Positions 1-64,000 of a DNA stretch of 64,000 nt are shown in pieces; position 1 is the stretch's first letter; every line of letters starts with the position of its first letter. Position numbers and translations under genes: made by a program. The stretch is from NCBI RefSeq assembly GCF_013201725.1, contig NZ_CP053835.1, positions 1,984,001 through 2,048,000 of the forward strand. Direction: 5' to 3'. The notes beneath the pieces were generated by a model. The model did not search any database and was not told the DNA's origin. It worked only from the letters and a program-made list of their open reading frames with translations. The stretch is from Arcobacter defluvii. GTDB lineage: Bacteria; Campylobacterota; Campylobacteria; Campylobacterales; Arcobacteraceae.

Positions 1-54
1 GGGCTTTTAAAAGAAAAAACATTTGATGAAATGTTAGCTTTATTAGAACAATAA
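1..54 (+). CDS. 3' end of an upstream gene (partial)
   Basis: Only the last 17 codons are present, ending in TAA one base before the ATG of the next gene, so the two are almost certainly co-transcribed. The visible C-terminus (GLLKEKTFDEMLALLEQ) carries no diagnostic motif. In related genomes RND/MMPL genes of this kind often follow an MlaC-like periplasmic lipid-transport gene, so that is a possible identity from context alone. Confidence 0.6.
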   Translation, partial: GLLKEKTFDEMLALLEQ

Positions 55-55
55 A

Positions 56-2545
56 ATGATAAAAAAAATTTATGATACTTTTATTTTAAAGTATCCCTTA
101 ATTATTTTAACTCTTTTGATGTTATTTGTTTCAGTTTTGGGTTATTATGCTACAAAGCTTGAAATAGATGCATCTGCTGAAACTTTACTTTTAGAAGATG
201 ATAAAGATTTACAATTTTTTAGAGAAGTAAATAAAACTTATAATAATTCAGATTTTTTAGTAGTTACTTTTTCTCCTAAAAATGATGAACTATTATCTCA
301 AAAAAGTTTAGAAACTATAAAAAATATGTCTAATGATTTTTTAAAAGTAAAAAATGTTGAAAGTATTACTTCTATTTTAAATGTACCTTTACTTCAATCT
401 CCAATAAGACCTATTTCTGATTTAGTTGAAGGAGTTGATTCACTTGAAACAAAAAAGTTTGATAATAAACTTGTAAAAAATGAATTACTTCATTCACCAT
501 TGTACTCAAATGCTTTAGTAAGTAGTGATTTTAAAACAACAGCTATTATTTTAAATTTAAAAACAGATACAAAATATTTTGAACTTTTAGAAAAAAGAAA
601 TGCTTTATTAAAAAAAGAGAAAGATAAAACTATTTCAAATGAAGAAAAAATAGAATTAAAAGATACTATTTTAGAATTTAAAAAATATAGGGATTTTTTG
701 AGAATCCAAGAAGCACAAGAAATTGAAAATATAAGAGATATTATCAAAAAATATCAAAGTGAAGCTAAAATATTTCTTGGTGGAGTAAATATGATAGCTA
801 GCGATATTGTTGGCTATGTAAAAAATGATTTAATTATCTACGGTTCTGGGTTATTAGCAATTTTAATATTTGTTCTTTGGTATATTTTTAGACATATTAG
901 ATGGATTATTTTACCTTTATTTATTTGTTTAATTTCAGTTATTTCAACAGCAGGTATTTTAGGACTATTTGGTTGGGAAGTGACAGTTATATCTTCAAAT
1001 TTTATTGCTTTACAATTAATCATAACAATTTCAATTGTTCTACACTTAATTGTAAGATATAGAGAATTAAATGTAAAATATAAAAATGCAAGTCAGTATA
1101 AACTGATAATAAATACAATTTTATCAAAATTCAACCCATCTTTTTTTGCAATTATTACAACCATAGTTGGTTTTGGTTCTCTTGTATTTTCAAATATAGA
1201 ACCTGTAATTAATCTTGGTTTGATGATGAGTACAGGAATTGCTATTTCGTTATTTTTAGCATTTATTACTTTTCCTGCTTTATTAATTTTAATGAAGAAA
1301 AAAGATGAACATGAACAAAAAAATAAAAAATTCTCATTTATAGCAAAATCATCAAATATTGTTGAACATCAAGGTAAAACAATAATAATTGTAACTATTT
1401 TAATAATTATTTTTTCAGTAACAGGAGCATTAAAACTTTTAGTTGAAAATAGTTTTATTAGCTATTTTAAACAATCAACTGATATTTATAAAGGAATGAA
1501 AGTTATTGATGAAAATTTAGGTGGAACTACTCCACTTGATATTATCATCAAATTTAAAGATGAACCGAAACCTCAAATAAAGAAAAATCCAACTGATGAT
1601 TTTGATGATTTTGAAAATGAATATGCTAAAAGTGCAGATGATAAACAATATTGGTTTAGTCAAGATAAAATGGATACAATCACAGCTGTTCATAACTATT
1701 TAGAAACTATTCCTGAAATTGGAAAAGTTCAATCTTTAGCAACTCTATTAAAAATTGGAGAATCTTTAAATGATGGAAAACCTCTTGATGGTATAACATT
1801 AGCTGTATTATATAATCAATTACCAGAAAGATATAAAAATCTAATTCTTTCACCTTTTATTAATATTGATAAAAATGAAGCTAGAATCACTATGAGAATT
1901 ATGGACTCAAATCCTGATTTAAGAAGAAATGATTTAATAAATAAAATAAATCATGATTTAAAAGATGTTATTAAAAATAAAGAGACAACATTTAGACTTT
2001 CAAATCTAATGGTTTTATATAATAATATGCTTCAATCGTTATTTGAATCTCAAATAGCAACTTTAGGATTTACAATTATTGTCTTATTCATAATGTTCTT
2101 AATTTTATTTAAAACTTTTAAACTTGCAACTATTGCTATACTTGCAAATATTATACCTATTTCAACTATTTTTGGAATTATGGGTTGGTTAAATATTCCT
2201 TTAGATATTATGACTATTACAATTGCAGCAATTGCTATAGGAATTGGTGTTGATGATACTATTCACTTTATTCATAGGTTTAAAGAAGAATTTAAAGTTG
2301 ACCATAACTATATAAATGCAATGAGAAGATCTCATCAAAGTATTGGATATGCTATGTATTATACATCTTTAGTAATAATCCTTGGTTTTTCAATTTTAGT
2401 TTTATCAAATCTAATTCCAACAATTTATTTTGGATTATTAACAGTAGTTACAATGTTCACCGTACTACTTGCTGATTTATTACTACTTCCAAAGCTATTA
2501 CTAATATTTAAACCTTTTGAAAAATTAAAGGAAAAGAAACAATGA
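56..2545 (+). CDS. RND/MMPL-family exporter (HpnN-like)
   Basis: An 829-residue inner-membrane protein with the duplicated RND layout. One membrane helix lies near residues 13-33, then a large periplasmic domain, then five to six helices (about 258-415), then the same pattern repeated (helices near 445-465 and 675-820). The second helical block carries GIGVDDTIHFIHRF, the paired acidic residues of the MmpL/HpnN proton relay. Proteins of this size and fold export lipids or hydrophobic compounds using proton-motive force. It follows a partial gene by 1 bp and overlaps the LOG gene by 4 bp (ATGA), so all three form one operon. The substrate cannot be read from the sequence. An Mla-type lipid pathway is a context guess. 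Confidence 0.85.
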   Translation: MIKKIYDTFILKYPLIILTLLMLFVSVLGYYATKLEIDASAETLLLEDDKDLQFFREVNKTYNNSDFLVVTFSPKNDELLSQKSLETIKNMSNDFLKVKNVESITSILNVPLLQSPIRPISDLVEGVDSLETKKFDNKLVKNELLHSPLYSNALVSSDFKTTAIILNLKTDTKYFELLEKRNALLKKEKDKTISNEEKIELKDTILEFKKYRDFLRIQEAQEIENIRDIIKKYQSEAKIFLGGVNMIASDIVGYVKNDLIIYGSGLLAILIFVLWYIFRHIRWIILPLFICLISVISTAGILGLFGWEVTVISSNFIALQLIITISIVLHLIVRYRELNVKYKNASQYKLIINTILSKFNPSFFAIITTIVGFGSLVFSNIEPVINLGLMMSTGIAISLFLAFITFPALLILMKKKDEHEQKNKKFSFIAKSSNIVEHQGKTIIIVTILIIIFSVTGALKLLVENSFISYFKQSTDIYKGMKVIDENLGGTTPLDIIIKFKDEPKPQIKKNPTDDFDDFENEYAKSADDKQYWFSQDKMDTITAVHNYLETIPEIGKVQSLATLLKIGESLNDGKPLDGITLAVLYNQLPERYKNLILSPFINIDKNEARITMRIMDSNPDLRRNDLINKINHDLKDVIKNKETTFRLSNLMVLYNNMLQSLFESQIATLGFTIIVLFIMFLILFKTFKLATIAILANIIPISTIFGIMGWLNIPLDIMTITIAAIAIGIGVDDTIHFIHRFKEEFKVDHNYINAMRRSHQSIGYAMYYTSLVIILGFSILVLSNLIPTIYFGLLTVVTMFTVLLADLLLLPKLLLIFKPFEKLKEKKQ

Positions 2546-3105
2546 ATATTGCTATTTACTGTGGTTCTTCATTTGGAAATAATAAAATTTATGAAGAACA
2601 AACAAAAGTTTTAGCTCAAAAACTTGCACTAAAAAATTTAAATATTGTTTATGGTGGCTCATTACAAGGACTTATGGGAATAGTTTCAAATGAATCAATT
2701 AGATATAAAAACGTTGTAATAGGTGTTATAACTTATGATTTAGTTGATAAAGAAATTGAAAATAAAAATATCACAAAAATTTACAAAGTAAACACAATAA
2801 ATCAAAGAAAAGAAAAAATGGAAGAATTAAGTGATGCTTTTATAACTCTCCCTGGAGGTTATGGGACTTTTGAAGAGATATTTGAAGTATTGTCTTCTAC
2901 TCAAATTGGCTATCATAAAAAACCTTGCGCATTTTATAATATAAATGGATATTATGATAAGTTAATCGATTTTTTAAATAATTGTGTAAAAGAAGGTTTT
3001 ATAAAAAAAGATTATGTTGATATGTTAATTGTTTCAGATGATATAGATGAAATAATTGAAAGAATTATAAATTACAAAGCACCAAAAAATAAATGGCAAA
3101 ATTAA
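2542..3105 (+). CDS. LOG family protein (TIGR00730 type)
   Basis: 187 residues, the usual size for LOG proteins. It shows the family signature PGGYGTFEE near residues 103-111 and the upstream arginine-containing segment NQRKEKMEELSDAF. These form the nucleotide phosphoribohydrolase active site that releases bases such as cytokinins from their ribotides. The N-terminus IAIYCGSSFG is the Rossmann-like first strand. The physiological substrate in Campylobacterota is unknown. Its start overlaps the stop of the RND exporter, so it is translationally coupled to it. No signal peptide, so cytosolic. Confidence 0.88.
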   Translation: MNIAIYCGSSFGNNKIYEEQTKVLAQKLALKNLNIVYGGSLQGLMGIVSNESIRYKNVVIGVITYDLVDKEIENKNITKIYKVNTINQRKEKMEELSDAFITLPGGYGTFEEIFEVLSSTQIGYHKKPCAFYNINGYYDKLIDFLNNCVKEGFIKKDYVDMLIVSDDIDEIIERIINYKAPKNKWQN

Positions 3106-3132
3106 GAGTTCTTTTATCTTATTCACATTTTG

Positions 3133-3158
3133 TTAACCTTTGATTTAAAAAAGGTTAA
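3133..3158. repeat. Inverted repeat upstream of candidate sRNA promoter
   Basis: TTAACCTT (3133-3140) and AAGGTTAA (3151-3158) form a perfect 8-bp inverted repeat with a 10-base spacer. It is not followed by a T-run. It lies just upstream of the TATAAT at 3170-3175, where an operator would sit. It might also be a weak end hairpin for the LOG operon. Confidence 0.4.
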
Positions 3159-3169
3159 TACATAGCTAT

Positions 3170-3175
3170 TATAAT
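3170..3175 (+). promoter_or_regulatory. -10 box TATAAT of candidate sRNA
   Basis: A perfect TATAAT in a gap with no open reading frame. It predicts a transcript start near 3182 and a short RNA ending at the strong terminator at 3257-3290. Confidence 0.5.
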
Positions 3176-3181
3176 TACTTC

Positions 3182-3290
3182 ATAAGTTGATAGACAAACC
3201 TTAATTTGCGATGTTAAGATTTTTTTTAACTTTACTCCTCCTAATATATACAAGTTAAAGGAAGCTTTTTATAAGCTTCCTTTTTTTTTT
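3182..3290 (+). ncRNA. Candidate small regulatory RNA of about 110 nt
   Basis: A perfect -10 box and a textbook rho-independent terminator enclose about 110 nt with no plausible coding sequence. The body has a small hairpin (CTTAA at about 3200 with TTAAG at about 3214) and a single-stranded pyrimidine stretch ACTCCTCC (3234-3241), which is complementary to Shine-Dalgarno sequences. C/U-rich loops of this kind are used by known Campylobacterota riboregulators such as RepG of Helicobacter. It resembles neither tmRNA, 6S nor SRP RNA. The upstream LOG operon could also simply read through to this terminator. Confidence 0.4.
3257..3290 (+). terminator. Rho-independent terminator
   Basis: An 11-bp stem AAAGGAAGCTT/AAGCTTCCTTT (3257-3267 with 3273-3283), a 5-base loop and a run of ten T on the plus strand. 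One of the strongest terminators in the window. It sits between the LOG operon or candidate sRNA and the HAD gene. Confidence 0.85.
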
Positions 3291-3324
3291 AACTAAATTT
3301 TTAAAATAGGAATAATCTTAATAA

Positions 3325-3960
3325 ATGAAAAAATATATACTTTTTGATAATGATGGTGTTTTAGTTCATACAGAACCTTTGTATTTTAAAGCAAATATTC
3401 AAGCTTTAAATGAGTTTTTTAATATTGAATTAGAATTTGAAGAATATATGAAAATTATGAGTGAAGGAACAACGGTTTGGCAAAAAGCTTTAAACAATGG
3501 CTTTTCATTTGCTGAAGTTGAAATTGCAAGAAATAAAAGAAATGAATATTATCAAACTTTTTTAAGAACAGAAAATATATTAATTGATGGTGTAAAAGAT
3601 GTTTTAAAAGAGTTATCTAAAGATTATAAAATGGGAATAGTAACTACTTCAAGAAGAGTTGATTTTGAAATTATTCACAAAAATCTAGGAATAGTTGATT
3701 TTATGGATTTTGTTCTTTGTGAAGAGGATTATAATTTTGCAAAACCACATCCAGAACCATATTTAAAAGGTCTTGAACTCTTTAATGCAAATAAAGAAGA
3801 GGCTATTGTAGTTGAAGATTCAACTAGAGGTTTAAGCTCAGCTTACAAAGCAGGAATAGAATGTGTGATTGTAAAAAATGAATTTACACTTACACAAGAT
3901 TTTTCAAAAGCAAATTATTTTATAGAGACTTTAAAAGAATTGAAAACTATTTTAAATTAG
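3325..3960 (+). CDS. HAD-superfamily phosphatase (beta-phosphoglucomutase/phosphoglycolate type)
   Basis: 211 residues with the four HAD motifs in order. Motif I is DNDGVLVHTEP near residues 8-18, with nucleophile and acid/base aspartates. Motif II is the threonine/serine of VTTSRR, motif III the lysine of FAKPHPEPY and motif IV VVEDSTRG. The helical cap between motifs I and II is the C1 type of the phosphoglycolate phosphatase and beta-phosphoglucomutase families. It is a cytosolic phosphomonoesterase or phosphomutase whose substrate cannot be told from sequence. It is transcribed alone, after a strong terminator, and meets the minus-strand TlpA-like gene end to end with a 4-bp overlap. Confidence 0.87.
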   Translation: MKKYILFDNDGVLVHTEPLYFKANIQALNEFFNIELEFEEYMKIMSEGTTVWQKALNNGFSFAEVEIARNKRNEYYQTFLRTENILIDGVKDVLKELSKDYKMGIVTTSRRVDFEIIHKNLGIVDFMDFVLCEEDYNFAKPHPEPYLKGLELFNANKEEAIVVEDSTRGLSSAYKAGIECVIVKNEFTLTQDFSKANYFIETLKELKTILN

Positions 3961-4529
3961 TTTTCAATTGCCATTTTTATATATCGCTCTAAATCTTCTT
4001 TTGATGTTTTTCCTATAAATTTATTTACAAATCTTCCATCTTTTGAGAATAAAAACATTTCAGGAACTTTTTTTATATCACCTAACTCTTTTGCAAGTCT
4101 GAAATTTTCTTCACCCATTGTAATTGGATAATTGATTCCATGTTCTTTCATAAAAGCCTCTATTTCTTCTTTTGTTTTATCTTTTTCAAATAAAACTGAA
4201 ACTATTTCAAATTGGTCTTTATATTTCTCTTTTAACTCAACTAAAGTTGGAATTTCATCAATACAAGGTGGACACCAAGTTGCAAAAACATCAATTAATA
4301 CTGCTTTTTTATTTTTAAATTCATCAAAATCTAAACCCTGAGGTGTGCTTGTAAAACTAATAAACTTTTCATCTGTTGTTATTAATGCAAAAGATTGAGG
4401 CTCAAAATTTGTATTAACTTCTTCTTTTTTAGGTTTGGCAAGAACATTGCCATCTATTGTTGATTTTGAATCACAACCACCAAATACTAAACTCAAACAT
4501 ATTAAACTAAAAACTATACTTTTCTTCAT
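3957..4529 (-). CDS. TlpA/ResA-like thiol-disulfide oxidoreductase lipoprotein
   Basis: 190 residues. The N-terminus has a lipoprotein signal peptide ending LVFGGC, so it should be anchored in the periplasm. A thioredoxin fold follows with the active site WCPPC (FATWCPPCIDEIP) and a cis-proline segment near KKVPEMFLF. TlpA/ResA proteins reduce periplasmic disulfides, for example apocytochrome c cysteines. It is the last gene of a tight minus-strand operon that also holds DsbB and DsbA homologues, which fits a periplasmic redox role. Its start codon shares one base with the stop of the upstream 98-residue gene. Confidence 0.87.
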   Translation of the reverse strand: MKKSIVFSLICLSLVFGGCDSKSTIDGNVLAKPKKEEVNTNFEPQSFALITTDEKFISFTSTPQGLDFDEFKNKKAVLIDVFATWCPPCIDEIPTLVELKEKYKDQFEIVSVLFEKDKTKEEIEAFMKEHGINYPITMGEENFRLAKELGDIKKVPEMFLFSKDGRFVNKFIGKTSKEDLERYIKMAIEN

Positions 4530-4825
4530 TATTTCCCTAATCTTACTAATTCTTGTATTAACTCTTTTGCTTCATTTTCATCAAAAAAAATATTCATTGA
4601 TAACTCATAATTTACTCTTTTTAAAAACTTTAATTTCTCTTGTAGCTGTTTTTCTTTATCATTTTCAAACTCAGCTAAAAGACTTAAAAGTTCTAATTTA
4701 TAAGCTTCAACAATCTCTTCTTTTTTTACTACTTTTGGTTTTAAAACACTACTATTTTTTCTCTTAAAAAATATAAAAATAAGAGTAAAAATAGTACTTA
4801 ATATTAAAGCTATTATATATTCCAT
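4529..4825 (-). CDS. Small membrane-anchored protein, unknown function
   Basis: 98 residues. One N-terminal membrane helix (about residues 3-18, IIALILSTIFTLIFIF) is followed by a charged, probably helical cytoplasmic part rich in Lys and Glu. No recognised family. It sits between the 394-residue membrane protein (2-bp gap) and the TlpA-like gene (1-bp overlap), so it is surely co-expressed with the Dsb genes. Confidence 0.75.
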   Translation of the reverse strand: MEYIIALILSTIFTLIFIFFKRKNSSVLKPKVVKKEEIVEAYKLELLSLLAEFENDKEKQLQEKLKFLKRVNYELSMNIFFDENEAKELIQELVRLGK

Positions 4826-4827
4826 AA

Positions 4828-6012
4828 TTATTTACTTCTCGCTATTGCTTTTGCTTCTTTTGCAATTTTTTTAGCATCATTCGCAATTTCTAAAACTCTT
4901 GATACTTTTGCATTAAAATCAATATCTTTTTCTAATTTTTCAATTCTTTCTATAATTGCTCTATAATCATTATGACCAATTACTTGTAAAACTTTCGGTG
5001 AATTTAAAATATAATTTATATATGCTAAATCTTTCCAATTATATGTTATTTGACAATTTATATACTCTTTATAATCATTTTTAATTTTTGTTTCATTTTT
5101 TATAAATGCCAAATCCAAATCTGTATCATTACTTTTCCCAAAAAAATTAAAATACAAACTTTGTAAATAATCTTTATCTTTTAAATTTGAAATATAATTA
5201 TAAACTTTTTCTTTTTCATCATTTTTCAAAACATATGACAAAATCACATTTGATATTTTCTCATTTTCATCTTTAAACATATTATTTAACTTTTCATTTG
5301 ATTTTACAAAAATTTCTCCAGAAGAATCTTTTGTCAATTTCTTTAAAAACTTGAATAACTCTAAGTTAAATGTAAAACTGAACTTATTTATTTCTTGTTG
5401 TAATGGAATCAAAACAGAAAAAGGATTAGACAAATTTTTTGAATATGTTACTATACTATTTACAAGTTCAACATCATCTTCATTAAATCTTGCTGTTTTA
5501 TAATAATTTTCAATTTCTTTAAAAAGATTTTTTTCCAATAAAAAAATAGATTTTTCTTCAAAAAAATTTGATAATTCATCTATTTTATATTTTTGCGAAT
5601 TTTTTGCAATCAAAGAGCAAGTTGTCGAAAAACTTTTATAAGCTTCTATCTTTTCTTTTATATTAAAATTTTTAATTAAAAATAAACCTTTTTCATAAAT
5701 TTCATTTTTTGAAAGATTCAATTTACTCGCAACTTCAACTCCCCTTTTAGGAAGTTCATTTGCTATTTTTGATAATTTTTCTTCGAAATCTAAAAAATTA
5801 GAACTCTTTTCAATCTCAGAAATAAGTTTTAAAAGTTGAACTCTTTTAAAACTATTAACTATAAAAAAGGCTATAAGTATAGCTATAATAATCAAAATTA
5901 AAATAACCACATGAATATTATCTGGATTTTGAGAATATACCGTACCTAAATTATAATTTGATTCTTTTAAAAGAGAAAAAAATTCTTTTATATTTTCAAA
6001 AAATGACATCAA
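4828..6012 (-). CDS. Membrane-anchored helical protein, unknown function
   Basis: 394 residues. A single strong membrane helix lies near residues 31-52 (HVVILILIIIAILIAFFIV). The long remainder is all-helical and Lys/Glu-rich with no cysteine motif, ending in a coiled-coil-like segment around IERIEKLEKDIDF and an Ala/Lys-rich tail. I recognise no domain. It lies 6 bp after dsbA and 2 bp before the 98-residue membrane gene. A scaffold or accessory to the redox operon is possible, but this is inference from position alone. Confidence 0.75.
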   Translation of the reverse strand: MMSFFENIKEFFSLLKESNYNLGTVYSQNPDNIHVVILILIIIAILIAFFIVNSFKRVQLLKLISEIEKSSNFLDFEEKLSKIANELPKRGVEVASKLNLSKNEIYEKGLFLIKNFNIKEKIEAYKSFSTTCSLIAKNSQKYKIDELSNFFEEKSIFLLEKNLFKEIENYYKTARFNEDDVELVNSIVTYSKNLSNPFSVLIPLQQEINKFSFTFNLELFKFLKKLTKDSSGEIFVKSNEKLNNMFKDENEKISNVILSYVLKNDEKEKVYNYISNLKDKDYLQSLYFNFFGKSNDTDLDLAFIKNETKIKNDYKEYINCQITYNWKDLAYINYILNSPKVLQVIGHNDYRAIIERIEKLEKDIDFNAKVSRVLEIANDAKKIAKEAKAIARSK

Positions 6013-6018
6013 TTACCT

Positions 6019-6666
6019 TTATTTATAAATTTCAGATTCTACTAAATCAAATAAATCTTTTTGCGATAAACTAACTAATCTTTTGCCATTTACAAAAATA
6101 GTAGGAGTTCCTCTTACATCTAACTGTTGTGAATCTTTTTTATCCATATCTATAAGTTTATCTATTTTAGGATTTTTAAAATCCTCTTTTAATTTATTTA
6201 TATCAAGATCAGGGATTATTGATAAAAATTCCCATAATAGTTCTGGTTTCTCATTGTTATGTTGAGCCCATAAAGCTTGTTTTTCAAATATAATATCTAA
6301 AACTTCTTCATATTTATTTTGTTCTCTTGATGCTTCTAATATTTTTATAGCAAATTCTGAATTTTTATGATTTGGAATATATTTTACAACCAATAAAATA
6401 TCTTCATGATATTCTTTATATAATTTACGTAAAATAGGATGAAATAATGCACAAGATTCACACTCTGGATCAACAAATTCTACAACTGAAATGTTTTTTT
6501 TATTTTCTCCAAATTTGATAGAGTGTTCTCTTTGAAGTAAATCACTTTTTCCTAAAACAGTTTTTTCATCTTTTTTGGCTTCACTATCTTTATAAAAAAT
6601 AGCTAATCCAATAAATAAAATAATAAATCCAATTAATGAACCTAATACTAATTTCTTATTTTGCAT
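6019..6666 (-). CDS. DsbA-family (BdbD-like) thiol-disulfide oxidoreductase with a C-E-S-C active site
   Basis: 215 residues. One N-terminal membrane anchor (about residues 8-24) precedes a thioredoxin/DsbA fold, so it acts on the periplasmic side. The active site is VDPECESCALFH, a C-x-x-C with Glu-Ser instead of the common Pro-His, and the cis-proline loop is RGTPTIFVNGK. The size and membrane anchor resemble BdbD of Gram-positive bacteria. Its start overlaps the end of the dsbB-like gene by 11 bp, and DsbB should be its re-oxidising partner. The unusual dipeptide should change the redox potential. Confidence 0.87.
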   Translation of the reverse strand: MQNKKLVLGSLIGFIILFIGLAIFYKDSEAKKDEKTVLGKSDLLQREHSIKFGENKKNISVVEFVDPECESCALFHPILRKLYKEYHEDILLVVKYIPNHKNSEFAIKILEASREQNKYEEVLDIIFEKQALWAQHNNEKPELLWEFLSIIPDLDINKLKEDFKNPKIDKLIDMDKKDSQQLDVRGTPTIFVNGKRLVSLSQKDLFDLVESEIYK

Positions 6667-7105
6667 CTACACTTTTCCTTTTAAATAAAATTAATAAAAT
6701 AAAAATAATAGTATAAGCAAAAAAAGATAACAAAGGGATAGTAATAAACCCAAACCAGTTTAAATAATCAATAGAACAAGGAACTCCTTGTACACATGGA
6801 GACAAATTTTCTGGAATAACTTTGTAAATCAATAAATTATGATAAACAGATATTAATAAGCCAAGGATTACTAAAGGAAAACTATATTTAAAAATTTTAT
6901 CATCAGGATACAAAAGATTAATTAAAAATAATAAAACTAATGGATACATAAAAATTCTTTGATACCAACATAATGAACAAGGTATAAAATTCATAATTTC
7001 AGAAAAAAACAGACTTCCTAATGTCGCAATTAAAGATGTTAAAAAGGATAAAAAAATAAAGGTCAAACTTGAAAAGTTTGACCTTTTAGAAGAATTAAAA
7101 AACAT
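6656..7105 (-). CDS. DsbB/BdbC-type disulfide bond formation protein
   Basis: 149 residues, four membrane helices. The first periplasmic cysteine pair is CSLCWYQR (the DsbB C-x-x-C followed by the quinone-site Arg) and the second is CVQGVPC in the second periplasmic loop. The compact size, a short loop and no long amphipathic region are typical of BdbC. It passes electrons from DsbA to quinone. It overlaps the DsbA-like gene by 11 bp and follows a 94-residue gene by 5 bp. Confidence 0.9.
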   Translation of the reverse strand: MFFNSSKRSNFSSLTFIFLSFLTSLIATLGSLFFSEIMNFIPCSLCWYQRIFMYPLVLLFLINLLYPDDKIFKYSFPLVILGLLISVYHNLLIYKVIPENLSPCVQGVPCSIDYLNWFGFITIPLLSFFAYTIIFILLILFKRKSVDAK

Positions 7106-7110
7106 AAAAT

Positions 7111-7395
7111 TTAAGCTCCTCCACCAACTTCAGAATTTAATTCTCCATGAATTGGATTATGTGGAATAGAATCACATAATGCAATAGATTCATTTAAAGC
7201 TTTTAAAAATTCTTGTATATTTTCATAAGGAATTTCAACTTCTGAAACTTTTGTTTTACCATGAGAATAAACAGCGATACTAACAACAGGACTGCTATAT
7301 TCACCATAAGGTTTCTCAACATGTTCAATTTTTACAATATCATCTGTCGAATGAGCTAACTTAAACGTTTTAATTTCAATATGTTTTGATGGCAT
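7111..7395 (-). CDS. Conserved small protein, unknown function
   Basis: 94 residues, no signal peptide or membrane helix, one cysteine, ending in a Gly-rich tail (EVGGGA). The start is supported by an AAGGAG ribosome binding site just upstream on the minus strand. It is the first gene of the six-gene redox operon (5 bp before dsbB), so the operon promoter should lie in 7396-7462. No family recognised. Confidence 0.75.
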   Translation of the reverse strand: MPSKHIEIKTFKLAHSTDDIVKIEHVEKPYGEYSSPVVSIAVYSHGKTKVSEVEIPYENIQEFLKALNESIALCDSIPHNPIHGELNSEVGGGA

Positions 7396-7462
7396 AATAA
7401 ACTCCTTTAATTTGATTACTTATTGTAACAAAAAAATTTAATATAAACCAAATATTTTTTTA

Positions 7463-8431
7463 TTATTTTATTGAAGTTGCGGTCAAAAATAGATAGTTTT
7501 TTCCAGTTAAAGTAACTCTATATTTTTTTTGTTGCAAATATTTTTTACAAAAATAAACATCTTTATACAAAATTGATTGTTCACTATATGAATAGTTTGG
7601 TGCTTTCGCCCCATAAATTATTTCACCATTTATCCATCGACAATTTGGAAAACCCAAAATTATTGAACCTTTTGCTTCTAAATAATTTTGAATTAAATCC
7701 ATAAATAATAATTTAAAATTTAAACCTGAACTTTGTAATGTTCCAATTGAAATAATCAAATCTGCTTTTTTTAAATTTAACTCATTTAATTTATTTATAT
7801 CATGTGCTAAAAATTTAAAATTATCACTTGGAAATCTTTTTTTTGCAAATTCTATTGCACTTAGTGAATAATCTATTCCAGTAAATGAGATATTTTTTAA
7901 AGTCTCTTCATCCAAAAGTTTTCTAATAACTTCAAATTCATCTGCTTTATTTATTCCCAAATTTAAAATAGACTTTTTTTCTTCTATATTTACATTTTTC
8001 AAAGCATTTATATATGAATATAAAAAAGCTGGTTCTTCATTTTTATTAATTCTAAAAAAAGTTGATTCTTTTCCATATTTTTCATTTTTTTCATCATTTA
8101 TATCATTATGGAAAGAATCGATTTTATCTAATTTTTTATATTTTAAAATAACTGTATTTGTATTTAATCTTTCTATTAGCATTTTACAAAAAAGTATTTC
8201 TGCTAAATCACACCAAGATTTATAAGATCTATAAATAAATTCTACATTATGTAAAATATATTTTTCTCCTGCATAAATATCATCTTTTATATCAGGATTT
8301 AAAACTTCAAATAAAATTTCATTTTTATTTTTTAATTCTTTTTCTAAAAAAGAAATTATTTCATACATTGGTTCATTAGTAAATTTTTTCACAATTGCTC
8401 TCAATTTTTTACAGATTATAATATATTTCAT
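7463..8431 (-). CDS. SAM-dependent methyltransferase (probable)
   Basis: 322 residues. The C-terminal 190 residues look like a class I methyltransferase. A motif-I-like strand ILNLGINKADEFEV is followed by an acidic strand end (ISFTGIDYS), then LAHDIN and DLIISIGTLQSS, where motifs II-III and IV fall. The glycine-rich loop is degenerate. The N-terminal 130 residues are not recognised. It stands alone on the minus strand, with a separate promoter region shared divergently with the RraA-family gene. Substrate unknown. Confidence 0.7.
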   Translation of the reverse strand: MKYIIICKKLRAIVKKFTNEPMYEIISFLEKELKNKNEILFEVLNPDIKDDIYAGEKYILHNVEFIYRSYKSWCDLAEILFCKMLIERLNTNTVILKYKKLDKIDSFHNDINDEKNEKYGKESTFFRINKNEEPAFLYSYINALKNVNIEEKKSILNLGINKADEFEVIRKLLDEETLKNISFTGIDYSLSAIEFAKKRFPSDNFKFLAHDINKLNELNLKKADLIISIGTLQSSGLNFKLLFMDLIQNYLEAKGSIILGFPNCRWINGEIIYGAKAPNYSYSEQSILYKDVYFCKKYLQQKKYRVTLTGKNYLFLTATSIK

Positions 8432-8570
8432 ATAATTATCACATTGTTACTTTTTTGCTTATTTTTAAAAATTAATTTAATTTTTTAATGTTTTTTTAAT
8501 TTTATACACTTTTTATACATTTATTTCTATTAATATAACAATTATAATTTTAAAGGAGAGAGGAAAAATT

Positions 8571-9053
8571 ATGAATATACAAACAGCTGATTTATGTGAT
8601 GATAATAGAGATAGAAATATACAAGTATTATCTTCAAAATTCAAAAATTATGGTGGATTAAAAAAATTCACAGGACAAATAGTAACTGTAAAATTAGATA
8701 AAAGTAATTGGCGATTATTAGAGATGTTAAGAGATGAAAATGGTGAAGGGAAAATTGCAGTTGTAGATAACTCAGAAGAGTTTTATGGAGTTGTAGGTGA
8801 TAAATTAATGACTTTTGCAAAAAATAACAATTGGAAAGCAATTATTTTAAATGGTTATGTAAGAGATACAGATGAAACTAAAAATATAAATGTTGGATTA
8901 TTAGCAATTGGAACTTGTCCACTTAGAAATTTTGAAGAAACTACTTCTGCAAGGGATGTTGAACTAAATTTTGGTGGAGTTACATTTAATAATGGTGATT
9001 ATATTTATGCTGATAATGATGGAGTAATTGTTACAAAAACTAAACTATTATAG
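8571..9053 (+). CDS. rraA: RraA-family protein, with the aldolase-type D-x20-R-D motif
   Basis: 160 residues, matching RraA over its whole length: the N-terminus TADLCDDN, a central GKIAVVDN strand, and FGGVTFNNGDYIYADNDG near the C-terminus. E. coli RraA inhibits RNase E. The related 4-hydroxy-4-methyl-2-oxoglutarate aldolases bind metal through a D-x20-R-D motif. Here an Asp in GVVGDK is followed, exactly 20 residues later, by Arg-Asp in GYVRDTDE, so the motif is present. Campylobacterota studied so far lack RNase E, so aldolase or oxaloacetate decarboxylase activity deserves consideration. A strong AAAGGAGAG ribosome binding site fixes the start. It is transcribed alone. Confidence 0.85.
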   Translation: MNIQTADLCDDNRDRNIQVLSSKFKNYGGLKKFTGQIVTVKLDKSNWRLLEMLRDENGEGKIAVVDNSEEFYGVVGDKLMTFAKNNNWKAIILNGYVRDTDETKNINVGLLAIGTCPLRNFEETTSARDVELNFGGVTFNNGDYIYADNDGVIVTKTKLL

Positions 9054-9163
9054 AACAAAATAAACAATTATAAACTATATATCCCAATTTATTTCATTTT
9101 ATTAACAAAAATAAACTAAAAAATGTTAATATTCGCCATTATTTATTATAAAAGGAAACTAAG

Positions 9164-11692
9164 TTGAGATATATTATCTTAGGTCTTATTATGGCTGGAT
9201 TATTTCAAATGTTTTTCTGGATAACACAAGACAATCGTGTATCATTAACAGAAGATTCATTTGATAAAATTGAGTCTCTTTCGTATTCTCCATATGAGGG
9301 ATATGATAAAAAAGTTTTATCATATCAACAAATTGAAAATGATGTAAATATGTTATCACATTTTACAAATAAACTGCGTACATATTCTACAATGGACGCA
9401 AAAGCCATTTTGGAAGTTACTTCTCAAACAGATATGCCAATAGATTTAGGACTTTGGTTAAGTGGTGATCATAAAGAAAATCAATTAGAAATTCAAAGAG
9501 CCATTAAACTATTGAAAAAATATCCTGATAATATTGAAAATGTAATAGTGGGTAATGAGGTTCTATTAAGAGCTGATTTAAATGAAACTGAACTATTTGC
9601 ATATATTGATTTTATGAGAGAATTTACTAATAAACCAATAACAAGTGCTGAAACTTGGGATGTATGGGAAAGAGTACCTGATTTAGCTAAACATGTGGAT
9701 TTTTTAACTATTCATATTTTACCTTATTGGGAAAAAATTCCAATAGAACAATTTAACTCATTTATAATTGAAAAATATAATTTAGTAAAAAAAATTCATC
9801 CATATAAAAAAATAGTAATTGGTGAAACAGGTTGGCCAAGCCATGGATACAATAATAGAAGTGCAGTTCCTAGTTTAAAAAATCAAGCAATGGCTATTAG
9901 AGGTTTCATAAATCTTGCAAAAGAAAATAAATGGACATATAATATTGTTGAAGCATTTGATCAACAATGGAAAGGTTATGATGAAGGAAATGTTGGACAA
10001 TATTGGGGAATATTTACTTCAAATAGAGAATTAAAATTCTCTTTAAATGGAGATATTGAATTAAATCAATATTGGTTATATCAAATGATTGCAGCAATCA
10101 TTATTGGTGCATTAATTACTTTATATGGATTAAGAAATCAAAGATTAAACTTAAGTCACTCAATAGCTTATGCAATTGCTGCACAAGGTATGGCATTTGG
10201 TATAGTTATGGCTGTAATTTATCCATTTACAAACTATATGAATTTTGGTATGTGGGTAATGTGGGGAATGGGAACTTTCTTGATGATTCCATTGGTTGTT
10301 ATAACTTTAGCAAAAGCAAATGAATTATTTAAATGTTCTATTGGAACTCCTCCAACAAGATTAGTTCCACTTGATTTAAAATCAGAAAATGCACCTTTTG
10401 TTTCTATTCATGTTCCAGCATATAAAGAACAACCTCATGTTTTAGAAGAGACTTTAAGAGCATTAGCAAAACTAAAATATCCAAACTATGAAGTTTTAGT
10501 AATTATTAATAATACTCCTGAAGAGTATTATTGGAAACCAATAGAAAAAGTTTGCCAAGAATTAGGTGATAAATTTGTGTTTATGAATATCACTTGTACT
10601 GGGTTTAAAGCAGGAGCACTTAATGCAGCACTTGAAAGAACAGACAAAAGAGCTGAAATTATTGCTGTTATTGACGCTGATTATGTAGTTGAATCGCCTT
10701 GGTTAACAGATTTAGTTCCTTTATTTGATGATCCAAAAGTTGCAATAGTACAAGCACCACAAGATCATAGAGATGGAAATGAGTCTATTATCAAAACAGC
10801 AATGAATGCAGAATATGCAGGTTTCTTTGACATTGGTATGATTGATAGAAATGAAGAAAACGCTATTGTTGTTCATGGAACTATGGTTTTAGTGAGACTT
10901 AGTGCAATGATGGAAGTTGGTGGTTGGGGAACTGATACTATTGTTGAAGATAGTGAACTTGGACTTAGACTATTTGAAGCAGGATATACAGCTCATTATA
11001 CAAATAGAAGATATGGTTATGGTTTACTTCCTGATACAGTTGAAGCATTTAAAACACAAAGACATAGATGGGCCTATGGAGCAATTCAAATTCTAAAAAA
11101 ACATTGGAGAGAATTAAAACCATCTGCAACAAAACTTACACCTAGACAAAAGAAAAAATTCATTGCTGGATGGTTTTTTTGGTTAAGTGATGCAATGGGT
11201 CCAGTTATGGCAGTAATGAATATTATTTGGGTTCCAGTTATTATTTTTGTAGGAGTTACGATTCCAACAATTCCATTAACTATTCCAATTATTACGGCAT
11301 TTTTAGTAAATATTTTACATACATTTATTTTATATAGAATGAGAGTAAAAGCAAGTATTAAAGATACTATTTTAAGTTCAATTGCTTCTATGAGTTTACA
11401 ACTTATTATTTTTAAAGCAGTATATGATGGATTTGTTAAAGATGGTTTACCATTTAAAAGAACTCAAAAAGGTGGAAAAGCAGCTAAGAAAAGTGCAAAT
11501 CCAATAAAACATGAAACTATTTTAGCAGTTTTATTATTGATTTCTTTCTTTGCTTTAATTTTTACAAATCATACAAGAATTACTGAAATTTATGTATTTG
11601 CAGTAACTATACTTATTCAAAGTATTCCTTATATTTCTGCAATTATCATGAGAATTTTAGAAATTTACTCAATAAAGAATCAAAAGTCTTAA
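9164..11692 (+). CDS. Fused GH17 glucanase-like and GT2 glycosyltransferase (beta-glucan synthase type)
   Basis: 842 residues from a TTG start with AAAGGA 7 bases upstream. Residues 1-20 are a membrane anchor. Residues about 35-300 form a GH17-like (beta-1,3-glucanase) domain with acid/base VGNEVL and the nucleophile signature VIGETGWPS. Two or three membrane helices follow (about 305-390), then a GT2 domain with IDADY, VEDSELGLRLFEAGY and QRHRWAYG (the processive QxxRW motif), then further helices to the end. The build matches NdvB/NdvC-like beta-glucan synthases, whose periplasmic GH17 part can act as a transglycosylase that branches or closes glucans. The likely product is a periplasmic or extracellular beta-glucan. 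It ends in a hairpin shared with the convergent BCCT gene. Confidence 0.87.
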   Translation: MRYIILGLIMAGLFQMFFWITQDNRVSLTEDSFDKIESLSYSPYEGYDKKVLSYQQIENDVNMLSHFTNKLRTYSTMDAKAILEVTSQTDMPIDLGLWLSGDHKENQLEIQRAIKLLKKYPDNIENVIVGNEVLLRADLNETELFAYIDFMREFTNKPITSAETWDVWERVPDLAKHVDFLTIHILPYWEKIPIEQFNSFIIEKYNLVKKIHPYKKIVIGETGWPSHGYNNRSAVPSLKNQAMAIRGFINLAKENKWTYNIVEAFDQQWKGYDEGNVGQYWGIFTSNRELKFSLNGDIELNQYWLYQMIAAIIIGALITLYGLRNQRLNLSHSIAYAIAAQGMAFGIVMAVIYPFTNYMNFGMWVMWGMGTFLMIPLVVITLAKANELFKCSIGTPPTRLVPLDLKSENAPFVSIHVPAYKEQPHVLEETLRALAKLKYPNYEVLVIINNTPEEYYWKPIEKVCQELGDKFVFMNITCTGFKAGALNAALERTDKRAEIIAVIDADYVVESPWLTDLVPLFDDPKVAIVQAPQDHRDGNESIIKTAMNAEYAGFFDIGMIDRNEENAIVVHGTMVLVRLSAMMEVGGWGTDTIVEDSELGLRLFEAGYTAHYTNRRYGYGLLPDTVEAFKTQRHRWAYGAIQILKKHWRELKPSATKLTPRQKKKFIAGWFFWLSDAMGPVMAVMNIIWVPVIIFVGVTIPTIPLTIPIITAFLVNILHTFILYRMRVKASIKDTILSSIASMSLQLIIFKAVYDGFVKDGLPFKRTQKGGKAAKKSANPIKHETILAVLLLISFFALIFTNHTRITEIYVFAVTILIQSIPYISAIIMRILEIYSIKNQKS

Positions 11693-11706
11693 AAAGACTT
11701 TTGATT
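11678..11706. terminator. Bidirectional hairpin between convergent genes
   Basis: A 13-bp stem AATCAAAAGTCTT/AAGACTTTTGATT with a 3-base loop overlaps the stop codon of the glycosyltransferase gene and ends 2 bp before the stop of the BCCT gene. There is no long T-run on either side, so termination may be partial. Confidence 0.55.
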
Positions 11707-11707
11707 A

Positions 11708-13708
11708 CTAATCAATTGGTACAACTGGATTTAAACTAGAAGTATTATTTAAAAAATGTCTATGTTTTTCAAACTGATCAATTATATCAGTTGCTATCAC
11801 ATCTTCATCATATCCATAAATATCATAAGCTTTATTTCCATCTTGTAAAAACACTTCAGCTCTTGCATATTTTTTTTGTGCTTTTGTAGGATTAACTGAT
11901 TCAGGATAAGCATAACTTGGAGTATCATAATTTTTTGCACGTACTTCATAAATAAAATCAAAATCATCAGAATGTTCAACTCTTATAATTGAAATTGCAT
12001 TTAACTTATCATTTGATACTTCAACATTCCATGAATAATTTGTAAGTTCATCTTTTACTAAATTCATAGCCTTAACTACATCTTCATTTATGAATCTTTT
12101 TGTTTCATCAACTTGAGGAAATTCTATAATTCTACTAAGTCTTGCTTGCCATGTTCCACTTATTTTTCCATGGCGACCTGCATTCATATGGTGTTGTAAA
12201 CTTTCATTTCTAATACTTTCTAAACTCAAAGCTTTATACATTCCCCAACAAGCAATTAACATTACAAAAACAAAAGGTAACGCTATGATTATTGAAGCTG
12301 ATTGTAAAGCTTGAAGTCCTCCTGCAAGTAAAAGTGCTATTGCTACAATACCTTGAGTTACAGCCCAGAATATTCTTTGCCAAACAGGATTATTTAATCT
12401 TCCACCTGATGAAATTGTATCTACGACTAAAGAACCTGAATCAGAAGAAGTTACAAAAAATGTTACAACTAAAAGTATTGCAATAACTGATACGAAATTT
12501 GAAAAGGGAAAATGTTCTAAAAATTTAAAAAGTGCTGTTGATACATCTGCTGAAACTGCTGTTGATAGAGAGATAAATCCTTCATTCATAATAGAATTTA
12601 AAGCACTATTTCCAAATACTGTCATCCAAATAAAAGTAAACCCAACAGGTACAAATAAAACTCCCATAACAAACTCTCTTATAGTTCGCCCTCTTGAAAC
12701 TCTTGCTATAAACATCCCAACAAATGGAGCCCATGCAATCCACCAAGCCCAATAAAATAGTGTCCATGAACTCATCCAAGAAGAAGTTTTATCATAAGCA
12801 TATTGATTAAAAGTCATAAATACTACGTTTGATAAATAAGACCCAATATTTTGAATTAATGTATTTAATAAAAAAAATGTAGGTCCAGCTAAAAAAATAA
12901 ATAAAAGTAAAAAAAGTGCTAAGTAAAGATTTAATTCAGATAATCTTTTAATACCTCCATCTAAACCTAAAACAACTGAAATTGTAGCTATTGCACTGAT
13001 AAATGCTATTAAAATAATCTGTGTCGTAATTCCTACTGGAATATCAAAAAGATAGTTTAATCCAGAATTTATTTGTAAAACTCCAAATCCCAAAGAAGTA
13101 GCAACTCCAAAAACTGTACCTAAAACTGCAATTGTATCAACACTATGCCCTATTTTTCCATAGATTTTATCTCCAATTAAAGGATATAAAGCTGAACGAA
13201 TAGATAAAGGTAATCCATGTCTAAAAGAAAAATATGCTAAAACAAGCCCAACTATTGCATAAATTGCCCAAGCATGTAATCCCCAGTGAAAAAATAGTGT
13301 ATTCATAGCAAATTTTGCTGATTCAATACTTTGCTTTTCTCCAACAGGAGGTGAAACATAATGCATCACAGGTTCAGCTACTCCCCAAAACATTAGCCCT
13401 ATTCCCATTCCTGCTGAAAAAAGCATAGCAAACCAAGATAAATTACTATAAGCAGGTTTTGATTGATCAGGTCCTAACTTAAACTTTCCAAATGGTGAAA
13501 CAGCTAAAAAAAGTGCAAAAAAGGTAAAAATACCAACACTTAACATATAAAGCCATCCAAATTTATCTGCAACAAAATTTTTGATACTACTAAAAACTTC
13601 ATTTGCTATTTGAGGCATAAAAATCGTAAAAGTAACTAAAATTACTATAAAAATAACCGAAGGTATAAATACTGGTTTTAAGATTGTTGTTTTAAAATTA
13701 TTTTTCAT
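11708..13708 (-). CDS. BCCT-family transporter (betaine/choline/carnitine)
   Basis: 666 residues with twelve predicted membrane helices. The family signature lies in the eighth helix region, SWTLFYWAWWIAWAPFVGMFIARVS in outline, with the tryptophan box that binds the trimethylammonium group. The first periplasmic stretch has GIGLMFWGVAEP. The C-terminal cytoplasmic tail of about 150 residues (after residue 510) is long, as in choline transporter BetT, where it senses osmotic stress. It takes up compatible solutes by sodium or proton symport. It follows the MFS gene on the same strand with an 11-bp overlap, so both are one operon. Confidence 0.9.
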   Translation of the reverse strand: MKNNFKTTILKPVFIPSVIFIVILVTFTIFMPQIANEVFSSIKNFVADKFGWLYMLSVGIFTFFALFLAVSPFGKFKLGPDQSKPAYSNLSWFAMLFSAGMGIGLMFWGVAEPVMHYVSPPVGEKQSIESAKFAMNTLFFHWGLHAWAIYAIVGLVLAYFSFRHGLPLSIRSALYPLIGDKIYGKIGHSVDTIAVLGTVFGVATSLGFGVLQINSGLNYLFDIPVGITTQIILIAFISAIATISVVLGLDGGIKRLSELNLYLALFLLLFIFLAGPTFFLLNTLIQNIGSYLSNVVFMTFNQYAYDKTSSWMSSWTLFYWAWWIAWAPFVGMFIARVSRGRTIREFVMGVLFVPVGFTFIWMTVFGNSALNSIMNEGFISLSTAVSADVSTALFKFLEHFPFSNFVSVIAILLVVTFFVTSSDSGSLVVDTISSGGRLNNPVWQRIFWAVTQGIVAIALLLAGGLQALQSASIIIALPFVFVMLIACWGMYKALSLESIRNESLQHHMNAGRHGKISGTWQARLSRIIEFPQVDETKRFINEDVVKAMNLVKDELTNYSWNVEVSNDKLNAISIIRVEHSDDFDFIYEVRAKNYDTPSYAYPESVNPTKAQKKYARAEVFLQDGNKAYDIYGYDEDVIATDIIDQFEKHRHFLNNTSSLNPVVPID

Positions 13709-14975
13709 TATTGTTTTCCTTTTCTTCTTCCAAATCTTGTCTAGGATCTAGTTCTACTACTGTTGTTCCTGAAGCAACAGGAACATTTACAAAAATACTC
13801 ATATCATCATCTGCAATTCGTTTTTTTGATAATGAATAAAAACCTAAAAATATTCCTAATATTGCAAAAATTATAAAAATAAATTCTTTATAATAAAAAA
13901 GCCCAAAACCTAAAATAACAGGAGAGATAAAAGAGCCTAAGCCATAAGCAAAAAGCAAAGAACGGCTTATTTCTACTATATCTTTATTTTCATCTACAAC
14001 ATCATTTGCTCTTGCTAAAGACAAAGGATAAATAGAAAAAATACTTAATCCTAATAAAATTCCTAAAAAATAAATATAGTTTTCCCATGTATAATTAACT
14101 AGAAAAAGTAAACATACTAAAAAGATATAGAAGCCATTGTAAGCTATCATTTTTCTTCTTCCATATTTATCGGATAAAAGCCCTATTGGCCATTGAGATA
14201 GTAGACCTCCAATAATAGAACAAGCCATAAATAAAGATACAGTTTCAATAGATGAATATTTTTGCATTAAATAAATTGGTACCATTGTAAAAAAACCACC
14301 TACAAAAAATCCACCAATAAAACTTCCTGTAAGCGCAAGAGGAACCACACTAAAGAGTTTGGGAAAGCTGTATTTTTCAAAAGGTTTTAAAACAGGTTCT
14401 TTTATTTTTGTCATTGAAATAAAAAGAACTGAAAAAAGAATTAAAATAGAACCTAATATAAAAATAATATAAGTAGTTTCACCTTTAATATTTAAAAAAA
14501 CTTGTCCAAGTGCAGTTGCAAGATAAAAAATAATTGTATAAATAGCAAGTATTTTTCCTCTATGAGTTTGGCTACTTTTTTCATTTAACCAACTTTCTAT
14601 AATTATAAGAAGTGCATAAAAAGCAAAACCTGAAATAAAACGTAAGAGTGCCCACAAATATTCATTAAAGAAGAGAGCTTGAAGCAAAAAAGATATAACC
14701 ATCAAAGAAGCAAAAGTTGAAAAACTTCTGATATGACCGACGGAGGATATGATTTTTTGACTAAATATCGCGGAGCCAATGGCGCCTAAAAAAAATGAAG
14801 CATTAATCAAACCAATGATTGCATCATTTAAACCTAAATCTTTTAAATAAACTCCTACAAAAGTAAGTATCATTCCATAACCAATAGCCAAAAAAGCTAT
14901 CGCAAAAAATAAAGAAGAAACTGGACTTAATGTGAATTTATCTATATACGAGTTTGTGTTTATATTTTCATTCAT
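13698..14975 (-). CDS. MFS transporter (YfkF/YcaD-like)
   Basis: 425 residues, twelve membrane helices. A loop 2-3 motif lies at FSQKIISSVGHIRSF and the repeat motif LLSDKYGRRKM between helices 8 and 9, both typical of the major facilitator superfamily. The tail after residue 395 is acidic and polar (about 30 residues). The overall layout resembles the YcaD/YfkF group of putative exporters. Substrate not predictable. It is first in a two-gene operon with the BCCT transporter, suggesting shared stress control (inference). Confidence 0.85.
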   Translation of the reverse strand: MNENINTNSYIDKFTLSPVSSLFFAIAFLAIGYGMILTFVGVYLKDLGLNDAIIGLINASFFLGAIGSAIFSQKIISSVGHIRSFSTFASLMVISFLLQALFFNEYLWALLRFISGFAFYALLIIIESWLNEKSSQTHRGKILAIYTIIFYLATALGQVFLNIKGETTYIIFILGSILILFSVLFISMTKIKEPVLKPFEKYSFPKLFSVVPLALTGSFIGGFFVGGFFTMVPIYLMQKYSSIETVSLFMACSIIGGLLSQWPIGLLSDKYGRRKMIAYNGFYIFLVCLLFLVNYTWENYIYFLGILLGLSIFSIYPLSLARANDVVDENKDIVEISRSLLFAYGLGSFISPVILGFGLFYYKEFIFIIFAILGIFLGFYSLSKKRIADDDMSIFVNVPVASGTTVVELDPRQDLEEEKENNNEK

Positions 14976-15053
14976 CTTTTCAAACTAACATATCTGTTCT
15001 TAAATTTCTCTTTTACATAATTTTTTTGTCACTCAAAAGTAACATAATTGTTA

Positions 15054-15059
15054 TATAAT
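15054..15059 (+). promoter_or_regulatory. -10 box TATAAT before the RMD1/DUF155 gene
   Basis: A perfect TATAAT 28 bases upstream of the ATG at 15087. It would place the transcript start near 15066. This rules against the in-frame TTG at 15048, which would lie upstream of the promoter. Confidence 0.55.
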
Positions 15060-15086
15060 AATTGCAAAAACTGTAATGGAAAAATC

Positions 15087-15863
15087 ATGCAAACAAAAAA
15101 ATTAATCTCATATTTAACTTGTGAAAAATTTCAAGATGAAATATTTGAAAAAGTTGAAGAAAGATATAAATGTACTATCATAAAAGATGCAATTATTATA
15201 AATATCAAAGAAGAACAACAAATTATTTTATTTAAATATGGTGTTTTTATATCGTGGAATGTTGAATTTGAAAATATGAAATTTTTTAAAGATTTTATAA
15301 AGAATTATGAAATTAATAGTTTTGAAACTCCTTTTATTGAAGAATTAAATTATACTTTTGAAAATGAGTTCAAAATAAATTTTGATACTATTTATCTAAA
15401 TGATTTATCTTCTATTTCAAAAATTGCTATTTCTCAAGCTCTTGCACAAAATGTAAAACTTGACCAATTTGAAAAAGAACTTATAACAACAATAGAAAAC
15501 AACTCAAATATTCCTCTACAACTAGCACATACAGGAAAAATAAATCTTACTAAAAAAGAGATTTCTAAAAAAATTGGAGAGCTTTTTTTAGTAAAAAGTA
15601 AAATGAATTTACACTACGATTTACTTGATACTCCAGAATTTTTCTGGGAATATCCTGAGTATGAAAATCAATATGAAAAGCTGATAAAATATCTTGATAT
15701 AAAATCAAGAGTTGAAGTTTTAAATAAAAAATTAGAAATTATTCAAGAACTTTTACATGTTTTAGGTGATGAACAAAAACATAGATATTCATCTTTTTTA
15801 GAATGGATAATTATCATTCTTATTGCTTTTGAAATTGTAATAAATCTAAAAGATCATCTTTGA
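15087..15863 (+). CDS. RMD1/DUF155-family protein
   Basis: 258 residues from the ATG at 15087 (an in-frame TTG at 15048 lies within the promoter). The domain shows the DUF155 pattern: IKDAIIINIKEEQQIILFKYGVF as an early strand pair, an internal YLNDLSSISKIAISQALAQNVKL segment, a helical EVLNKKLEIIQELLHVLG region and one C-terminal membrane helix (FLEWIIIILIAFEIVINL) close to the end. Yeast Rmd1 relatives sit in mitochondria, and the bacterial role is unknown. It meets the amidase gene end to end with a hairpin across both stops. Confidence 0.75.
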   Translation: MQTKKLISYLTCEKFQDEIFEKVEERYKCTIIKDAIIINIKEEQQIILFKYGVFISWNVEFENMKFFKDFIKNYEINSFETPFIEELNYTFENEFKINFDTIYLNDLSSISKIAISQALAQNVKLDQFEKELITTIENNSNIPLQLAHTGKINLTKKEISKKIGELFLVKSKMNLHYDLLDTPEFFWEYPEYENQYEKLIKYLDIKSRVEVLNKKLEIIQELLHVLGDEQKHRYSSFLEWIIIILIAFEIVINLKDHL

Positions 15864-15883
15864 TTTAAAGAGATTTTAAATCA
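15861..15883. terminator. Hairpin at convergent gene ends
   Basis: TGATTTAAA (15861-15869) pairs with TTTAAATCA (15875-15883) around a 5-base loop. It overlaps both stop codons of the facing RMD1-like and amidase genes. There is no clean T-run, so it is a weak bidirectional terminator at best. Confidence 0.4.
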
Positions 15884-16497
15884 GGAAAATTTGCTTTTAT
15901 ATTTTCCATAAAATTTATATCAGGATCATGTTTTACAGTTCTATATTTATCATCTTTTTCTAAAAAAAGATGATGATTTTCAAAATTTGTATATTCATAA
16001 TGCCCTATTAAATACTCAATTGTTTTATATTTTTCTTTTAAATATTTCACAAGTTCTATATTTGATTTAAGTTGAGCTTCTGTCAAACTTTTTTTATTTC
16101 CTCCAACATTTTCTATTCCAATACTTGAAAGATTTAATCCAATTACATGTCTTGCCATATAATTTTCAGGTATTAATGAATAAATCGTTCCATCAAAATC
16201 CACAAAAAAATGTGCTGAAACATTTAATCTCCCAGCTTTTTTTATATATTTTCTATCACTTGTTAAAATTTCAGGTTTAAACTTTTCGTATGACTCTTTT
16301 AAATCATCAATTGCTGTATGATGAATTACTATAATTTTAGGGATTATATGTATATTTTCAACTTCTAAATTGTAAGAATTTTTTATATACTCTTTTGTCA
16401 ATTCAACCCTTGTTTTTCCAAAGTCCAAAGGTAATTGCTTTATTTCTATTGCATTTAAATTTAATAATAAGATTGTTAATAGTAGGAATTTTTTCAT
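15865..16497 (-). CDS. Secreted N-acetylmuramoyl-L-alanine amidase (Amidase_2 type)
   Basis: 210 residues. The signal peptide spans about residues 1-16 (KKFLLLTILLLNLNA). An Amidase_2/PGRP zinc amidase domain follows, with the first zinc His in IIVIHHTAID, AHFFVDFDGTIYSLIPE with its conserved pattern, a second ligand in YMARHVIGLNLSSIGIE and a third in VKHDPDIN, plus GHYEYT. It cleaves the amide bond between MurNAc and the peptide stem in the periplasm. Monocistronic. Possible roles are cell separation or peptidoglycan recycling. Confidence 0.87.
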   Translation of the reverse strand: MKKFLLLTILLLNLNAIEIKQLPLDFGKTRVELTKEYIKNSYNLEVENIHIIPKIIVIHHTAIDDLKESYEKFKPEILTSDRKYIKKAGRLNVSAHFFVDFDGTIYSLIPENYMARHVIGLNLSSIGIENVGGNKKSLTEAQLKSNIELVKYLKEKYKTIEYLIGHYEYTNFENHHLFLEKDDKYRTVKHDPDINFMENIKANFPDLKSL

Positions 16498-16576
16498 ATA
16501 TATATTTTAGCAAAAAATTCATTTGTAAATTAAATGAATAAGATAATATAATTAAGAACTAATAAAAAGGAAATAA

Positions 16577-16864
16577 ATGGAAAACATAAAAGAAAAATTA
16601 AAAGATATAGTTGAAAATCTGATGATTCCAGAAGTTGAAGCATATCTTGATGATTTACATAAACTTTTAGAAACAAACTCACAAACTGATGATGATAAAG
16701 AAGCGATTGAAGAAATGGAATCTTTTTTAGTTGAACTTCAAAATATTTTAGCTGTTATTGAAGAAAATAAAACAGAAGATAGTGAATATCAAAGAATTTA
16801 TGATTATATTATACAAAATTTAGAAGAACATGCCCACGAACATAATGACGAACAAGAAGATTAA
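16577..16864 (+). CDS. Small acidic protein, unknown function
   Basis: 95 residues, strongly acidic and all-helical in appearance, with an AAAAGGAAA ribosome binding site. Residues 1-30 (KEKLKDIVENLMIPEVEAYLDDLHKL) look amphipathic, and the end is His/Glu/Asp-rich (EHAHEHNDEQED), which could bind metal. No recognised family and no cysteines. It converges on the Kef-type antiporter with a 4-bp gap. Confidence 0.7.
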   Translation: MENIKEKLKDIVENLMIPEVEAYLDDLHKLLETNSQTDDDKEAIEEMESFLVELQNILAVIEENKTEDSEYQRIYDYIIQNLEEHAHEHNDEQED

Positions 16865-16868
16865 AAAT

Positions 16869-18479
16869 CTACTTGTTTTCTATACTCAAAATAGCCTCTT
16901 CAACTAATAATCTTCCTACTTCAATATGAGCATGTACGAATTTTTTAATATTTAAATCTTTAAGTTGAATTTTTTCATCAATAGACTCAATTTTCAATAA
17001 AATATTTGCATCTTTATGAAAATTTAAAACTGCTTCACAAATTAATCTTTTTCTATGTGTATCACTTACAGTTATAATCACACTTGAAGCTTCATCAACT
17101 TTTAAAGACTCCAAAACAGGAAGTTTATCTAAGTGACCAAAATAAGCCATATAACCAAGTTTTCTTCCAAGTAATACATGTCTTAAATCATCTGAAATAA
17201 TTACAAAAGGAATATTTCTTTCACTTAAATCTCTTGCAATTACTCGTCCTAAAATAGAAAAACCACAAATAACAACATGATTTTTTACTTTAATTGGTGT
17301 AATTTTATCCGATTCATAAAACTCAACTACAAAATATGAAGCTATTTTATATATGTTATTTATAATAAATGGTGTCAGAATCATAGATAACACTGAAACT
17401 AAGATTAAAAAACTTGCTGTTTCATGAGAAAGAATATTATTACTAGAAGCTAATGCAAATATTGCAAATGAAAATTCTCCAACTTGACAAAGTGCTAATG
17501 CTGATTTAACAGCTGTACTTTTATCCGATTTTCTTCTAATTATTACATAAACTACTAAAGCTTTTATCACCATTACTGCAATAAAAATAAGTAAAATTAT
17601 ATGAACATTATATAAAAAATATAATGCATCTATTTTTGTTCCAACACTAAAGAAAAATGTACCTAAAAGTAAATCTTTATAACTTGCTATATCTGATTCT
17701 ACTTTTACACTAAAGTTTGTATCAGAAATAATCATCCCAGCTATAAATGCTCCTAAAGAATATGTAAATCCCATTTCATGTGCTAAAAGAGAAGTTCCAA
17801 TAACGATTGATAAAACTGCTCCTAAAAACAACTCTTCAATTCTACTATTTGAAGCAAATTTTAAAAGCCAAGAGATTAGTTTTTTACCTATTGTAAACAT
17901 AAATAAAATAATAATTACCGCTGATATAAAAGTTTTTGTTAAAACTTCACCAATTGATAAAGTATCATTTGTTAAAAATGTAATAAGTAATAAAATTGGA
18001 ATTACAGCTAAATCTTGAAAAATCAAAATTGCTGTTGATTTTTCTCCATAAGGTGTATGAATATCTTTTGACTGTTTTAAATATGTTAAAACAATCGCAG
18101 TTGAAGATAAAGAAAAAGCTAAAGAGACTATCAAAGAAACTTCGACACTTAATTTAAAAATATAAAAACTAACTAAATAAATCAATATTGCACTAATACT
18201 TACTTGTAAAAAACCATTTAATAAAAGAATTTCTTTCATCTTTTTGATTTTATCAACACTCATTTCAAGTCCAATTGTGAACATCAAAAAAACTATACCA
18301 AACTCAGCAATTAACTCTAAAGAACCAATATCAACGCCATTAAAATTAAATCCATAACTTATTAAAGTACCAGTTAGAATATAACCTATTATATGAGAAA
18401 TTCCAAATCTTTTTAAAATTATATTTAAAATTGTTGCTGTTGAAATAGTCAAAAACAATGTAAATAGTGTCTGTTCCAT
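16869..18479 (-). CDS. CPA2-type monovalent cation:proton antiporter with RCK domain (KefB/KefC-like)
   Basis: 536 residues. Residues 1-380 hold about twelve membrane helices of the Na+/H+ exchanger fold, including FSLSSTAIVLTYLKQ and the helix-break region FIAGMIISDTNFS. Residues 395-536 are a TrkA-N/RCK NAD-binding domain beginning VVICGFSILGRVIARDL, in which the usual GxGxxG is GFSILG. KefB/C proteins couple potassium efflux to proton entry and are gated by the RCK domain. No KefF/KefG ancillary gene is adjacent. Monocistronic. Confidence 0.88.
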   Translation of the reverse strand: MEQTLFTLFLTISTATILNIILKRFGISHIIGYILTGTLISYGFNFNGVDIGSLELIAEFGIVFLMFTIGLEMSVDKIKKMKEILLLNGFLQVSISAILIYLVSFYIFKLSVEVSLIVSLAFSLSSTAIVLTYLKQSKDIHTPYGEKSTAILIFQDLAVIPILLLITFLTNDTLSIGEVLTKTFISAVIIILFMFTIGKKLISWLLKFASNSRIEELFLGAVLSIVIGTSLLAHEMGFTYSLGAFIAGMIISDTNFSVKVESDIASYKDLLLGTFFFSVGTKIDALYFLYNVHIILLIFIAVMVIKALVVYVIIRRKSDKSTAVKSALALCQVGEFSFAIFALASSNNILSHETASFLILVSVLSMILTPFIINNIYKIASYFVVEFYESDKITPIKVKNHVVICGFSILGRVIARDLSERNIPFVIISDDLRHVLLGRKLGYMAYFGHLDKLPVLESLKVDEASSVIITVSDTHRKRLICEAVLNFHKDANILLKIESIDEKIQLKDLNIKKFVHAHIEVGRLLVEEAILSIENK

Positions 18480-18608
18480 CTTCCTCTTTCTATATTTTTG
18501 TATAAAATTATATCTTATTTAAATTGTTTATTTTATATTTGTATGTATAATATTTATTCATTAATTAAATCAATTTTTTTTTGATATAATTGCACCAAAG
18601 GATTTTAT

Positions 18609-18938
18609 ATGAAAAAAACGTTCCAACTAAATGTGGCAAACAAAAATAGAGATAGACAAGTTGAATCTATCAAAAATGAAGTAAGAAAATATATAAAAAG
18701 AGAAAAAAGTAAAAGACCTCCAGAAGGTTTTAATTTTTGGGCTTTTGATTGTAAGTTTGGAAAAACAGAACAAGAAGCTGAAGAGATAAAATTTGTTGAT
18801 GTTACAAAATCTATTGATTTTGCTGCTAATGAAAATTATGATAGTTTTTTTATTGAACTTGTGGCAAGAGCAGATATAAAAAAAATAAAAGAAAAAAATG
18901 AAACAAATAATGAAGAAGAGGAAGAAATAGAAGATTAA
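18609..18938 (+). CDS. DUF6172-family small protein
   Basis: 109 residues. The sequence MKKTFQLNVANKNRDRQVE and the central KRPPEGFNFWAFDCKFG, with an acidic C-terminal run (NNEEEEEIED), match what I recall of DUF6172, a family of unknown function in proteobacteria and Campylobacterota. No signal peptide. AAAGGA lies 6 bp upstream of the start. It is followed directly by a rho-independent terminator. Confidence 0.75.
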   Translation: MKKTFQLNVANKNRDRQVESIKNEVRKYIKREKSKRPPEGFNFWAFDCKFGKTEQEAEEIKFVDVTKSIDFAANENYDSFFIELVARADIKKIKEKNETNNEEEEEIED

Positions 18939-18956
18939 CATTCTTCTATCTTTTTT
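18927..18956 (+). terminator. Rho-independent terminator after DUF6172 gene
   Basis: ATAGAAGA (18927-18934) pairs with TCTTCTAT (18942-18949) around a 7-base loop, followed by C and six T. The stem begins inside the last codons of the gene. Confidence 0.7.
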
Positions 18957-19089
18957 AATTAAGAAGAATTACTTACTAAATAAAATGAAAATCAGAAAAA
19001 ACTTAATATTATTGAAAATAGCAATTTTTGGATTGTTAAATATTTTTAATTAAGTTATTGTTTTAAAAATAAAAGAAATAGGAGAGAAG

Positions 19090-20352
19090 ATGAGTTTTGT
19101 ATCAAGCGCAAATCTAAAAGAAGCAGATAATGAAGTATTTTCAATAATAGAAAATGAATTAAAAAGACAAACAAATCATTTAGAAATGATTGCTAGTGAA
19201 AACTTCACTAGTCCTGCTGTTATGCAAGCTATGGGTTCTGTTTTTACTAACAAATATGCTGAGGGTTATCCTTATAAAAGATATTATGGTGGTTGTGAGT
19301 TTGCTGATGCTGTTGAGCAATTAGCAATTGATAGAGCTTGTAAAATCTTTGGTTGTACTTATGCTAATGTTCAACCTCATTCAGGAAGCCAAGCTAATGG
19401 TGCTGTTTATGCTGCATTATTAAGTGCTGGTGATAAAATCTTAGGTATGGATTTATCTCATGGTGGACATTTAACTCATGGTTCTAAACCTTCATTCTCT
19501 GGTAAAAACTATTCTGCTTTTTATTATGGTGTTGAATTAGATGGTAGAATCAATTATGACAAAGTTATGGAAATTGCAAAAATTTGTCAACCAAAAATCA
19601 TTGTATGTGGTGCTTCTGCTTACGCAAGAGAAATTGACTTTAAAAAATTTAGAGAAATAGCTGATGCTGTTGGTGCTATTTTATTTGCTGATATTGCTCA
19701 CATTGCAGGACTTGTTGCTGCTGGTGAACACATGAGTCCATTTCCTTATGCTGATGTTGTTACAACTACTACTCACAAGACTTTAAGAGGTCCAAGAGGT
19801 GGTATGATTATGACAAATGATGAAGATATTGCTAAAAAAATAAATAGTGCTATTTTCCCAGGATTACAAGGTGGACCATTAGTTCATGTAATTGCTGCCA
19901 AAGCTGTTGCATTTAAAGAGATTTTAGATCCATCATGGAAAGATTATGCAAAACAAGTAAAAGCAAATGCAAAAGTATTAGCAGAAGTTCTTACAAAAAG
20001 AGGATATGATATTGTTTCAGGTGGAACAGATAATCACTTAATTTTAGTAAGTTTTTTAAATAAACCATTCAGTGGAAAAGATGCAGATGCAGCTTTAGGA
20101 AATGCAGGGATTACTGTAAATAAAAATACAGTTCCAGGTGAGACAAGAAGTCCATTTGTAACATCAGGGATTAGAATAGGAAGTCCAGCATTAACTGCAC
20201 GTGGGATGAAAGAAAAAGAGTTTGAAATTATTGCAAACAAAATTTGCGATGTATTAGATAACATTGAAGATTCAGCATTACATGCTAAAATCAGCAAAGA
20301 GTTAGAAGAATTAGCTTCTGGTTTTGTGATTTACAATCAATCGACTTTCTAG
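19090..20352 (+). CDS. glyA: Serine hydroxymethyltransferase
   Basis: 420 residues, full length for bacterial SHMT. It converts serine plus tetrahydrofolate to glycine plus 5,10-methylene-THF. The PLP lysine lies in [16 protein letters not shown], and [27 protein letters not shown] and [14 protein letters not shown] are the usual cofactor and substrate signatures. A strong GGAGAG site precedes the ATG. It is followed 22 bp later by the Ada-like gene. A second, clearly paralogous glyA lies at 38003-39238. Confidence 0.95.
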
Positions 20353-20374
20353 GATTTTATAAATTGGAGTATTA

Positions 20375-21202
20375 ATGCCTACTTTAGATACTACTTATAA
20401 ACAAATTGAAAAGGCAATAAAATATATTGATGAAAACTTCAAGGAACATCCAAGTGTTGAGGAAGTTGCCAAAAATATAGGTATGAGTAAATTTCATTTT
20501 ATAAGAGTTTTCAAAGAGTATGTGGGTGTTACTCCAAAACAATTTTTACATTGCGTAACGCTAAATTATGCAAAAGAGCACATAAAAGAGTCCAAATCCA
20601 TACTAGATAGTAGTTTGGATATTGGACTATCTAGTACAAGCAGACTTCACGAACTTTTTGTAAACTTGATTGGAGTTACTCCCAAAGAATGGAAAGAAAA
20701 AGGTAAAGATGTACAAATCACTTATGGTTTTGGACAAACTCCTTTTGGTGAAGCTTTGATTGGATTTACAGATAAAGGAATCTGCTATTTAGGTTTTATT
20801 GATGAAAATAAAACTGAAATTTTTAATCGTTTTAATGAACTTTGGGAAAATGCAAATTTAGTTCACGATGAAACTGCTGCAAATGAATACTTAGAAAATA
20901 TCTTCATAAAAAATAAAAAATATAACCTTTTTGTAAAAGGAACAAATCTTCAAATAAACGTTTGGAAAGCCTTATTAAATCTACCAAATGGAATAGTTGC
21001 AACATATCAAGATATTGCTAATTATCTAGATAAACCAAAGGCTGTAAGAGCGATTGCAAGTGCTATTGGAAGAAATCATATTGGTTATTTGATTCCTTGC
21101 CACAGAGTTATCGCTAAAAGTGGAGCTATGAGTGGATATAGATGGGGAATTGAACGAAAAAAAATCCTAATCGCTTACGAATCTGTAAAAGAAAATAGTT
21201 AA
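20375..21202 (+). CDS. Ada-like AraC regulator fused to O6-alkylguanine-DNA methyltransferase
   Basis: 275 residues. Residues 8-105 are an AraC-type double helix-turn-helix (ATG-proximal KYIDENFKEHPSVEEVAKNIG, then SSTSRLHELF). Residues 110-270 are the methyltransferase domain with the acceptor cysteine in LIPCHRVIAKSG and the helix-turn-helix VATYQDIANYL before it. The N-terminal zinc domain of E. coli Ada, which repairs methylphosphotriesters, is absent, as in the short Ada forms of several bacteria. It repairs O6-methylguanine and may regulate its own expression. It lies 22 bp downstream of glyA and is probably co-transcribed. Confidence 0.88.
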   Translation: MPTLDTTYKQIEKAIKYIDENFKEHPSVEEVAKNIGMSKFHFIRVFKEYVGVTPKQFLHCVTLNYAKEHIKESKSILDSSLDIGLSSTSRLHELFVNLIGVTPKEWKEKGKDVQITYGFGQTPFGEALIGFTDKGICYLGFIDENKTEIFNRFNELWENANLVHDETAANEYLENIFIKNKKYNLFVKGTNLQINVWKALLNLPNGIVATYQDIANYLDKPKAVRAIASAIGRNHIGYLIPCHRVIAKSGAMSGYRWGIERKKILIAYESVKENS

Positions 21203-21507
21203 AAAATTGTCTTATTTTTTAATTTAAACTATTTTTCCTAATTTGAGTTATTGTTTTACCCTATTTCATAATTATCTGTTGAAATTTCTCTTCAATTAAA
21301 TATTTTTGAAAAAAATTCAGTAATTCCTTTTCATAATTCTTCTTTTTGTTATTTTGTTACTTACCATCTTCATACATCATTTTTATATTTATTCACTGGT
21401 AGTGATAAATTAGTTAAATATAAAATAATAAAGTTGAATATAAAATAATCTGTATTTAAATTATTTTTGTGTACCATAAGCCCATTTCTATAAAAAGGGA
21501 TAGAAGA
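21203..21507. other. 305-bp intergenic region upstream of the effector-lipoprotein locus
   Basis: No gene was found. It is extremely AT-rich. The only structure seen is the near-perfect direct repeat at 21413-21450, which contains candidate -10 boxes. This is the boundary between ordinary chromosomal genes and the accessory array. Confidence 0.6.
21413..21450 (+). repeat. Tandem 18-bp direct repeat with candidate promoter
   Basis: GTTAAATATAAAATAATA (21413-21430) and GTTGAATATAAAATAATC (21433-21450) agree at 16 of 18 positions, 20 bp apart start to start. Each copy contains a TATAAA that could serve as a -10 box. The second (21439-21444) would start transcription near 21451, 57 bp before the effector ATG. 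The repeat could bind a regulator on one face of the helix. Confidence 0.4.
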
Positions 21508-24500
21508 ATGGGAAATGAATATAATGTAATAGAAGAAGGCGTAATAACTTGTGCTTGTGGAGGAAATGTAACTCTAATTTCAACTGCATCAAACTTAAAA
21601 ATAGCAGGTAAAAAACCTTTATACCTAAAAGATATGCTAGGAGCATCTGTTTCTTGTCCAAGAAGTAAAAATCCTTGTACAAAAGTAGTGAGTATCTCAA
21701 CAGCAGGAACAGAAGTGAATGTATCAGCATCGGATTTAACATATCTTCTAAGAACAGATGGATTTAAAACAGATAAAGGAAGAGCTGTAATTTTGAAAGA
21801 TCCTGGACAAGAAACTTCAAAAATATTATCTATTCCAACTGAAGAAAATTTAGATGTTACTGAAGTGCAAAAAGTTTTAAAAGAAGAGAAAAATAGGATT
21901 GAAGAAGAAATAGAAACAAAATATAAACTTTATCTTTTAAGAAAATCTGAAAAAATATATAAACCAATACGTCCTTCAAGAGCTTTCAGAAAAACAAATG
22001 AGACATATGAAATAAATAAAAAAGAAACAAAATTTAATAATATTTATTCTCATACTTTAGCTTTTGTATATTTAGTAAAAAATAATGAATATCTAGAGTA
22101 CAAAATTTGTAGTAATGGAGGAATAAATGCTGAAAGAGTAAAAGATATATATTATCATGATACAAAAAATGAAGTTTTAAGAAGATTTATTCCTTTAGAA
22201 GAGGATACAAGCTATCAAGTTTATTATAGTAACTTCCAATTAAAAAGTTTAACGGATATACAAAAACTTCCAGAGCTTAAAATAAATCCAAAAACATTAG
22301 ATAAAAAAAGTGGAATCTATATAAAAGATATAGATAGTATAGATAAAAATGAAATTGAACAAAAACTTATAGATGCACAAAAAACCCAAAATGGAGAAAA
22401 AAATTCAAATATCATAGTAGGTTTTTTAGAAGATATTATAGGAGAAATAGAAGATTTATATGAAAAATATTATACAAACTATAAACTTGCTTTCACCCAT
22501 AATAAAGCTATTTTTGATGGTATAAAAAAGAAAAACTCATATGCCTATACTATTGCAAATTTAGTAGATTATTTTTATGTTTCCTCTTATGAAAATAAAG
22601 AATATAGAGATAATCTCTTTATTCTAAAAAATTGCTATAGTAAATTTATAGAGATGATTTTTTTTGAGAAAAAGCTTTATAATTATGTACTTGATTTAAA
22701 AGATATAGAAAATATAGTTCATAAAGATACCCATAAAAAAGCTTTTGCTTTTTATAAAATATTGGAAAACTATAAAAAAGACTTTTTCTCTTTTAAATAT
22801 CTTTTCCCTTTTAAAAGAGATACTGTTGGCAACTCAGCATTTAGATATACAAATAATTATATTTATAGTATTCCTTATATGAAAAATAGATCAACAAACA
22901 GTTACTTTATAAAGTATGAAAATCTTTTTTATCATATTGATCAAAATCGGAAAACAAAATCCTTGATGAAATTTACAGGAAATGATGATTATACCTTAGT
23001 AAAAAAGGATGCTGAACAAGTTTTGGCTCATATAGTTTTTTGTTTGTTCTTTCTAGATGATTTTGAAGAAGATATAAAAAATCTTATAGATTATTCAAAT
23101 CTAGTAAAAATAAGAAATGAGTTTTTGATAGCTTATAGAAAAATAGTTCCATTACCAAATATAGGACAAAATACTAGTTCTAATGTAAAACATTTAATAG
23201 AAGAACAAGAGTTTTATAATCTGACTGTTTTAAAACAAAATAATGAATCAAAAAAAAACAATAAAAGTTTTTTAGGAGTATTAAAAAAAACTGATAATCA
23301 CTTTTTAGAAGATTATAAACAAATAGATAATCATCATATTATGAAATCTTTTGATTATGATTATAAAGTAGGTTTTAAAAGCAATCTGCTTTATATACCA
23401 AAAAATATTCAGTATTATCAAGAAAAAGAAATTACTTCTCCTAAAAGTATATTAAGAACTATTAAAACAAAGTTTTCTGAAAGAAGTCTAAAAAAGTTAC
23501 TTATAGAATATCAAAGTTGCAATATAGATAGATTTGAATATGTAGTAGGAAGTATGAATATTATCTATTCTCTTTGCTCAACAAAAATTGCTTTAGATGA
23601 AGAAGTAGCAGTAAATGGAATATTTGCTAGTGAAGATATTGAATATCTTTTAAATTTTACTGATGATATAGTAGAAAAAAAGATAAAATTAGAAGATTCA
23701 AAAAAAGAATTACTTTTAAAATATCAAATTTCAGAATATTTTGATGAATATCTTATCAAACAACTTTTAAATGAACTACTTTTCTTAAAATCAAATGAAA
23801 CTGCTAAAACTAAAGCTCAAACCTTTTTTAATAGATATCAAAATCTAGCAAAAAAAACTATGAGTGAAGAAAATGAAAAGATAGAGCCTTTAGATTTAGA
23901 TAAAGATATTAAGAAATTAGAAAAAGAGTTTTATTCAAGCTTAAAATTTATCTCAGGAGTAACAGACCAGATTGATAAAAGTTTAGATAAATTTTTGGAA
24001 GAATATAAAGATAAAGAACTTTTACCTGAAATAGGGATATCCAAATCAAGAGCCTTACAATTAGGATTAGCCTTTAAAGGCTACTCTGCTATGTTAGCAA
24101 TAGCTTCAATAAAAGAGTATATCTACGATAATAAAAATAAAGATATAAAATCAACAATAGGCTTTGTAAATGATTTTGCGGGACTAAATAGTGCTTTAGT
24201 AGGAATAATGCAAAATAAAGAGTTTGGAAACATGGCACAAGCTTTTTTAAATAAAATGAATAAAAAATTAGGTGGAAAAGAGCTAATAAAAATAAACCTT
24301 GCTAATAATGAATTTCTAGCAGGATCAGGAAAAGCTCTCGCAAAAGTATCTGCATATACAGTAATAATTATCTCTGTACTTGATGCAATGAAATATAAAA
24401 AGAATGAAGATTATGATGCTTTTGCTGCAACAGTTGGAATGATTACTTTAAATATTGTAGCTCTTTTTGTAACAAGCGGAACACCTTTGGTTGTATTTGT

Positions 24501-25260
24501 ATCGTTAAGTTCTATTGTATATGCAATAGTTATGTTAAAAGTTATAGATAGTGCTTTTGAAAGCTATCTAAAAAGATCTTTATTTTATAAAGATGATATT
24601 TATCTAAAAAGTAAAGATAAAACAATAAAAGGTTTTTCCGCAAAATATCTTTTAGAAACAACAAATAAAAAAGAAAAATTAAAAACTATAAATAGTGAAG
24701 GTTTTACAAGTGCTAAAAAGATAATGGATTTTATAGGAGAAAACTATAAAACAAATGAGTTATATTTTGATACAGCTTTAAATAATGAACTAAGTTTTTT
24801 AAAATCTTCTTTATATGGATATAAGTTGGAAAAAACAGAGCTTAAAACAGAACAAAGAATAAGAAATATACAAGGAGTGGAGATAAGCTTTAGAAGTTAT
24901 GAGGGGATTAAGATACCGAGTATTATTGTAACTGACGATGAGTTTAAATTATATTTCTCACCCTATGGAGATGAATATATTCAATTTATTGGTGACTTAA
25001 TCAAAGAAGAAGATAGCTATCTTTTTAATATATTCCCTAAAGATACCCCTTATTATAATGTAAGAACTTTAGTCAATAACCTTAAAAATGCGAACCATAC
25101 CTCATATATCATAATAAAATCCTCTTTAATAGATTTTAAATATAAGGTAGAATTAATAGATACAAATAAACCATCACTAAATTGTGATATAACAATATAT
25201 TTTTTGGAACAAATAAGTTTTGAACCAAATGATGAACAACTAATCAAAGGAGCACAATAA
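21508..25260 (+). CDS. Large PAAR-like (DUF4280-type) putative antibacterial effector with pore-forming-like helices
   Basis: 1250 residues from the ATG at 21508, preceded by AAGGGA at 7 bp (an in-frame GTG at 21469 has no such site). Residues 1-100 look like a PAAR-like/DUF4280 domain with cysteines in ITCACGG and VSCPRSKNPC. Such domains tip type VI secretion or related contractile needles. Residues about 150-930 are not recognised; one stretch (SHTLAFVYLVKNNEYLEY) vaguely recalls VasX-like effectors. Hydrophobic helices lie at about 948-963, 975-991 and 995-1014, like a colicin hairpin. The tail (from residue 1043, FSAKYLLE) recurs as free-standing genes at 30190 and 33328. Its stop shares one base with the ATG of the first lipoprotein gene. 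Function as a toxin is inference, and no secretion genes are in the window. Confidence 0.7.
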   Translation: MGNEYNVIEEGVITCACGGNVTLISTASNLKIAGKKPLYLKDMLGASVSCPRSKNPCTKVVSISTAGTEVNVSASDLTYLLRTDGFKTDKGRAVILKDPGQETSKILSIPTEENLDVTEVQKVLKEEKNRIEEEIETKYKLYLLRKSEKIYKPIRPSRAFRKTNETYEINKKETKFNNIYSHTLAFVYLVKNNEYLEYKICSNGGINAERVKDIYYHDTKNEVLRRFIPLEEDTSYQVYYSNFQLKSLTDIQKLPELKINPKTLDKKSGIYIKDIDSIDKNEIEQKLIDAQKTQNGEKNSNIIVGFLEDIIGEIEDLYEKYYTNYKLAFTHNKAIFDGIKKKNSYAYTIANLVDYFYVSSYENKEYRDNLFILKNCYSKFIEMIFFEKKLYNYVLDLKDIENIVHKDTHKKAFAFYKILENYKKDFFSFKYLFPFKRDTVGNSAFRYTNNYIYSIPYMKNRSTNSYFIKYENLFYHIDQNRKTKSLMKFTGNDDYTLVKKDAEQVLAHIVFCLFFLDDFEEDIKNLIDYSNLVKIRNEFLIAYRKIVPLPNIGQNTSSNVKHLIEEQEFYNLTVLKQNNESKKNNKSFLGVLKKTDNHFLEDYKQIDNHHIMKSFDYDYKVGFKSNLLYIPKNIQYYQEKEITSPKSILRTIKTKFSERSLKKLLIEYQSCNIDRFEYVVGSMNIIYSLCSTKIALDEEVAVNGIFASEDIEYLLNFTDDIVEKKIKLEDSKKELLLKYQISEYFDEYLIKQLLNELLFLKSNETAKTKAQTFFNRYQNLAKKTMSEENEKIEPLDLDKDIKKLEKEFYSSLKFISGVTDQIDKSLDKFLEEYKDKELLPEIGISKSRALQLGLAFKGYSAMLAIASIKEYIYDNKNKDIKSTIGFVNDFAGLNSALVGIMQNKEFGNMAQAFLNKMNKKLGGKELIKINLANNEFLAGSGKALAKVSAYTVIIISVLDAMKYKKNEDYDAFAATVGMITLNIVALFVTSGTPLVVFVSLSSIVYAIVMLKVIDSAFESYLKRSLFYKDDIYLKSKDKTIKGFSAKYLLETTNKKEKLKTINSEGFTSAKKIMDFIGENYKTNELYFDTALNNELSFLKSSLYGYKLEKTELKTEQRIRNIQGVEISFRSYEGIKIPSIIVTDDEFKLYFSPYGDEYIQFIGDLIKEEDSYLFNIFPKDTPYYNVRTLVNNLKNANHTSYIIIKSSLIDFKYKVELIDTNKPSLNCDITIYFLEQISFEPNDEQLIKGAQ

Positions 25261-26087
25261 TGATACAAAAATTCTTTAAACTTACTTTATTGCTATTACT
25301 AACTCTTAGCTTTTCTGCTTGTGAGGACAAATCTTCAAACAGTCAAGCAGAGAAAAAAGAAGAACAAGTTAAATTTACCCCTAAATTACCTATTCCAAGT
25401 GGTTCACAAGAGATAAGAGATGCAAAATTAAATATAGTTTCATTATGGTATGACGCAAAAAATGACCCAATCCCAGCGATGAAAATAGGATATGCCTATT
25501 CAGAAAAGTTACATGATTATGAAAAAGCTTTAGAATGGTACAAATATGCTGATTCAATGATTCCTTTAGGTGAAAACTCTTATTTTGCTTGTTATGCTTT
25601 ACAACAACTAAAAAAATATGATGAAGCTATATCTTGGTGTCAAAAAGCTATTGATTTAAAATGGAATGAAGCTTTATATCAATTAGGAACTGTTTATTAT
25701 AAAAAAAATGATTTTGATAATGCTTTAAAATGGTTTACTAAAGCATATGAAAAAGGAGAAAAAATTGCAGTAACTAGTATTGGACTTAGCAATACAAAAC
25801 TTGGTAATATTCTAGAAGCTGAAAAATGGTACAAAAAAGGAGTTGAAGAAAGTAATGTAGACTCTTATCATAATATTGGAAGATTCTATTTCCATACAAT
25901 GAAAGATAATCTAAAAGCGAGTGCTTATTCTATTGCATTAATAGATACAAAATATACTAAAAAATCTGTTTTAAGAGTTTTACAAGATGAATGGAAAATC
26001 CCAAATGATATTATTCAGAAAGGTTATGAACTTCAACTATCATCAGATGAATTTCCTATTAAATTCAAAGGTGATTTAGGATTATGA
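25260..26087 (+). CDS. Repeat lipoprotein 1, putative immunity protein of the full-length effector
   Basis: 275 residues. Signal peptide with lipobox SFSAC, then a variable linker (to about residue 65), the conserved motif DPIPA-x-x-IGYAY, and four or five TPR/Sel1-like helical repeats (for example YEKALEWYKYAD, YDEAISWCQKAI, EAEKWYKKGV). It should be a periplasmic lipid-anchored protein. This family of thirteen copies fills the locus. Copy 1 starts MIQKFFKL rather than MIKGIIKVI, as do the copies directly behind the two orphan tails, and shares one base with the effector stop. That position suggests it is the cognate immunity protein (inference). Its C-terminal three-quarters recur nearly unchanged in copy 11. 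Confidence 0.75.
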   Translation: MIQKFFKLTLLLLLTLSFSACEDKSSNSQAEKKEEQVKFTPKLPIPSGSQEIRDAKLNIVSLWYDAKNDPIPAMKIGYAYSEKLHDYEKALEWYKYADSMIPLGENSYFACYALQQLKKYDEAISWCQKAIDLKWNEALYQLGTVYYKKNDFDNALKWFTKAYEKGEKIAVTSIGLSNTKLGNILEAEKWYKKGVEESNVDSYHNIGRFYFHTMKDNLKASAYSIALIDTKYTKKSVLRVLQDEWKIPNDIIQKGYELQLSSDEFPIKFKGDLGL

Positions 26088-26972
26088 TAAAAGGCATAAT
26101 AAAAGTAATTTTATTACTATTACTAACTCTTACCTTTAGTGCTTGCGAAGAAAAATCTTCACAAGAAAGCAAAACCCAAGAAATAGTCTATATAGCAACT
26201 TTGTCTATGCCAGAATGGGATAAAATAGCAAAGAGTAAACTTGATGGTTACACTGCAAATTGGCACGACGCAAAACATGACCCAATCCCAGCAACCCAAA
26301 TAGGTTATGCTTATGCAAATAAATTACAAGATTATGAAAAAGCTTTAGAGTGGTTTGAATACTCAAACTCAATGAAACCAACAGCAGATAATTCTGCTTA
26401 TGCGTGTTATGTGCTTCAAGAAATGAAACAATATGATAAAGCTATCAAATGGTGTAATGACTCAATCATTCAAGAAAGCAATAAAGAAGCATTGTTTATG
26501 CTTGGGACTGTATATTATGATGTTGAACAATATAATAAAGCAATAGAATATTATAAATTATCTGCAAATAAAGGTTTTACAGATGCTTTAACAAATATAG
26601 GATATATCTATGAAGAAAAATTAAAAGATTATAAAGAAGCTGAACAATGGTACTTAAAAGCAGTAAAAGAAAAAAGCTATAAAGGATTTCATGGATTATC
26701 TTATCTATATTATTCAAAATTAAATGATAATGTAAAATCAAGTGCATATGCTATAGCTTTAATAGGAACAAAATATTCTCAACGTTCAGTTTTAAAGATA
26801 CTTCAAAAAGAAAGAAAAATCCCAAATGATATTATTCAGAAAGGTTATGAACTTCAACTATCATCAGATGAATTTCCTATTAAATTCAAAGGTGATTTAG
26901 AATTATGATAAAAGGCATAATAAAAGTAATTTTATTACTATTACTAACTCTTACCTTTAGTGCTTGCGAAGA
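25452..26972 (+). repeat. Segmental duplication A, first copy (partner 34993-36513)
   Basis: About 1521 bp covering most of lipoprotein 1, all of lipoprotein 2 and the first codons of lipoprotein 3 recur at a constant offset of 9541 bp. I saw two mismatches (26845 T versus A, 26901 A versus G). Identity breaks off at both ends inside coding sequence, creating chimeric genes. Confidence 0.85.
26084..26908 (+). CDS. Repeat lipoprotein 2
   Basis: 274 residues, lipobox TFSAC, ATGA overlap with copy 1. The linker contains MPEWDKIAKSKLDGYTANWHD. The repeat region is middle type 2 (YYDVEQYNKAIEYYKLSANKGF), shared with copies 5, 7 and 12. It differs from copy 12 by one residue only (GDLEL versus GDLGL at the end), so the two are recent duplicates. 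Confidence 0.75.
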   Translation: MIKGIIKVILLLLLTLTFSACEEKSSQESKTQEIVYIATLSMPEWDKIAKSKLDGYTANWHDAKHDPIPATQIGYAYANKLQDYEKALEWFEYSNSMKPTADNSAYACYVLQEMKQYDKAIKWCNDSIIQESNKEALFMLGTVYYDVEQYNKAIEYYKLSANKGFTDALTNIGYIYEEKLKDYKEAEQWYLKAVKEKSYKGFHGLSYLYYSKLNDNVKSSAYAIALIGTKYSQRSVLKILQKERKIPNDIIQKGYELQLSSDEFPIKFKGDLEL

Positions 26973-27717
26973 GAAATCTTCACAAGAAAGCAAAACTCAA
27001 GAAATAGTTTATATAGCAACTTTACCTATACCAGAATCTGAAAATTTAAGAAAAATGGGACTAATTAGTTTATGGTATGACGCCAAATACGACCCAATCC
27101 CAGCAACCCAAATAGGTTATGCTTATGCAAATAAACTACAAGATTATGAAAAAGCTTTACAGTGGTTTGAATACTCAAACTCTATGAAACCAACAGCAGA
27201 TAATTCTGCTTATGCGTGTAGTGCTTTACAACAATTAAAGCAATATGAAAAAGCATTAACATGGTGTAATAATGCCATAAGTCTAGGTAGTACACAAGTA
27301 TTTATAGTTTTAGCTTCAATCTATAATGAACAAGAAAATTATCAAGAAACAGAAAAATGGCTTTTAAAGGCTTTTGATTCAAAAAATAAAGATGCACCAA
27401 TATCATTAGGGTATTTGTATGCAAACAATTTAAAAGATTATGTAAAAGCAGAACAATATTATAAAGAAGCTATAAAAATAAGAGATTTAGAAGCATTTCA
27501 TAATCTTTCAAGGCTGTATCATCATAATTTACATGATGATATCAAAGCTTCTGCTTATGCTATAGCTTTAATAGGAACAAAATATTCTCAACGTTCAGTT
27601 TTAAAGATACTTCAAAAAGAAAGAAAAATCCCAAATGAAACAATAAAAAAAGGTTATGAACTTCAACTAACATCAGATGAATTTCCTATTAAATTCAAAG
27701 GTGATTTAGGATTATGA
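26905..27717 (+). CDS. Repeat lipoprotein 3
   Basis: 270 residues, lipobox TFSAC, 4-bp overlap with copy 2. The linker is PIPESENLRKMGLISLWYDAK, nearly the same as in copy 6. The repeat region is middle type 3 (SLGSTQVFIVLASIYNEQENY), shared with copies 10 and 13. Linker and repeat region therefore have different closest relatives, a direct sign of mosaicism. Confidence 0.75.
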   Translation: MIKGIIKVILLLLLTLTFSACEEKSSQESKTQEIVYIATLPIPESENLRKMGLISLWYDAKYDPIPATQIGYAYANKLQDYEKALQWFEYSNSMKPTADNSAYACSALQQLKQYEKALTWCNNAISLGSTQVFIVLASIYNEQENYQETEKWLLKAFDSKNKDAPISLGYLYANNLKDYVKAEQYYKEAIKIRDLEAFHNLSRLYHHNLHDDIKASAYAIALIGTKYSQRSVLKILQKERKIPNETIKKGYELQLTSDEFPIKFKGDLGL

Positions 27718-28975
27718 TAAAAGGCATAATAAAAGTAATTTTAGTAATATTTATAGTATTTAGTTTTAGTGCTTGTGAGGACAAATCTTCAAACAGTCAA
27801 GCAGAGAAAAAAGAAGAACAAGTAAAGTTTACCCCTAAACTAAAAATGCCTGAGTGGGATAAAGACGGAGGAAAGAAAATCTGGGATGAGTATAAAAATT
27901 GGCACGACGCAAAAAACGACCCAATCCCAGCAACCAAAATAGGATATGCCTATTCAGAAAAGTTACATGATTATGAAAAAGCTTTAGAATGGTACAAATA
28001 TGCTGATTCAATGATTCCTTTAGGTGAAAACTCTTATTTTGCTTGTTATGCTTTACAACAACTAAAAAAATATGATGAAGCTATATCTTGGTGTCAAAAA
28101 GCTATTGATTTAAAATGGAATGAAGCTTTATTTAGAATGGGAGATATTTATAAAGAATTAAATAATTATGAGAAAGCTATTTCATACTATGAACAATCAT
28201 TTGAAAAATCAAAAGATAAAATCTCTGCAAATAATTTAGGATTTATTTTTTCTAGAAAATTAAATAATTATCAAGAAGCTGAAAAATGGTATAAAAAAGC
28301 AATTAAGTTAGACAATTATGAATCATATAAAAATATTTCTAGTTTATACCATGAAAAATTAAAAGATGATATAAAAGCTTCAGCTTATGCAATTGCAGTA
28401 ATAGATACAAAATATACAAAATCCTCAGTTTTAAGAGTTTTACAAAATGAAATGAAAATCCCAAATGAAACAATAAAAAAAGGATATGAACTTCAACTAA
28501 ACTCTGATGAATTTCCTATTAAATTCAAAGGTGATTTAGGATTATGATAAAAGGCATAATAAAAGTAATTTTAGTAATATTTATAGTATTTAGTTTTAAT
28601 GCTTGTGAGGACAAATCTTCACAAGAAAGCAAAAGCCAAGAAATAGTCTATATAGCAACTTTACCTATGCCAGAATGGGATGAAGTAGGTGGGAAGAAAA
28701 TATGGGATGCATATAAAAATTGGCACGACGCCAAACATGACCCAATCCCAGCAACCCAAATAGGTTATGCTTATGCAAATAAATTACAAGATTATGAAAA
28801 AGCTTTACAGTGGTTTGAATACTCAAACTCTATGAAACCAACAGCAGATAATTCTGCTTATGCGTGTTATGTACTTCAAGAAATGAAACAATATGATAAA
28901 GCTATCAAATGGTGTAATGACTCAATCATTCAAGAAAGCAATAAAGAAGCATTGTTTATGCTTGGGACTGTATAT
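27556..28975 (+). repeat. Segmental duplication B, first copy (partner 31506-32925)
   Basis: About 1420 bp at an offset of 3950 bp: the end of lipoprotein 3, all of lipoprotein 4 and the first half of lipoprotein 5. I found no mismatch on reading through. The downstream break falls inside lipoprotein 5, just after ACTGTATAT. Confidence 0.85.
27714..28547 (+). CDS. Repeat lipoprotein 4
   Basis: 277 residues, lipobox SFSAC. The linker contains MPEWDKDGGKKIWDEYKNW. Middle type 4 (FRMGDIYKELNNYEKAISYY) is shared only with copy 8, to which it appears identical at the protein level. The first part of the lipoprotein (EDKSSNSQAEKKEEQVKFTP) also occurs in copies 1 and 11. Confidence 0.75.
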   Translation: MIKGIIKVILVIFIVFSFSACEDKSSNSQAEKKEEQVKFTPKLKMPEWDKDGGKKIWDEYKNWHDAKNDPIPATKIGYAYSEKLHDYEKALEWYKYADSMIPLGENSYFACYALQQLKKYDEAISWCQKAIDLKWNEALFRMGDIYKELNNYEKAISYYEQSFEKSKDKISANNLGFIFSRKLNNYQEAEKWYKKAIKLDNYESYKNISSLYHEKLKDDIKASAYAIAVIDTKYTKSSVLRVLQNEMKIPNETIKKGYELQLNSDEFPIKFKGDLGL

Positions 28976-29368
28976 TATGATGTTGAACAATATAATAAAG
29001 CAATAGAATATTATAAATTATCTGCAAATAAAGGTTTTACAGATGCTTTAACAAATATAGGATATATCTATGAAGAAAAATTAAAAGATTATAAAGAAGC
29101 TGAACAATGGTACTTAAAAGCAGTAAAAGAAAAAAGCTATAAAGGATTTCATGGATTATCTTATCTATATTATTCAAAATTAAATGATAATGTAAAATCA
29201 AGTGCATATGCTATAGCTTTAATAGGAACAAAATATTCTCAACGTTCAGTTTTAAAGATACTTCAAAAAGAAAGAAAAATCCCAAATGAAACAATAAAAA
29301 AAGGTTATGAACTTCAACTAACATCAGATGAATTTCCTATTAAATATAAAGGTAATTTAGGATTATGA
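28544..29368 (+). CDS. Repeat lipoprotein 5
   Basis: 274 residues, lipobox SFNAC, ATGA overlap with copy 4. The linker has MPEWDEVGGKKIWDAYKNW. Middle type 2. The first half is the same as in copy 9, which then switches to the copy-6 type of repeat region. It ends YKGNLGL, intermediate between the two common endings. Confidence 0.75.
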   Translation: MIKGIIKVILVIFIVFSFNACEDKSSQESKSQEIVYIATLPMPEWDEVGGKKIWDAYKNWHDAKHDPIPATQIGYAYANKLQDYEKALQWFEYSNSMKPTADNSAYACYVLQEMKQYDKAIKWCNDSIIQESNKEALFMLGTVYYDVEQYNKAIEYYKLSANKGFTDALTNIGYIYEEKLKDYKEAEQWYLKAVKEKSYKGFHGLSYLYYSKLNDNVKSSAYAIALIGTKYSQRSVLKILQKERKIPNETIKKGYELQLTSDEFPIKYKGNLGL

Positions 29369-30183
29369 TAAAAGGCATAATAAAAGTAATTTTATTACTA
29401 TTACTAACTCTTACCTTTTGTGCTTGCGAAGAGAAATCTTCACAAGAAAGCAAAACTCAAGAAATAGTTTATATAGCAACTTTACCTATACCAGAATCTG
29501 AAAATTTAAGAAAAATGGGACTAATTAGTTTATGGTATGACGCCAAATCCGACCCAATCCCAGCAACCCAAATAGGTTATGCTTATGCAAATAAATTACA
29601 AGATTATGAAAAAGCATTACAGTGGTTTGAATACTCAAACTCTATGAAACCAACAGCAGATAACTCTGCTTATGCGTGTTATGTGCTTCAAGAAATGAAA
29701 CAATATGATAAAGCTATCAAATGGTGTAATGACTCAATCATTCAAGAAAGCAATAAAGAAGCATTGTTTATGCTTGGGACTATATATGAAGATACACAAA
29801 AATATGATAAGGCAATAGAATATTATAAATTATCTGCAAATAAAGGTTATGTAAATGCAATGAATAACTTAGGGTTTGTTTATAATGAAAAATTAAAAGA
29901 TTATAACCTAGCAGAACAATGGTATTTAAAAGCAGTAAAAAAAAGAAATTATACAGCTTTTAATAATATAGCTCTTTTTTATCATGAAGATTTACATGAT
30001 GATATCAAAGCTTCTGCTTATGCTATAGCTTTAATAGGAAATAAATATAGTTATCAATCGGTTATGAATTTATTAAAAAAAGATTGGCAAATCCCAAATG
30101 AAATCATAAAAAAAGGTTATGAACTTCAACTAACATCAGATGAATTTCCTATTAAATATAAAGAAAATCTAAATTTAGAGTAA
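29365..30183 (+). CDS. Repeat lipoprotein 6 (last before orphan tail 1)
   Basis: 272 residues, lipobox TFCAC. Linker as in copy 3. Middle type 6 (YEDTQKYDKAIEYYKLSANKGY) is shared with copy 9. It ends YKENLNLE followed by TAAATAAAA and the ATG of the tail gene. The other two copies that precede a tail start (9 and 13) share this ending, while the rest end GDLGL, GDLEL or GNLGL with an ATGA overlap. The ending thus marks a cassette boundary. Confidence 0.75.
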   Translation: MIKGIIKVILLLLLTLTFCACEEKSSQESKTQEIVYIATLPIPESENLRKMGLISLWYDAKSDPIPATQIGYAYANKLQDYEKALQWFEYSNSMKPTADNSAYACYVLQEMKQYDKAIKWCNDSIIQESNKEALFMLGTIYEDTQKYDKAIEYYKLSANKGYVNAMNNLGFVYNEKLKDYNLAEQWYLKAVKKRNYTAFNNIALFYHEDLHDDIKASAYAIALIGNKYSYQSVMNLLKKDWQIPNEIIKKGYELQLTSDEFPIKYKENLNLE

Positions 30184-30343
30184 ATAAAAATGTCAATTTT
30201 TTTTAACCCAATAAAAGAATTTTCCGCAAAATATCTTTTAGAAATAAAAAATAAAAAAGAAGAATTAAAAACTATAAATAATGAAGGTTTTAGAAGTGCT
30301 AAAAAGATAATTGATTTTATAGGTCAAAACTATAAAACAAATG
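30140..30343 (+). repeat. Cassette-junction repeat (further copies at about 33278-33481 and 37245-37322)
   Basis: The last codons of the preceding lipoprotein, a TAAATAAAA spacer and the first 50 or so codons of the orphan tail are almost identical at 30140 and 33278 (offset 3138). A third copy (offset 7105) matches only up to 37322, nine codons into the tail, and then stops. Confidence 0.8.
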
Positions 30344-30849
30344 AGTTATATTTCGATACGGCTTTAGAAAATGAGATAAGTTTCTTTAAAACTTCAATCT
30401 ATGGAATAGACTTAAAAAAAGTAGATTATAAAATAACAAATAAAAGAACAGTTATTGCTGGGATTGAAAGAGGGTTTAATGTAGAACATGCTTTAGGGAT
30501 TCCAAAGTCTTTAGCGGAGGATAAACAGTTTAAATTCTTTTTTGCACCTTATACTGGAGCAGAATATTTGGAATATGATGCTAATACATTAGTAAGTAAA
30601 TCAGAAAATTATATCTTCAACCTTTTCCCTAATGAAGCCTCTTATTATCAAGATAGGCAATTTGGACAATCTGCCCATAGTGCAAATTTTAAAGTGCATG
30701 TGATAGTTTTAAGTTCATTAGTCAATGCTAAATATGAGATACAAATAGATAGAGGAGTGAGTGAAAACTATATTATGAGAATAAGCAATATAGAGCAAAT
30801 TAGCTTTACTCCTGAAGATAAACAATTTTTAGAAGGAAAAATGAAATGA
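30190..30849 (+). CDS. Orphan effector-tail module 1
   Basis: 219 residues with no signal peptide. After a short leader (MSIFFNPIKE) it aligns with the C-terminal tail of the effector: FSAKYLLE, then EGF-x-SAKKI, DFIG-x-NYKTNELYFDTAL, SIYG, then a divergent half in which only scattered positions persist (YIFNLFPNEASYY, IVLSSLVNAKYEI, ISNIEQISFTPED). It lacks the PAAR-like and hydrophobic parts, so it is unlikely to be secreted on its own. I read it as a silent alternative tail that could be swapped into the effector by homologous recombination, like orphan CdiA-CT or Rhs-CT cassettes. Its stop overlaps the ATG of lipoprotein 7 by 4 bp. Confidence 0.75.
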   Translation: MSIFFNPIKEFSAKYLLEIKNKKEELKTINNEGFRSAKKIIDFIGQNYKTNELYFDTALENEISFFKTSIYGIDLKKVDYKITNKRTVIAGIERGFNVEHALGIPKSLAEDKQFKFFFAPYTGAEYLEYDANTLVSKSENYIFNLFPNEASYYQDRQFGQSAHSANFKVHVIVLSSLVNAKYEIQIDRGVSENYIMRISNIEQISFTPEDKQFLEGKMK

Positions 30850-31667
30850 TACAAACATTAACTAAAGTACTATTATTTATATTTATTATTAGTTTTAGCG
30901 CTTGTGAGGATAAAGGCTCACAAAAAACCCAAACGCAAGAAGTACAATATAAAGCTACGTTACCTATGCCGGAATGGGACGATATTGCAGATAAAAATAT
31001 TGATAAATATTGGCGAAGCCGTAATGCAGCCAAATCCGACCCAATCCCAGCAACCCAAATAGGTTATGCTTATGCAAATAAATTACAAGATTATGAAAAA
31101 GCTTTACAGTGGTTTGAATACTCAAACTCTATGAAACCAACAGCAGATAATTCTGCTTATGCGTGTTATGTACTTCAAGAAATGAAACAATATGATAAAG
31201 CTATCAAATGGTGTAATGACTCAATCATTCAAGAAAGCAATAAAGAAGCATTGTTTATGCTTGGGACTGTATATTATGATGTTGAACAATATAATAAAGC
31301 AATAGAATATTATAAATTATCTGCAAATAAAGGTTTTACAGATGCTTTAACAAATATAGGATATATCTATGAAGAAAAATTAAAAGATTATAAAGAAGCT
31401 GAACAATGGTACTTAAAAGCAGTAAAAGAAAAAAGCTATAAAGGATTTCATGGATTATCTTATCTATATTATTCAAAATTAAATAATAATGTAAAATCAA
31501 GTGCATATGCTATAGCTTTAATAGGAACAAAATATTCTCAACGTTCAGTTTTAAAGATACTTCAAAAAGAAAGAAAAATCCCAAATGAAACAATAAAAAA
31601 AGGTTATGAACTTCAACTAACATCAGATGAATTTCCTATTAAATTCAAAGGTGATTTAGGATTATGA
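30846..31667 (+). CDS. Repeat lipoprotein 7, putative immunity protein of tail 1
   Basis: 273 residues, lipobox SFSAC. The N-terminus MIQTLTKVLLF and linker (MPEWDDIADKNIDKYWRSRNAAK) are unique to this copy, while from DPIPATQIG onward it is middle type 2, one residue different from copies 2 and 5 in the KLNNNVKSS segment. It is translationally coupled to tail 1. A unique N-terminal third on a shared scaffold suggests that specificity lies in the linker (inference). Confidence 0.75.
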   Translation: MIQTLTKVLLFIFIISFSACEDKGSQKTQTQEVQYKATLPMPEWDDIADKNIDKYWRSRNAAKSDPIPATQIGYAYANKLQDYEKALQWFEYSNSMKPTADNSAYACYVLQEMKQYDKAIKWCNDSIIQESNKEALFMLGTVYYDVEQYNKAIEYYKLSANKGFTDALTNIGYIYEEKLKDYKEAEQWYLKAVKEKSYKGFHGLSYLYYSKLNNNVKSSAYAIALIGTKYSQRSVLKILQKERKIPNETIKKGYELQLTSDEFPIKFKGDLGL

Positions 31668-32925
31668 TAAAAGGCATAATAAAAGTAATTTTAGTAATAT
31701 TTATAGTATTTAGTTTTAGTGCTTGTGAGGACAAATCTTCAAACAGTCAAGCAGAGAAAAAAGAAGAACAAGTAAAGTTTACCCCTAAACTAAAAATGCC
31801 TGAGTGGGATAAAGACGGAGGAAAGAAAATCTGGGATGAGTATAAAAATTGGCACGACGCAAAAAACGACCCAATCCCAGCAACCAAAATAGGATATGCC
31901 TATTCAGAAAAGTTACATGATTATGAAAAAGCTTTAGAATGGTACAAATATGCTGATTCAATGATTCCTTTAGGTGAAAACTCTTATTTTGCTTGTTATG
32001 CTTTACAACAACTAAAAAAATATGATGAAGCTATATCTTGGTGTCAAAAAGCTATTGATTTAAAATGGAATGAAGCTTTATTTAGAATGGGAGATATTTA
32101 TAAAGAATTAAATAATTATGAGAAAGCTATTTCATACTATGAACAATCATTTGAAAAATCAAAAGATAAAATCTCTGCAAATAATTTAGGATTTATTTTT
32201 TCTAGAAAATTAAATAATTATCAAGAAGCTGAAAAATGGTATAAAAAAGCAATTAAGTTAGACAATTATGAATCATATAAAAATATTTCTAGTTTATACC
32301 ATGAAAAATTAAAAGATGATATAAAAGCTTCAGCTTATGCAATTGCAGTAATAGATACAAAATATACAAAATCCTCAGTTTTAAGAGTTTTACAAAATGA
32401 AATGAAAATCCCAAATGAAACAATAAAAAAAGGATATGAACTTCAACTAAACTCTGATGAATTTCCTATTAAATTCAAAGGTGATTTAGGATTATGATAA
32501 AAGGCATAATAAAAGTAATTTTAGTAATATTTATAGTATTTAGTTTTAATGCTTGTGAGGACAAATCTTCACAAGAAAGCAAAAGCCAAGAAATAGTCTA
32601 TATAGCAACTTTACCTATGCCAGAATGGGATGAAGTAGGTGGGAAGAAAATATGGGATGCATATAAAAATTGGCACGACGCCAAACATGACCCAATCCCA
32701 GCAACCCAAATAGGTTATGCTTATGCAAATAAATTACAAGATTATGAAAAAGCTTTACAGTGGTTTGAATACTCAAACTCTATGAAACCAACAGCAGATA
32801 ATTCTGCTTATGCGTGTTATGTACTTCAAGAAATGAAACAATATGATAAAGCTATCAAATGGTGTAATGACTCAATCATTCAAGAAAGCAATAAAGAAGC
32901 ATTGTTTATGCTTGGGACTGTATAT
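31506..32925 (+). repeat. Segmental duplication B, second copy (partner 27556-28975)
   Basis: It covers the end of lipoprotein 7, all of lipoprotein 8 and the first half of lipoprotein 9. Confidence 0.85.
31664..32497 (+). CDS. Repeat lipoprotein 8 (duplicate of copy 4)
   Basis: 277 residues, apparently identical to copy 4 at 27714 in protein and, as far as I can read, DNA. It sits second in its cassette, behind the tail-coupled copy 7. Perfect conservation between copies 3.9 kb apart points to a recent duplication or gene conversion. Confidence 0.75.
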   Translation: MIKGIIKVILVIFIVFSFSACEDKSSNSQAEKKEEQVKFTPKLKMPEWDKDGGKKIWDEYKNWHDAKNDPIPATKIGYAYSEKLHDYEKALEWYKYADSMIPLGENSYFACYALQQLKKYDEAISWCQKAIDLKWNEALFRMGDIYKELNNYEKAISYYEQSFEKSKDKISANNLGFIFSRKLNNYQEAEKWYKKAIKLDNYESYKNISSLYHEKLKDDIKASAYAIAVIDTKYTKSSVLRVLQNEMKIPNETIKKGYELQLNSDEFPIKFKGDLGL

Positions 32926-33321
32926 GAAGATACACAAAAATATGATAAGGCAATAGAATATTATAAATTATCTGCAAATAAAGGTTATGTAAATGCAATG
33001 AATAACTTAGGGTTTGTTTATAATGAAAAATTAAAAGATTATAACCTAGCAGAACAATGGTATTTAAAAGCAGTAAAAAAAAGAAATTATACAGCTTTTA
33101 ATAATATAGCTCTTTTTTATCATGAAGATTTACATGATGATATCAAAGCTTCTGCTTATGCTATAGCTTTAATAGGAAATAAATATAGTTATCAATCGGT
33201 TATGAATTTATTAAAAAAAGATTGGCAAATCCCAAATGATATTATTCAGAAAGGTTATGAACTTCAACTATCATCAGATGAATTTCCTATTAAATATAAA
33301 GAAAATCTAAATTTAGAGTAA
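32494..33321 (+). CDS. Repeat lipoprotein 9 (chimera of copies 5 and 6)
   Basis: 275 residues. Up to EALFMLGTV it equals copy 5, and from YEDTQKYDKAIEY on it follows copy 6, including the YKENLNLE ending. A crossover in the shared DNA near 32921-32926 that removed one gene unit would produce exactly this. A short patch near the end (NDIIQKGYELQLSS) comes from yet another copy type. Confidence 0.75.
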   Translation: MIKGIIKVILVIFIVFSFNACEDKSSQESKSQEIVYIATLPMPEWDEVGGKKIWDAYKNWHDAKHDPIPATQIGYAYANKLQDYEKALQWFEYSNSMKPTADNSAYACYVLQEMKQYDKAIKWCNDSIIQESNKEALFMLGTVYEDTQKYDKAIEYYKLSANKGYVNAMNNLGFVYNEKLKDYNLAEQWYLKAVKKRNYTAFNNIALFYHEDLHDDIKASAYAIALIGNKYSYQSVMNLLKKDWQIPNDIIQKGYELQLSSDEFPIKYKENLNLE

Positions 33322-33327
33322 ATAAAA

Positions 33328-33999
33328 ATGTCAATTTTTTTTAACCCAATAAAAGAATTTTCCGCAAAATATCTTTTAGAAATAAAAAATAAAAAAGAAG
33401 AATTAAAAACTATAAATAATGAAGGTTTTACAAGTGCTAAAAAGATAATTGATTTTATAGGTCAAAACTATAAAACAAATGAAAACTATTTTGAAACTGC
33501 CTTGGAAAATGAACTAAGCTTTTTTAAAACTAGCATATATGGTTTAGAAGTGAAAGAAACTGAGTATAAAATAGATAGAAGAATGTCAATAAATGGTATT
33601 GAGAGAAGTTTTAGAGTACATCATGCAATAAAGATTTCAAATACTTTAATTAATGATGTTAAATTCAAACTCTTTTTTACATCTTACAAAGGAAGTGAAT
33701 ATTTGAACATTACTAAAACTAGATTAATTGCCACTAATGGAGTTTTTAATCTTTTTCCTGATAATAATCCATATTATGATATAAATAATTTTGGATTTAA
33801 TATTAAAAAAGTAGATTATAAAGCATATATTATTATCTTAAGTTCAATATTTAATGCTAAATATGAAATAACTTTAAGCGATAGTAACAAACAATCACCT
33901 AATATTGATATAGTAATAAGCAAAGTAAAACAAGTAAGTTTTACACCAGAAGATAAAGAATTTATAAAAGGAAAAAAAGATGATTCAAAAACTAACTAA
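33328..33999 (+). CDS. Orphan effector-tail module 2
   Basis: 223 residues. The first 50 codons are almost identical to orphan tail 1 (same MSIFFNPIKEFSAKYLLE start), then the sequence diverges after YKTNE (NYFETALENELSFFKTSIYG). The second half keeps only landmark positions (GVFNLFPDNNPYYD, IIILSSIFNAKYEI, VKQVSFTPEDKEF). Compared with the effector tail and tail 1 this is a third specificity variant. It overlaps lipoprotein 10 by 20 bp, so its last codons and the lipoprotein start are read in two frames. Confidence 0.75.
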   Translation: MSIFFNPIKEFSAKYLLEIKNKKEELKTINNEGFTSAKKIIDFIGQNYKTNENYFETALENELSFFKTSIYGLEVKETEYKIDRRMSINGIERSFRVHHAIKISNTLINDVKFKLFFTSYKGSEYLNITKTRLIATNGVFNLFPDNNPYYDINNFGFNIKKVDYKAYIIILSSIFNAKYEITLSDSNKQSPNIDIVISKVKQVSFTPEDKEFIKGKKDDSKTN

Positions 34000-34804
34000 A
34001 TTAATTTTAATAAGCTTTCTAATAATATATTTCACTGCGTGTAATGATTCATTACAAAATAATAAGAATGAAAAAAATAAACAAATAGAATATAAGTCTA
34101 ATTTACCAATGCCTGAACTTGAAGAAAAACATATAAATCAATATTTTAAACTATCAACAGTGATAAATGCAAAATCCGACCCAATCCCAGCAACCCAAAT
34201 AGGTTATGCTTATGCAAATAAACTACAAGATTATGAAAAAGCTTTACAGTGGTTTGAATACTCAAACTCTATGAAACCAACAGCAGATAATTCTGCTTAT
34301 GCGTGTAGTGCTTTACAACAATTAAAGCAATATGAAAAAGCATTAACATGGTGTAATAATGCCATAAGTCTAGGTAGTACACAAGTATTTATAGTTTTAG
34401 CTTCAATCTATAATGAACAAGAAAATTATCAAGAAACAGAAAAATGGCTTTTAAAGGCTTTTGATTCAAAAAATAAAGATGCACCAATATCATTAGGGTA
34501 TTTGTATGCAAACAATTTAAAAGATTATGTAAAAGCAGAACAATATTATAAAGAAGCTATAAAAATAAGAGATTTAGAAGCATTTCATAATCTTTCAAGG
34601 CTGTATCATCATAATTTACATGATGATATCAAAGCTTCTGCTTATGCTATAGCTTTAATAGGAAATAAATATAGCTATCAATCGGTTATGAATTTATTAA
34701 AAAAAGATTGGCAAATCCCAAATGAAACAATAAAAAAAGGTTATGAATTACAATTAAATTCTCCTGAGTTTCCTATAAAATATAAAGGTGATTTAGGATT
34801 ATGA
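33980..34804 (+). CDS. Repeat lipoprotein 10, putative immunity protein of tail 2
   Basis: 274 residues, lipobox YFTAC. It has the most divergent N-terminal third of all copies (MIQKLTKLILISFLI, CNDSLQNNKNEKN, ELEEKHINQYFKLSTV). From DPIPATQIG onward it joins the common scaffold with middle type 3. It follows the rule that the lipoprotein directly behind a tail starts MIQ and has a private linker. The AAAAAAAGATG context gives a weak ribosome binding site, so coupling to tail 2 is likely. Confidence 0.75.
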   Translation: MIQKLTKLILISFLIIYFTACNDSLQNNKNEKNKQIEYKSNLPMPELEEKHINQYFKLSTVINAKSDPIPATQIGYAYANKLQDYEKALQWFEYSNSMKPTADNSAYACSALQQLKQYEKALTWCNNAISLGSTQVFIVLASIYNEQENYQETEKWLLKAFDSKNKDAPISLGYLYANNLKDYVKAEQYYKEAIKIRDLEAFHNLSRLYHHNLHDDIKASAYAIALIGNKYSYQSVMNLLKKDWQIPNETIKKGYELQLNSPEFPIKYKGDLGL

Positions 34805-35628
34805 TAAAAGGCATAATAAAAGTAATTTTAGTAATATTTATAGTATTTAGTTTTAGTGCTTGTGAGGACAAATCTTCAAACAGTCAAGCAGAGAAAAAAG
34901 AAGAACAAGTAAAGTTTACCCCTAAACTAAAAATGCCTGAGTGGGATAAAGACGGAGGAAAGAAAATCTGGGATGAGTATAAAAATTGGCACGACGCAAA
35001 AAATGACCCAATCCCAGCGATGAAAATAGGATATGCCTATTCAGAAAAGTTACATGATTATGAAAAAGCTTTAGAATGGTACAAATATGCTGATTCAATG
35101 ATTCCTTTAGGTGAAAACTCTTATTTTGCTTGTTATGCTTTACAACAACTAAAAAAATATGATGAAGCTATATCTTGGTGTCAAAAAGCTATTGATTTAA
35201 AATGGAATGAAGCTTTATATCAATTAGGAACTGTTTATTATAAAAAAAATGATTTTGATAATGCTTTAAAATGGTTTACTAAAGCATATGAAAAAGGAGA
35301 AAAAATTGCAGTAACTAGTATTGGACTTAGCAATACAAAACTTGGTAATATTCTAGAAGCTGAAAAATGGTACAAAAAAGGAGTTGAAGAAAGTAATGTA
35401 GACTCTTATCATAATATTGGAAGATTCTATTTCCATACAATGAAAGATAATCTAAAAGCGAGTGCTTATTCTATTGCATTAATAGATACAAAATATACTA
35501 AAAAATCTGTTTTAAGAGTTTTACAAGATGAATGGAAAATCCCAAATGATATTATTCAGAAAGGTTATGAACTTCAACTATCATCAGATGAATTTCCTAT
35601 TAAATTCAAAGGTGATTTAGGATTATGA
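34801..35628 (+). CDS. Repeat lipoprotein 11 (chimera of copies 4 and 1)
   Basis: 275 residues. The N-terminus and linker are those of copies 4 and 8 (MPEWDKDGGKKIWDEYKNW). From about DPIPAMKIG onward it is copy 1 (LYQLGTVYYKKNDFDNALKW). The switch lies at 34993, the left end of segmental duplication A. Confidence 0.75.
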   Translation: MIKGIIKVILVIFIVFSFSACEDKSSNSQAEKKEEQVKFTPKLKMPEWDKDGGKKIWDEYKNWHDAKNDPIPAMKIGYAYSEKLHDYEKALEWYKYADSMIPLGENSYFACYALQQLKKYDEAISWCQKAIDLKWNEALYQLGTVYYKKNDFDNALKWFTKAYEKGEKIAVTSIGLSNTKLGNILEAEKWYKKGVEESNVDSYHNIGRFYFHTMKDNLKASAYSIALIDTKYTKKSVLRVLQDEWKIPNDIIQKGYELQLSSDEFPIKFKGDLGL

Positions 35629-36513
35629 TAAAAGGCATAATAAAAGTAATTTTATTACTATTACTAACTCTTACCTTTAGTGCTTGCGAAGAAAAATCTT
35701 CACAAGAAAGCAAAACCCAAGAAATAGTCTATATAGCAACTTTGTCTATGCCAGAATGGGATAAAATAGCAAAGAGTAAACTTGATGGTTACACTGCAAA
35801 TTGGCACGACGCAAAACATGACCCAATCCCAGCAACCCAAATAGGTTATGCTTATGCAAATAAATTACAAGATTATGAAAAAGCTTTAGAGTGGTTTGAA
35901 TACTCAAACTCAATGAAACCAACAGCAGATAATTCTGCTTATGCGTGTTATGTGCTTCAAGAAATGAAACAATATGATAAAGCTATCAAATGGTGTAATG
36001 ACTCAATCATTCAAGAAAGCAATAAAGAAGCATTGTTTATGCTTGGGACTGTATATTATGATGTTGAACAATATAATAAAGCAATAGAATATTATAAATT
36101 ATCTGCAAATAAAGGTTTTACAGATGCTTTAACAAATATAGGATATATCTATGAAGAAAAATTAAAAGATTATAAAGAAGCTGAACAATGGTACTTAAAA
36201 GCAGTAAAAGAAAAAAGCTATAAAGGATTTCATGGATTATCTTATCTATATTATTCAAAATTAAATGATAATGTAAAATCAAGTGCATATGCTATAGCTT
36301 TAATAGGAACAAAATATTCTCAACGTTCAGTTTTAAAGATACTTCAAAAAGAAAGAAAAATCCCAAATGATATTATTCAGAAAGGATATGAACTTCAACT
36401 ATCATCAGATGAATTTCCTATTAAATTCAAAGGTGATTTAGGATTATGATAAAAGGCATAATAAAAGTAATTTTATTACTATTACTAACTCTTACCTTTA
36501 GTGCTTGCGAAGA
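34993..36513 (+). repeat. Segmental duplication A, second copy (partner 25452-26972)
   Basis: It covers most of lipoprotein 11, all of lipoprotein 12 and the first codons of lipoprotein 13. Confidence 0.85.
35625..36449 (+). CDS. Repeat lipoprotein 12 (duplicate of copy 2)
   Basis: 274 residues, identical to copy 2 except for Gly in place of Glu in the last five residues (GDLGL). It lies in duplication A. Confidence 0.75.
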   Translation: MIKGIIKVILLLLLTLTFSACEEKSSQESKTQEIVYIATLSMPEWDKIAKSKLDGYTANWHDAKHDPIPATQIGYAYANKLQDYEKALEWFEYSNSMKPTADNSAYACYVLQEMKQYDKAIKWCNDSIIQESNKEALFMLGTVYYDVEQYNKAIEYYKLSANKGFTDALTNIGYIYEEKLKDYKEAEQWYLKAVKEKSYKGFHGLSYLYYSKLNDNVKSSAYAIALIGTKYSQRSVLKILQKERKIPNDIIQKGYELQLSSDEFPIKFKGDLGL

Positions 36514-37288
36514 AAAATTTTCACAGAATACTCAAGTAAATAAAGAAGAAAAAAAAGAACAAGTAATATATACTCCAAGATTGCCTATTCCAGAGTGGGA
36601 TAAGATAGCCAAACAAAATATCAACAACTATTGGAGTAATTGGCACGACGCCAAACACGACCCAATCCCAGCAACCCAAATAGGTTATGCTTATGCAAAT
36701 AAACTACAAGATTATGAAAAAGCTTTACAGTGGTTTGAATACTCAAACTCTATGAAACCAACAGCAGATAATTCTGCTTATGCGTGTAGTGCTTTACAAC
36801 AATTAAAGCAATATGAAAAAGCATTAACATGGTGTAATAATGCCATAAGTCTAGGTAGTACACAAGTATTTATAGTTTTAGCTTCAATCTATAATGAACA
36901 AGAAAATTATCAAGAAACAGAAAAATGGCTTTTAAAGGCTTTTGATTCAAAAAATAAAGATGCACCAATATCATTAGGGTATTTGTATGCAAACAATTTA
37001 AAAGATTATGTAAAAGCAGAACAATATTATAAAGAAGCTATAAAAATAAGAGATTTAGAAGCATTTCATAATCTTTCAAGGCTGTATCATCATAATTTAC
37101 ATGATGATATCAAAGCTTCTGCTTATGCTATAGCTTTAATAGGAAATAAATATAGTTATCAATCGGTTATGAATTTATTAAAAAAAGATTGGCAAATCCC
37201 AAATGATATTATTCAGAAAGGTTATGAACTTCAACTATCATCAGATGAATTTCCTATTAAATATAAAGAAAATCTAAATCTAGAGTAA
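36446..37288 (+). CDS. Repeat lipoprotein 13 (last intact member)
   Basis: 280 residues, lipobox TFSAC. It has a private linker (CEEKFSQNTQVNKEEKKEQV, PEWDKIAKQNINNYWSNW), middle type 3 and the C-terminal end of copies 6 and 9 (YKENLNLE), so it is built from at least three sources. The boundary-type ending predicts a tail gene behind it, and the start of one is indeed there but truncated. Confidence 0.75.
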   Translation: MIKGIIKVILLLLLTLTFSACEEKFSQNTQVNKEEKKEQVIYTPRLPIPEWDKIAKQNINNYWSNWHDAKHDPIPATQIGYAYANKLQDYEKALQWFEYSNSMKPTADNSAYACSALQQLKQYEKALTWCNNAISLGSTQVFIVLASIYNEQENYQETEKWLLKAFDSKNKDAPISLGYLYANNLKDYVKAEQYYKEAIKIRDLEAFHNLSRLYHHNLHDDIKASAYAIALIGNKYSYQSVMNLLKKDWQIPNDIIQKGYELQLSSDEFPIKYKENLNLE

Positions 37289-37294
37289 ATAAAA

Positions 37295-37369
37295 ATGTCA
37301 ATTTTTTTTAACCCAATAAAAGTGTATATCTGTAATAACAAAACATCTTGTAAAAACCAAGATGATTAG
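37295..37369 (+). pseudogene. Truncated orphan tail 3 (start only)
   Basis: With the same 6-bp spacing after the lipoprotein as tails 1 and 2, ATGTCAATTTTTTTTAACCC begins a tail (MSIFFNPIK). The match breaks after 37322 and the frame runs on for 15 unrelated codons to TAG (VYICNNKTSCKNQDD). The break coincides with the point where homology between the orphan tails and the effector begins, so this looks like a recombination scar at a module border. Confidence 0.8.
37344..37364. repeat. Perfect inverted repeat in the scar region
   Basis: CATCTTG (37344-37350) and CAAGATG (37358-37364) with a 7-base spacer. It could end transcription weakly or be part of a lost mobile element. Confidence 0.35.
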
Positions 37370-37485
37370 TTATACTCCTAAAGAATCATAAAAAATGGTG
37401 TCATAAAATAATTGACAATAATTTTTAGGAGAAATTGTCTTATGTCAAATGAAGTCTAAGTAATTTAGCATCAATTTAAACTAAA
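37370..37485. other. Non-coding scar downstream of the array, possible IS remnant
   Basis: It contains GGTGTCATAAAATAATTGACA (37397-37417 in outline), then a ribosome binding site TTAGGAGAAATTGTCTT in front of an ATG whose frame stops after five codons (MSNEV). A gene start without a gene, behind sequence that resembles an IS end, suggests the left end of a deleted insertion sequence. I could not match it to a named family. Confidence 0.3.
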
Positions 37486-37519
37486 AAACAAAAAAAGGAT
37501 TTATCCTTTTTTTGTTTTA
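37486..37519. terminator. Bidirectional terminator
   Basis: CAAAAAAAGGAT (37489-37500) pairs with ATCCTTTTTTTG (37503-37514), flanked by A-run and T-run. It ends the lipoprotein array on the plus strand and the MOSC-argD-glyA-PNPOx operon on the minus strand. Confidence 0.8.
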
Positions 37520-37990
37520 TTTATAATATCTCCCTACACACTCTAAAATATCTATTTTTATAACAGCTGTTCCATTTATCATTTTAGAAGGTAACTCTTT
37601 ATCTACTAAGTGAGGTGTGAATTTTGCAACAATAGAAGATAAAGCCATCTTTTTTTCATCAAAATCACTGACTAAAGAGGCTTTTCCTTCTACAATAATA
37701 CTATTAAATTCTGTATTTACATCGCAAGGATTTTCAACTCCTTCATAAAGAAGAGAAAGCATTTCATCTACCTCAAAACATACATTTGAATTGAATTTAA
37801 TATTATCTATTTTTTTTCCTTTTGGTAATCCATGCATATATATTTTATTATCAACATAAACAAAATGCATAGGCAAAACATATGGAAAACCATTTGAAGA
37901 AAAAGTACCTAATCTTCCAACTTCTGCTCTTTTAAATAAATCATCTATTTGTTCTTTTGTCAAAAGATGTGTTTTTGTTCTATGTCTCAT
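37517..37990 (-). CDS. Pyridoxamine 5'-phosphate oxidase-like (NimA-type) FMN-binding protein
   Basis: 157 residues, an FMN split-barrel protein. The pattern GRLGTFSSNGFPYVLPMHFVY, IYMHGLPKGKKIDNI and NVCFEVDE is that of the NimA/putative flavin-nucleotide-binding group rather than true PdxH. NimA proteins are linked to nitroimidazole reduction or resistance. It is the last gene of an operon with two PLP enzymes, 12 bp behind glyA. Flavin-dependent reduction or vitamin B6 handling is possible, and sequence does not decide. Confidence 0.82.
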   Translation of the reverse strand: MRHRTKTHLLTKEQIDDLFKRAEVGRLGTFSSNGFPYVLPMHFVYVDNKIYMHGLPKGKKIDNIKFNSNVCFEVDEMLSLLYEGVENPCDVNTEFNSIIVEGKASLVSDFDEKKMALSSIVAKFTPHLVDKELPSKMINGTAVIKIDILECVGRYYK

Positions 37991-38002
37991 AATAATCTTC
38001 CT

Positions 38003-39238
38003 TTAAATATAAATAGGAAATTGTTTAGATAAAAATTCTAAATCTTTTTTTATTTGTAGGTGTTTTTCTTTATTTTCTATATCATCTAAAACATCACAAA
38101 TTTTATTTGCTATAAATTCAAACTCTTTTTCTTTCATACCTCTTGTTGTAAGAGCTGGACTTCCTATTCTAATACCTGAAGTTATAAAAGGACTTCTTTT
38201 TTCATTTGGAACGCTATTTTTATTTATAGAAATTCCTGCATCATGTAAAGCAAACTGAGCATCTTTTCCACTAAAATCTTTATTTAGTAAAGAGACTAAA
38301 ACTAGATGATTATCTGTTCCATTTGAGATTAATTCATATCCTCTTTTTATCAATACATCAGCAATTATTTTTGCATTTGCTTTTACTTGTTTCGCATACT
38401 CTTTCCACTCTTTTGATAAGTTATATTTAAATCCAACTGCTTTTGCTGCAATAGTATTCATCAAAGGACCACCTTGCGTTCCAGGGAAAATTGCACTATT
38501 GATTTTTGACATTAACTCTTCATCATTACTTAAAATAACTCCTCCTCTTGGTCCTGCTAAAGTTTTATGCGTTGTAGTAGTAACCACATGAGCATAAGGA
38601 AATGGATTCATATGTTCACCAGCCACAATAAGTCCAGCTATATGAGCAACATCAGCTAAGAAATAAGCCCCAACAATATCTGCAATTTCTCTAAATCTTT
38701 TAAAATCTATCTCTCTTGCATATGCAGAAGCTCCACAAACTATCATTTTTGGTTTGATTACTTTTGCAATTTCTAAAACTTTTTCATAATCAATATATCC
38801 ATTTTCATCTAAACCATAAAAAAAACTTTGATAGTTTTTCCCTGAAAAATTCACTTTTGAACCATGAGTTAGATGTCCACCGCAAGATAAATCCATTCCT
38901 AAAATAGTATCTCCATGATTTAACAATGCCATATAAACAGCTGCATTTGCTTGACTTCCTGAATGTGGCTGAACATTTGCATATTTACATGAAAATAACT
39001 CACAAACTCGACTTATAGCCAATTCTTCAACTCTATCAACATATTCACAACCACTATAATATCTCTTATTTGGGTAACCTTCTGCATATTTATTTGTAAA
39101 AACCGTACCTAATGTTTCCATAACAGCTGGTATTGTAAAATTTTCACTAGCAATCATCTCTAAATATTCATTTTGCCTATTTAGCTCTTGCGTGGCTAAA
39201 TTATAAATTTCGTTATCAAAATTTTTTAAACTATTCAT
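38003..39238 (-). CDS. glyA: Second serine hydroxymethyltransferase (paralogue)
   Basis: 411 residues, colinear and highly similar to GlyA at 19090, with all active-site landmarks kept: [25 protein letters not shown], the PLP lysine in [16 protein letters not shown] and [14 protein letters not shown]. One obvious local change is Ala for Arg after THKTL. It therefore looks catalytically competent. Unlike the first copy it sits in an operon with a class III aminotransferase (4-bp overlap upstream) and an FMN protein, suggesting a specialised beta-hydroxy amino acid or threonine aldolase-like role (inference). Confidence 0.92.
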
Positions 39239-40425
39239 TTTCTTTTTTCCTCTTTTAAAATTTCTATTAATGAACTCTCAAATCTTTCAAAACCTTGTTT
39301 TATCTCTTTTTTTGAGATATTTAAAGCAGGCAAAAATCTGATTATATTTTTCCCTGATTTTAAAACTAAAACACCTTTTTTTAGTGATTTTTTTACTATT
39401 TCATCAAGTTTATTTTCATCATTTAAAACAAGTCCTTGCATAAATCCCCAACCATTTTTTTGTAAAAATAAAGATGGATATTTATCTACAAAATAGTGTA
39501 AATAGTTATTGAAATATTTTATATTTACTTCTAACTTTCCACTATTTGAATACTCTTCTAAAATATTTAAAACTTTAGTGCAAACTGTAGTTGACATATG
39601 ATTTCCACCAAAAGTAGAACCATGGTCACCAGCTTTAAAAATATTTTTTAAACTTGTCATCATAACTCCTATTGGAATACCAGTCGATAGGCCTTTTGCT
39701 AAAGTTATAATATCTGGTTTGATTCCAAAATATTGGGAAATCAAAAAGTTACCACTTCTATAAACTCCTGTTTGTACCTCATCAATAATCAAAAGCAATT
39801 TTTTACTTTTTAAGATAGTTTCCAACTCTTTTATTTTGTGAACATCTTGCATAAATATTCCGCCCTCACCTTGAATTAATTCAAGCATCACGGCAACTGT
39901 ACTTTCATCTATTAGTGTTATTGCTTCATTTATATCTTTTGCATAAACAAATCCTTCGGGATATGGTCCAAAAAATTTATGTTTATCTTCTTGGGCTGTT
40001 GCTTTTAAAGTAGCAATTGTTCGCCCATGAAAAGAGTTTTTTATAGTAATAATTTTATATTTTGCTTTAGCAAATTCTGTATTTCCATATTTTCTAGCTA
40101 GTTTAATAGCACTTTCATTTGATTCTGCTCCACTATTACAAAAAAAACATTGCATATCAAGATTGCTTAATTCAACTATTTTTTTTGCACATTTTTCTTG
40201 TGATTTTATTCGATAAATATTTGAAGTATGTAAAATATTTTTTGCTTGTTCTTTTATAGTTTTTACAACTTCTTTATTTGCATATCCTAAACTATTTACA
40301 CCAATTCCTGATGTAAAATCGACATAATCTTTTCCTTCTTCATCATATAAAATAGATTTTTTCCCTTTTACAAAACTTACATCTAATCTTTTGTATAAAG
40401 GCAATAAATATTCATCTTCTTTCAT
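39235..40425 (-). CDS. argD: Class III aminotransferase (acetylornithine aminotransferase-like)
   Basis: 396 residues with the class III PLP fold. [18 protein letters not shown] and [14 protein letters not shown] bind cofactor, [14 protein letters not shown] holds the PLP-contacting Asp, [16 protein letters not shown] holds the Schiff-base lysine, and [11 protein letters not shown] follows. The closest well-known relative is ArgD, which interconverts N-acetylornithine and N-acetylglutamate semialdehyde. No other arginine genes are near, so a different amino donor is possible. It overlaps glyA by 4 bp and follows the MOSC gene by 9 bp. Confidence 0.85.
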
Positions 40426-40434
40426 TTTTATTCC

Positions 40435-41136
40435 TTATGTGTGATAATGAGAAAATTGTTCATCTTTATCTTTTAATTTATATCTTTTTTCAAGTGATGT
40501 TAAAAATGCTTTTCCCAAATCTTCACAATTTAAAGCTTCTTGTGTTAAGTTTTCATCTAACATGGGATTTATCATCAATTGATTTAATTTTTCAATTGTC
40601 AAATTTGGATTTTTCCTTGTTTGTAAAATAACCTCATCATCTTTACAAATAAATCCCTCTTCTAAAACTTTTGCATACCAGCCTGTAAGACCACTATCAA
40701 AAATAAACTTCGTCATAATTTTTTTATTTGTATTTGCACTCAATTTCCAACAAGGTTGCCTTGGTTGTGTTATTTGAACTAAACTTTCTCCAATTTGCAG
40801 TACATCTCCAACACAAATATCTTTTTCACAAATATCAGATAAGATAATATTTTCTCCAAAATAAGCCATATCTGTCATATCAAAACTATCACTAAAAAAA
40901 GAGTTTATTTTTTCATATGTGAGTTCTGAAAACAAAAACAAAGCTTTATTTTCTCCACCATGATGAAGTAAATCAGCTTGAAAATCATCTTTAAAACCTG
41001 TTTTTGTAAGATATGATTTTTCTATTGGATATTTTTTTATACCTGAAATCAACTCTTGACGTTTACTATTTTCCAGTTTTGTAGTAGTTACAATTCCAAC
41101 TTTTACATATAAAACATTTGCAATTTTTTTACTCAT
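40435..41136 (-). CDS. MOSC domain protein (YiiM-like)
   Basis: 233 residues. The MOSC core spans about residues 25-170: FQADLLHHGGENKALFLF, FGENIILSDICEKDICVGDVLQIG, and the conserved cysteine in QPRQPCWKLS, which in MOSC proteins contacts the sulfur of the molybdenum cofactor. E. coli YiiM protects against N-hydroxylated base analogues such as 6-N-hydroxylaminopurine. First gene of the four-gene minus-strand operon, with a CRP-type site and a TACAAT -10 box upstream. Confidence 0.88.
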   Translation of the reverse strand: MSKKIANVLYVKVGIVTTTKLENSKRQELISGIKKYPIEKSYLTKTGFKDDFQADLLHHGGENKALFLFSELTYEKINSFFSDSFDMTDMAYFGENIILSDICEKDICVGDVLQIGESLVQITQPRQPCWKLSANTNKKIMTKFIFDSGLTGWYAKVLEEGFICKDDEVILQTRKNPNLTIEKLNQLMINPMLDENLTQEALNCEDLGKAFLTSLEKRYKLKDKDEQFSHYHT

Positions 41137-41160
41137 GAAAATGCTCCAATTTTTTTAATA

Positions 41161-41166
41161 ATTGTA
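41161..41166 (-). promoter_or_regulatory. -10 box TACAAT of the MOSC-argD-glyA-PNPOx operon
   Basis: Read on the minus strand, GATACAATTATT lies 25 bp before the MOSC start codon and predicts transcription from about 41154. Confidence 0.5.
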
Positions 41167-41186
41167 TCAGTTAAAAAAAATCAATA

Positions 41187-41202
41187 TGTGACTTTTATCA
41201 CA
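41187..41202 (-). promoter_or_regulatory. CRP-type operator TGTGA-N6-TCACA
   Basis: A perfect 5+5 palindrome (TGTGACTTTTATCACA). Its centre lies about 40-41 bp upstream of the start predicted from the TACAAT box, the position of class II activators of the CRP/FNR family. The gene immediately upstream encodes such a regulator with CRP-like base-contacting residues. Confidence 0.65.
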
Positions 41203-41253
41203 CTTTTTTATTTTTGTTAGGGAAATGATTATTTAGGAAAGAAGTCTAATAAT

Positions 41254-41892
41254 TTAAATGAAATCTAAATCATTTTCTTGAAATTTTATAAAAGTTTCCA
41301 AAAATTCTTCATTTAAAATTATTATTTCATTTTTATTTTTTTTAATAGCTTTATATTCAATAAAAAAACTAATAGCTCTTGAAACAGATTCACGTGTGGT
41401 ATTTAAAAGGCTAGACATTTCAGTTATAGAAATATATTGTAAATAAGTTTTATGTTCTAATAAAAACATTGCACATTTTACTTTTGTGTTTACAGAAGTG
41501 ATTGTACTAATAGTTCTTTGTAAAAACCTTACTTTACTTATCATCGCTCTTTGAAAGATTTTATTTAATTCATCTTTTGAAAAATTTGAATTGTTCAACG
41601 AAGTTCTACTTATAACTACTGCTTTTCCATTTGTCACAAACTTTGCACTTAAAGCGTAGTTTTTTTCTTCTAAAAAAGAGATTTCTCCTATAAACATTCT
41701 AGGGAAAAAATAATGAAATATTTTTTCCCTTTTATTTTCAAATATTCCACCTTTTACAAATCCAGAAAGAATGATATAAAAATTATTTGCTTTTTCATTT
41801 TCATAAAATAAAATAGCACCTTCATCATAACTTTTTATTTGTCCAATTTTTTTAAAAAGTTCTATCTCTTCATTTGTTAATTCAAAAAACAT
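41254..41892 (-). CDS. Crp/Fnr-family transcriptional regulator
   Basis: 212 residues. The cyclic-nucleotide-binding-like beta barrel covers about residues 1-110 (SYDEGAILFYENEKANNFYII, IGEISFLEE), then a dimer helix, then a winged helix at 150-205. The recognition helix TTRESVSRA (Arg167, Glu168, Arg172) keeps the three residues with which E. coli CRP reads TGTGA. There is no N-terminal cysteine cluster, so it is not an oxygen-sensing FNR. It starts directly behind the aldose epimerase gene with no gap and so belongs to the beta-lactamase operon. Ligand unknown. Confidence 0.85.
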   Translation of the reverse strand: MFFELTNEEIELFKKIGQIKSYDEGAILFYENEKANNFYIILSGFVKGGIFENKREKIFHYFFPRMFIGEISFLEEKNYALSAKFVTNGKAVVISRTSLNNSNFSKDELNKIFQRAMISKVRFLQRTISTITSVNTKVKCAMFLLEHKTYLQYISITEMSSLLNTTRESVSRAISFFIEYKAIKKNKNEIIILNEEFLETFIKFQENDLDFI

Positions 41893-42759
41893 CTAAATCT
41901 CGATACTGTAAAAACAAAAAAATTCTTCATCTTTTTTTAAACTATTTATTCCTTTTTTTTCTTCTAGTTTTTGATTTGAATTTTTATCATCAGCAACTCC
42001 AAACCAAGGTTCTATACATAAAAAAGGTGCACCACTTGGTTTTGACCAAATACCTAAATATGGAAAATTATCGAAATTTACTTTTATAAACTTTTCATTT
42101 TTAACACTTTTAAAAACAACTTGTTTGATATTTGAATCTTCAAATACCAAAGCATCATCTTTAAAAAGTTCTTCATTTAAAAATAATTTATTATTTTCAA
42201 GCTTCAAATCATCACTTTTAAAAAGAAGTCCTTTTTCATCTAAAAAATATCTTTTTATTTTATCAACTTCAAATTCTAAAAAATAATCTTCTTTTTTTTC
42301 ATTTTCATCTAAAGTCCAATTAAAAGCAGGATGAGCGCCAATTGAAAAAAGGATTTTTTCATCACTTTTATTTACAACTTTATAGGAGATAATCAAACTA
42401 CTTTTTTCAAGTTTATACGATAAATACAACTCAAAAGAAAAAGGATAAATTTCAAAACTCTTTTCGTCACTACAAAGTCTAAACTCTATAAAGTTTTCTT
42501 TTTTATTTACAACTTCAAATTCTTTATCTCTGGCAATTCCATGTTGTGACATACTATATTTTTTATCTTTATAAAAATAACTATCCTCTTTTAGTCTTCC
42601 AACTATTGGAAAAAGTATAGGAGAATGTCTAGCCCAATATTTACTATTTGCTTGCCAAATATATTCACAACTATTATCTATTTTTTGTAAGCTATTTAAT
42701 TCAGCACCAAATGAGTTGATTTTTACTTTTAAAAAATCATTTTTTAACTCAAAGGTCAA
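41893..42759 (-). CDS. Aldose 1-epimerase family protein
   Basis: 288 residues, the galactose mutarotase superfamily. Typical segments are LNSLQKIDNSCEYIWQA, RHSPILFPIVGRLKEDSY, QHGIARDKEF with the catalytic His, SIGAHPAFNW with the second His, and LCIEPWFGVAD with the catalytic Glu. It most resembles the LacX/YeaD-like branch (short N-terminus). It acts on sugar or sugar-phosphate anomers. It overlaps the beta-lactamase gene by 4 bp and abuts the Crp-type gene. Confidence 0.87.
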   Translation of the reverse strand: MTFELKNDFLKVKINSFGAELNSLQKIDNSCEYIWQANSKYWARHSPILFPIVGRLKEDSYFYKDKKYSMSQHGIARDKEFEVVNKKENFIEFRLCSDEKSFEIYPFSFELYLSYKLEKSSLIISYKVVNKSDEKILFSIGAHPAFNWTLDENEKKEDYFLEFEVDKIKRYFLDEKGLLFKSDDLKLENNKLFLNEELFKDDALVFEDSNIKQVVFKSVKNEKFIKVNFDNFPYLGIWSKPSGAPFLCIEPWFGVADDKNSNQKLEEKKGINSLKKDEEFFCFYSIEI

Positions 42760-43517
42760 TTTATGATTCCTTCTGTCTTTAAAGCTTCCAAAGTGATTGC
42801 TTTTCTTTTTGCTAAATCTTCTTTAGTATTTGTATCTATATTTAAAGCAAAAAACCAAACATCATCTTTTGTTTCAACATAACCAACATACCAACCATAT
42901 TTACCTTCCCATCCAGTTTTTGCTCTTATGATATAATTGTCATTTTTTTCATCAATCATAATTTCTTTTAAAAGTTCCATATCTTCTTTTTTGAAAGGCA
43001 AATCATTTAAATACAATCTTTTTAAAAATTTTATCTCACCAAAAGCACTGATTTTCAAACTCTCATCTAACCAAAAGTTTTTTACATCATCACCTAAAGT
43101 TTTATTTCCATAATCAATATCTTCTAAATATTTTTTATATTTTTCAACTCCAATTTTTGAAGCAAACTCTTGATAACACCAAACACAAGAGTTTTTAAAA
43201 GCAGATAGTAAAGTTTGATTTTTATTCCACGAATCAAATTCTCTTACTTTTTTATCCCAAACTATTATAGAATCTTTGTTTACAACACCTTCTTTTAAAG
43301 CGATTAAAGTATTTGGAATTTTAAACGTTGAAGCAGGAGAAAAAAAACTATCTGCTCTTTCATCATTATAAATATAAATCTTTTTTTTATTTAAAGATTC
43401 AATTACAATCGTACCTTCAACTTTTTTTTCATCAAATATTTTTTTTAGTTCTAAATCTTCTGCAAAAAGATTTGCAGAAATTATTAAAAAAAATAAAACA
43501 CTAATTTTTTTAAACAT
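42756..43517 (-). CDS. Class D (OXA) beta-lactamase
   Basis: 253 residues with a Sec signal peptide (about 1-19, ending LFA). All class D motifs are intact: Ser63-Thr-Phe-Lys66 (nucleophile and carboxylated lysine), Ser110-Cys-Val112, Tyr136-Gly-Asn138, FWLDESLKIS, and Lys200-Thr-Gly202 followed by WEGKYGWYVGY. It hydrolyses beta-lactams in the periplasm. Arcobacter species carry intrinsic chromosomal OXA genes of this kind, and the host-like AT content here gives no sign of recent gain. First gene of an operon with an aldose epimerase and a Crp-type regulator. Confidence 0.92.
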   Translation of the reverse strand: MFKKISVLFFLIISANLFAEDLELKKIFDEKKVEGTIVIESLNKKKIYIYNDERADSFFSPASTFKIPNTLIALKEGVVNKDSIIVWDKKVREFDSWNKNQTLLSAFKNSCVWCYQEFASKIGVEKYKKYLEDIDYGNKTLGDDVKNFWLDESLKISAFGEIKFLKRLYLNDLPFKKEDMELLKEIMIDEKNDNYIIRAKTGWEGKYGWYVGYVETKDDVWFFALNIDTNTKEDLAKRKAITLEALKTEGIIN

Positions 43518-43600
43518 AATTTACCTTTTCTTAATTTTTTCGATTTTAACAAAATTTATTGATGATTATTATTAATATTGACAAAATTAAAAATCTTAAA

Positions 43601-44947
43601 TTAATTATTTTTAAATCTAGAATTAGTTCTTCTATTTTTTGAAGTGTTTGATGAAGGTTCATTTTTTTTAGAATCAAATCTATTTTTACTTTTTGATTTT
43701 ATAGATGAACTTTCATCTTTTTTCTTTCCAAAATGTTTTTTTGGATTCTCTTTTTGATTTGTATTAGATTTACTTCTATTCCCTTTATTTCCTATTGGTT
43801 CAGCTTTAATATTTGGATTTACTTTAAATCCTGCAACTTCAATCTTTTTAATTTTTTGTTTAATTAATCTTTCAATTCCAAACAAATATTCATGTTCATC
43901 TATACAAACTAAAGAGATAGCCACACCTTCATTTCCAGCTCGCCCTGTTCTTCCAATTCTATGAACATAATCTTCTGCAACATTTGGTAATTCAAAATTT
44001 ATTACATGAGGAAGTTGGTCTATGTCAATTCCTCTTGCAGCAATATCAGTTGCAACTAATATTCTTACTTTTCCCTCTTTAAAATCATCCAATGCCTTTG
44101 TTCTTGCACCTTGTGATTTATTTCCATGAATTGCAGCAGATGTTATATTTTCTTTTATTAAAGCTTCGCTTAGTTTATTTGCACCATGTTTTGTTCTTGT
44201 GAAAACTAAAACTTGTTTCCAATCATTTTTATTAATCAAATGAATTAAAAGCTCTTTTTTTCTTTCTCTATCAACATGATGAACTATTTGTTGAACTTTA
44301 TGTGAAGTGCTATTTGCTTTTGCAACTTCAATTAAAATAGGAGATTTAAGTAAACCATCGGCTAATTTTTTTATTTCAGTTGAAAAAGTTGCCGAAAAAA
44401 GTAGATTTTGTCTTTGTTTTGGCAAAATTGCTAAAATCTTTTTAATATCATTTATAAATCCCATATCAAGCATTCTATCTGCTTCATCTAAAATCAAAAA
44501 TTCAATTTTTGATAGATTTAAACTATCTTGAGAGATTAAATCTATCAATCTTCCTGGAGTTGCAATAATAATATCAACACCTTTTTTTAAAAGAGCTTTT
44601 TGAGGATTTATTCCAACTCCTCCAAAAATTACTGCTGATTTAAAAGGAAGATATTTTCCATAAGTTTCTACACTTTGTGCAACTTGAGCTGCAAGTTCTC
44701 TTGTGGGAGTTAAAATCAAAGCTTTTGGATATTTTGAATCTTTTGAAGTTGATTTTGTTAATCTTTGAAGCAATGGAAGTGTAAAACCAGCTGTTTTTCC
44801 CGTACCTGTTTGAGCACCTGCTAAAACATCTTTTTTTGATAAAATTACAGGAATAGATTGCGCTTGTATAGGAGTTGGAGTTGTATATCCTTCTTCTTTA
44901 ATTGCACGAAGAATTTCTGAACATAAACCTAATTTTGAAAATGACAT
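43601..44947 (-). CDS. DEAD-box RNA helicase (RhlE-like)
   Basis: 448 residues with the full DEAD-box motif set: Q motif TPIQAQSIP, motif [11 protein letters not shown], Ia [39 protein letters not shown] and [12 protein letters not shown]. The tail after residue 370 is basic and low in complexity ([15 protein letters not shown], then Lys/Ser/Asn-rich), as in RhlE, and should bind RNA. It unwinds RNA in ribosome assembly or cold adaptation. It is preceded by a leader of about 130 nt with a 7-bp long-range stem. Confidence 0.9.
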
Positions 44948-45079
44948 AAGTACCTTATTTTTATAAACCTACAAAAGTTATAAACTTAAGTTACGGTCTA
45001 GGTTGAATAATTTGAGTTTAGTTGAGTTGTAAATTGAATACAAAAACGAAGTCAGGCATAGACCGATGTATGCTGAAAT
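44948..45079 (-). promoter_or_regulatory. Long structured 5' leader of the DEAD-box helicase gene
   Basis: A minus-strand TATAAT at 45086-45091 predicts a start near 45079, leaving about 130 untranslated bases before the helicase ATG. CGGTCTA (44994-45000) and TAGACCG (45059-45065) pair perfectly across 58 bases. Cold-shock helicase mRNAs often have long structured leaders, so autoregulation or cold control is possible. Confidence 0.45.
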
Positions 45080-45175
45080 TGTGGGATTATATCATAATTA
45101 TTGGATTAAAAGTGTTAAAAGAATTTAAAAGAAAAGTTTAAACAAAAGAATAATTATTTTCTTATCTTTTATTGA

Positions 45176-45181
45176 TATAAT
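45176..45181 (+). promoter_or_regulatory. -10 box TATAAT of the Septu-like operon
   Basis: A perfect TATAAT 27 bp before the ptuA-like ATG, predicting a start near 45188. Confidence 0.5.
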
Positions 45182-45208
45182 TTAGTCAAATAATAATCAA
45201 GGTTTTTT

Positions 45209-46954
45209 ATGGAATTAGTTTATTTATGGGTTGAAGAGTATAAAAATATTGAGAATCAGGGGTTTAGATTTTCGCCGAGGTTTGAATTTCATTATGATAA
45301 AGATTCAAAAAAGTTAACAAAAGTCAGAGATGAAAGTACAACTTATAAAAGTATTTTTCCTGATAATATTAATATTACGGCTATTGTTGGAGAAAATGGA
45401 ACAGGAAAGAGTAGTTTATTAAAATTGATTCATAAAAATCTTTTAATTTGGAAAGGTTCTGGTTTTGCAATATTTAAAGATAAAAACGATGAAATATTAT
45501 ATTCAGGAGAAGTAGAAGATTATCCTATTCTTGAAGATTATAAAAAATTATGTTCTAATAATAAAAAGATTGATTTCCCTTTTTTTGAATATTCATTTAC
45601 TTATGATAGAGATATAGACTATAACAATGAATTTATTTATCCTAAAAAACAAATCAATTCAATAAAAGGTGGTATCCATTTAATAAATGAGTTATTTCGT
45701 AATCAGAAAAATATTCTATTAAATTATTTTGATTTAAAAGAAACTAAACAATTAGATAAATTTGAATCTTTTTTTATTCCTAAAACAATAAATATATTTT
45801 TTGATATAGAAACTGTTAAGCAAAATGATAAATATCCAAGTTTAACAAAAGAGTCAAAAAGTAATTTAGCTAAATTAAAAAGCTTGATTTATCCAAATCT
45901 TGCTACTACTGATTTTATCAATGAAGTAAAAGAAATATCAAAATTATTAACAAATAGAAATTCATATGAGGAAAGGACTAATGAATTTGATTATTTTAAT
46001 CCAGAATTTGAATTTCAATTAGGTAAATATGATACTCAAGAAGAAGAGTATAATAATTTATGGAAAAACTCTCAAAAATCTTTCATTGAATTAAATAATC
46101 TTTCAGAAACAAAAGTTATAAAATTAGTTAATTCTAATGAGAAATGGCTTAATGAATCTAATTTACTTATTTATTCATTTGATATTGAAAAATTAGATTC
46201 TAAAATAATTGAAATTATAATGGCAAGTTTTTCATCATACCAATTTACTATACAACTTTGTGATAACAATAATAAGGCATTAAATGATTTAAGTTTTGGA
46301 GAACAGCAATTACTATTTATACTAAATCAGTTATATTCACTAAAGAATAAAGTAGATGAAAATAAAAGCCTTGAAAATAACATTGTTCTGTTGGATGAAA
46401 TTGATATTGGATTACATCCTATGTGGCAAAAAAAATCAATTAATTATATTTGTGAATTTCTAAAACTACTTCCAAATATAAATTTTCATCTCATTTTTGC
46501 AACACATTCTCCATTTATACTTTCAGATATTCCAAAAGAAAATGTGATATTTTTAGAAAAATACAAAGAAAATGATGAAGAAGTAAAAAACGAAAATCAA
46601 AAAGTTGGTAACTGTAAAAATGTAAGTAAAGATATAGAACTCAATACCTTTGGAGCAAACATTCATACTTTACTTTCAAATGGCTTTTTTATGAGTGAGG
46701 GGCTTATGGGTGAGTTTGCCCAAAATAAAATAAATAATGTAATAAAAAAATTAAAAGATAAAAATTACAATCCATCAAAAAATGAAAAAGAAAATATTTT
46801 AGCTATCATAAAAATTATAGGCGAAGATTTTTTAAGAACAAAACTTTTAGATATGTATTATAAAAAATTTGATGATGATTTTATAAAAAAACAACGAAAA
46901 GAAGAGTTACTAGAACAACAAGAAAAAATTAAAAAAGAATTGGAAAATTTATGA
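45209..46954 (+). CDS. ptuA: Septu-like defence ATPase (PtuA)
   Basis: 581 residues, an SMC/ABC-like AAA_21 ATPase. Walker A is GENGTGKS at 61-68, the ABC-type signature is LSFGEQQLLF (about 365), Walker B is VLLDEIDIGLHP (about 395) and the switch His is in FATHSPF (about 430). The C-terminal 120 residues are Lys/Glu-rich and helical. Coupled by a 4-bp overlap to an HNH nuclease gene, this is the two-gene layout of Septu (PtuA plus PtuB), in which the ATPase controls the nuclease during phage infection. A different ATPase-HNH defence pair is the alternative. The weak ribosome binding site CAAGG suggests low expression. Confidence 0.8.
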   Translation: MELVYLWVEEYKNIENQGFRFSPRFEFHYDKDSKKLTKVRDESTTYKSIFPDNINITAIVGENGTGKSSLLKLIHKNLLIWKGSGFAIFKDKNDEILYSGEVEDYPILEDYKKLCSNNKKIDFPFFEYSFTYDRDIDYNNEFIYPKKQINSIKGGIHLINELFRNQKNILLNYFDLKETKQLDKFESFFIPKTINIFFDIETVKQNDKYPSLTKESKSNLAKLKSLIYPNLATTDFINEVKEISKLLTNRNSYEERTNEFDYFNPEFEFQLGKYDTQEEEYNNLWKNSQKSFIELNNLSETKVIKLVNSNEKWLNESNLLIYSFDIEKLDSKIIEIIMASFSSYQFTIQLCDNNNKALNDLSFGEQQLLFILNQLYSLKNKVDENKSLENNIVLLDEIDIGLHPMWQKKSINYICEFLKLLPNINFHLIFATHSPFILSDIPKENVIFLEKYKENDEEVKNENQKVGNCKNVSKDIELNTFGANIHTLLSNGFFMSEGLMGEFAQNKINNVIKKLKDKNYNPSKNEKENILAIIKIIGEDFLRTKLLDMYYKKFDDDFIKKQRKEELLEQQEKIKKELENL

Positions 46955-47886
46955 TAAAAATTCCATATCCAAATCAGCAAACTTTAGATACTTATTTTGA
47001 TGAAATTAAAATAGAACTTTTAAAAAAAGTTAGATATATAAAATCTCAAAAAGATATTAGCATTGATAAAAAAAAATTTCGAGTTACAAACAAAATAAAA
47101 AAGATACTTGTGTGGTTAGAGAATGAAAGTAATTTAAAAAAATTGATTCAGTTTAAACCAAATGAGTTAGCTTCTTTAATAGAAAATGTTTATAAGAAAT
47201 TTCCTAAGTCACATTACAAAAAAGAAAGTTTAAATAGAATCTTTTACAGAATTTTTGTAGAAGCGGGATATAACGAAATAGATAAATTAAAATTTATTCA
47301 AAATATAAATCTTGGAAGCTGTCCTTATTGCAATAGAAACTATATATTTAATATAAATAGGAAAGGATCTATAAAACCTGAAATTGACCATTTGTATCCA
47401 AAATCTATATATCCTTATCTAGCAGTTTCTTATTTTAATTTAATTCCATCTTGTCCTACTTGTAACGGTTTTGGTGCAAAAGAAGATAAAGATACCTTTT
47501 ATACTTATCCTATTTCTAATCCTTATGAATTAAAAGAAAATGATTTCAAATTTTCAATTAGTCCAGAAAGTATTGATTTTTTTAATGTTGAAAGCAAAAA
47601 ATATGATTTCAATAGTTTTGAAATAGAATTATATGGTAATAAAGCAAATTTAGAAATTTTTAAATTGGAAGAATTATATAAACAACACAAAGATATAGTT
47701 TTGGAACTTTTAATAAAAAAAGCTTATTATCCTAAAAGTTACATCAAAGAATTAAAAAGATTTGGTTTTAGTGAAGATGAAATTTATAGATATTTATTAT
47801 GCAATTACAGAAAAAATGAAGACCTCCACAAACGACCACTTAGTAAACTTATAAAAGATATTTCTGAAGAGATAGGGATTATATAG
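46951..47886 (+). CDS. ptuB: Septu-like HNH endonuclease (PtuB)
   Basis: 311 residues. The HNH core lies mid-protein: Cys124-Pro-Tyr-Cys127, the catalytic pair Asp146-His147 in EIDHLYPKS, and Cys168-Pro-Thr-Cys171 followed by NGFGAKED, so two C-x-x-C zinc knuckles bracket the active site. N- and C-terminal parts are helical. It should cut DNA when released or activated by the ATPase. It overlaps ptuA by 4 bp and converges on hipA. Confidence 0.82.
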   Translation: MIKIPYPNQQTLDTYFDEIKIELLKKVRYIKSQKDISIDKKKFRVTNKIKKILVWLENESNLKKLIQFKPNELASLIENVYKKFPKSHYKKESLNRIFYRIFVEAGYNEIDKLKFIQNINLGSCPYCNRNYIFNINRKGSIKPEIDHLYPKSIYPYLAVSYFNLIPSCPTCNGFGAKEDKDTFYTYPISNPYELKENDFKFSISPESIDFFNVESKKYDFNSFEIELYGNKANLEIFKLEELYKQHKDIVLELLIKKAYYPKSYIKELKRFGFSEDEIYRYLLCNYRKNEDLHKRPLSKLIKDISEEIGII

Positions 47887-47897
47887 TTTTTTTTAAT

Positions 47898-49121
47898 CTA
47901 TTTTTTCCCCATTAACTCACTAAATATTTTACCCAAATTTACAGTTTCATTTTTTGGAAGTTCCACATCTATTGCAAGATTTGGAAACTCTAAAATTGCA
48001 CTTTTTACTTCTTCAATTATTTGTTTATACTCTTTGATTCCGTGTTTTAATGCTAGTTTTTCAAGATGATTTATTGTTGGATTTTTTCCCTCATTTAAGT
48101 ATGTAGTGCTGTGTTCAGTTACCACTCCATAAGAAAAAGTCAAATCATAAGCAGGGGTGAGTTTCCAAGAATTTTTTTCATCCAACATAAAAGAGAAGTT
48201 TTTGGCATGGTCGTCACGATTATGTGTAAAAAGATTAAAAACTGCTAATCTGAAAAGTTTTTTTACTTCATTTATATCTTTTGTAAGATGAAAACATAAA
48301 GTTAATAAATCATCATAATCAAGTGATGGAATTCTAAAATCACTATGAACTAATCCAGCTACACTATGAATATGCAATCTATTATCTTTTATTCTATCAA
48401 ATCTTTTTATTGCAAAATAGCTATTTTTTTTGCCTTTTAGCAACTTTGTTTCAGGTATTTCAATATTTGCTTTTTTTGCCATCAAAGAGTAGATATACTC
48501 TATTTTTCCAATATTTAATCCATCATTTGAGTTTGGAAATTTAATTATATAATGTTCAAAACCCTCTATTAATTTTTGACTTCCATGAAGTATTTCATTT
48601 TTATTGTTTAATTGAGTCATAATTTTTGGTCTAGCTCCTGCACTACTTCCACCAATTGCCAATAATGTATCAAGAAGTTCATAACTAGAGCCATTTAAAA
48701 TATTAATTGAAGAGTTTGCTAAATCATCTAAAATAATCTCTTGATTTTTCGTCTCTATCTCTTCATATATTGGTTCATAACTTAATGCTCCTATACCATA
48801 TTTTCCAACATAACACAATCTATCAAGTGGTGTAATATCGTGAAAATTTATCCCTTTTGACATTAAGTGTCTGTCTAAAAGTAATTTTCCCCAACCATCA
48901 GGCAAACTATCTGCAAAAACTCCAAATAAACCATCAAAAATATTGTCATTACAAACTTGTAACTCTTTTTTTAATGGCAAAATATAAGGAGAAATTTGAA
49001 TATCTTTTTTTATAAAATTCTCATCATATTCAAAATATATTTTTCTATTTTTAAGTGCTAACTTTCCAACAAAGATTTTGTTATTAAAATGATTTAAAAA
49101 TACATTTACAGTTTTTATCAT
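47898..49121 (-). CDS. hipA: HipA-type serine/threonine kinase toxin
   Basis: 407 residues, the length of HipA toxins. The N-terminal subdomain has VFLNHFNNKIFVGKL and FGVFADSLPDGWG. The glycine-rich P-loop-like segment is GGSSAGARPKIM, the catalytic loop NRDDHAKNFSF, and the metal-binding Asp is in LTPAYDLTFS. HipA kinases phosphorylate glutamyl-tRNA synthetase or other targets and cause growth arrest. The antitoxin gene overlaps its start by 4 bp (ATGA). All catalytic residues appear intact, so it should be active. Confidence 0.9.
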   Translation of the reverse strand: MIKTVNVFLNHFNNKIFVGKLALKNRKIYFEYDENFIKKDIQISPYILPLKKELQVCNDNIFDGLFGVFADSLPDGWGKLLLDRHLMSKGINFHDITPLDRLCYVGKYGIGALSYEPIYEEIETKNQEIILDDLANSSINILNGSSYELLDTLLAIGGSSAGARPKIMTQLNNKNEILHGSQKLIEGFEHYIIKFPNSNDGLNIGKIEYIYSLMAKKANIEIPETKLLKGKKNSYFAIKRFDRIKDNRLHIHSVAGLVHSDFRIPSLDYDDLLTLCFHLTKDINEVKKLFRLAVFNLFTHNRDDHAKNFSFMLDEKNSWKLTPAYDLTFSYGVVTEHSTTYLNEGKNPTINHLEKLALKHGIKEYKQIIEEVKSAILEFPNLAIDVELPKNETVNLGKIFSELMGKK

Positions 49122-49426
49122 TTTATAGCTCCTCTTTTTTTGATTGGTTTTACTTTTAATAAATCATCCATAGAATCGTATTGTTCATCTTTTTTATTTG
49201 CAATATTTTTAAAATCATCTAAACAATTTAAGACTAATGCAATTTTTAGTAAAGATTCAAAAGAGATTTCGCCACTTGTTTCAAACCTTTTGATACTACC
49301 AAGACTTACTCCACTTTTGTTGGAAAGTCCTTCTTGTGTTAGGTTTAAAGATAATCTTTTTTGTTTGAATTTATCTTTTAAATCTTGCATTATAGATTTT
49401 GGTGTTGAGATATTAATAGCTAACAT
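49118..49426 (-). CDS. hipB: HipB-type antitoxin, HTH repressor
   Basis: 102 residues with a Cro/CI helix-turn-helix (residues about 18-75): KRLSLNLTQEGLSNKSGVSLGSIKRFE. The C-terminal 25 residues are charged and probably bind HipA. It should neutralise HipA and repress the operon through the palindrome over its own promoter. Confidence 0.88.
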   Translation of the reverse strand: MLAINISTPKSIMQDLKDKFKQKRLSLNLTQEGLSNKSGVSLGSIKRFETSGEISFESLLKIALVLNCLDDFKNIANKKDEQYDSMDDLLKVKPIKKRGAIK

Positions 49427-49433
49427 ATTAGTC

Positions 49434-49467
49434 CTAAAATAGATATTTTAGTTATTATAGCTAAAAT
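49434..49467 (-). promoter_or_regulatory. hipBA promoter and operator
   Basis: CTAAAAT (49434-49440) and ATTTTAG (49445-49451) form a perfect palindrome with a 4-base spacer. A further half site CTAAAAT lies at 49461-49467. A minus-strand TATAAT (49454-49459) sits between them and would start transcription inside the palindrome. This is the arrangement expected for HipB autorepression. Confidence 0.6.
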
Positions 49468-49500
49468 ATTATCTATTAATACTTTTATTTGGATGGATTT

Positions 49501-49929
49501 TTATGCTTCTTCCGTCACATAAAAAGTAGTTTTACCATTTTTAGGGTCATAATTTACACCATCTTTTGAGATATATGTATTTATGATTTTTCTAGCTTTT
49601 TTAAATGAACTTGCATTTCCTATCTCTTCTCTTTTATCAGCTGGTGTGATTACAGTTTTGTCATAACCTTTTGCAAATTTTTTAGCAATACTTGGGTCTT
49701 GAAATGTATACTTAACAATATCAATATCTCTTTTTACATCTATTGTTGCTTTTTTCTTTTCATCTTCAAATCTTAAAATTCTATTTCCGTTTGATGAGAT
49801 TTTCATTGTAGTTGCTGTTTCGATATTTTCTGTGTCTTCAACTATCACATACTCTTTTCCATTTATTAATAATATTTCATCATCTATTTTTTTAATCTCT
49901 TTAATTATTGTTTTTTTACCTTTTGCCAT
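49501..49929 (-). CDS. Conserved protein of unknown function
   Basis: 142 residues, very Lys-rich, soluble, no cysteines. The start is MAKGKKTIIKEIKKIDDEIL, and the pattern ILRFEDEKKKATIDVK suggests a small beta fold followed by helices. No family recognised. Single gene between hipBA and ycaO. It may be a DNA- or RNA-binding protein by charge, which is only a guess. Confidence 0.7.
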   Translation of the reverse strand: MAKGKKTIIKEIKKIDDEILLINGKEYVIVEDTENIETATTMKISSNGNRILRFEDEKKKATIDVKRDIDIVKYTFQDPSIAKKFAKGYDKTVITPADKREEIGNASSFKKARKIINTYISKDGVNYDPKNGKTTFYVTEEA

Positions 49930-50068
49930 TTATAAACCTTTACATATTTTTATATTGATTTCGTATTGTAGCTAATATTTACGCCCTATTCTTGGAATAT
50001 TTTTTTTTTGGCTATACTGTAAACCTTTATATAGAAAAAATTAATATGAATCGAGAAGAAAAAATTAA

Positions 50069-51694
50069 ATGAATTTACTATCAAAAAACTCTCCCGTTGA
50101 ACAATCAATTTTAAAAATGAAAGCAGTATTAAAAGATGTAGGTTGTGAAGCCTCTTTTTCACAAGAAAAACATCCTTTAGAAAACTGTTTTTCAGTAAAC
50201 TTAGCTTCAAATGAAGCCCCAAATCATATCTATTCAAATGGAAAAGGAACAATCTCAGATGCTTCAATAGCAAGTGCTTATGGAGAATATATCGAAAGAT
50301 TACAAACTAACAACTTTTTTATAGATTTCCACCTTCCAAATAGAAAATATTATCCTGATGAAGTTGCTTTTGATTTTGATGGAGATTATTTAAACCCTGA
50401 ATTAAAAAAAATCTATGATGCAGATGGTGAATTAGAACCAAAAGATTTAGTTGATTTTAACAGCGACTATATGGACAAAATCGTAGCGTTGCCATTTATC
50501 AAAGAATCAACAAAAGAAAAAACATATATTCCAATAAATATTTTAAGTAACCTTTTTGTAAGTAACGGTCTGGCTACTGGTAACACTGCAAATGAAGCAA
50601 AAGTTCAAGCTCTTAGTGAAATCTTTGAAAGATATGCAAAAATCGCTATCATCAAAGAAGGTTATGCACTTCCAAAGTTTCCAGATGAAGTTGTAAAATC
50701 ATTTCCAAAAGTTTATAAAGATGTAGAAGCTTTAAGAGAGTTAGGTTATATCATCGAAGTTTTGGATGCAAGTCTTGGTGGAATTTTCCCCGTAACTGCA
50801 ATTTCACTAATAAACACTAAAAATAATACTCTATTTGTATCATTTGGAGCTCACCCTATTTTAGAAGTAAGTTTAGAGCGAACTATGACAGAACTTATGC
50901 AAGGAAGAGATTTAACAAATCTTGATGCTTTTGAAATTCCTACTTTTGATATGAGTTTAGTAGCTGATAGTTTTAACTTAGAAGCTCACTTTATTGATTC
51001 AAATGGAAAGTTAGGTTTTCCATTTTTAAGTGCTAAAAAAAGTTTTGAATATGCTCCTTGGAAATATGAGGGAAATGGAAGTGATGATGAATACGCATTT
51101 TTACTTGATATTTTAAAATCTCAGAATAGAGAAATGTATGTAAGAGAATATACATATTTAGACTTTTACTCTTGTCAAATGATTGTTCCAAATTTTTCAG
51201 AAGTTTATCCACTTGATGATATGGTTTACAACAACAAAAACAACGGAAAATTAATCCGAGATATGGTTTTAAACTTTGAAAAATATGATGCAAATGATAT
51301 TTTAGATGTAATTGACAGTCTTGATGATTCACTAAATATGCAACTTTACATTGGTGTGATTTTTGAAGAAAACTTTACAATGCAAGATTTTAAAGCTCAA
51401 ATGTTACTTCTTTTAGAAGAGTATGATGATGCTTTAGAAATTTTGGAGTTTTCAAATAATAAACTAGGACATTTAGTAGCTCAACTTCTTAGAATGCAAA
51501 ATGATGAATTAGAATGGAATGATTATGAAGAATCACTTTTTAATATTTATGGAGAAGAAAAAATTCAAAAAGCTGTAAATATATTAGAAGGAAAAGAGTA
51601 TTTAATAAATAGAACTTTACATCAAGATTATAAAAATATGTTAAGTATGTTTGATAAACTTGAAGTTAAAAAAAGAGCTTTTTATAAAATTTAA
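50069..51694 (+). CDS. ycaO: YcaO-family ATP-dependent cyclodehydratase-like protein
   Basis: 541 residues, close to the length of E. coli YcaO (about 586). The ATP-binding YcaO core spans residues about 30-390: SNGKGTISDASIASAYGEYIERL, GLATGNTANEAKVQALSEIFERYAK with the Mg-coordinating Glu residues, and LTELMQGR-like ERTMTELMQGR. The C-terminal domain is helical and TPR-like. E. coli YcaO assists RimO in beta-methylthiolation of ribosomal protein S12. No RiPP precursor or dehydrogenase gene is adjacent, so a ribosomal role is more likely. GAGAAGAA before the ATG is the ribosome binding site. Confidence 0.87.
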   Translation: MNLLSKNSPVEQSILKMKAVLKDVGCEASFSQEKHPLENCFSVNLASNEAPNHIYSNGKGTISDASIASAYGEYIERLQTNNFFIDFHLPNRKYYPDEVAFDFDGDYLNPELKKIYDADGELEPKDLVDFNSDYMDKIVALPFIKESTKEKTYIPINILSNLFVSNGLATGNTANEAKVQALSEIFERYAKIAIIKEGYALPKFPDEVVKSFPKVYKDVEALRELGYIIEVLDASLGGIFPVTAISLINTKNNTLFVSFGAHPILEVSLERTMTELMQGRDLTNLDAFEIPTFDMSLVADSFNLEAHFIDSNGKLGFPFLSAKKSFEYAPWKYEGNGSDDEYAFLLDILKSQNREMYVREYTYLDFYSCQMIVPNFSEVYPLDDMVYNNKNNGKLIRDMVLNFEKYDANDILDVIDSLDDSLNMQLYIGVIFEENFTMQDFKAQMLLLLEEYDDALEILEFSNNKLGHLVAQLLRMQNDELEWNDYEESLFNIYGEEKIQKAVNILEGKEYLINRTLHQDYKNMLSMFDKLEVKKRAFYKI

Positions 51695-51736
51695 TTTGAT
51701 ATAATCCCCTAAAATACAAAGTCAAGGAAAATAAAA

Positions 51737-52114
51737 ATGCAATACATAGAAGTATCAAATAAAAGTGTACAAGAAGTAGTTGATAGTATCAAAGAGACCG
51801 CAACAAAATATAAATTTGGGGTTATGCATATTCATAATATTAAAGAGACACTAAAATCAAAAGGTATTGATTTCAAAAATGAATGCCAAGTTCTTGATAT
51901 TTGTAACCCAGTTATTGCAGAAGGATTTTTAAAAGAAGATATCTCTCTTTCTTGTATCATGCCTTGTAAAATATCTATTTATACTTTAGATGGTGAAACT
52001 ATGATTGCAATGAATTCTTTAGTTCAATTAGTTGATGATATAAATCCAGATTTAGTTGGAATTGCACAAAAAACTCAAGAGCAACTCTTAAAAATTATTG
52101 ATGAATCAATATAA
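51737..52114 (+). CDS. DUF302-family protein
   Basis: 125 residues. The DUF302 pattern is visible: SVQEVVDSIKETATKYKFGVMHIHNIKETLKSKG, then FKNECQVLDICNPVIAEGFL and the CIMPCKISIYTLDGETMIA strand pair. Cysteines in DICNP and MPCK could bind metal or be redox-active. It lies 42 bp behind ycaO and 10 bp before a tiny membrane protein gene, probably one operon. Confidence 0.88.
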   Translation: MQYIEVSNKSVQEVVDSIKETATKYKFGVMHIHNIKETLKSKGIDFKNECQVLDICNPVIAEGFLKEDISLSCIMPCKISIYTLDGETMIAMNSLVQLVDDINPDLVGIAQKTQEQLLKIIDESI

Positions 52115-52124
52115 GTAGGAATTA

Positions 52125-52229
52125 ATGGAAATAATTTATAAAATATTTGAAGTTGGCATTGTTTTATTTTTCATATATATGATTATAAAAATTTTTAGAT
52201 GTAAATTTGGAAAATGTAATTTAAAATAA
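52125..52229 (+). CDS. 34-residue single-helix membrane protein
   Basis: A short gene with TAGGA 4 bp before the ATG. The product (MEIIYKIFEVGIVLFFIYMI...) has one hydrophobic helix at about residues 5-24 and a basic end with two cysteines (RCKFGKCNLK). It fits tightly between the DUF302 gene (10 bp) and the DUF2721 gene (9 bp), which supports it being real. Function unknown; possibly a small subunit or modulator in the membrane. Confidence 0.6.
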   Translation: MEIIYKIFEVGIVLFFIYMIIKIFRCKFGKCNLK

Positions 52230-52238
52230 AGAAAGAAA

Positions 52239-52715
52239 ATGATTAATCCTTTAGAAATAAATACAATAAATAGTGTTTCACAACTAATACAACTTTCAGT
52301 TGCTCCTGTTTTTTTACTTGCAGGAGTTGCAGGACTTTTAAATGTTTTTACAGGAAGATTATCGAGAATTATAGATAAAGTTGATAAATTAGATAAATAT
52401 GAAAATGAAAATTTAGAATTATTAAAAAATAGTAATGAAATTCATTCTAAAATAGAACAAAGAAGAAAGTTTTTAACTATGAGAATGAAAAATACAAATT
52501 TAGCTATTTTATTTTGTACAAGTACTGGTTTATTAATTGCTTTAGTCATTGTAACAATGTTTTTAAGTGCTATATTTGAATTTCAAGACTCTTTGCTTAT
52601 TGCAATTCTTTTCATTTCAGCTATGGTTTGTTTGATTATATCTTTGTTTTTATTTTTGAGAGAAATTTTCTATACAACTTCTTTTATAAAAAATAAACAA
52701 AGCTATATTCCATAA
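52239..52715 (+). CDS. DUF2721-family membrane protein
   Basis: 158 residues. The N-terminal stretch SVSQLIQLSVAPVFLLAGVAGLLNVFTGRLSRIIDKVD, with its helix and conserved RLSRI-D motif, is typical of DUF2721. Two further membrane helices follow (about 85-108 and 113-140). Function unknown. Last gene of the ycaO-DUF302 stretch. Confidence 0.85.
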   Translation: MINPLEINTINSVSQLIQLSVAPVFLLAGVAGLLNVFTGRLSRIIDKVDKLDKYENENLELLKNSNEIHSKIEQRRKFLTMRMKNTNLAILFCTSTGLLIALVIVTMFLSAIFEFQDSLLIAILFISAMVCLIISLFLFLREIFYTTSFIKNKQSYIP

Positions 52716-52716
52716 T

Positions 52717-52742
52717 AAAAGAAGTCTATAGCTTTAGACTTC
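52717..52742. terminator. Terminator between DUF2721 and the 48-residue minus-strand gene
   Basis: GAAGTCTA (52721-52728) pairs with TAGACTTC (52735-52742). On the minus strand it is followed by TTTTATTATGG, so it mainly ends the small minus-strand gene. Confidence 0.6.
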
Positions 52743-52756
52743 ATCTTGATTAACTT

Positions 52757-52903
52757 TTAGAAATTTGATTTTTGCATTATCAATTTTGTTTTTTCTATAT
52801 TTAATCCAGCTTTAGAACTTGCATCTTCTAAACTTTCATTATTTTCTAAAAGTCTAAATAAAACTTTGATTTTTTTGTTTGTTTTTATATGTGTAATTGA
52901 CAT
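52757..52903 (-). CDS. 48-residue putative helix-turn-helix protein
   Basis: The minus strand has AAAAGGAAAAATAAT before an ATG and a clean 48-codon frame (MSITHIKTNKKIKVLF...LIMQKSNF). Residues 12-45 (VLFRLLENNESLEDASSKAG, then LNIEKTKLIM) look like a short helix-turn-helix. A terminator hairpin follows the stop by 14 bp. It could be a tiny regulator. Its neighbour upstream on the same strand is the chemoreceptor gene, about 190 bp away. Confidence 0.55.
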   Translation of the reverse strand: MSITHIKTNKKIKVLFRLLENNESLEDASSKAGLNIEKTKLIMQKSNF

Positions 52904-53076
52904 ATTATTTTTCCTTTTTTTCTTCAATTTAATGAAGTTATTAAAAGATAAAAATGAGCTTGTTGTCTAAATGAGTAATATTAACAGTGTGAGAATCAAT
53001 AAAAGGCAAATAACAGATGAAACTCGAATTCATCTCATGTGGACACAGTATAACTGAATAAAAAAATAAAAGCAAG
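52904..53076. other. Intergenic region, possible structured RNA
   Basis: No gene seen. It contains GATGAA/TTCATC (about 53018-53036) and a wobble-rich pairing of GTGTGAGA with TCTCATGT, so the plus strand could fold, but there is no promoter and terminator pair that I would trust. Confidence 0.3.
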
Positions 53077-53102
53077 GATTAGAGTTTAATTAAACTCTAA
53101 TC
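53077..53102 (-). terminator. Terminator of the chemoreceptor gene
   Basis: A perfect 26-bp palindrome (GATTAGAGTTTAA and its complement) covers the last codons and stop of the chemoreceptor gene. On the minus strand it is followed by CTTGCTTTTATTTTTTT. Confidence 0.65.
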
Positions 53103-55327
53103 GAATCTTTTCCATCAAATTCTTTAGAATCAGCTTGCGTTATAATACTATTTGATATATCAAGAGTTTGCTGAGCTATTGTATTTGCTTCTGAAGCACT
53201 TTGTGCATTTAATTGAGTTATTTGATCTAAATTATTAACTGCATCATTTATTTGAACCATTCCTGTTGCTTGTTCTTTACTTGCTGTTGTAACATTTTCA
53301 ATTAACTCTAATGTTGTCGAAATATTTTTATTCAATTCAGTATATCCAACAATCATATCAGATGCTATTTTTTTACCTTCTTCTGTTTTTCTTTGAGCAT
53401 TTTCTACTAAATCTTTTATCTGTTTTGCAGCTTCTGCACTCCTACTTGCAAGTGTTCTTACTTCTCCTGCAACAACCGCAAAACCTTTTCCAGCTTCTCC
53501 AGCAGTTGCAGCTTCAACTGCTGCATTAAGTGAAAGAATATTTGTTTGAAAAGCAATTTGATCGATAACTGTTATTGCTTCTGTAATTGCAGATGTTTGA
53601 GAATTTATCTCTTCCATAGAAATTACTGTTTTATCTGCTAATTTTTGTCCTAATGAAATTGATTCTTTAACTTTATTCCCAAAATTTGCCATTTTTATAG
53701 TTGTTTCATTATTATTTGTAATATTAGAAGTTATCTCTTCAAGTGATGCAGCTGTTTCTTCCAAAGAAGCTGCTTGTGAATTTGCTGCACTTGCAATTTT
53801 ATTCATATTTTCACTTAAACTATGTGCATTTTTACCTAATAAAATTCCTGATTTTTTATTTTCTACTAAAGTGTCTGTAATAACTTTTCCCAAAATATTT
53901 ATATTTTCTTCTAATTCTTTTATTATTCCTTCCAAATTATTTTGAGCTAATTTTGGTCTAAAATCTAATTTTGAATATGAAGTTAAAATATTTAAAATAT
54001 TTGATATATTACTATTTAAAGTAAAAAGCATTTCATTGATAATATTTTTTAAATCATTTAGCGTCGGATTATTTGAACCAACTTCAATTTTTATATCTAA
54101 ATGTCCTTTATTAATTGCATTTGTAACTCTAATTGCATCTGATATTAACTTTCTATCTTTTTGAATATTTATCTTAGTTTCTTCTATATTTTTATTTATA
54201 ATTCTTGACATTTTTCCTAATTCATCTTCTGAATCAATTTTTATCAACTCTATATCATCTTTTTCAAAATTTATAAAAGCAAAAAAGTTTTCAACTCCTT
54301 TTCTAACAGAATCAACATCAATTAGGATTGTAAAAGCAATAGTTCTTGCTAAAATCATAGTTAAAGCTATACCAAAAGCACTTAAAAGTCCAAAAATAAT
54401 CATATTTTTATTTGCTTCATCTATTTCGCTTCTAATAGTTTTAAGTAAGGTATCAGATAAATAATTTTCTACTTTTTTTAATAGATTTATTTTTTCTGTA
54501 ATTGTTTTAAACCAATAATTTGCATCAATATTAAAATTTGTTTCTAAGCCATCATATAAAGCTATTTTTCTCATTTTTTCAACTTCTTCTATTGATTTAT
54601 CCTGCATAGTTGTTTTATAAAATTCTATTATCTTTTTATCACTAACTTTTAAAAATACATCCATATAAGCATTTTGTTCAGCAATCAAAATATAAAATTT
54701 TGCCTTCATTCCTTTATCAAATGCATTTTTTGCAAATACATTTGTACCAACTGCTCGTTCAATACCAGCTCTTTCTTTTGATAATAAAAAGTTCATATAA
54801 GATACAAGTTCATGTGATACATTAGCATTATGTGATACATTTATGATTGTTCCAATCATATTTAACAATAATCTATTTATATCTGTATAAAATGCAATTG
54901 CAGTGGAAGTATCAATATTTAAAGCACTTACTTCTTTTCTAATATCTGGCAATTTTTCAAGCTTTGTCAAAGCACTATTTAGGTTTTCTAAAAATTCTGA
55001 ACTATATGAGTTTTTATCAAAAGAGATTAAATATTCATTTAAATCTGTCAACTCTTTATCAACCATTACTCTTTGTGCTGATAATTCATCTTTAAATTTT
55101 TCTGCTTTGCTTCCTAAAAAGCCTGATGTCATACCTCTTTCTTTTTGTGTTTCATGAACCAAAGCACCTATTTTTGTAGAAAGAATTACTACATTATCCA
55201 ATGAACTTAAATTTCTTGAAGCACTAAAAGAATCTACTGCTAATTTTGCTGCTAATAATATAACAACAACTAAAGGAATTAGCATTATTAAGATAAGTTT
55301 CTGTTTTATTGATAGTCTTGAAAGCAT
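53090..55327 (-). CDS. Methyl-accepting chemotaxis protein with NIT sensor domain
   Basis: 745 residues. A membrane helix at about 11-30 is followed by a periplasmic NIT (nitrate/nitrite sensing) domain, recognised by [20 protein letters not shown] and the later [14 protein letters not shown]. The second membrane helix lies at about 307-330. A HAMP-like linker follows, then the methyl-accepting signalling domain with the hairpin tip [37 protein letters not shown] in outline (about 595-630). It relays chemical signals to CheA. The end lacks a CheR-docking pentapeptide. Monocistronic, with AAGGAG upstream of the start. Confidence 0.92.
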
Positions 55328-55476
55328 TTGAACTCCTTTTGATATTTAAATTCATTATAACAAAAAAAAAGATTATTTATTCATTTTATAATGTCAATGA
55401 TTATAATTTTATCTCTTAAATAATTTATTTTTAAATTCTTATTTTTCTAAAAAGCAAGCACTATATATTTTTTTTG

Positions 55477-55482
55477 TATACT
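55477..55482 (+). promoter_or_regulatory. Extended -10 box of the RNase H gene
   Basis: TTGTATACT with TATACT 31 bp before the ATG at 55513. It shows that the in-frame TTG at 55474 lies within the promoter and is not the start. Confidence 0.45.
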
Positions 55483-55512
55483 TCCAAAAAACTTAAAAAG
55501 AAAAATTATAAA

Positions 55513-56334
55513 ATGAAAATAGAAGAAAATTTTTTAGATTTAATATCACATAATAACACTTTAAATAAAGAACAATTAAGAATTTTAGATTTACCATTTC
55601 CCTGTGACGAAAATTGGAAGAATTCAGCTTTAAATAAAGATATTTCTAAAAATGATATGAATTTACTTATGCTTTTAAAAGGTGATTTATCTCTAAAATC
55701 TCAAGAACAAATAATAAAAAACTATCATATGGTTTTGAATTTTAATAACATAAAAGCCAAAGTTTATACTCCTAAAGTCGAAGAAAAAGTAGAAGCTACA
55801 ACTATAAAAGAAGGAAATGAAGAAGAACATATAAGAATCTATTGTGATGGAGCTTGTAGTGGAAATCCTGGAAATGCAGGAAGTGGACTTGCAATTTATT
55901 CAAATAAAAAAAATCCAGTTTTACTATATGGTGCTTATGAAGAAGAAGGAACAAACAATATAGCCGAATTAAATGCTTTATTCCAAGCATTAACAATAGC
56001 TTCACAAACTCATAGTGAAAATATCATTTCTATTTATTCTGATTCAAAATATAGTATAGATTGTATTACTACTTGGGCTTATGGTTGGAAAAAAAATGGC
56101 TGGAGTAAAAAAGGTGGAGAAATAAAAAATCTTGAACTAATCCAAGAAGCTCATCATTTATATGAAAAATTAAAAAATAAAATAGAAATCATTCACGTAA
56201 GAGGACACAAAGGAATCGAAGGAAATGAACTTGCTGATAGAATGGCTGTTTATACAATAAAAGCAAAAAATAAAAACTTTGCCTTCTACTCTTATGATAA
56301 AATTGAAGATGTTTTATCACTGAAATCTTATTAA
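55513..56334 (+). CDS. RNase HI domain protein with N-terminal extension
   Basis: 273 residues from the ATG at 55513. The C-terminal 155 residues are a complete RNase HI: first catalytic Asp in IYCDGACSGNPGNAGSG, Glu in NNIAELNALFQAL, Asp in SIYSDSKYSIDCI, the handle-region WAYGWKKNGWSKKGG, then HVRGHKGIEGNELADRMA with the His loop and last Asp. It degrades RNA in RNA-DNA hybrids. The first 100 residues are helical and charged, are not the known eukaryotic hybrid-binding domain as far as I can tell, and are not recognised. Confidence 0.88.
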   Translation: MKIEENFLDLISHNNTLNKEQLRILDLPFPCDENWKNSALNKDISKNDMNLLMLLKGDLSLKSQEQIIKNYHMVLNFNNIKAKVYTPKVEEKVEATTIKEGNEEEHIRIYCDGACSGNPGNAGSGLAIYSNKKNPVLLYGAYEEEGTNNIAELNALFQALTIASQTHSENIISIYSDSKYSIDCITTWAYGWKKNGWSKKGGEIKNLELIQEAHHLYEKLKNKIEIIHVRGHKGIEGNELADRMAVYTIKAKNKNFAFYSYDKIEDVLSLKSY

Positions 56335-56393
56335 TATAATTTTGAGTGGCTTTTAGATATTATATATTTAATTATTAAATTCAAGGAACAATG

Positions 56394-57362
56394 ATGATTG
56401 AAAAAAAAGGTTCAATATTGACAGTTAGAGAAGATATAAAAGTTTTTGATTGTACTATTAGAGATGGTGGATTAGTAAATAATTATCATTTTAGTGACGC
56501 TTTTGTAAAAGCACATTACGAAACTTGTTTAGCTGCTGGTGTTGATTATATGGAAATTGGGAAAAATGTATCTCCAACTATTATGAGTGAAGATGAATAT
56601 GGTCCTTGGAATTTCTGTAAAGAAGAAGATATTAGAAGAATTGTTGGTGAAAATAACACAAATATGAAAATTGCTGTTATGAGTGATATTGGTAGAAGTT
56701 TAAAAGAAGAATTAAGACCAAAATCTGAAAGTGTTGTTGATATGATAAGAATTGCAACATATATTCATCAAATTCCTGCAGCAATCGAATTAATTGAAGA
56801 TGCACATGCAAAAGGTTATGAAACAACTGTAAATATTATGGCTATTTCAAAATCATTTGATGATGAACTTGATGAAGTTTTATCACAATTATCAAAAACT
56901 CCTGTTGATGTTATTTATATAGCTGATAGTTTTGGTTCTTTTTATCCTGAACAAATTAAGAAATTAACAGAAAAATATTTAAAGGTTGCTCAAGAATCAG
57001 GAAAACAAATTGGAATTCATGCACATAATAATCTTCAATTAGCTTATGCAAATACTTTAGAATCTATGATTTATGGTGCAAGTTTCCTTGATGTAACAAT
57101 ATCAGGATTAGGAAGAGGAGCTGGAAACTGTCCGCTTGAACTTTTAATTGGTTTTTTAAAAAATCCAAAATACAAACTAATGCCTGTATTAAAATTTATT
57201 GAAGAGTATATTGTTCCACTTGAAAAACAACTTGACTGGGGATATAGTATTCCATATATGTTAACTGGTCAGTTAAATGAACATCCAAGAGCTGCTATGA
57301 AAGCTAGAGATGAAAAAGATACAAACTATAGAGAATTTTATAGAAATTTATTAGTTGATTAA
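56394..57362 (+). CDS. HMGL-like aldolase domain protein (4-hydroxy-2-oxovalerate aldolase type)
   Basis: 322 residues from the second of two tandem ATGs, which gives AAGGA a 6-bp spacing. It is a DRE-TIM metallolyase barrel: DCTIRDGGLVNNYHF holds the metal Asp and the R-D pair of the family, YIADSFGSFYPEQI follows, and IHAHNNLQLAYAN holds the two metal-binding histidines. The fold includes HMG-CoA lyase, homocitrate synthase and 4-hydroxy-2-oxovalerate aldolase, and this one is short and closest to the aldolase group. No partner dehydrogenase is adjacent, so the substrate is unknown. It ends in a strong terminator. Confidence 0.82.
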   Translation: MIEKKGSILTVREDIKVFDCTIRDGGLVNNYHFSDAFVKAHYETCLAAGVDYMEIGKNVSPTIMSEDEYGPWNFCKEEDIRRIVGENNTNMKIAVMSDIGRSLKEELRPKSESVVDMIRIATYIHQIPAAIELIEDAHAKGYETTVNIMAISKSFDDELDEVLSQLSKTPVDVIYIADSFGSFYPEQIKKLTEKYLKVAQESGKQIGIHAHNNLQLAYANTLESMIYGASFLDVTISGLGRGAGNCPLELLIGFLKNPKYKLMPVLKFIEEYIVPLEKQLDWGYSIPYMLTGQLNEHPRAAMKARDEKDTNYREFYRNLLVD

Positions 57363-57384
57363 AAAAAGGGCTTTTGCCCTTTTT
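57363..57384. terminator. Bidirectional terminator
   Basis: AAAAAGGGC (57363-57371) pairs with GCCCTTTTT (57376-57384) around a TTTT loop, with A-run and T-run flanks. It serves the aldolase gene and the facing YdhR-like gene. Confidence 0.85.
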
Positions 57385-57386
57385 GT

Positions 57387-57692
57387 TTATAAAAAACTTG
57401 CTTTTGTGATTTCACTTAAAGCTTTATTTACTTCAAAAATTTTTGCTCTTATATTTTTATATCCAAAAGATTCAAGTCTTTTTGTATGTTTTTCTAAATA
57501 TCTTTTTGCATCAGCTTCATTTGAAAATAGATAAATTCCACCTGCTTCTTTTGTATTTTCATTTTCAGTCCAGATTTTCCAAAGTAAACCTTCTTCTTTT
57601 GATATATCATTTGCTAAATCAACAAAAGCTTTTGAAAACTCTTCACCAAAAATTCCATCATGTGGAAAATCTACTTGTAAAAGATAATTCAT
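57387..57692 (-). CDS. YdhR-like dimeric alpha-beta barrel protein (putative monooxygenase)
   Basis: 101 residues from the ATG at 57692, which has GGAG 7 bp upstream (an in-frame TTG four codons earlier overlaps that site). The pattern FPHDGIFGEEFSKAFVDLANDI, GLLWKIWTENENTKEAGGIYLF and AKRYLEKHTKRLESFGY matches YdhR/Mono_oxygenase_YdhR, a small homodimeric barrel related to antibiotic biosynthesis monooxygenases. Activity in bacteria is uncertain. Confidence 0.82.
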   Translation of the reverse strand: MNYLLQVDFPHDGIFGEEFSKAFVDLANDISKEEGLLWKIWTENENTKEAGGIYLFSNEADAKRYLEKHTKRLESFGYKNIRAKIFEVNKALSEITKASFL

Positions 57693-57739
57693 TTTTAACT
57701 CCAAAAATATTTTTTCAAAGTATACTCAAAACAAAATAA

Positions 57740-58150
57740 TTATCTTATTTCTTTAGTCAACTCATTTTGATAAATAATAATTCCTACTAATATAAATACA
57801 ATATTTTTTACTATATATTGACCAACAAGTGTAAAAGCATAAGGTGCGTGAGTAAAAGACAATTCTGGAAGTATAAATAACGGTGCAAAAGTACAAACCA
57901 TATGACCTAAAAAAATTATTGTTACAATTTTTGTATAATAACCACTTAAAAATCCAAGACCTATTCCTACTTCTAAAAGTGCTAAAAGCTTAATTGAGAT
58001 TGTTTCATTTATTAAACCAAAAAACATAATATCAATTGTTTTTATAGCCAATTCTTCTGCTGGACTTAATGATGGAAAAAATTTCAATATTCCATACCAT
58101 AAAAAAATAATTCCTAGAGATATTCTCATTAACTTAATAGTGTTTTTCAT
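57740..58150 (-). CDS. DoxX-family membrane protein
   Basis: 136 residues with four membrane helices. LRISLGIIFLWYGILKFFP at the start and LLEVGIGLGFLSGYY in the middle are the DoxX-type pattern. DoxX relatives link to quinone or thiosulfate oxidation or to redox stress, and none of these is proven here. A Fur-box-like sequence lies 58 bp upstream of the start. Monocistronic. Confidence 0.8.
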   Translation of the reverse strand: MKNTIKLMRISLGIIFLWYGILKFFPSLSPAEELAIKTIDIMFFGLINETISIKLLALLEVGIGLGFLSGYYTKIVTIIFLGHMVCTFAPLFILPELSFTHAPYAFTLVGQYIVKNIVFILVGIIIYQNELTKEIR

Positions 58151-58207
58151 TTTATTTCCCCTTTTTATAAAAAAGAAGTTTAAAACATTTATTCTTTAAA
58201 GAATATT

Positions 58208-58226
58208 AATAATGATTATCAATAAA
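58208..58226 (-). promoter_or_regulatory. Possible Fur box upstream of the DoxX gene
   Basis: AATAATGATTATCAATAAA agrees with the 19-bp Fur consensus GATAATGATAATCATTATC at 14 positions by my count. In such AT-rich DNA this is suggestive, not decisive. Confidence 0.35.
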
Positions 58227-58262
58227 TAAAATATTTTATCTTTGGATAATTTTAATAATCTA

Positions 58263-59534
58263 CTATTCACGTATTTCAAATGCAGTTTTTACAATATCTA
58301 TTCCATATTTAGTTCTTAATTTTTGCATTTGATTTGTCAATGATTGTTTTTTCAAATCCTTTTCATATTCAAAAAGATTATATGTATAATCATTTTGTTT
58401 TGCAAAATTAAAAACTGTAATATAAAGTTGAATTACTCCATGTGTTTTATGATTATCTGTTTGTTCAAATAACTTTACCATTTCAGTTTTAAAATCAATT
58501 TCATTAAAAATTCTATTTACATTTATATAGTTTTTAGATTTTATTCTATATTCATATCTTATTTTTATAGCATACGTTAATGGATTTACACCCTCTTTTT
58601 TTACTAAAAAACATAAATAACGACAAAGTATCATTACTCTTCTTTTTAGTTCATCTCTATCAAAAATCACATCAAAAGTTCGCCCTATTCCAATTGATTT
58701 TTTTTCTCTTTCAATTGTTAATTTATTATCTCTAATTCCACAAACTCTGTTATACAAATCAATTCCTGGTTTTTTCCAAGAATAAAAAAGCTTTTGATTT
58801 TTTCTGATATCTCCTAAAGTTTTTATTCCATAACCTTTGAGTCTTTCTTGAAAACTTTTTCCAATGCCTGGAAATTCTCCAATAGGAATAGCTCTTATAA
58901 AATTTGCAATATTATCAACACTTACGTATTTTATGCCATCTGGTTTTGCATATTCAGTTATTAATTTTGAAAGATATTTTGTATTCGCAATTCCAATTGA
59001 AATAGGCAATTTCAACTCATCATAAATTTTCTTTTTTAATCTATATGCAAAATCAATTATTTCATCTTCATTTATATAACCTGTTACATCTCCAAAAAAT
59101 TCATCTATTGAAAACTGTTCAACTAAAGGTATCTCTTTAGTTAAAATATCTTTTAATTTTGTAGATAATTCATGATAAAGCGGATAATTTGGCGGAATCA
59201 TTTTGAGTTGTGGACATAAACTCAAAGCTTCATTTACACTCATTGCTGTTTTTACACCAAAAGCTCGTGCTTCATATGATGCTGTTGTTATTATTCCTCT
59301 TATTTTTCCATTTTCATCTACAAAATATTCTTTAAAACTCTTCTGCCCTTCATTTGTAAGAATTGAACTTACAAATGCTCCACTATTTGATGAAATTTCC
59401 CTAATCTCTTTTTTTGATGAAAAAATATTTATATTGCTTCGTCCTCCAACCGCGACTGGAATATGAAATAAACTATCATCAATAGTTCTATGAGCAGAAA
59501 CAAAAAAACAATCTATATCTAAATGTAAAAACAT
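58263..59534 (-). CDS. Y-family DNA polymerase (ImpB/MucB/SamB type)
   Basis: 423 residues. The palm begins MFLHLDIDCFFVSAHR with the first metal Asp pair, and the second acidic site is FSIDEFFGDVTGY. YEARAFGVKTAMSVNEAL is the finger motif with the Y-x-A-R-x-F-G signature. GIGKSFQERLKGYGIKTLGDI is the helix-hairpin-helix, followed by the little finger. An insertion of about 35 residues (roughly 45-80) separates the first motif from the fingers, longer than in DinB. It performs error-prone translesion synthesis. No umuD-like gene is adjacent. Confidence 0.88.
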   Translation of the reverse strand: MFLHLDIDCFFVSAHRTIDDSLFHIPVAVGGRSNINIFSSKKEIREISSNSGAFVSSILTNEGQKSFKEYFVDENGKIRGIITTASYEARAFGVKTAMSVNEALSLCPQLKMIPPNYPLYHELSTKLKDILTKEIPLVEQFSIDEFFGDVTGYINEDEIIDFAYRLKKKIYDELKLPISIGIANTKYLSKLITEYAKPDGIKYVSVDNIANFIRAIPIGEFPGIGKSFQERLKGYGIKTLGDIRKNQKLFYSWKKPGIDLYNRVCGIRDNKLTIEREKKSIGIGRTFDVIFDRDELKRRVMILCRYLCFLVKKEGVNPLTYAIKIRYEYRIKSKNYINVNRIFNEIDFKTEMVKLFEQTDNHKTHGVIQLYITVFNFAKQNDYTYNLFEYEKDLKKQSLTNQMQKLRTKYGIDIVKTAFEIRE

Positions 59535-59675
59535 AAACTAATTTTATTATATTTTTTTAATTAATTATAAAAATATTACAATTTGATATATTTTCAACTT
59601 AATAATTTATTTCATTTTAAGATTAATAACTTATTATAATTATATTTATATTTTGTTATATCTTAAGGAGAGAAA

Positions 59676-59972
59676 ATGAAAAAAATTGCACTTTTATTTA
59701 TCTGTGTCTATAGTCTTTCAATAGCTGCAGAATATGACCCAATCAGAGGTGAAATGTTAGCACTTTCTTGTGCTTCTTGTCATGGAACAGATGGTAAATC
59801 TGAAGCAATAACTCCATATATTGCAGGAATGGGGAAAACTAATCTATATCAAACTCTATTAGATTACAAAAATGGCAAAAGAACAGAGACTATGATGCAA
59901 AAACATGTAAAAGGTTTCACTGATGAAGAACTTGAACAAATTGCTTACTACTTTTCAAGTATAGAAAGATAA
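59676..59972 (+). CDS. fccA: Small class I cytochrome c, probable FccA subunit
   Basis: 98 residues with a Sec signal peptide (about 1-18) and one haem site CASCH near residue 31, with a distal Met in YIAGMGK or TMMQKH. It is a monohaem periplasmic cytochrome c553 type. It lies 12 bp before the flavoprotein gene, so it should be the electron-accepting subunit of flavocytochrome c sulfide dehydrogenase. A strong AAGGAG site supports the start. Confidence 0.85.
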   Translation: MKKIALLFICVYSLSIAAEYDPIRGEMLALSCASCHGTDGKSEAITPYIAGMGKTNLYQTLLDYKNGKRTETMMQKHVKGFTDEELEQIAYYFSSIER

Positions 59973-59984
59973 AAGGAAAATATC

Positions 59985-61262
59985 ATGATGAATAGAAGAA
60001 ATTTTCACAAAATACTTTTAGGAACAACTGCTTTATCTTTTGCAGCTTGTAGTAAAATAGATAACGTTTCAACACCAACAAATAAAAAAAGAGTTGTTGT
60101 TATTGGTGGTGGATTTGGTGGGGCAACTGCAGCTAAATATTTAAGAAAATTTTCTCCTGATACAGAAATTATTTTAATTGAACAAAATAAAGAATACTAT
60201 ACTTGTCCATTTAGTAATACTGTAATTGCAGGAATAAATCCTATTGAATATATCAAACATGACTATAATACTTTAGAAAAAAAATATGATATTACAGTAA
60301 TTCATGAAAAAGTAAAAAAACTTGATGGAATTAAAAATAGTGTAATTTTAGAAAGTGGAAAAATTATAACTTATACAAAAGCAATAGTTGCACCTGGAAT
60401 TGATTTTAAATATGAAAAAGGTTATGTTGAAGGTTCAGAAGAATATGCACCACATGCCTATAAAGCAGGCTCTCAAACTGAACTTTTAAGAAAACAATTA
60501 GAAGAGATGAAAGATGGTGGAATATTTGTAATGGTCGTACCAAAAGATCCTTTTAGATGTCCTCCTGGACCTTATGAAAGAGTTTCTCTTGTTGCACATT
60601 ATTTAAAAAACAATAAACCAAATTCAAAGATTATAATTCTTGACCAAAAAAATAAATTTTCAAAACAAGCTTTATTTCAAGAAGGTTGGGAAAAACTTTA
60701 TCCAGATATGATTGAATGGAGAAGTGCTGAATTTGGTGGTAAAGTAATTTCTGTTGACCCAATAAATAAAATTGTAACAACTGAAGATGAAAAAGTAAAA
60801 GCAGATGTTTTAAATTATATTCCTGAACAAAAAGCTGGAAAACTTGCATTTGATTCAAGACTTGCACTAGGAGATTGGTGTCCTGTTAATACTAAAACTT
60901 TTGAATCAAAACTTGTAAAAAATATCCATGTAATTGGTGATGCTTGTATGGCAAGCCCAATGCCAAAATCAGGATTTTCTGCAAACTCACAAGCTAAAAT
61001 TGTAGCTTTACAAATATCTAAAATATTAGAAAATAAAGCTGTTGTTAATCCTCCAAAACTTGCAAATACTTGTTATAGTTTAGTATCTCCAACTTATGGA
61101 ATTTCTATTGCAGCAGTATATGAGGCTCATACAAATAATATAGAAGCTGTAAAAGGTGCAGGAGGTTTAAGCCCAGAACACGCAGATGATAATTTTAGAG
61201 CCCAAGAAGCTGAATATGCTGTTGGTTGGTATAAAAATCAAATGTCTGATATATTTATGTAA
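59985..61262 (+). CDS. fccB: Flavocytochrome c sulfide dehydrogenase flavoprotein
   Basis: 425 residues. The N-terminus has a twin-arginine-like signal (MNRRNFHKILLG) ending near FAAC. The FAD fold starts VVVIGGGFGGATAAKYL. The cysteine in YYTCPFSN is at the site of covalent FAD attachment in FccB, FRCPPGPYERV and ANTCYSLVSPTYG carry the two redox-active cysteines, and VIGDACMASPMPKSG is the second FAD signature. It oxidises sulfide to sulfur or polysulfide in the periplasm and passes electrons to the small cytochrome. Such sulfur oxidation is common in Arcobacter relatives. Confidence 0.9.
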   Translation: MMNRRNFHKILLGTTALSFAACSKIDNVSTPTNKKRVVVIGGGFGGATAAKYLRKFSPDTEIILIEQNKEYYTCPFSNTVIAGINPIEYIKHDYNTLEKKYDITVIHEKVKKLDGIKNSVILESGKIITYTKAIVAPGIDFKYEKGYVEGSEEYAPHAYKAGSQTELLRKQLEEMKDGGIFVMVVPKDPFRCPPGPYERVSLVAHYLKNNKPNSKIIILDQKNKFSKQALFQEGWEKLYPDMIEWRSAEFGGKVISVDPINKIVTTEDEKVKADVLNYIPEQKAGKLAFDSRLALGDWCPVNTKTFESKLVKNIHVIGDACMASPMPKSGFSANSQAKIVALQISKILENKAVVNPPKLANTCYSLVSPTYGISIAAVYEAHTNNIEAVKGAGGLSPEHADDNFRAQEAEYAVGWYKNQMSDIFM

Positions 61263-61278
61263 AAAATCTAAATTAATA

Positions 61279-61310
61279 AAAAAAGAACTGATTTAAATCA
61301 GTTCTTTTTT
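61279..61310. terminator. Bidirectional terminator after fccB
   Basis: A near-perfect 32-bp palindrome, AAAAAAGAACTGATTT and its complement, overlaps the last codons of the facing minus-strand gene. T-runs lie on both sides. Confidence 0.8.
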
Positions 61311-61715
61311 TCCATTTCTTGTTCTAAAACATCCTAATTGACAATGGCTTACTTGAATATCACTATTTTTTACTGTTGAACCAACTGTTTTAAGATTCGA
61401 TCGTTTTGCTTCATCCCACAAAACTTTACACTCTAAAGTTTCATGTCCCATATAATTTTGTTTTAATCTATTATAAATATCTTCATTTGGATTTTTAAAT
61501 TTTAATTTTCCAAAAACACCAAGTTCACAATTTGTGATTTGAATTCCTAAACTTTTTGTAATAGCACTCATTTCTATTGGCTTTCTACCTATTAATCTTG
61601 CTACTTTAAAAGCTTTTAAACAAGATAACTTTCCATCTTCATCCAAATTTGTAAGTAATAACTCTTTTTGGATATTATCAAGTTCTACAACGACGTTATC
61701 ATCAATACTAGACAT
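61293..61715 (-). CDS. Two-repeat cysteine protein, unknown (possible regulator)
   Basis: 140 residues made of two related halves. Each has a helical segment followed by I-x-(V/I)-x-x-C-(E/Q)-L-G-x-F: IQITNCELGVFGKLKF in the first half and IQVSHCQLGCFRTRNG in the second. Other cysteines lie at KLSCLKAF and LECKVLWD, giving four paired cysteines that could bind metal. Sequence such as RKPIEMSAITKSLG looks like a winged-helix recognition part. I recall similar motifs in proteins annotated as ModE-like, but I cannot assign a function. Monocistronic. Confidence 0.7.
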   Translation of the reverse strand: MSSIDDNVVVELDNIQKELLLTNLDEDGKLSCLKAFKVARLIGRKPIEMSAITKSLGIQITNCELGVFGKLKFKNPNEDIYNRLKQNYMGHETLECKVLWDEAKRSNLKTVGSTVKNSDIQVSHCQLGCFRTRNGKKELI

Positions 61716-61871
61716 TTATTCTTCCTGAAAGTGTATGAATATTCATTTTCAAATTTTTTGTAAATTATATCGAGAATTTATTAAAACATATAACTCATAG
61801 CTTATTTTGCAAAAAGCTTAATAAAAAATTCTATTTAAATAATTTTTTATTGATTATTTAGTCTGTAATGA

Positions 61872-61877
61872 TACAAT
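61872..61877 (+). promoter_or_regulatory. -10 box TACAAT directly before the helicase gene
   Basis: Only 6 bases separate this box from the ATG at 61884, so the transcript may begin at the start codon itself. Confidence 0.4.
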
Positions 61878-61883
61878 TCCAAG

Positions 61884-63509
61884 ATGAAATTAACAAAAGA
61901 ACAAGAAGAGATAATAAATAGTCAAGAACTATCATTTAAAATAAATGCTGTAGCAGGAAGTGGGAAAACTACAACTCTTCTTGAATATGCAAAAAGAAAT
62001 TCAAATTTAAAAATTTTATATCTTGCATATAATAAATCTTTACAAATTTCACTACAAGAAAAACTAAAAGATTATAATCTTCCTTATATGCACATAAGCA
62101 CGATTCACTCTTTGGCTTATAACAGAATTGAAGCTTATAACTATAATCTTGCTCATGATTTGAAAAATCAAATTATTGAAAATCTTTTAATCAAACATGA
62201 ACTCACAGTAAATCAAAAAGCCTATTATCCAATTCCTGAATATATCGCGTTGATGAAAGATCTTGTAAACTTTTATTGTAATTCATCTTTGATTGCTTTA
62301 GATTCTAAACTTCTTGAATCTTATAAAAAACAATCTGATTTAGGTGCAAAAATCCTAGAACTTTTGAATAAAAATGAGAAAAGAGTAATAGAACACCTAA
62401 AAACTATTTTAAGTGCTATGAAAAATAAAATTATTGATGCAACCCATGATTTTTATCTAAAAATGTTTTATCTAAATAAAAAAATATCGACAAATCTTCC
62501 TTATGATTTGATTTTAGTAGATGAAGCTCAGGATATTAGTGATGTGATGATTGGAATAGTTGAAAATCAAAGTTGTAGAAGAATTTATGTGGGAGATTCA
62601 TTTCAGCAAATTTATACTTTTAGATTTGCAACTAATGCCTTAAATAAAATAAATTTGCCTTCTTATGATTTAACAAAAAGTTTCAGATTTGGAGATAACT
62701 TCGCAAAGGTTTTACAAAATAATCTAAATAGTTTATATGAGATAAACTCCTCAAAACTTCTTAAAATTTCAGGCTTAGAAAAGACTACTTTGATTGGAAA
62801 AAATCATATAGATTTTTCTAAACCTTTTTGCGTGATTGCAAGAAGTACTTTTGGATTAATACAACAATTAGTCTACTTTATACATGACAAGAAAAAAATC
62901 TATTTTGAAGGTGGATATAACTCATATTCATTTATGAACCAAACTGTTTATTCTATTTTTTATCTAAAACAGAAAAAAAACGACAAAATCACAATAGATG
63001 AAATCAAAGATTTTGAAACAATAAATGAGCTTGAACAATTTGCAAAAGATACAAAAAATCAAGATTATCTAAATATTATCAAATTTATAAATACTTATGG
63101 AGATAATATTTTTGAGATAAATAAAAAAATAAAAGAGTTTCTTGTTAGTGATAAAAAAGATGCAGATATTATTTTTACAACAACTCATAAATCAAAAGGT
63201 TTAGAGTATGAACAAGTTGTGATGGCAGATGACTTTATCTCAAAAAAAGAGATTGTAAATACAAAAAATAGACTTTCATATCAAAAGGCAAATGAAGAGT
63301 TAAATATCTATTATGTTGCAGCAACAAGGGCAAAAAATGTAATTCAACTTGCAGATTTAAACCTAACTTATACATACAATGAAAATGATGAAACTACATC
63401 TTATGTAAAATCAAGATTCGTTAGTAAACGTGCAGATAATAAAAAAAGCAAAGAGTTACAAGAAGAGTGGCTGAAAAAAAATAGAGCTACAAAAGTAAAA
63501 GCTTTTTAG
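61884..63509 (+). CDS. UvrD/Rep-like superfamily 1 helicase
   Basis: 541 residues, shorter than UvrD (about 720), with the layout of Fbh1-like helicases. Motifs: Q motif LTKEQEEIIN, motif I NAVAGSGKTTTLLEY, Ia ISTIHSLAYN, II LILVDEAQDISDV, III GDSFQQIYTFRFA, IV-V FTTTHKSKGLEYEQVVMADDF and VI NIYYVAATRAKN. It unwinds DNA with ATP in repair or recombination. The start cannot be moved downstream without losing the Q motif. It has no ribosome binding site and the promoter box is immediately upstream. Followed 9 bp later by another gene. Confidence 0.87.
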   Translation: MKLTKEQEEIINSQELSFKINAVAGSGKTTTLLEYAKRNSNLKILYLAYNKSLQISLQEKLKDYNLPYMHISTIHSLAYNRIEAYNYNLAHDLKNQIIENLLIKHELTVNQKAYYPIPEYIALMKDLVNFYCNSSLIALDSKLLESYKKQSDLGAKILELLNKNEKRVIEHLKTILSAMKNKIIDATHDFYLKMFYLNKKISTNLPYDLILVDEAQDISDVMIGIVENQSCRRIYVGDSFQQIYTFRFATNALNKINLPSYDLTKSFRFGDNFAKVLQNNLNSLYEINSSKLLKISGLEKTTLIGKNHIDFSKPFCVIARSTFGLIQQLVYFIHDKKKIYFEGGYNSYSFMNQTVYSIFYLKQKKNDKITIDEIKDFETINELEQFAKDTKNQDYLNIIKFINTYGDNIFEINKKIKEFLVSDKKDADIIFTTTHKSKGLEYEQVVMADDFISKKEIVNTKNRLSYQKANEELNIYYVAATRAKNVIQLADLNLTYTYNENDETTSYVKSRFVSKRADNKKSKELQEEWLKKNRATKVKAF

Positions 63510-63518
63510 GATAATTTT

Positions 63519-64000
63519 ATGAAAAAAATTCTAATAATTTTAAGTGCAGTATTTTTAATAAGCTCTTTTTTTCTAATTTCTACAAAAAAACCAGAATCGC
63601 TGTTTATCTCTTTTTACTCTTGGGAAAATAGTTTTGATAAAAAAGATATAAATGAAAAACTTTATATAAAAGTTTTAGATATTGCTTATTCTACAAAGTT
63701 AGAAATTGTTACAACAAATCTAAAAACTACTCCAAAAGATTTCGTTCCAGTTATTTATATCACAAATGAAACTATGAAAAATGTAGATTATTCTTTGGTT
63801 TCAAATGCTATTTTAAAAACTCTAAAAAATCTAAATTTTAATGAAGTACAAATAGATTGTGATTGGTCAGATTCAAGTCAATCAAACTACTTTAAACTGC
63901 TTGAAGATTTAAAAACAAAACTAAACAAACCTCTAAGTGCAACTATTAGACTTCATCAAATAAAATATTACGTAAAAACAGGTATTCCACCTGTGGATTA
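63519..64000 (+). CDS. Signal-anchored protein, 5' part only
   Basis: 160 codons are visible before the window ends. The N-terminus MKKILIILSAVFLISSFFLI is a signal peptide or membrane anchor, so the protein is extracytoplasmic. The pattern FISFYSWENSF and VQIDCDWSDSSQSNYFKLL suggests a TIM-barrel glycoside-hydrolase-like fold, possibly DUF3142, from memory and with low certainty. AGGATAATTTT precedes the ATG. It is probably co-transcribed with the helicase gene 9 bp upstream. Confidence 0.65.
   Translation, partial: MKKILIILSAVFLISSFFLISTKKPESLFISFYSWENSFDKKDINEKLYIKVLDIAYSTKLEIVTTNLKTTPKDFVPVIYITNETMKNVDYSLVSNAILKTLKNLNFNEVQIDCDWSDSSQSNYFKLLEDLKTKLNKPLSATIRLHQIKYYVKTGIPPVD

Follow-up and report, generated by a model that had tools for sequence, protein, structure and literature searches.

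A conserved candidate small RNA of Arcobacter defluvii that shares its promoter array with degP and is predicted to pair with the ccoN leader

A short intergenic locus of Arcobacter defluvii most likely yields a small regulatory RNA (sRNA) that looks real and conserved. On balance, we consider it probable that this RNA acts in trans, is activated under envelope stress by the response regulator of the degP operon, and represses the cbb3 oxidase gene ccoN by pairing in two blocks. In the proposed mechanism, an OmpR-family response regulator from a degP-response regulator-histidine kinase operon of the CprRS/ArsRS type would bind an array of four hexamers ahead of the -10 element and activate transcription of the sRNA on envelope stress, and the same array would control degP and a second sRNA. 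The transcript would have a 5' hairpin and a terminator with an open stretch between them, and this stretch would pair with the ccoN 5' leader through 9 bp over the Shine-Dalgarno (SD) sequence and 12 pairs located 7 nt further upstream. The duplex, covering approximately -32 to -5 of ccoN, would block ribosome binding, and less of the cbb3 oxidase, a large inner-membrane complex, would be made during envelope stress.

The locus lies in the window, i.e., the whole analyzed stretch of 64,000 nucleotides (NZ_CP053835.1, positions 1,984,001 to 2,048,000), between a LOG-type gene and a HAD gene (Table 1; all coordinates are window positions). A preliminary description of positions 3133-3290 had proposed a candidate small RNA with an anti-SD stretch, and all elements that it named are present in the sequence, including the perfect TATAAT and the very strong terminator. 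Two features go beyond it, namely a promoter array common to degP and a two-part pairing site.

Table 1 Features of the candidate small RNA locus and its neighbours (window positions)
Feature	Position	Strand	Remark
LOG-type Rossmann protein, upstream neighbour	2542-3105	+	PF03641, TIGR00730; outside the sRNA
Four-hexamer array, 11-bp period: ATTCAC 3121-3126, GTTAAC 3132-3137, ATTTAA 3143-3148, GTTAAT 3154-3159	3121-3159	+	Inferred response-regulator binding site
Inverted repeat TTAACCTTT-N8-AAAGGTTAA, overlapping the array	3133-3158	.	Arms 3133-3141 and 3150-3158
-10 element TATAAT, 10 nt past the last hexamer	3170-3175	+	From the letters and the spacing in homologues
Predicted sRNA, ~105 nt	3182-3290	+	Start inferred ~7 nt after the -10 element
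5' hairpin with TTGCGATG (3206-3213)	3184-3232	+	TTGCGATG invariant in 14/14 long-form homologues
Alternative stem TTTAACTT/AAGTTAAA: CTCCTCC in loop, part of block 2 hidden	3225-3259	+	Stem search
Pairing block 1 CTCCTCCTA, complement of ccoN-leader TAGGAGGAG	3235-3243	+	Duplex prediction and homologues
Pairing block 2 TATATACAAGTT, pairs with ccoN-leader GACTTGTATATA (last pair G-U)	3245-3256	+	Duplex prediction and homologues
Intrinsic terminator AAAGGAAGCTT-TTTAT-AAGCTTCCTTT and T-run	3257-3290	+	Stem 3257-3283, 11 pairs
HAD hydrolase, downstream neighbour	3325-3960	+	PF13419; in relatives not always downstream

Folding of positions 3180-3290 is better than that of all 200 dinucleotide shuffles (z -3.3). 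The CTCCTCC at 3235-3241, previously described as exposed, is placed by the predicted structure between the 5' hairpin and the terminator, where its CTCCT core is unpaired with a mean probability of 0.99 in the window copy and of at least 0.87 in all 28 homologues folded; in one of these, L016 from another genus, the core lies within a large loop closed by AACTTG/CAAGTT. Consensus folding with RNAalifold on MAFFT alignments was poor overall and recovered the terminator only, of which one of nine pairs is altered on both sides in short forms of the RNA. The absence of coding potential was borne out, as the 15-codon frame from the ATG at 3211 is not kept over 14 long-form homologues, and a small protein starting there was rejected. 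A promoter of fixed geometry and an intrinsic terminator of its own, together with the conserved open CUCCU and changing flanking genes, thus argue for a stand-alone, trans-acting sRNA that would be made from this locus. GCGA or GCGAA loops recur in the 5' hairpins of array-driven RNAs (window positions 3206-3213; L329-L331, L160, L161, and L224) and possibly are protein-binding loops.

The conservation in relatives that the preliminary description had put forward as a check is observed. Matches to positions 3128-3293 were obtained by DNA search in 31 of 60 genomes, the own genome included, and in 29 of these the sRNA is at the matched place, while the matches in G032 and G040 sit elsewhere. 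The G040 matches were set aside, as were an unrelated place in G032 (L027) and a promoter-like match in G009 (L029), whose true copy is L204. The alignment comprised 14 long forms (~105 nt) and 13 short forms (~72-80 nt) within the genus, plus L016. G009, six further g6 genomes, G108, and G032 came from a composed consensus run against 104 family genomes and from a later search with the promoter box, which brings the homologues to 28 of the 31 genomes of the genus (counting the own one), seven genomes of g6, G108, and G032. DNA and box searches found no sRNA in the same-genus genomes G005, G013, and G028, the last of which has the ccoN leader. Look-alikes after the LOG gene in L160, L161, L162, and L182 (Malaciobacter halophilus), with weak or no model score and recognized by eye, and box-driven RNAs in G100, G068, G033, and G034 were left out of this count; no sRNA is visible after LOG in L154, L158, and L159. 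Among 12 Campylobacterota-like records tested, five gave a strong model match (Aliarcobacter MAGs, Arcobacter caeni, and one further MAG). No Rfam 15 family reached its gathering score in the whole window and seven related loci.

The 37 homologues compared were all gathered with a box-plus-TATAAT pattern, and the 10-nt spacing between array and TATAAT seen in all 37 is therefore built into the sample. CTCCT is present in 37/37, CTCCTCC in 24/37, and ATACAA of the second block follows closely in 24/37; block 2 is accordingly retained in 24 homologues, which span four genera. Both blocks persist in g6 and g3 (in six of the seven g6 genomes) although hairpin and terminator differ there, and in G032 the open stretch is likewise retained with hairpin and terminator replaced.

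Gene order bears on whether the RNA could arise by read-through from the LOG operon or serve the HAD gene behind it as 5' leader or attenuator, a reading that we regard as hardly tenable. Of the 28 sRNA loci of the first search, 26 are flanked by LOG on the upstream and HAD on the downstream side, as such a reading would have it, but it is contradicted by two rearranged loci and by the strong terminator ahead of HAD. In L016 the RNA directly follows an MMPL gene, HAD is on the opposite strand, LOG was not found, and promoter, blocks, and terminator are kept; in L028 HAD was not found downstream and other genes take its place. A HAD leader or riboswitch would have to precede its target gene directly at every locus, and was rejected on these two. 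Since L016 retains promoter and RNA without LOG, read-through, which the preliminary description had named as a possible sole source, is also an unlikely origin of the transcript.

The inverted repeat of the preliminary description has arms that are 100% complementary, but it is only part of a longer direct-repeat array that begins at 3121, upstream of the region described. With up to three mismatches, the inverted-repeat motif occurs once in the window, exactly, and 36 of 100 shuffles contain at least one match. The 3.02-Mb genome has one exact match to a similar repeat pattern and no excess of weaker ones (27 in total versus 40 in the control). We rejected a lone palindromic operator, given that there is neither a second exact copy nor an excess of weaker copies in the genome, and likewise a terminator of the LOG operon, as no T-run follows the repeat and its distance from the -10 element is fixed (identical in the first 28 homologues). 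Distant homologues keep four RTTWAY-like hexamers at an exact 11-bp period, the 10 nt between array end and TATAAT, and the -10 element, and do not keep the palindrome; we therefore replaced the palindrome by a direct-repeat reading. This period and the distance to the -10 element presumably resemble PhoB/CpxR-type sites, which is why we propose an OmpR-family activator.

The array pattern with up to three mismatches has eight sites in the own genome versus one in the control. Across 60 genomes, allowing the box pattern one mismatch at most and relaxing its third hexamer gave 94 sites in 43 genomes, and a reversed-pattern control gave none in any of the 60. The 94 sites divide into 29 at the sRNA (by construction of the pattern), 26 upstream of degP, and 39 others. 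All but one of the 26 degP/htrA boxes are at 30-45 nt from where the degP match begins (the exception at 229 nt), and array plus -10 element thus stand ahead of degP/htrA at this distance in 25 of the 60 relatives. A degP match was obtained in 52 genomes, and the 30 of their degP upstream regions that were printed all show the array by eye, with a -10 element that is not always good. A candidate operator common to degP and the sRNA, as in a CprRS/ArsRS-type regulon, is hence found; a box at a peb4-like gene has three mismatches and is near noise. Further boxes precede MoxR-type ATPase genes in G057 and G058 (L321, L327) and a small secreted protein, maybe Spy/CpxP-like, in G040 (L324), all named by reading. 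Upstream regions of ccoN (L060-L089) carry GTTAAT-N5-GTTAAT-like repeats in same-genus genomes and, ahead of the ccoN -10 element, TTTAAG; possibly ccoN is also controlled directly, by this regulator or a different one.

In the own genome, the genes after degP encode an OmpR-family response regulator (PF00072, PF00486) and a sensor kinase, as assigned by Pfam, and the kinase scores above the NCBIfam cut-off for the ArsS family (409.8 bits versus 250); regulator and kinase of the domains expected for a CprRS/ArsRS-type system are thus encoded with degP. The same order behind the box was read from open reading frames in four other Arcobacter-family genomes (L245, L246, L248, and L249), such that regulator and kinase follow degP in all five Arcobacter-family degP loci read. 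It recurs in G057 and G054 of other families, with the G054 kinase split over two open reading frames, and no response regulator adjoins degP of G046 in the stretch read. From synteny and footprinting, the CprRS/ArsRS-type system of the degP operon is the likely regulator of the array. We think it decidedly improbable that sRNA and target are as proposed but some other OmpR-family protein, or an unrelated factor, recognizes the array. Only synteny and the common sites link the response regulator to the array, and the own genome has, by reading, at least one further OmpR-like regulator, beside the peb4-like gene; however, boxed degP-response regulator-kinase operons in several genera and two further families speak for the degP-encoded regulator, which we propose to act as an activator.

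Binding to ribosome binding sites, as originally suggested, can be sharpened to one strong candidate target, ccoN. The own genome has 10 sites in which AGGAGGAG is followed by ATG, and the ribosome binding site of ccoN, encoding cbb3 oxidase subunit I, was picked by reading all ten. CTCCTCC is half of a pairing site, with TATATACAAGTT adjoining as the second half, and each half finds its complement in the ccoN leader GACTTGTATATAAAATTAGTAGGAGGAG (9 + 12 pairs, 7-nt loop). The predicted duplex of -25.9 kcal/mol ranks first among 404 sampled gene starts (mean -8.4, sd 2.8, next -18.2), which are those scored of 411 predicted starts in the window and 20 stretches of 20 kb, one of them chosen to include ccoN. 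When both strands of this DNA were scanned in 77,180 windows, the ccoN leader was the best match after the complement of the sRNA itself, and cofolding with the full-length sRNA gains -19.3 kcal/mol. Other UAGGAGG sites of the whole genome reach at most -20.0; one of -19.3 (L131) opens an ATG frame of four codons only. The 5' hairpin gave nothing outstanding against the sampled gene starts (best -12.5).

Complementarity to this distant mRNA start is above background in relatives as well, and weak in short forms. Among 28 genomes compared, the 17 with block 2 have ccoN pairing energies of -20.4 to -31.4 kcal/mol (z -3.6 to -6.7), and the 11 short forms without block 2 have -14.9 to -19.0 kcal/mol (z -1.9 to -3.8). 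For G032, which only the box search recovered, the value is -27.5 (z -5.4). No ccoN-leader pairing was found for the second sRNA of G000 (z +0.5), for two further sRNAs of G010 (sRNA3; z -1.0 and -0.9), or for the G033 sRNA with its own ccoN leader (z -0.3), and the box-driven RNAs of G034 pair moderately (-21.3 and -18.2; z -3.8 and -2.6). G021 and G029 have second ccoN copies with different leaders (L090, L091), and the G021 copy has AAGAGGAGAAAATTG before the ATG.

An open anti-SD stretch could also serve a general repressor of several mRNAs with strong SD sequences, e.g., those for haem or iron proteins, of which ccoN would be one of many. We regard this as unlikely, though deserving of attention. 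The iron/haem-sparing, IsrR-like version keeps some plausibility because the second of the 404 sampled starts belongs to a DUF1924 cytochrome c (-18.2). UAGGAGG starts of genes that read as cytochrome-c-peroxidase-like (-15.4), ferredoxin-like (-14.3), and hemerythrin-like (-13.6), the start of a gene of unknown function with a long frame (L142, -19.4), and the retention of the anti-SD block alone in short-form RNAs agree with it. Conversely, the extended block 2 fits ccoN alone by a wide margin, and the promoter box is common to degP.

In the short-form clade, block 2 is lost and its complement in the ccoN leader, ACTTGTATATA, is still invariant, which implies that another constraint also conserves this leader. 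Crossing the two groups gave -26.4 for long sRNA with long-form leader, -23.5 for long with short, -19.5 for short with long, and -17.6 for short with short, and compensatory co-evolution of sRNA and leader was not found; the leader hardly varies, and the comparison consequently has little power on its side. Both observations would also fit a complementarity that is coincidental or of opposite sense, with block 2 kept for a stem that presents CTCCTCC in its loop, with the leader titrating the sRNA, or with pairing that activates. Such an internal stem of nine pairs is possible in G000, G017, G018, and G020, where it is matched by 5-18 of 300 shuffles and one pair varies between A-U, G-U, and G-C; it is closed by AAGT, part of block 2, and can hide block 2 in the window copy. 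The stem is possibly a rival reason for part of block 2 in these nearest relatives, but it is shorter and no better than shuffles in g6 and G032, and the longest stem does not clearly outdo shuffles in the other block-2 genomes, including the long forms G008, G029, and G004. It hence does not explain block 2 there and, holding in four near relatives and not clearly in the rest, was rejected as the sole reason. Given that block 2 spans four genera, these three stem-poor long forms among them, and that the duplex covers the SD sequence, we find a coincidental or opposite effect improbable. Repression of ccoN through both blocks, which we favour, further presumes a ccoN transcript whose leader spans both of them.

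The array apparently drives more than one RNA. A second box-driven candidate sRNA (sRNA2; L237:1501-1690, G000:C1:682696 onward) is flanked by msrPQ-like genes and a uvrD-type helicase gene and consists of a hairpin with GACGCAGCGAC, a conserved ATGTTTCCTTGT, and a terminator. It has homologues in L286-L288, L291, L295, L297, L301, L316, and L328, and its best sampled starts include those of a periplasmic-looking and a TonB-receptor-like protein. A third type (L329, L330, and L331; L224 and L229), with two copies in G010, has two GCGA-loop hairpins and a CU-rich stretch, which is TTCTCCTT in L330 and L331. Tandem units resembling box plus small RNA were seen in another family of the order (L322, G057:C216:11180-11450). 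Unconnected to the box, the minus strand of L124 has a near-identical segment at six places, every ~960 bases over ~13.7-18.7 kb, likely a long repetitive gene.

Box-driven sRNAs number at least two in G000, three in G035, and four in G010 among the genomes looked at, and no Hfq was found in the own genome. It is tempting to propose, although tentatively and with less than even confidence, that Campylobacterota possess a complete, Hfq-free envelope-stress response with a non-coding arm, a counterpart of sigma-E and Cpx, in which a degP-linked ArsRS/CprRS-type system would use this array to drive between one and four C/U-rich sRNAs in each genome, one silencing the cbb3 oxidase and sRNA2 an outer-membrane or periplasmic set. 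The envelope-stress response of Campylobacterota has so far been poorly defined. If true, the proposal would tie the terminal oxidase of microaerobic bacteria to periplasmic stress by a concrete RNA-mediated route, in a genome in which no Hfq was found. The two-block pairing is testable by compensatory mutation, and four hexamers, 10 nt, and a -10 element form a simple DNA signature whose zero control matches over 60 genomes make the regulon searchable.

None of the RNAs in the literature on Arcobacter sRNAs (top-ranked matches) and on sRNAs with ccoN or cbb3, searched with most subscription journals outside its scope, was matchable to this RNA. The accessible parts of two studies describe unnamed Arcobacter-only motifs among structured RNAs of Arcobacter sp. 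L (PMC6429828) and a Rhodobacterales motif between cco operons (PMC8632094). By its features, the RNA resembles the C-rich anti-SD sRNAs of Firmicutes (IsrR, RoxS/RsaE, FsrA, and LhrC), which, as far as their accessible descriptions go, place a single-stranded C-rich stretch on SD regions in AT-rich genomes; IsrR lowers nitrate-respiration enzymes, according to the accessible part of its description (PMC9410917). The candidate differs from the IsrR/FsrA group in that it combines one C-rich site with a gene-specific second block, carries a degP-type promoter box, Fur control being the mark of that group, and has no Rfam match. Within the same phylum, RepG of Helicobacter pylori and CJnc190 of Campylobacter jejuni, likened here by description, are sRNAs with C/U-rich pairing. 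Their targets are others, in the accessible accounts the G-repeat of tlpB for RepG and ptmG for CJnc190.

On the regulatory side, CprRS of C. jejuni and ArsRS of H. pylori are alike in that response regulator and kinase are encoded with degP/htrA, judged by gene order, and the A. defluvii kinase belongs to the ArsS family by family assignment. In C. jejuni htrA adjoins cprRS, and we take htrA-cprR-cprS to be the counterpart of the operon. The accessible text on CprRS (cj1227c-cj1226c) describes it as OmpR-like and linked to the cell envelope (PMC9449129). The accessible parts of PMC7887314, PMC4148357, and PMC13189099 yielded no CprR binding motif, and the main text of the CemR paper, as far as accessible, makes no mention of 'sRNA' (PMC11334517). 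No sRNA arm of CprR in Campylobacter was found in the literature searched, again with most subscription journals outside. The Cpx system of Escherichia coli, which controls degP, offers a parallel as an envelope-stress two-component system that lowers respiratory complexes. For the E. coli Cpx response these are NDH-1 and cytochrome bo3 in the accessible part of the source (PMC8831704). In contrast to Cpx, the response regulator of A. defluvii reaches 122.6 bits where the CpxR cut-off is 341, and repression of the oxidase is here proposed to proceed by RNA pairing.
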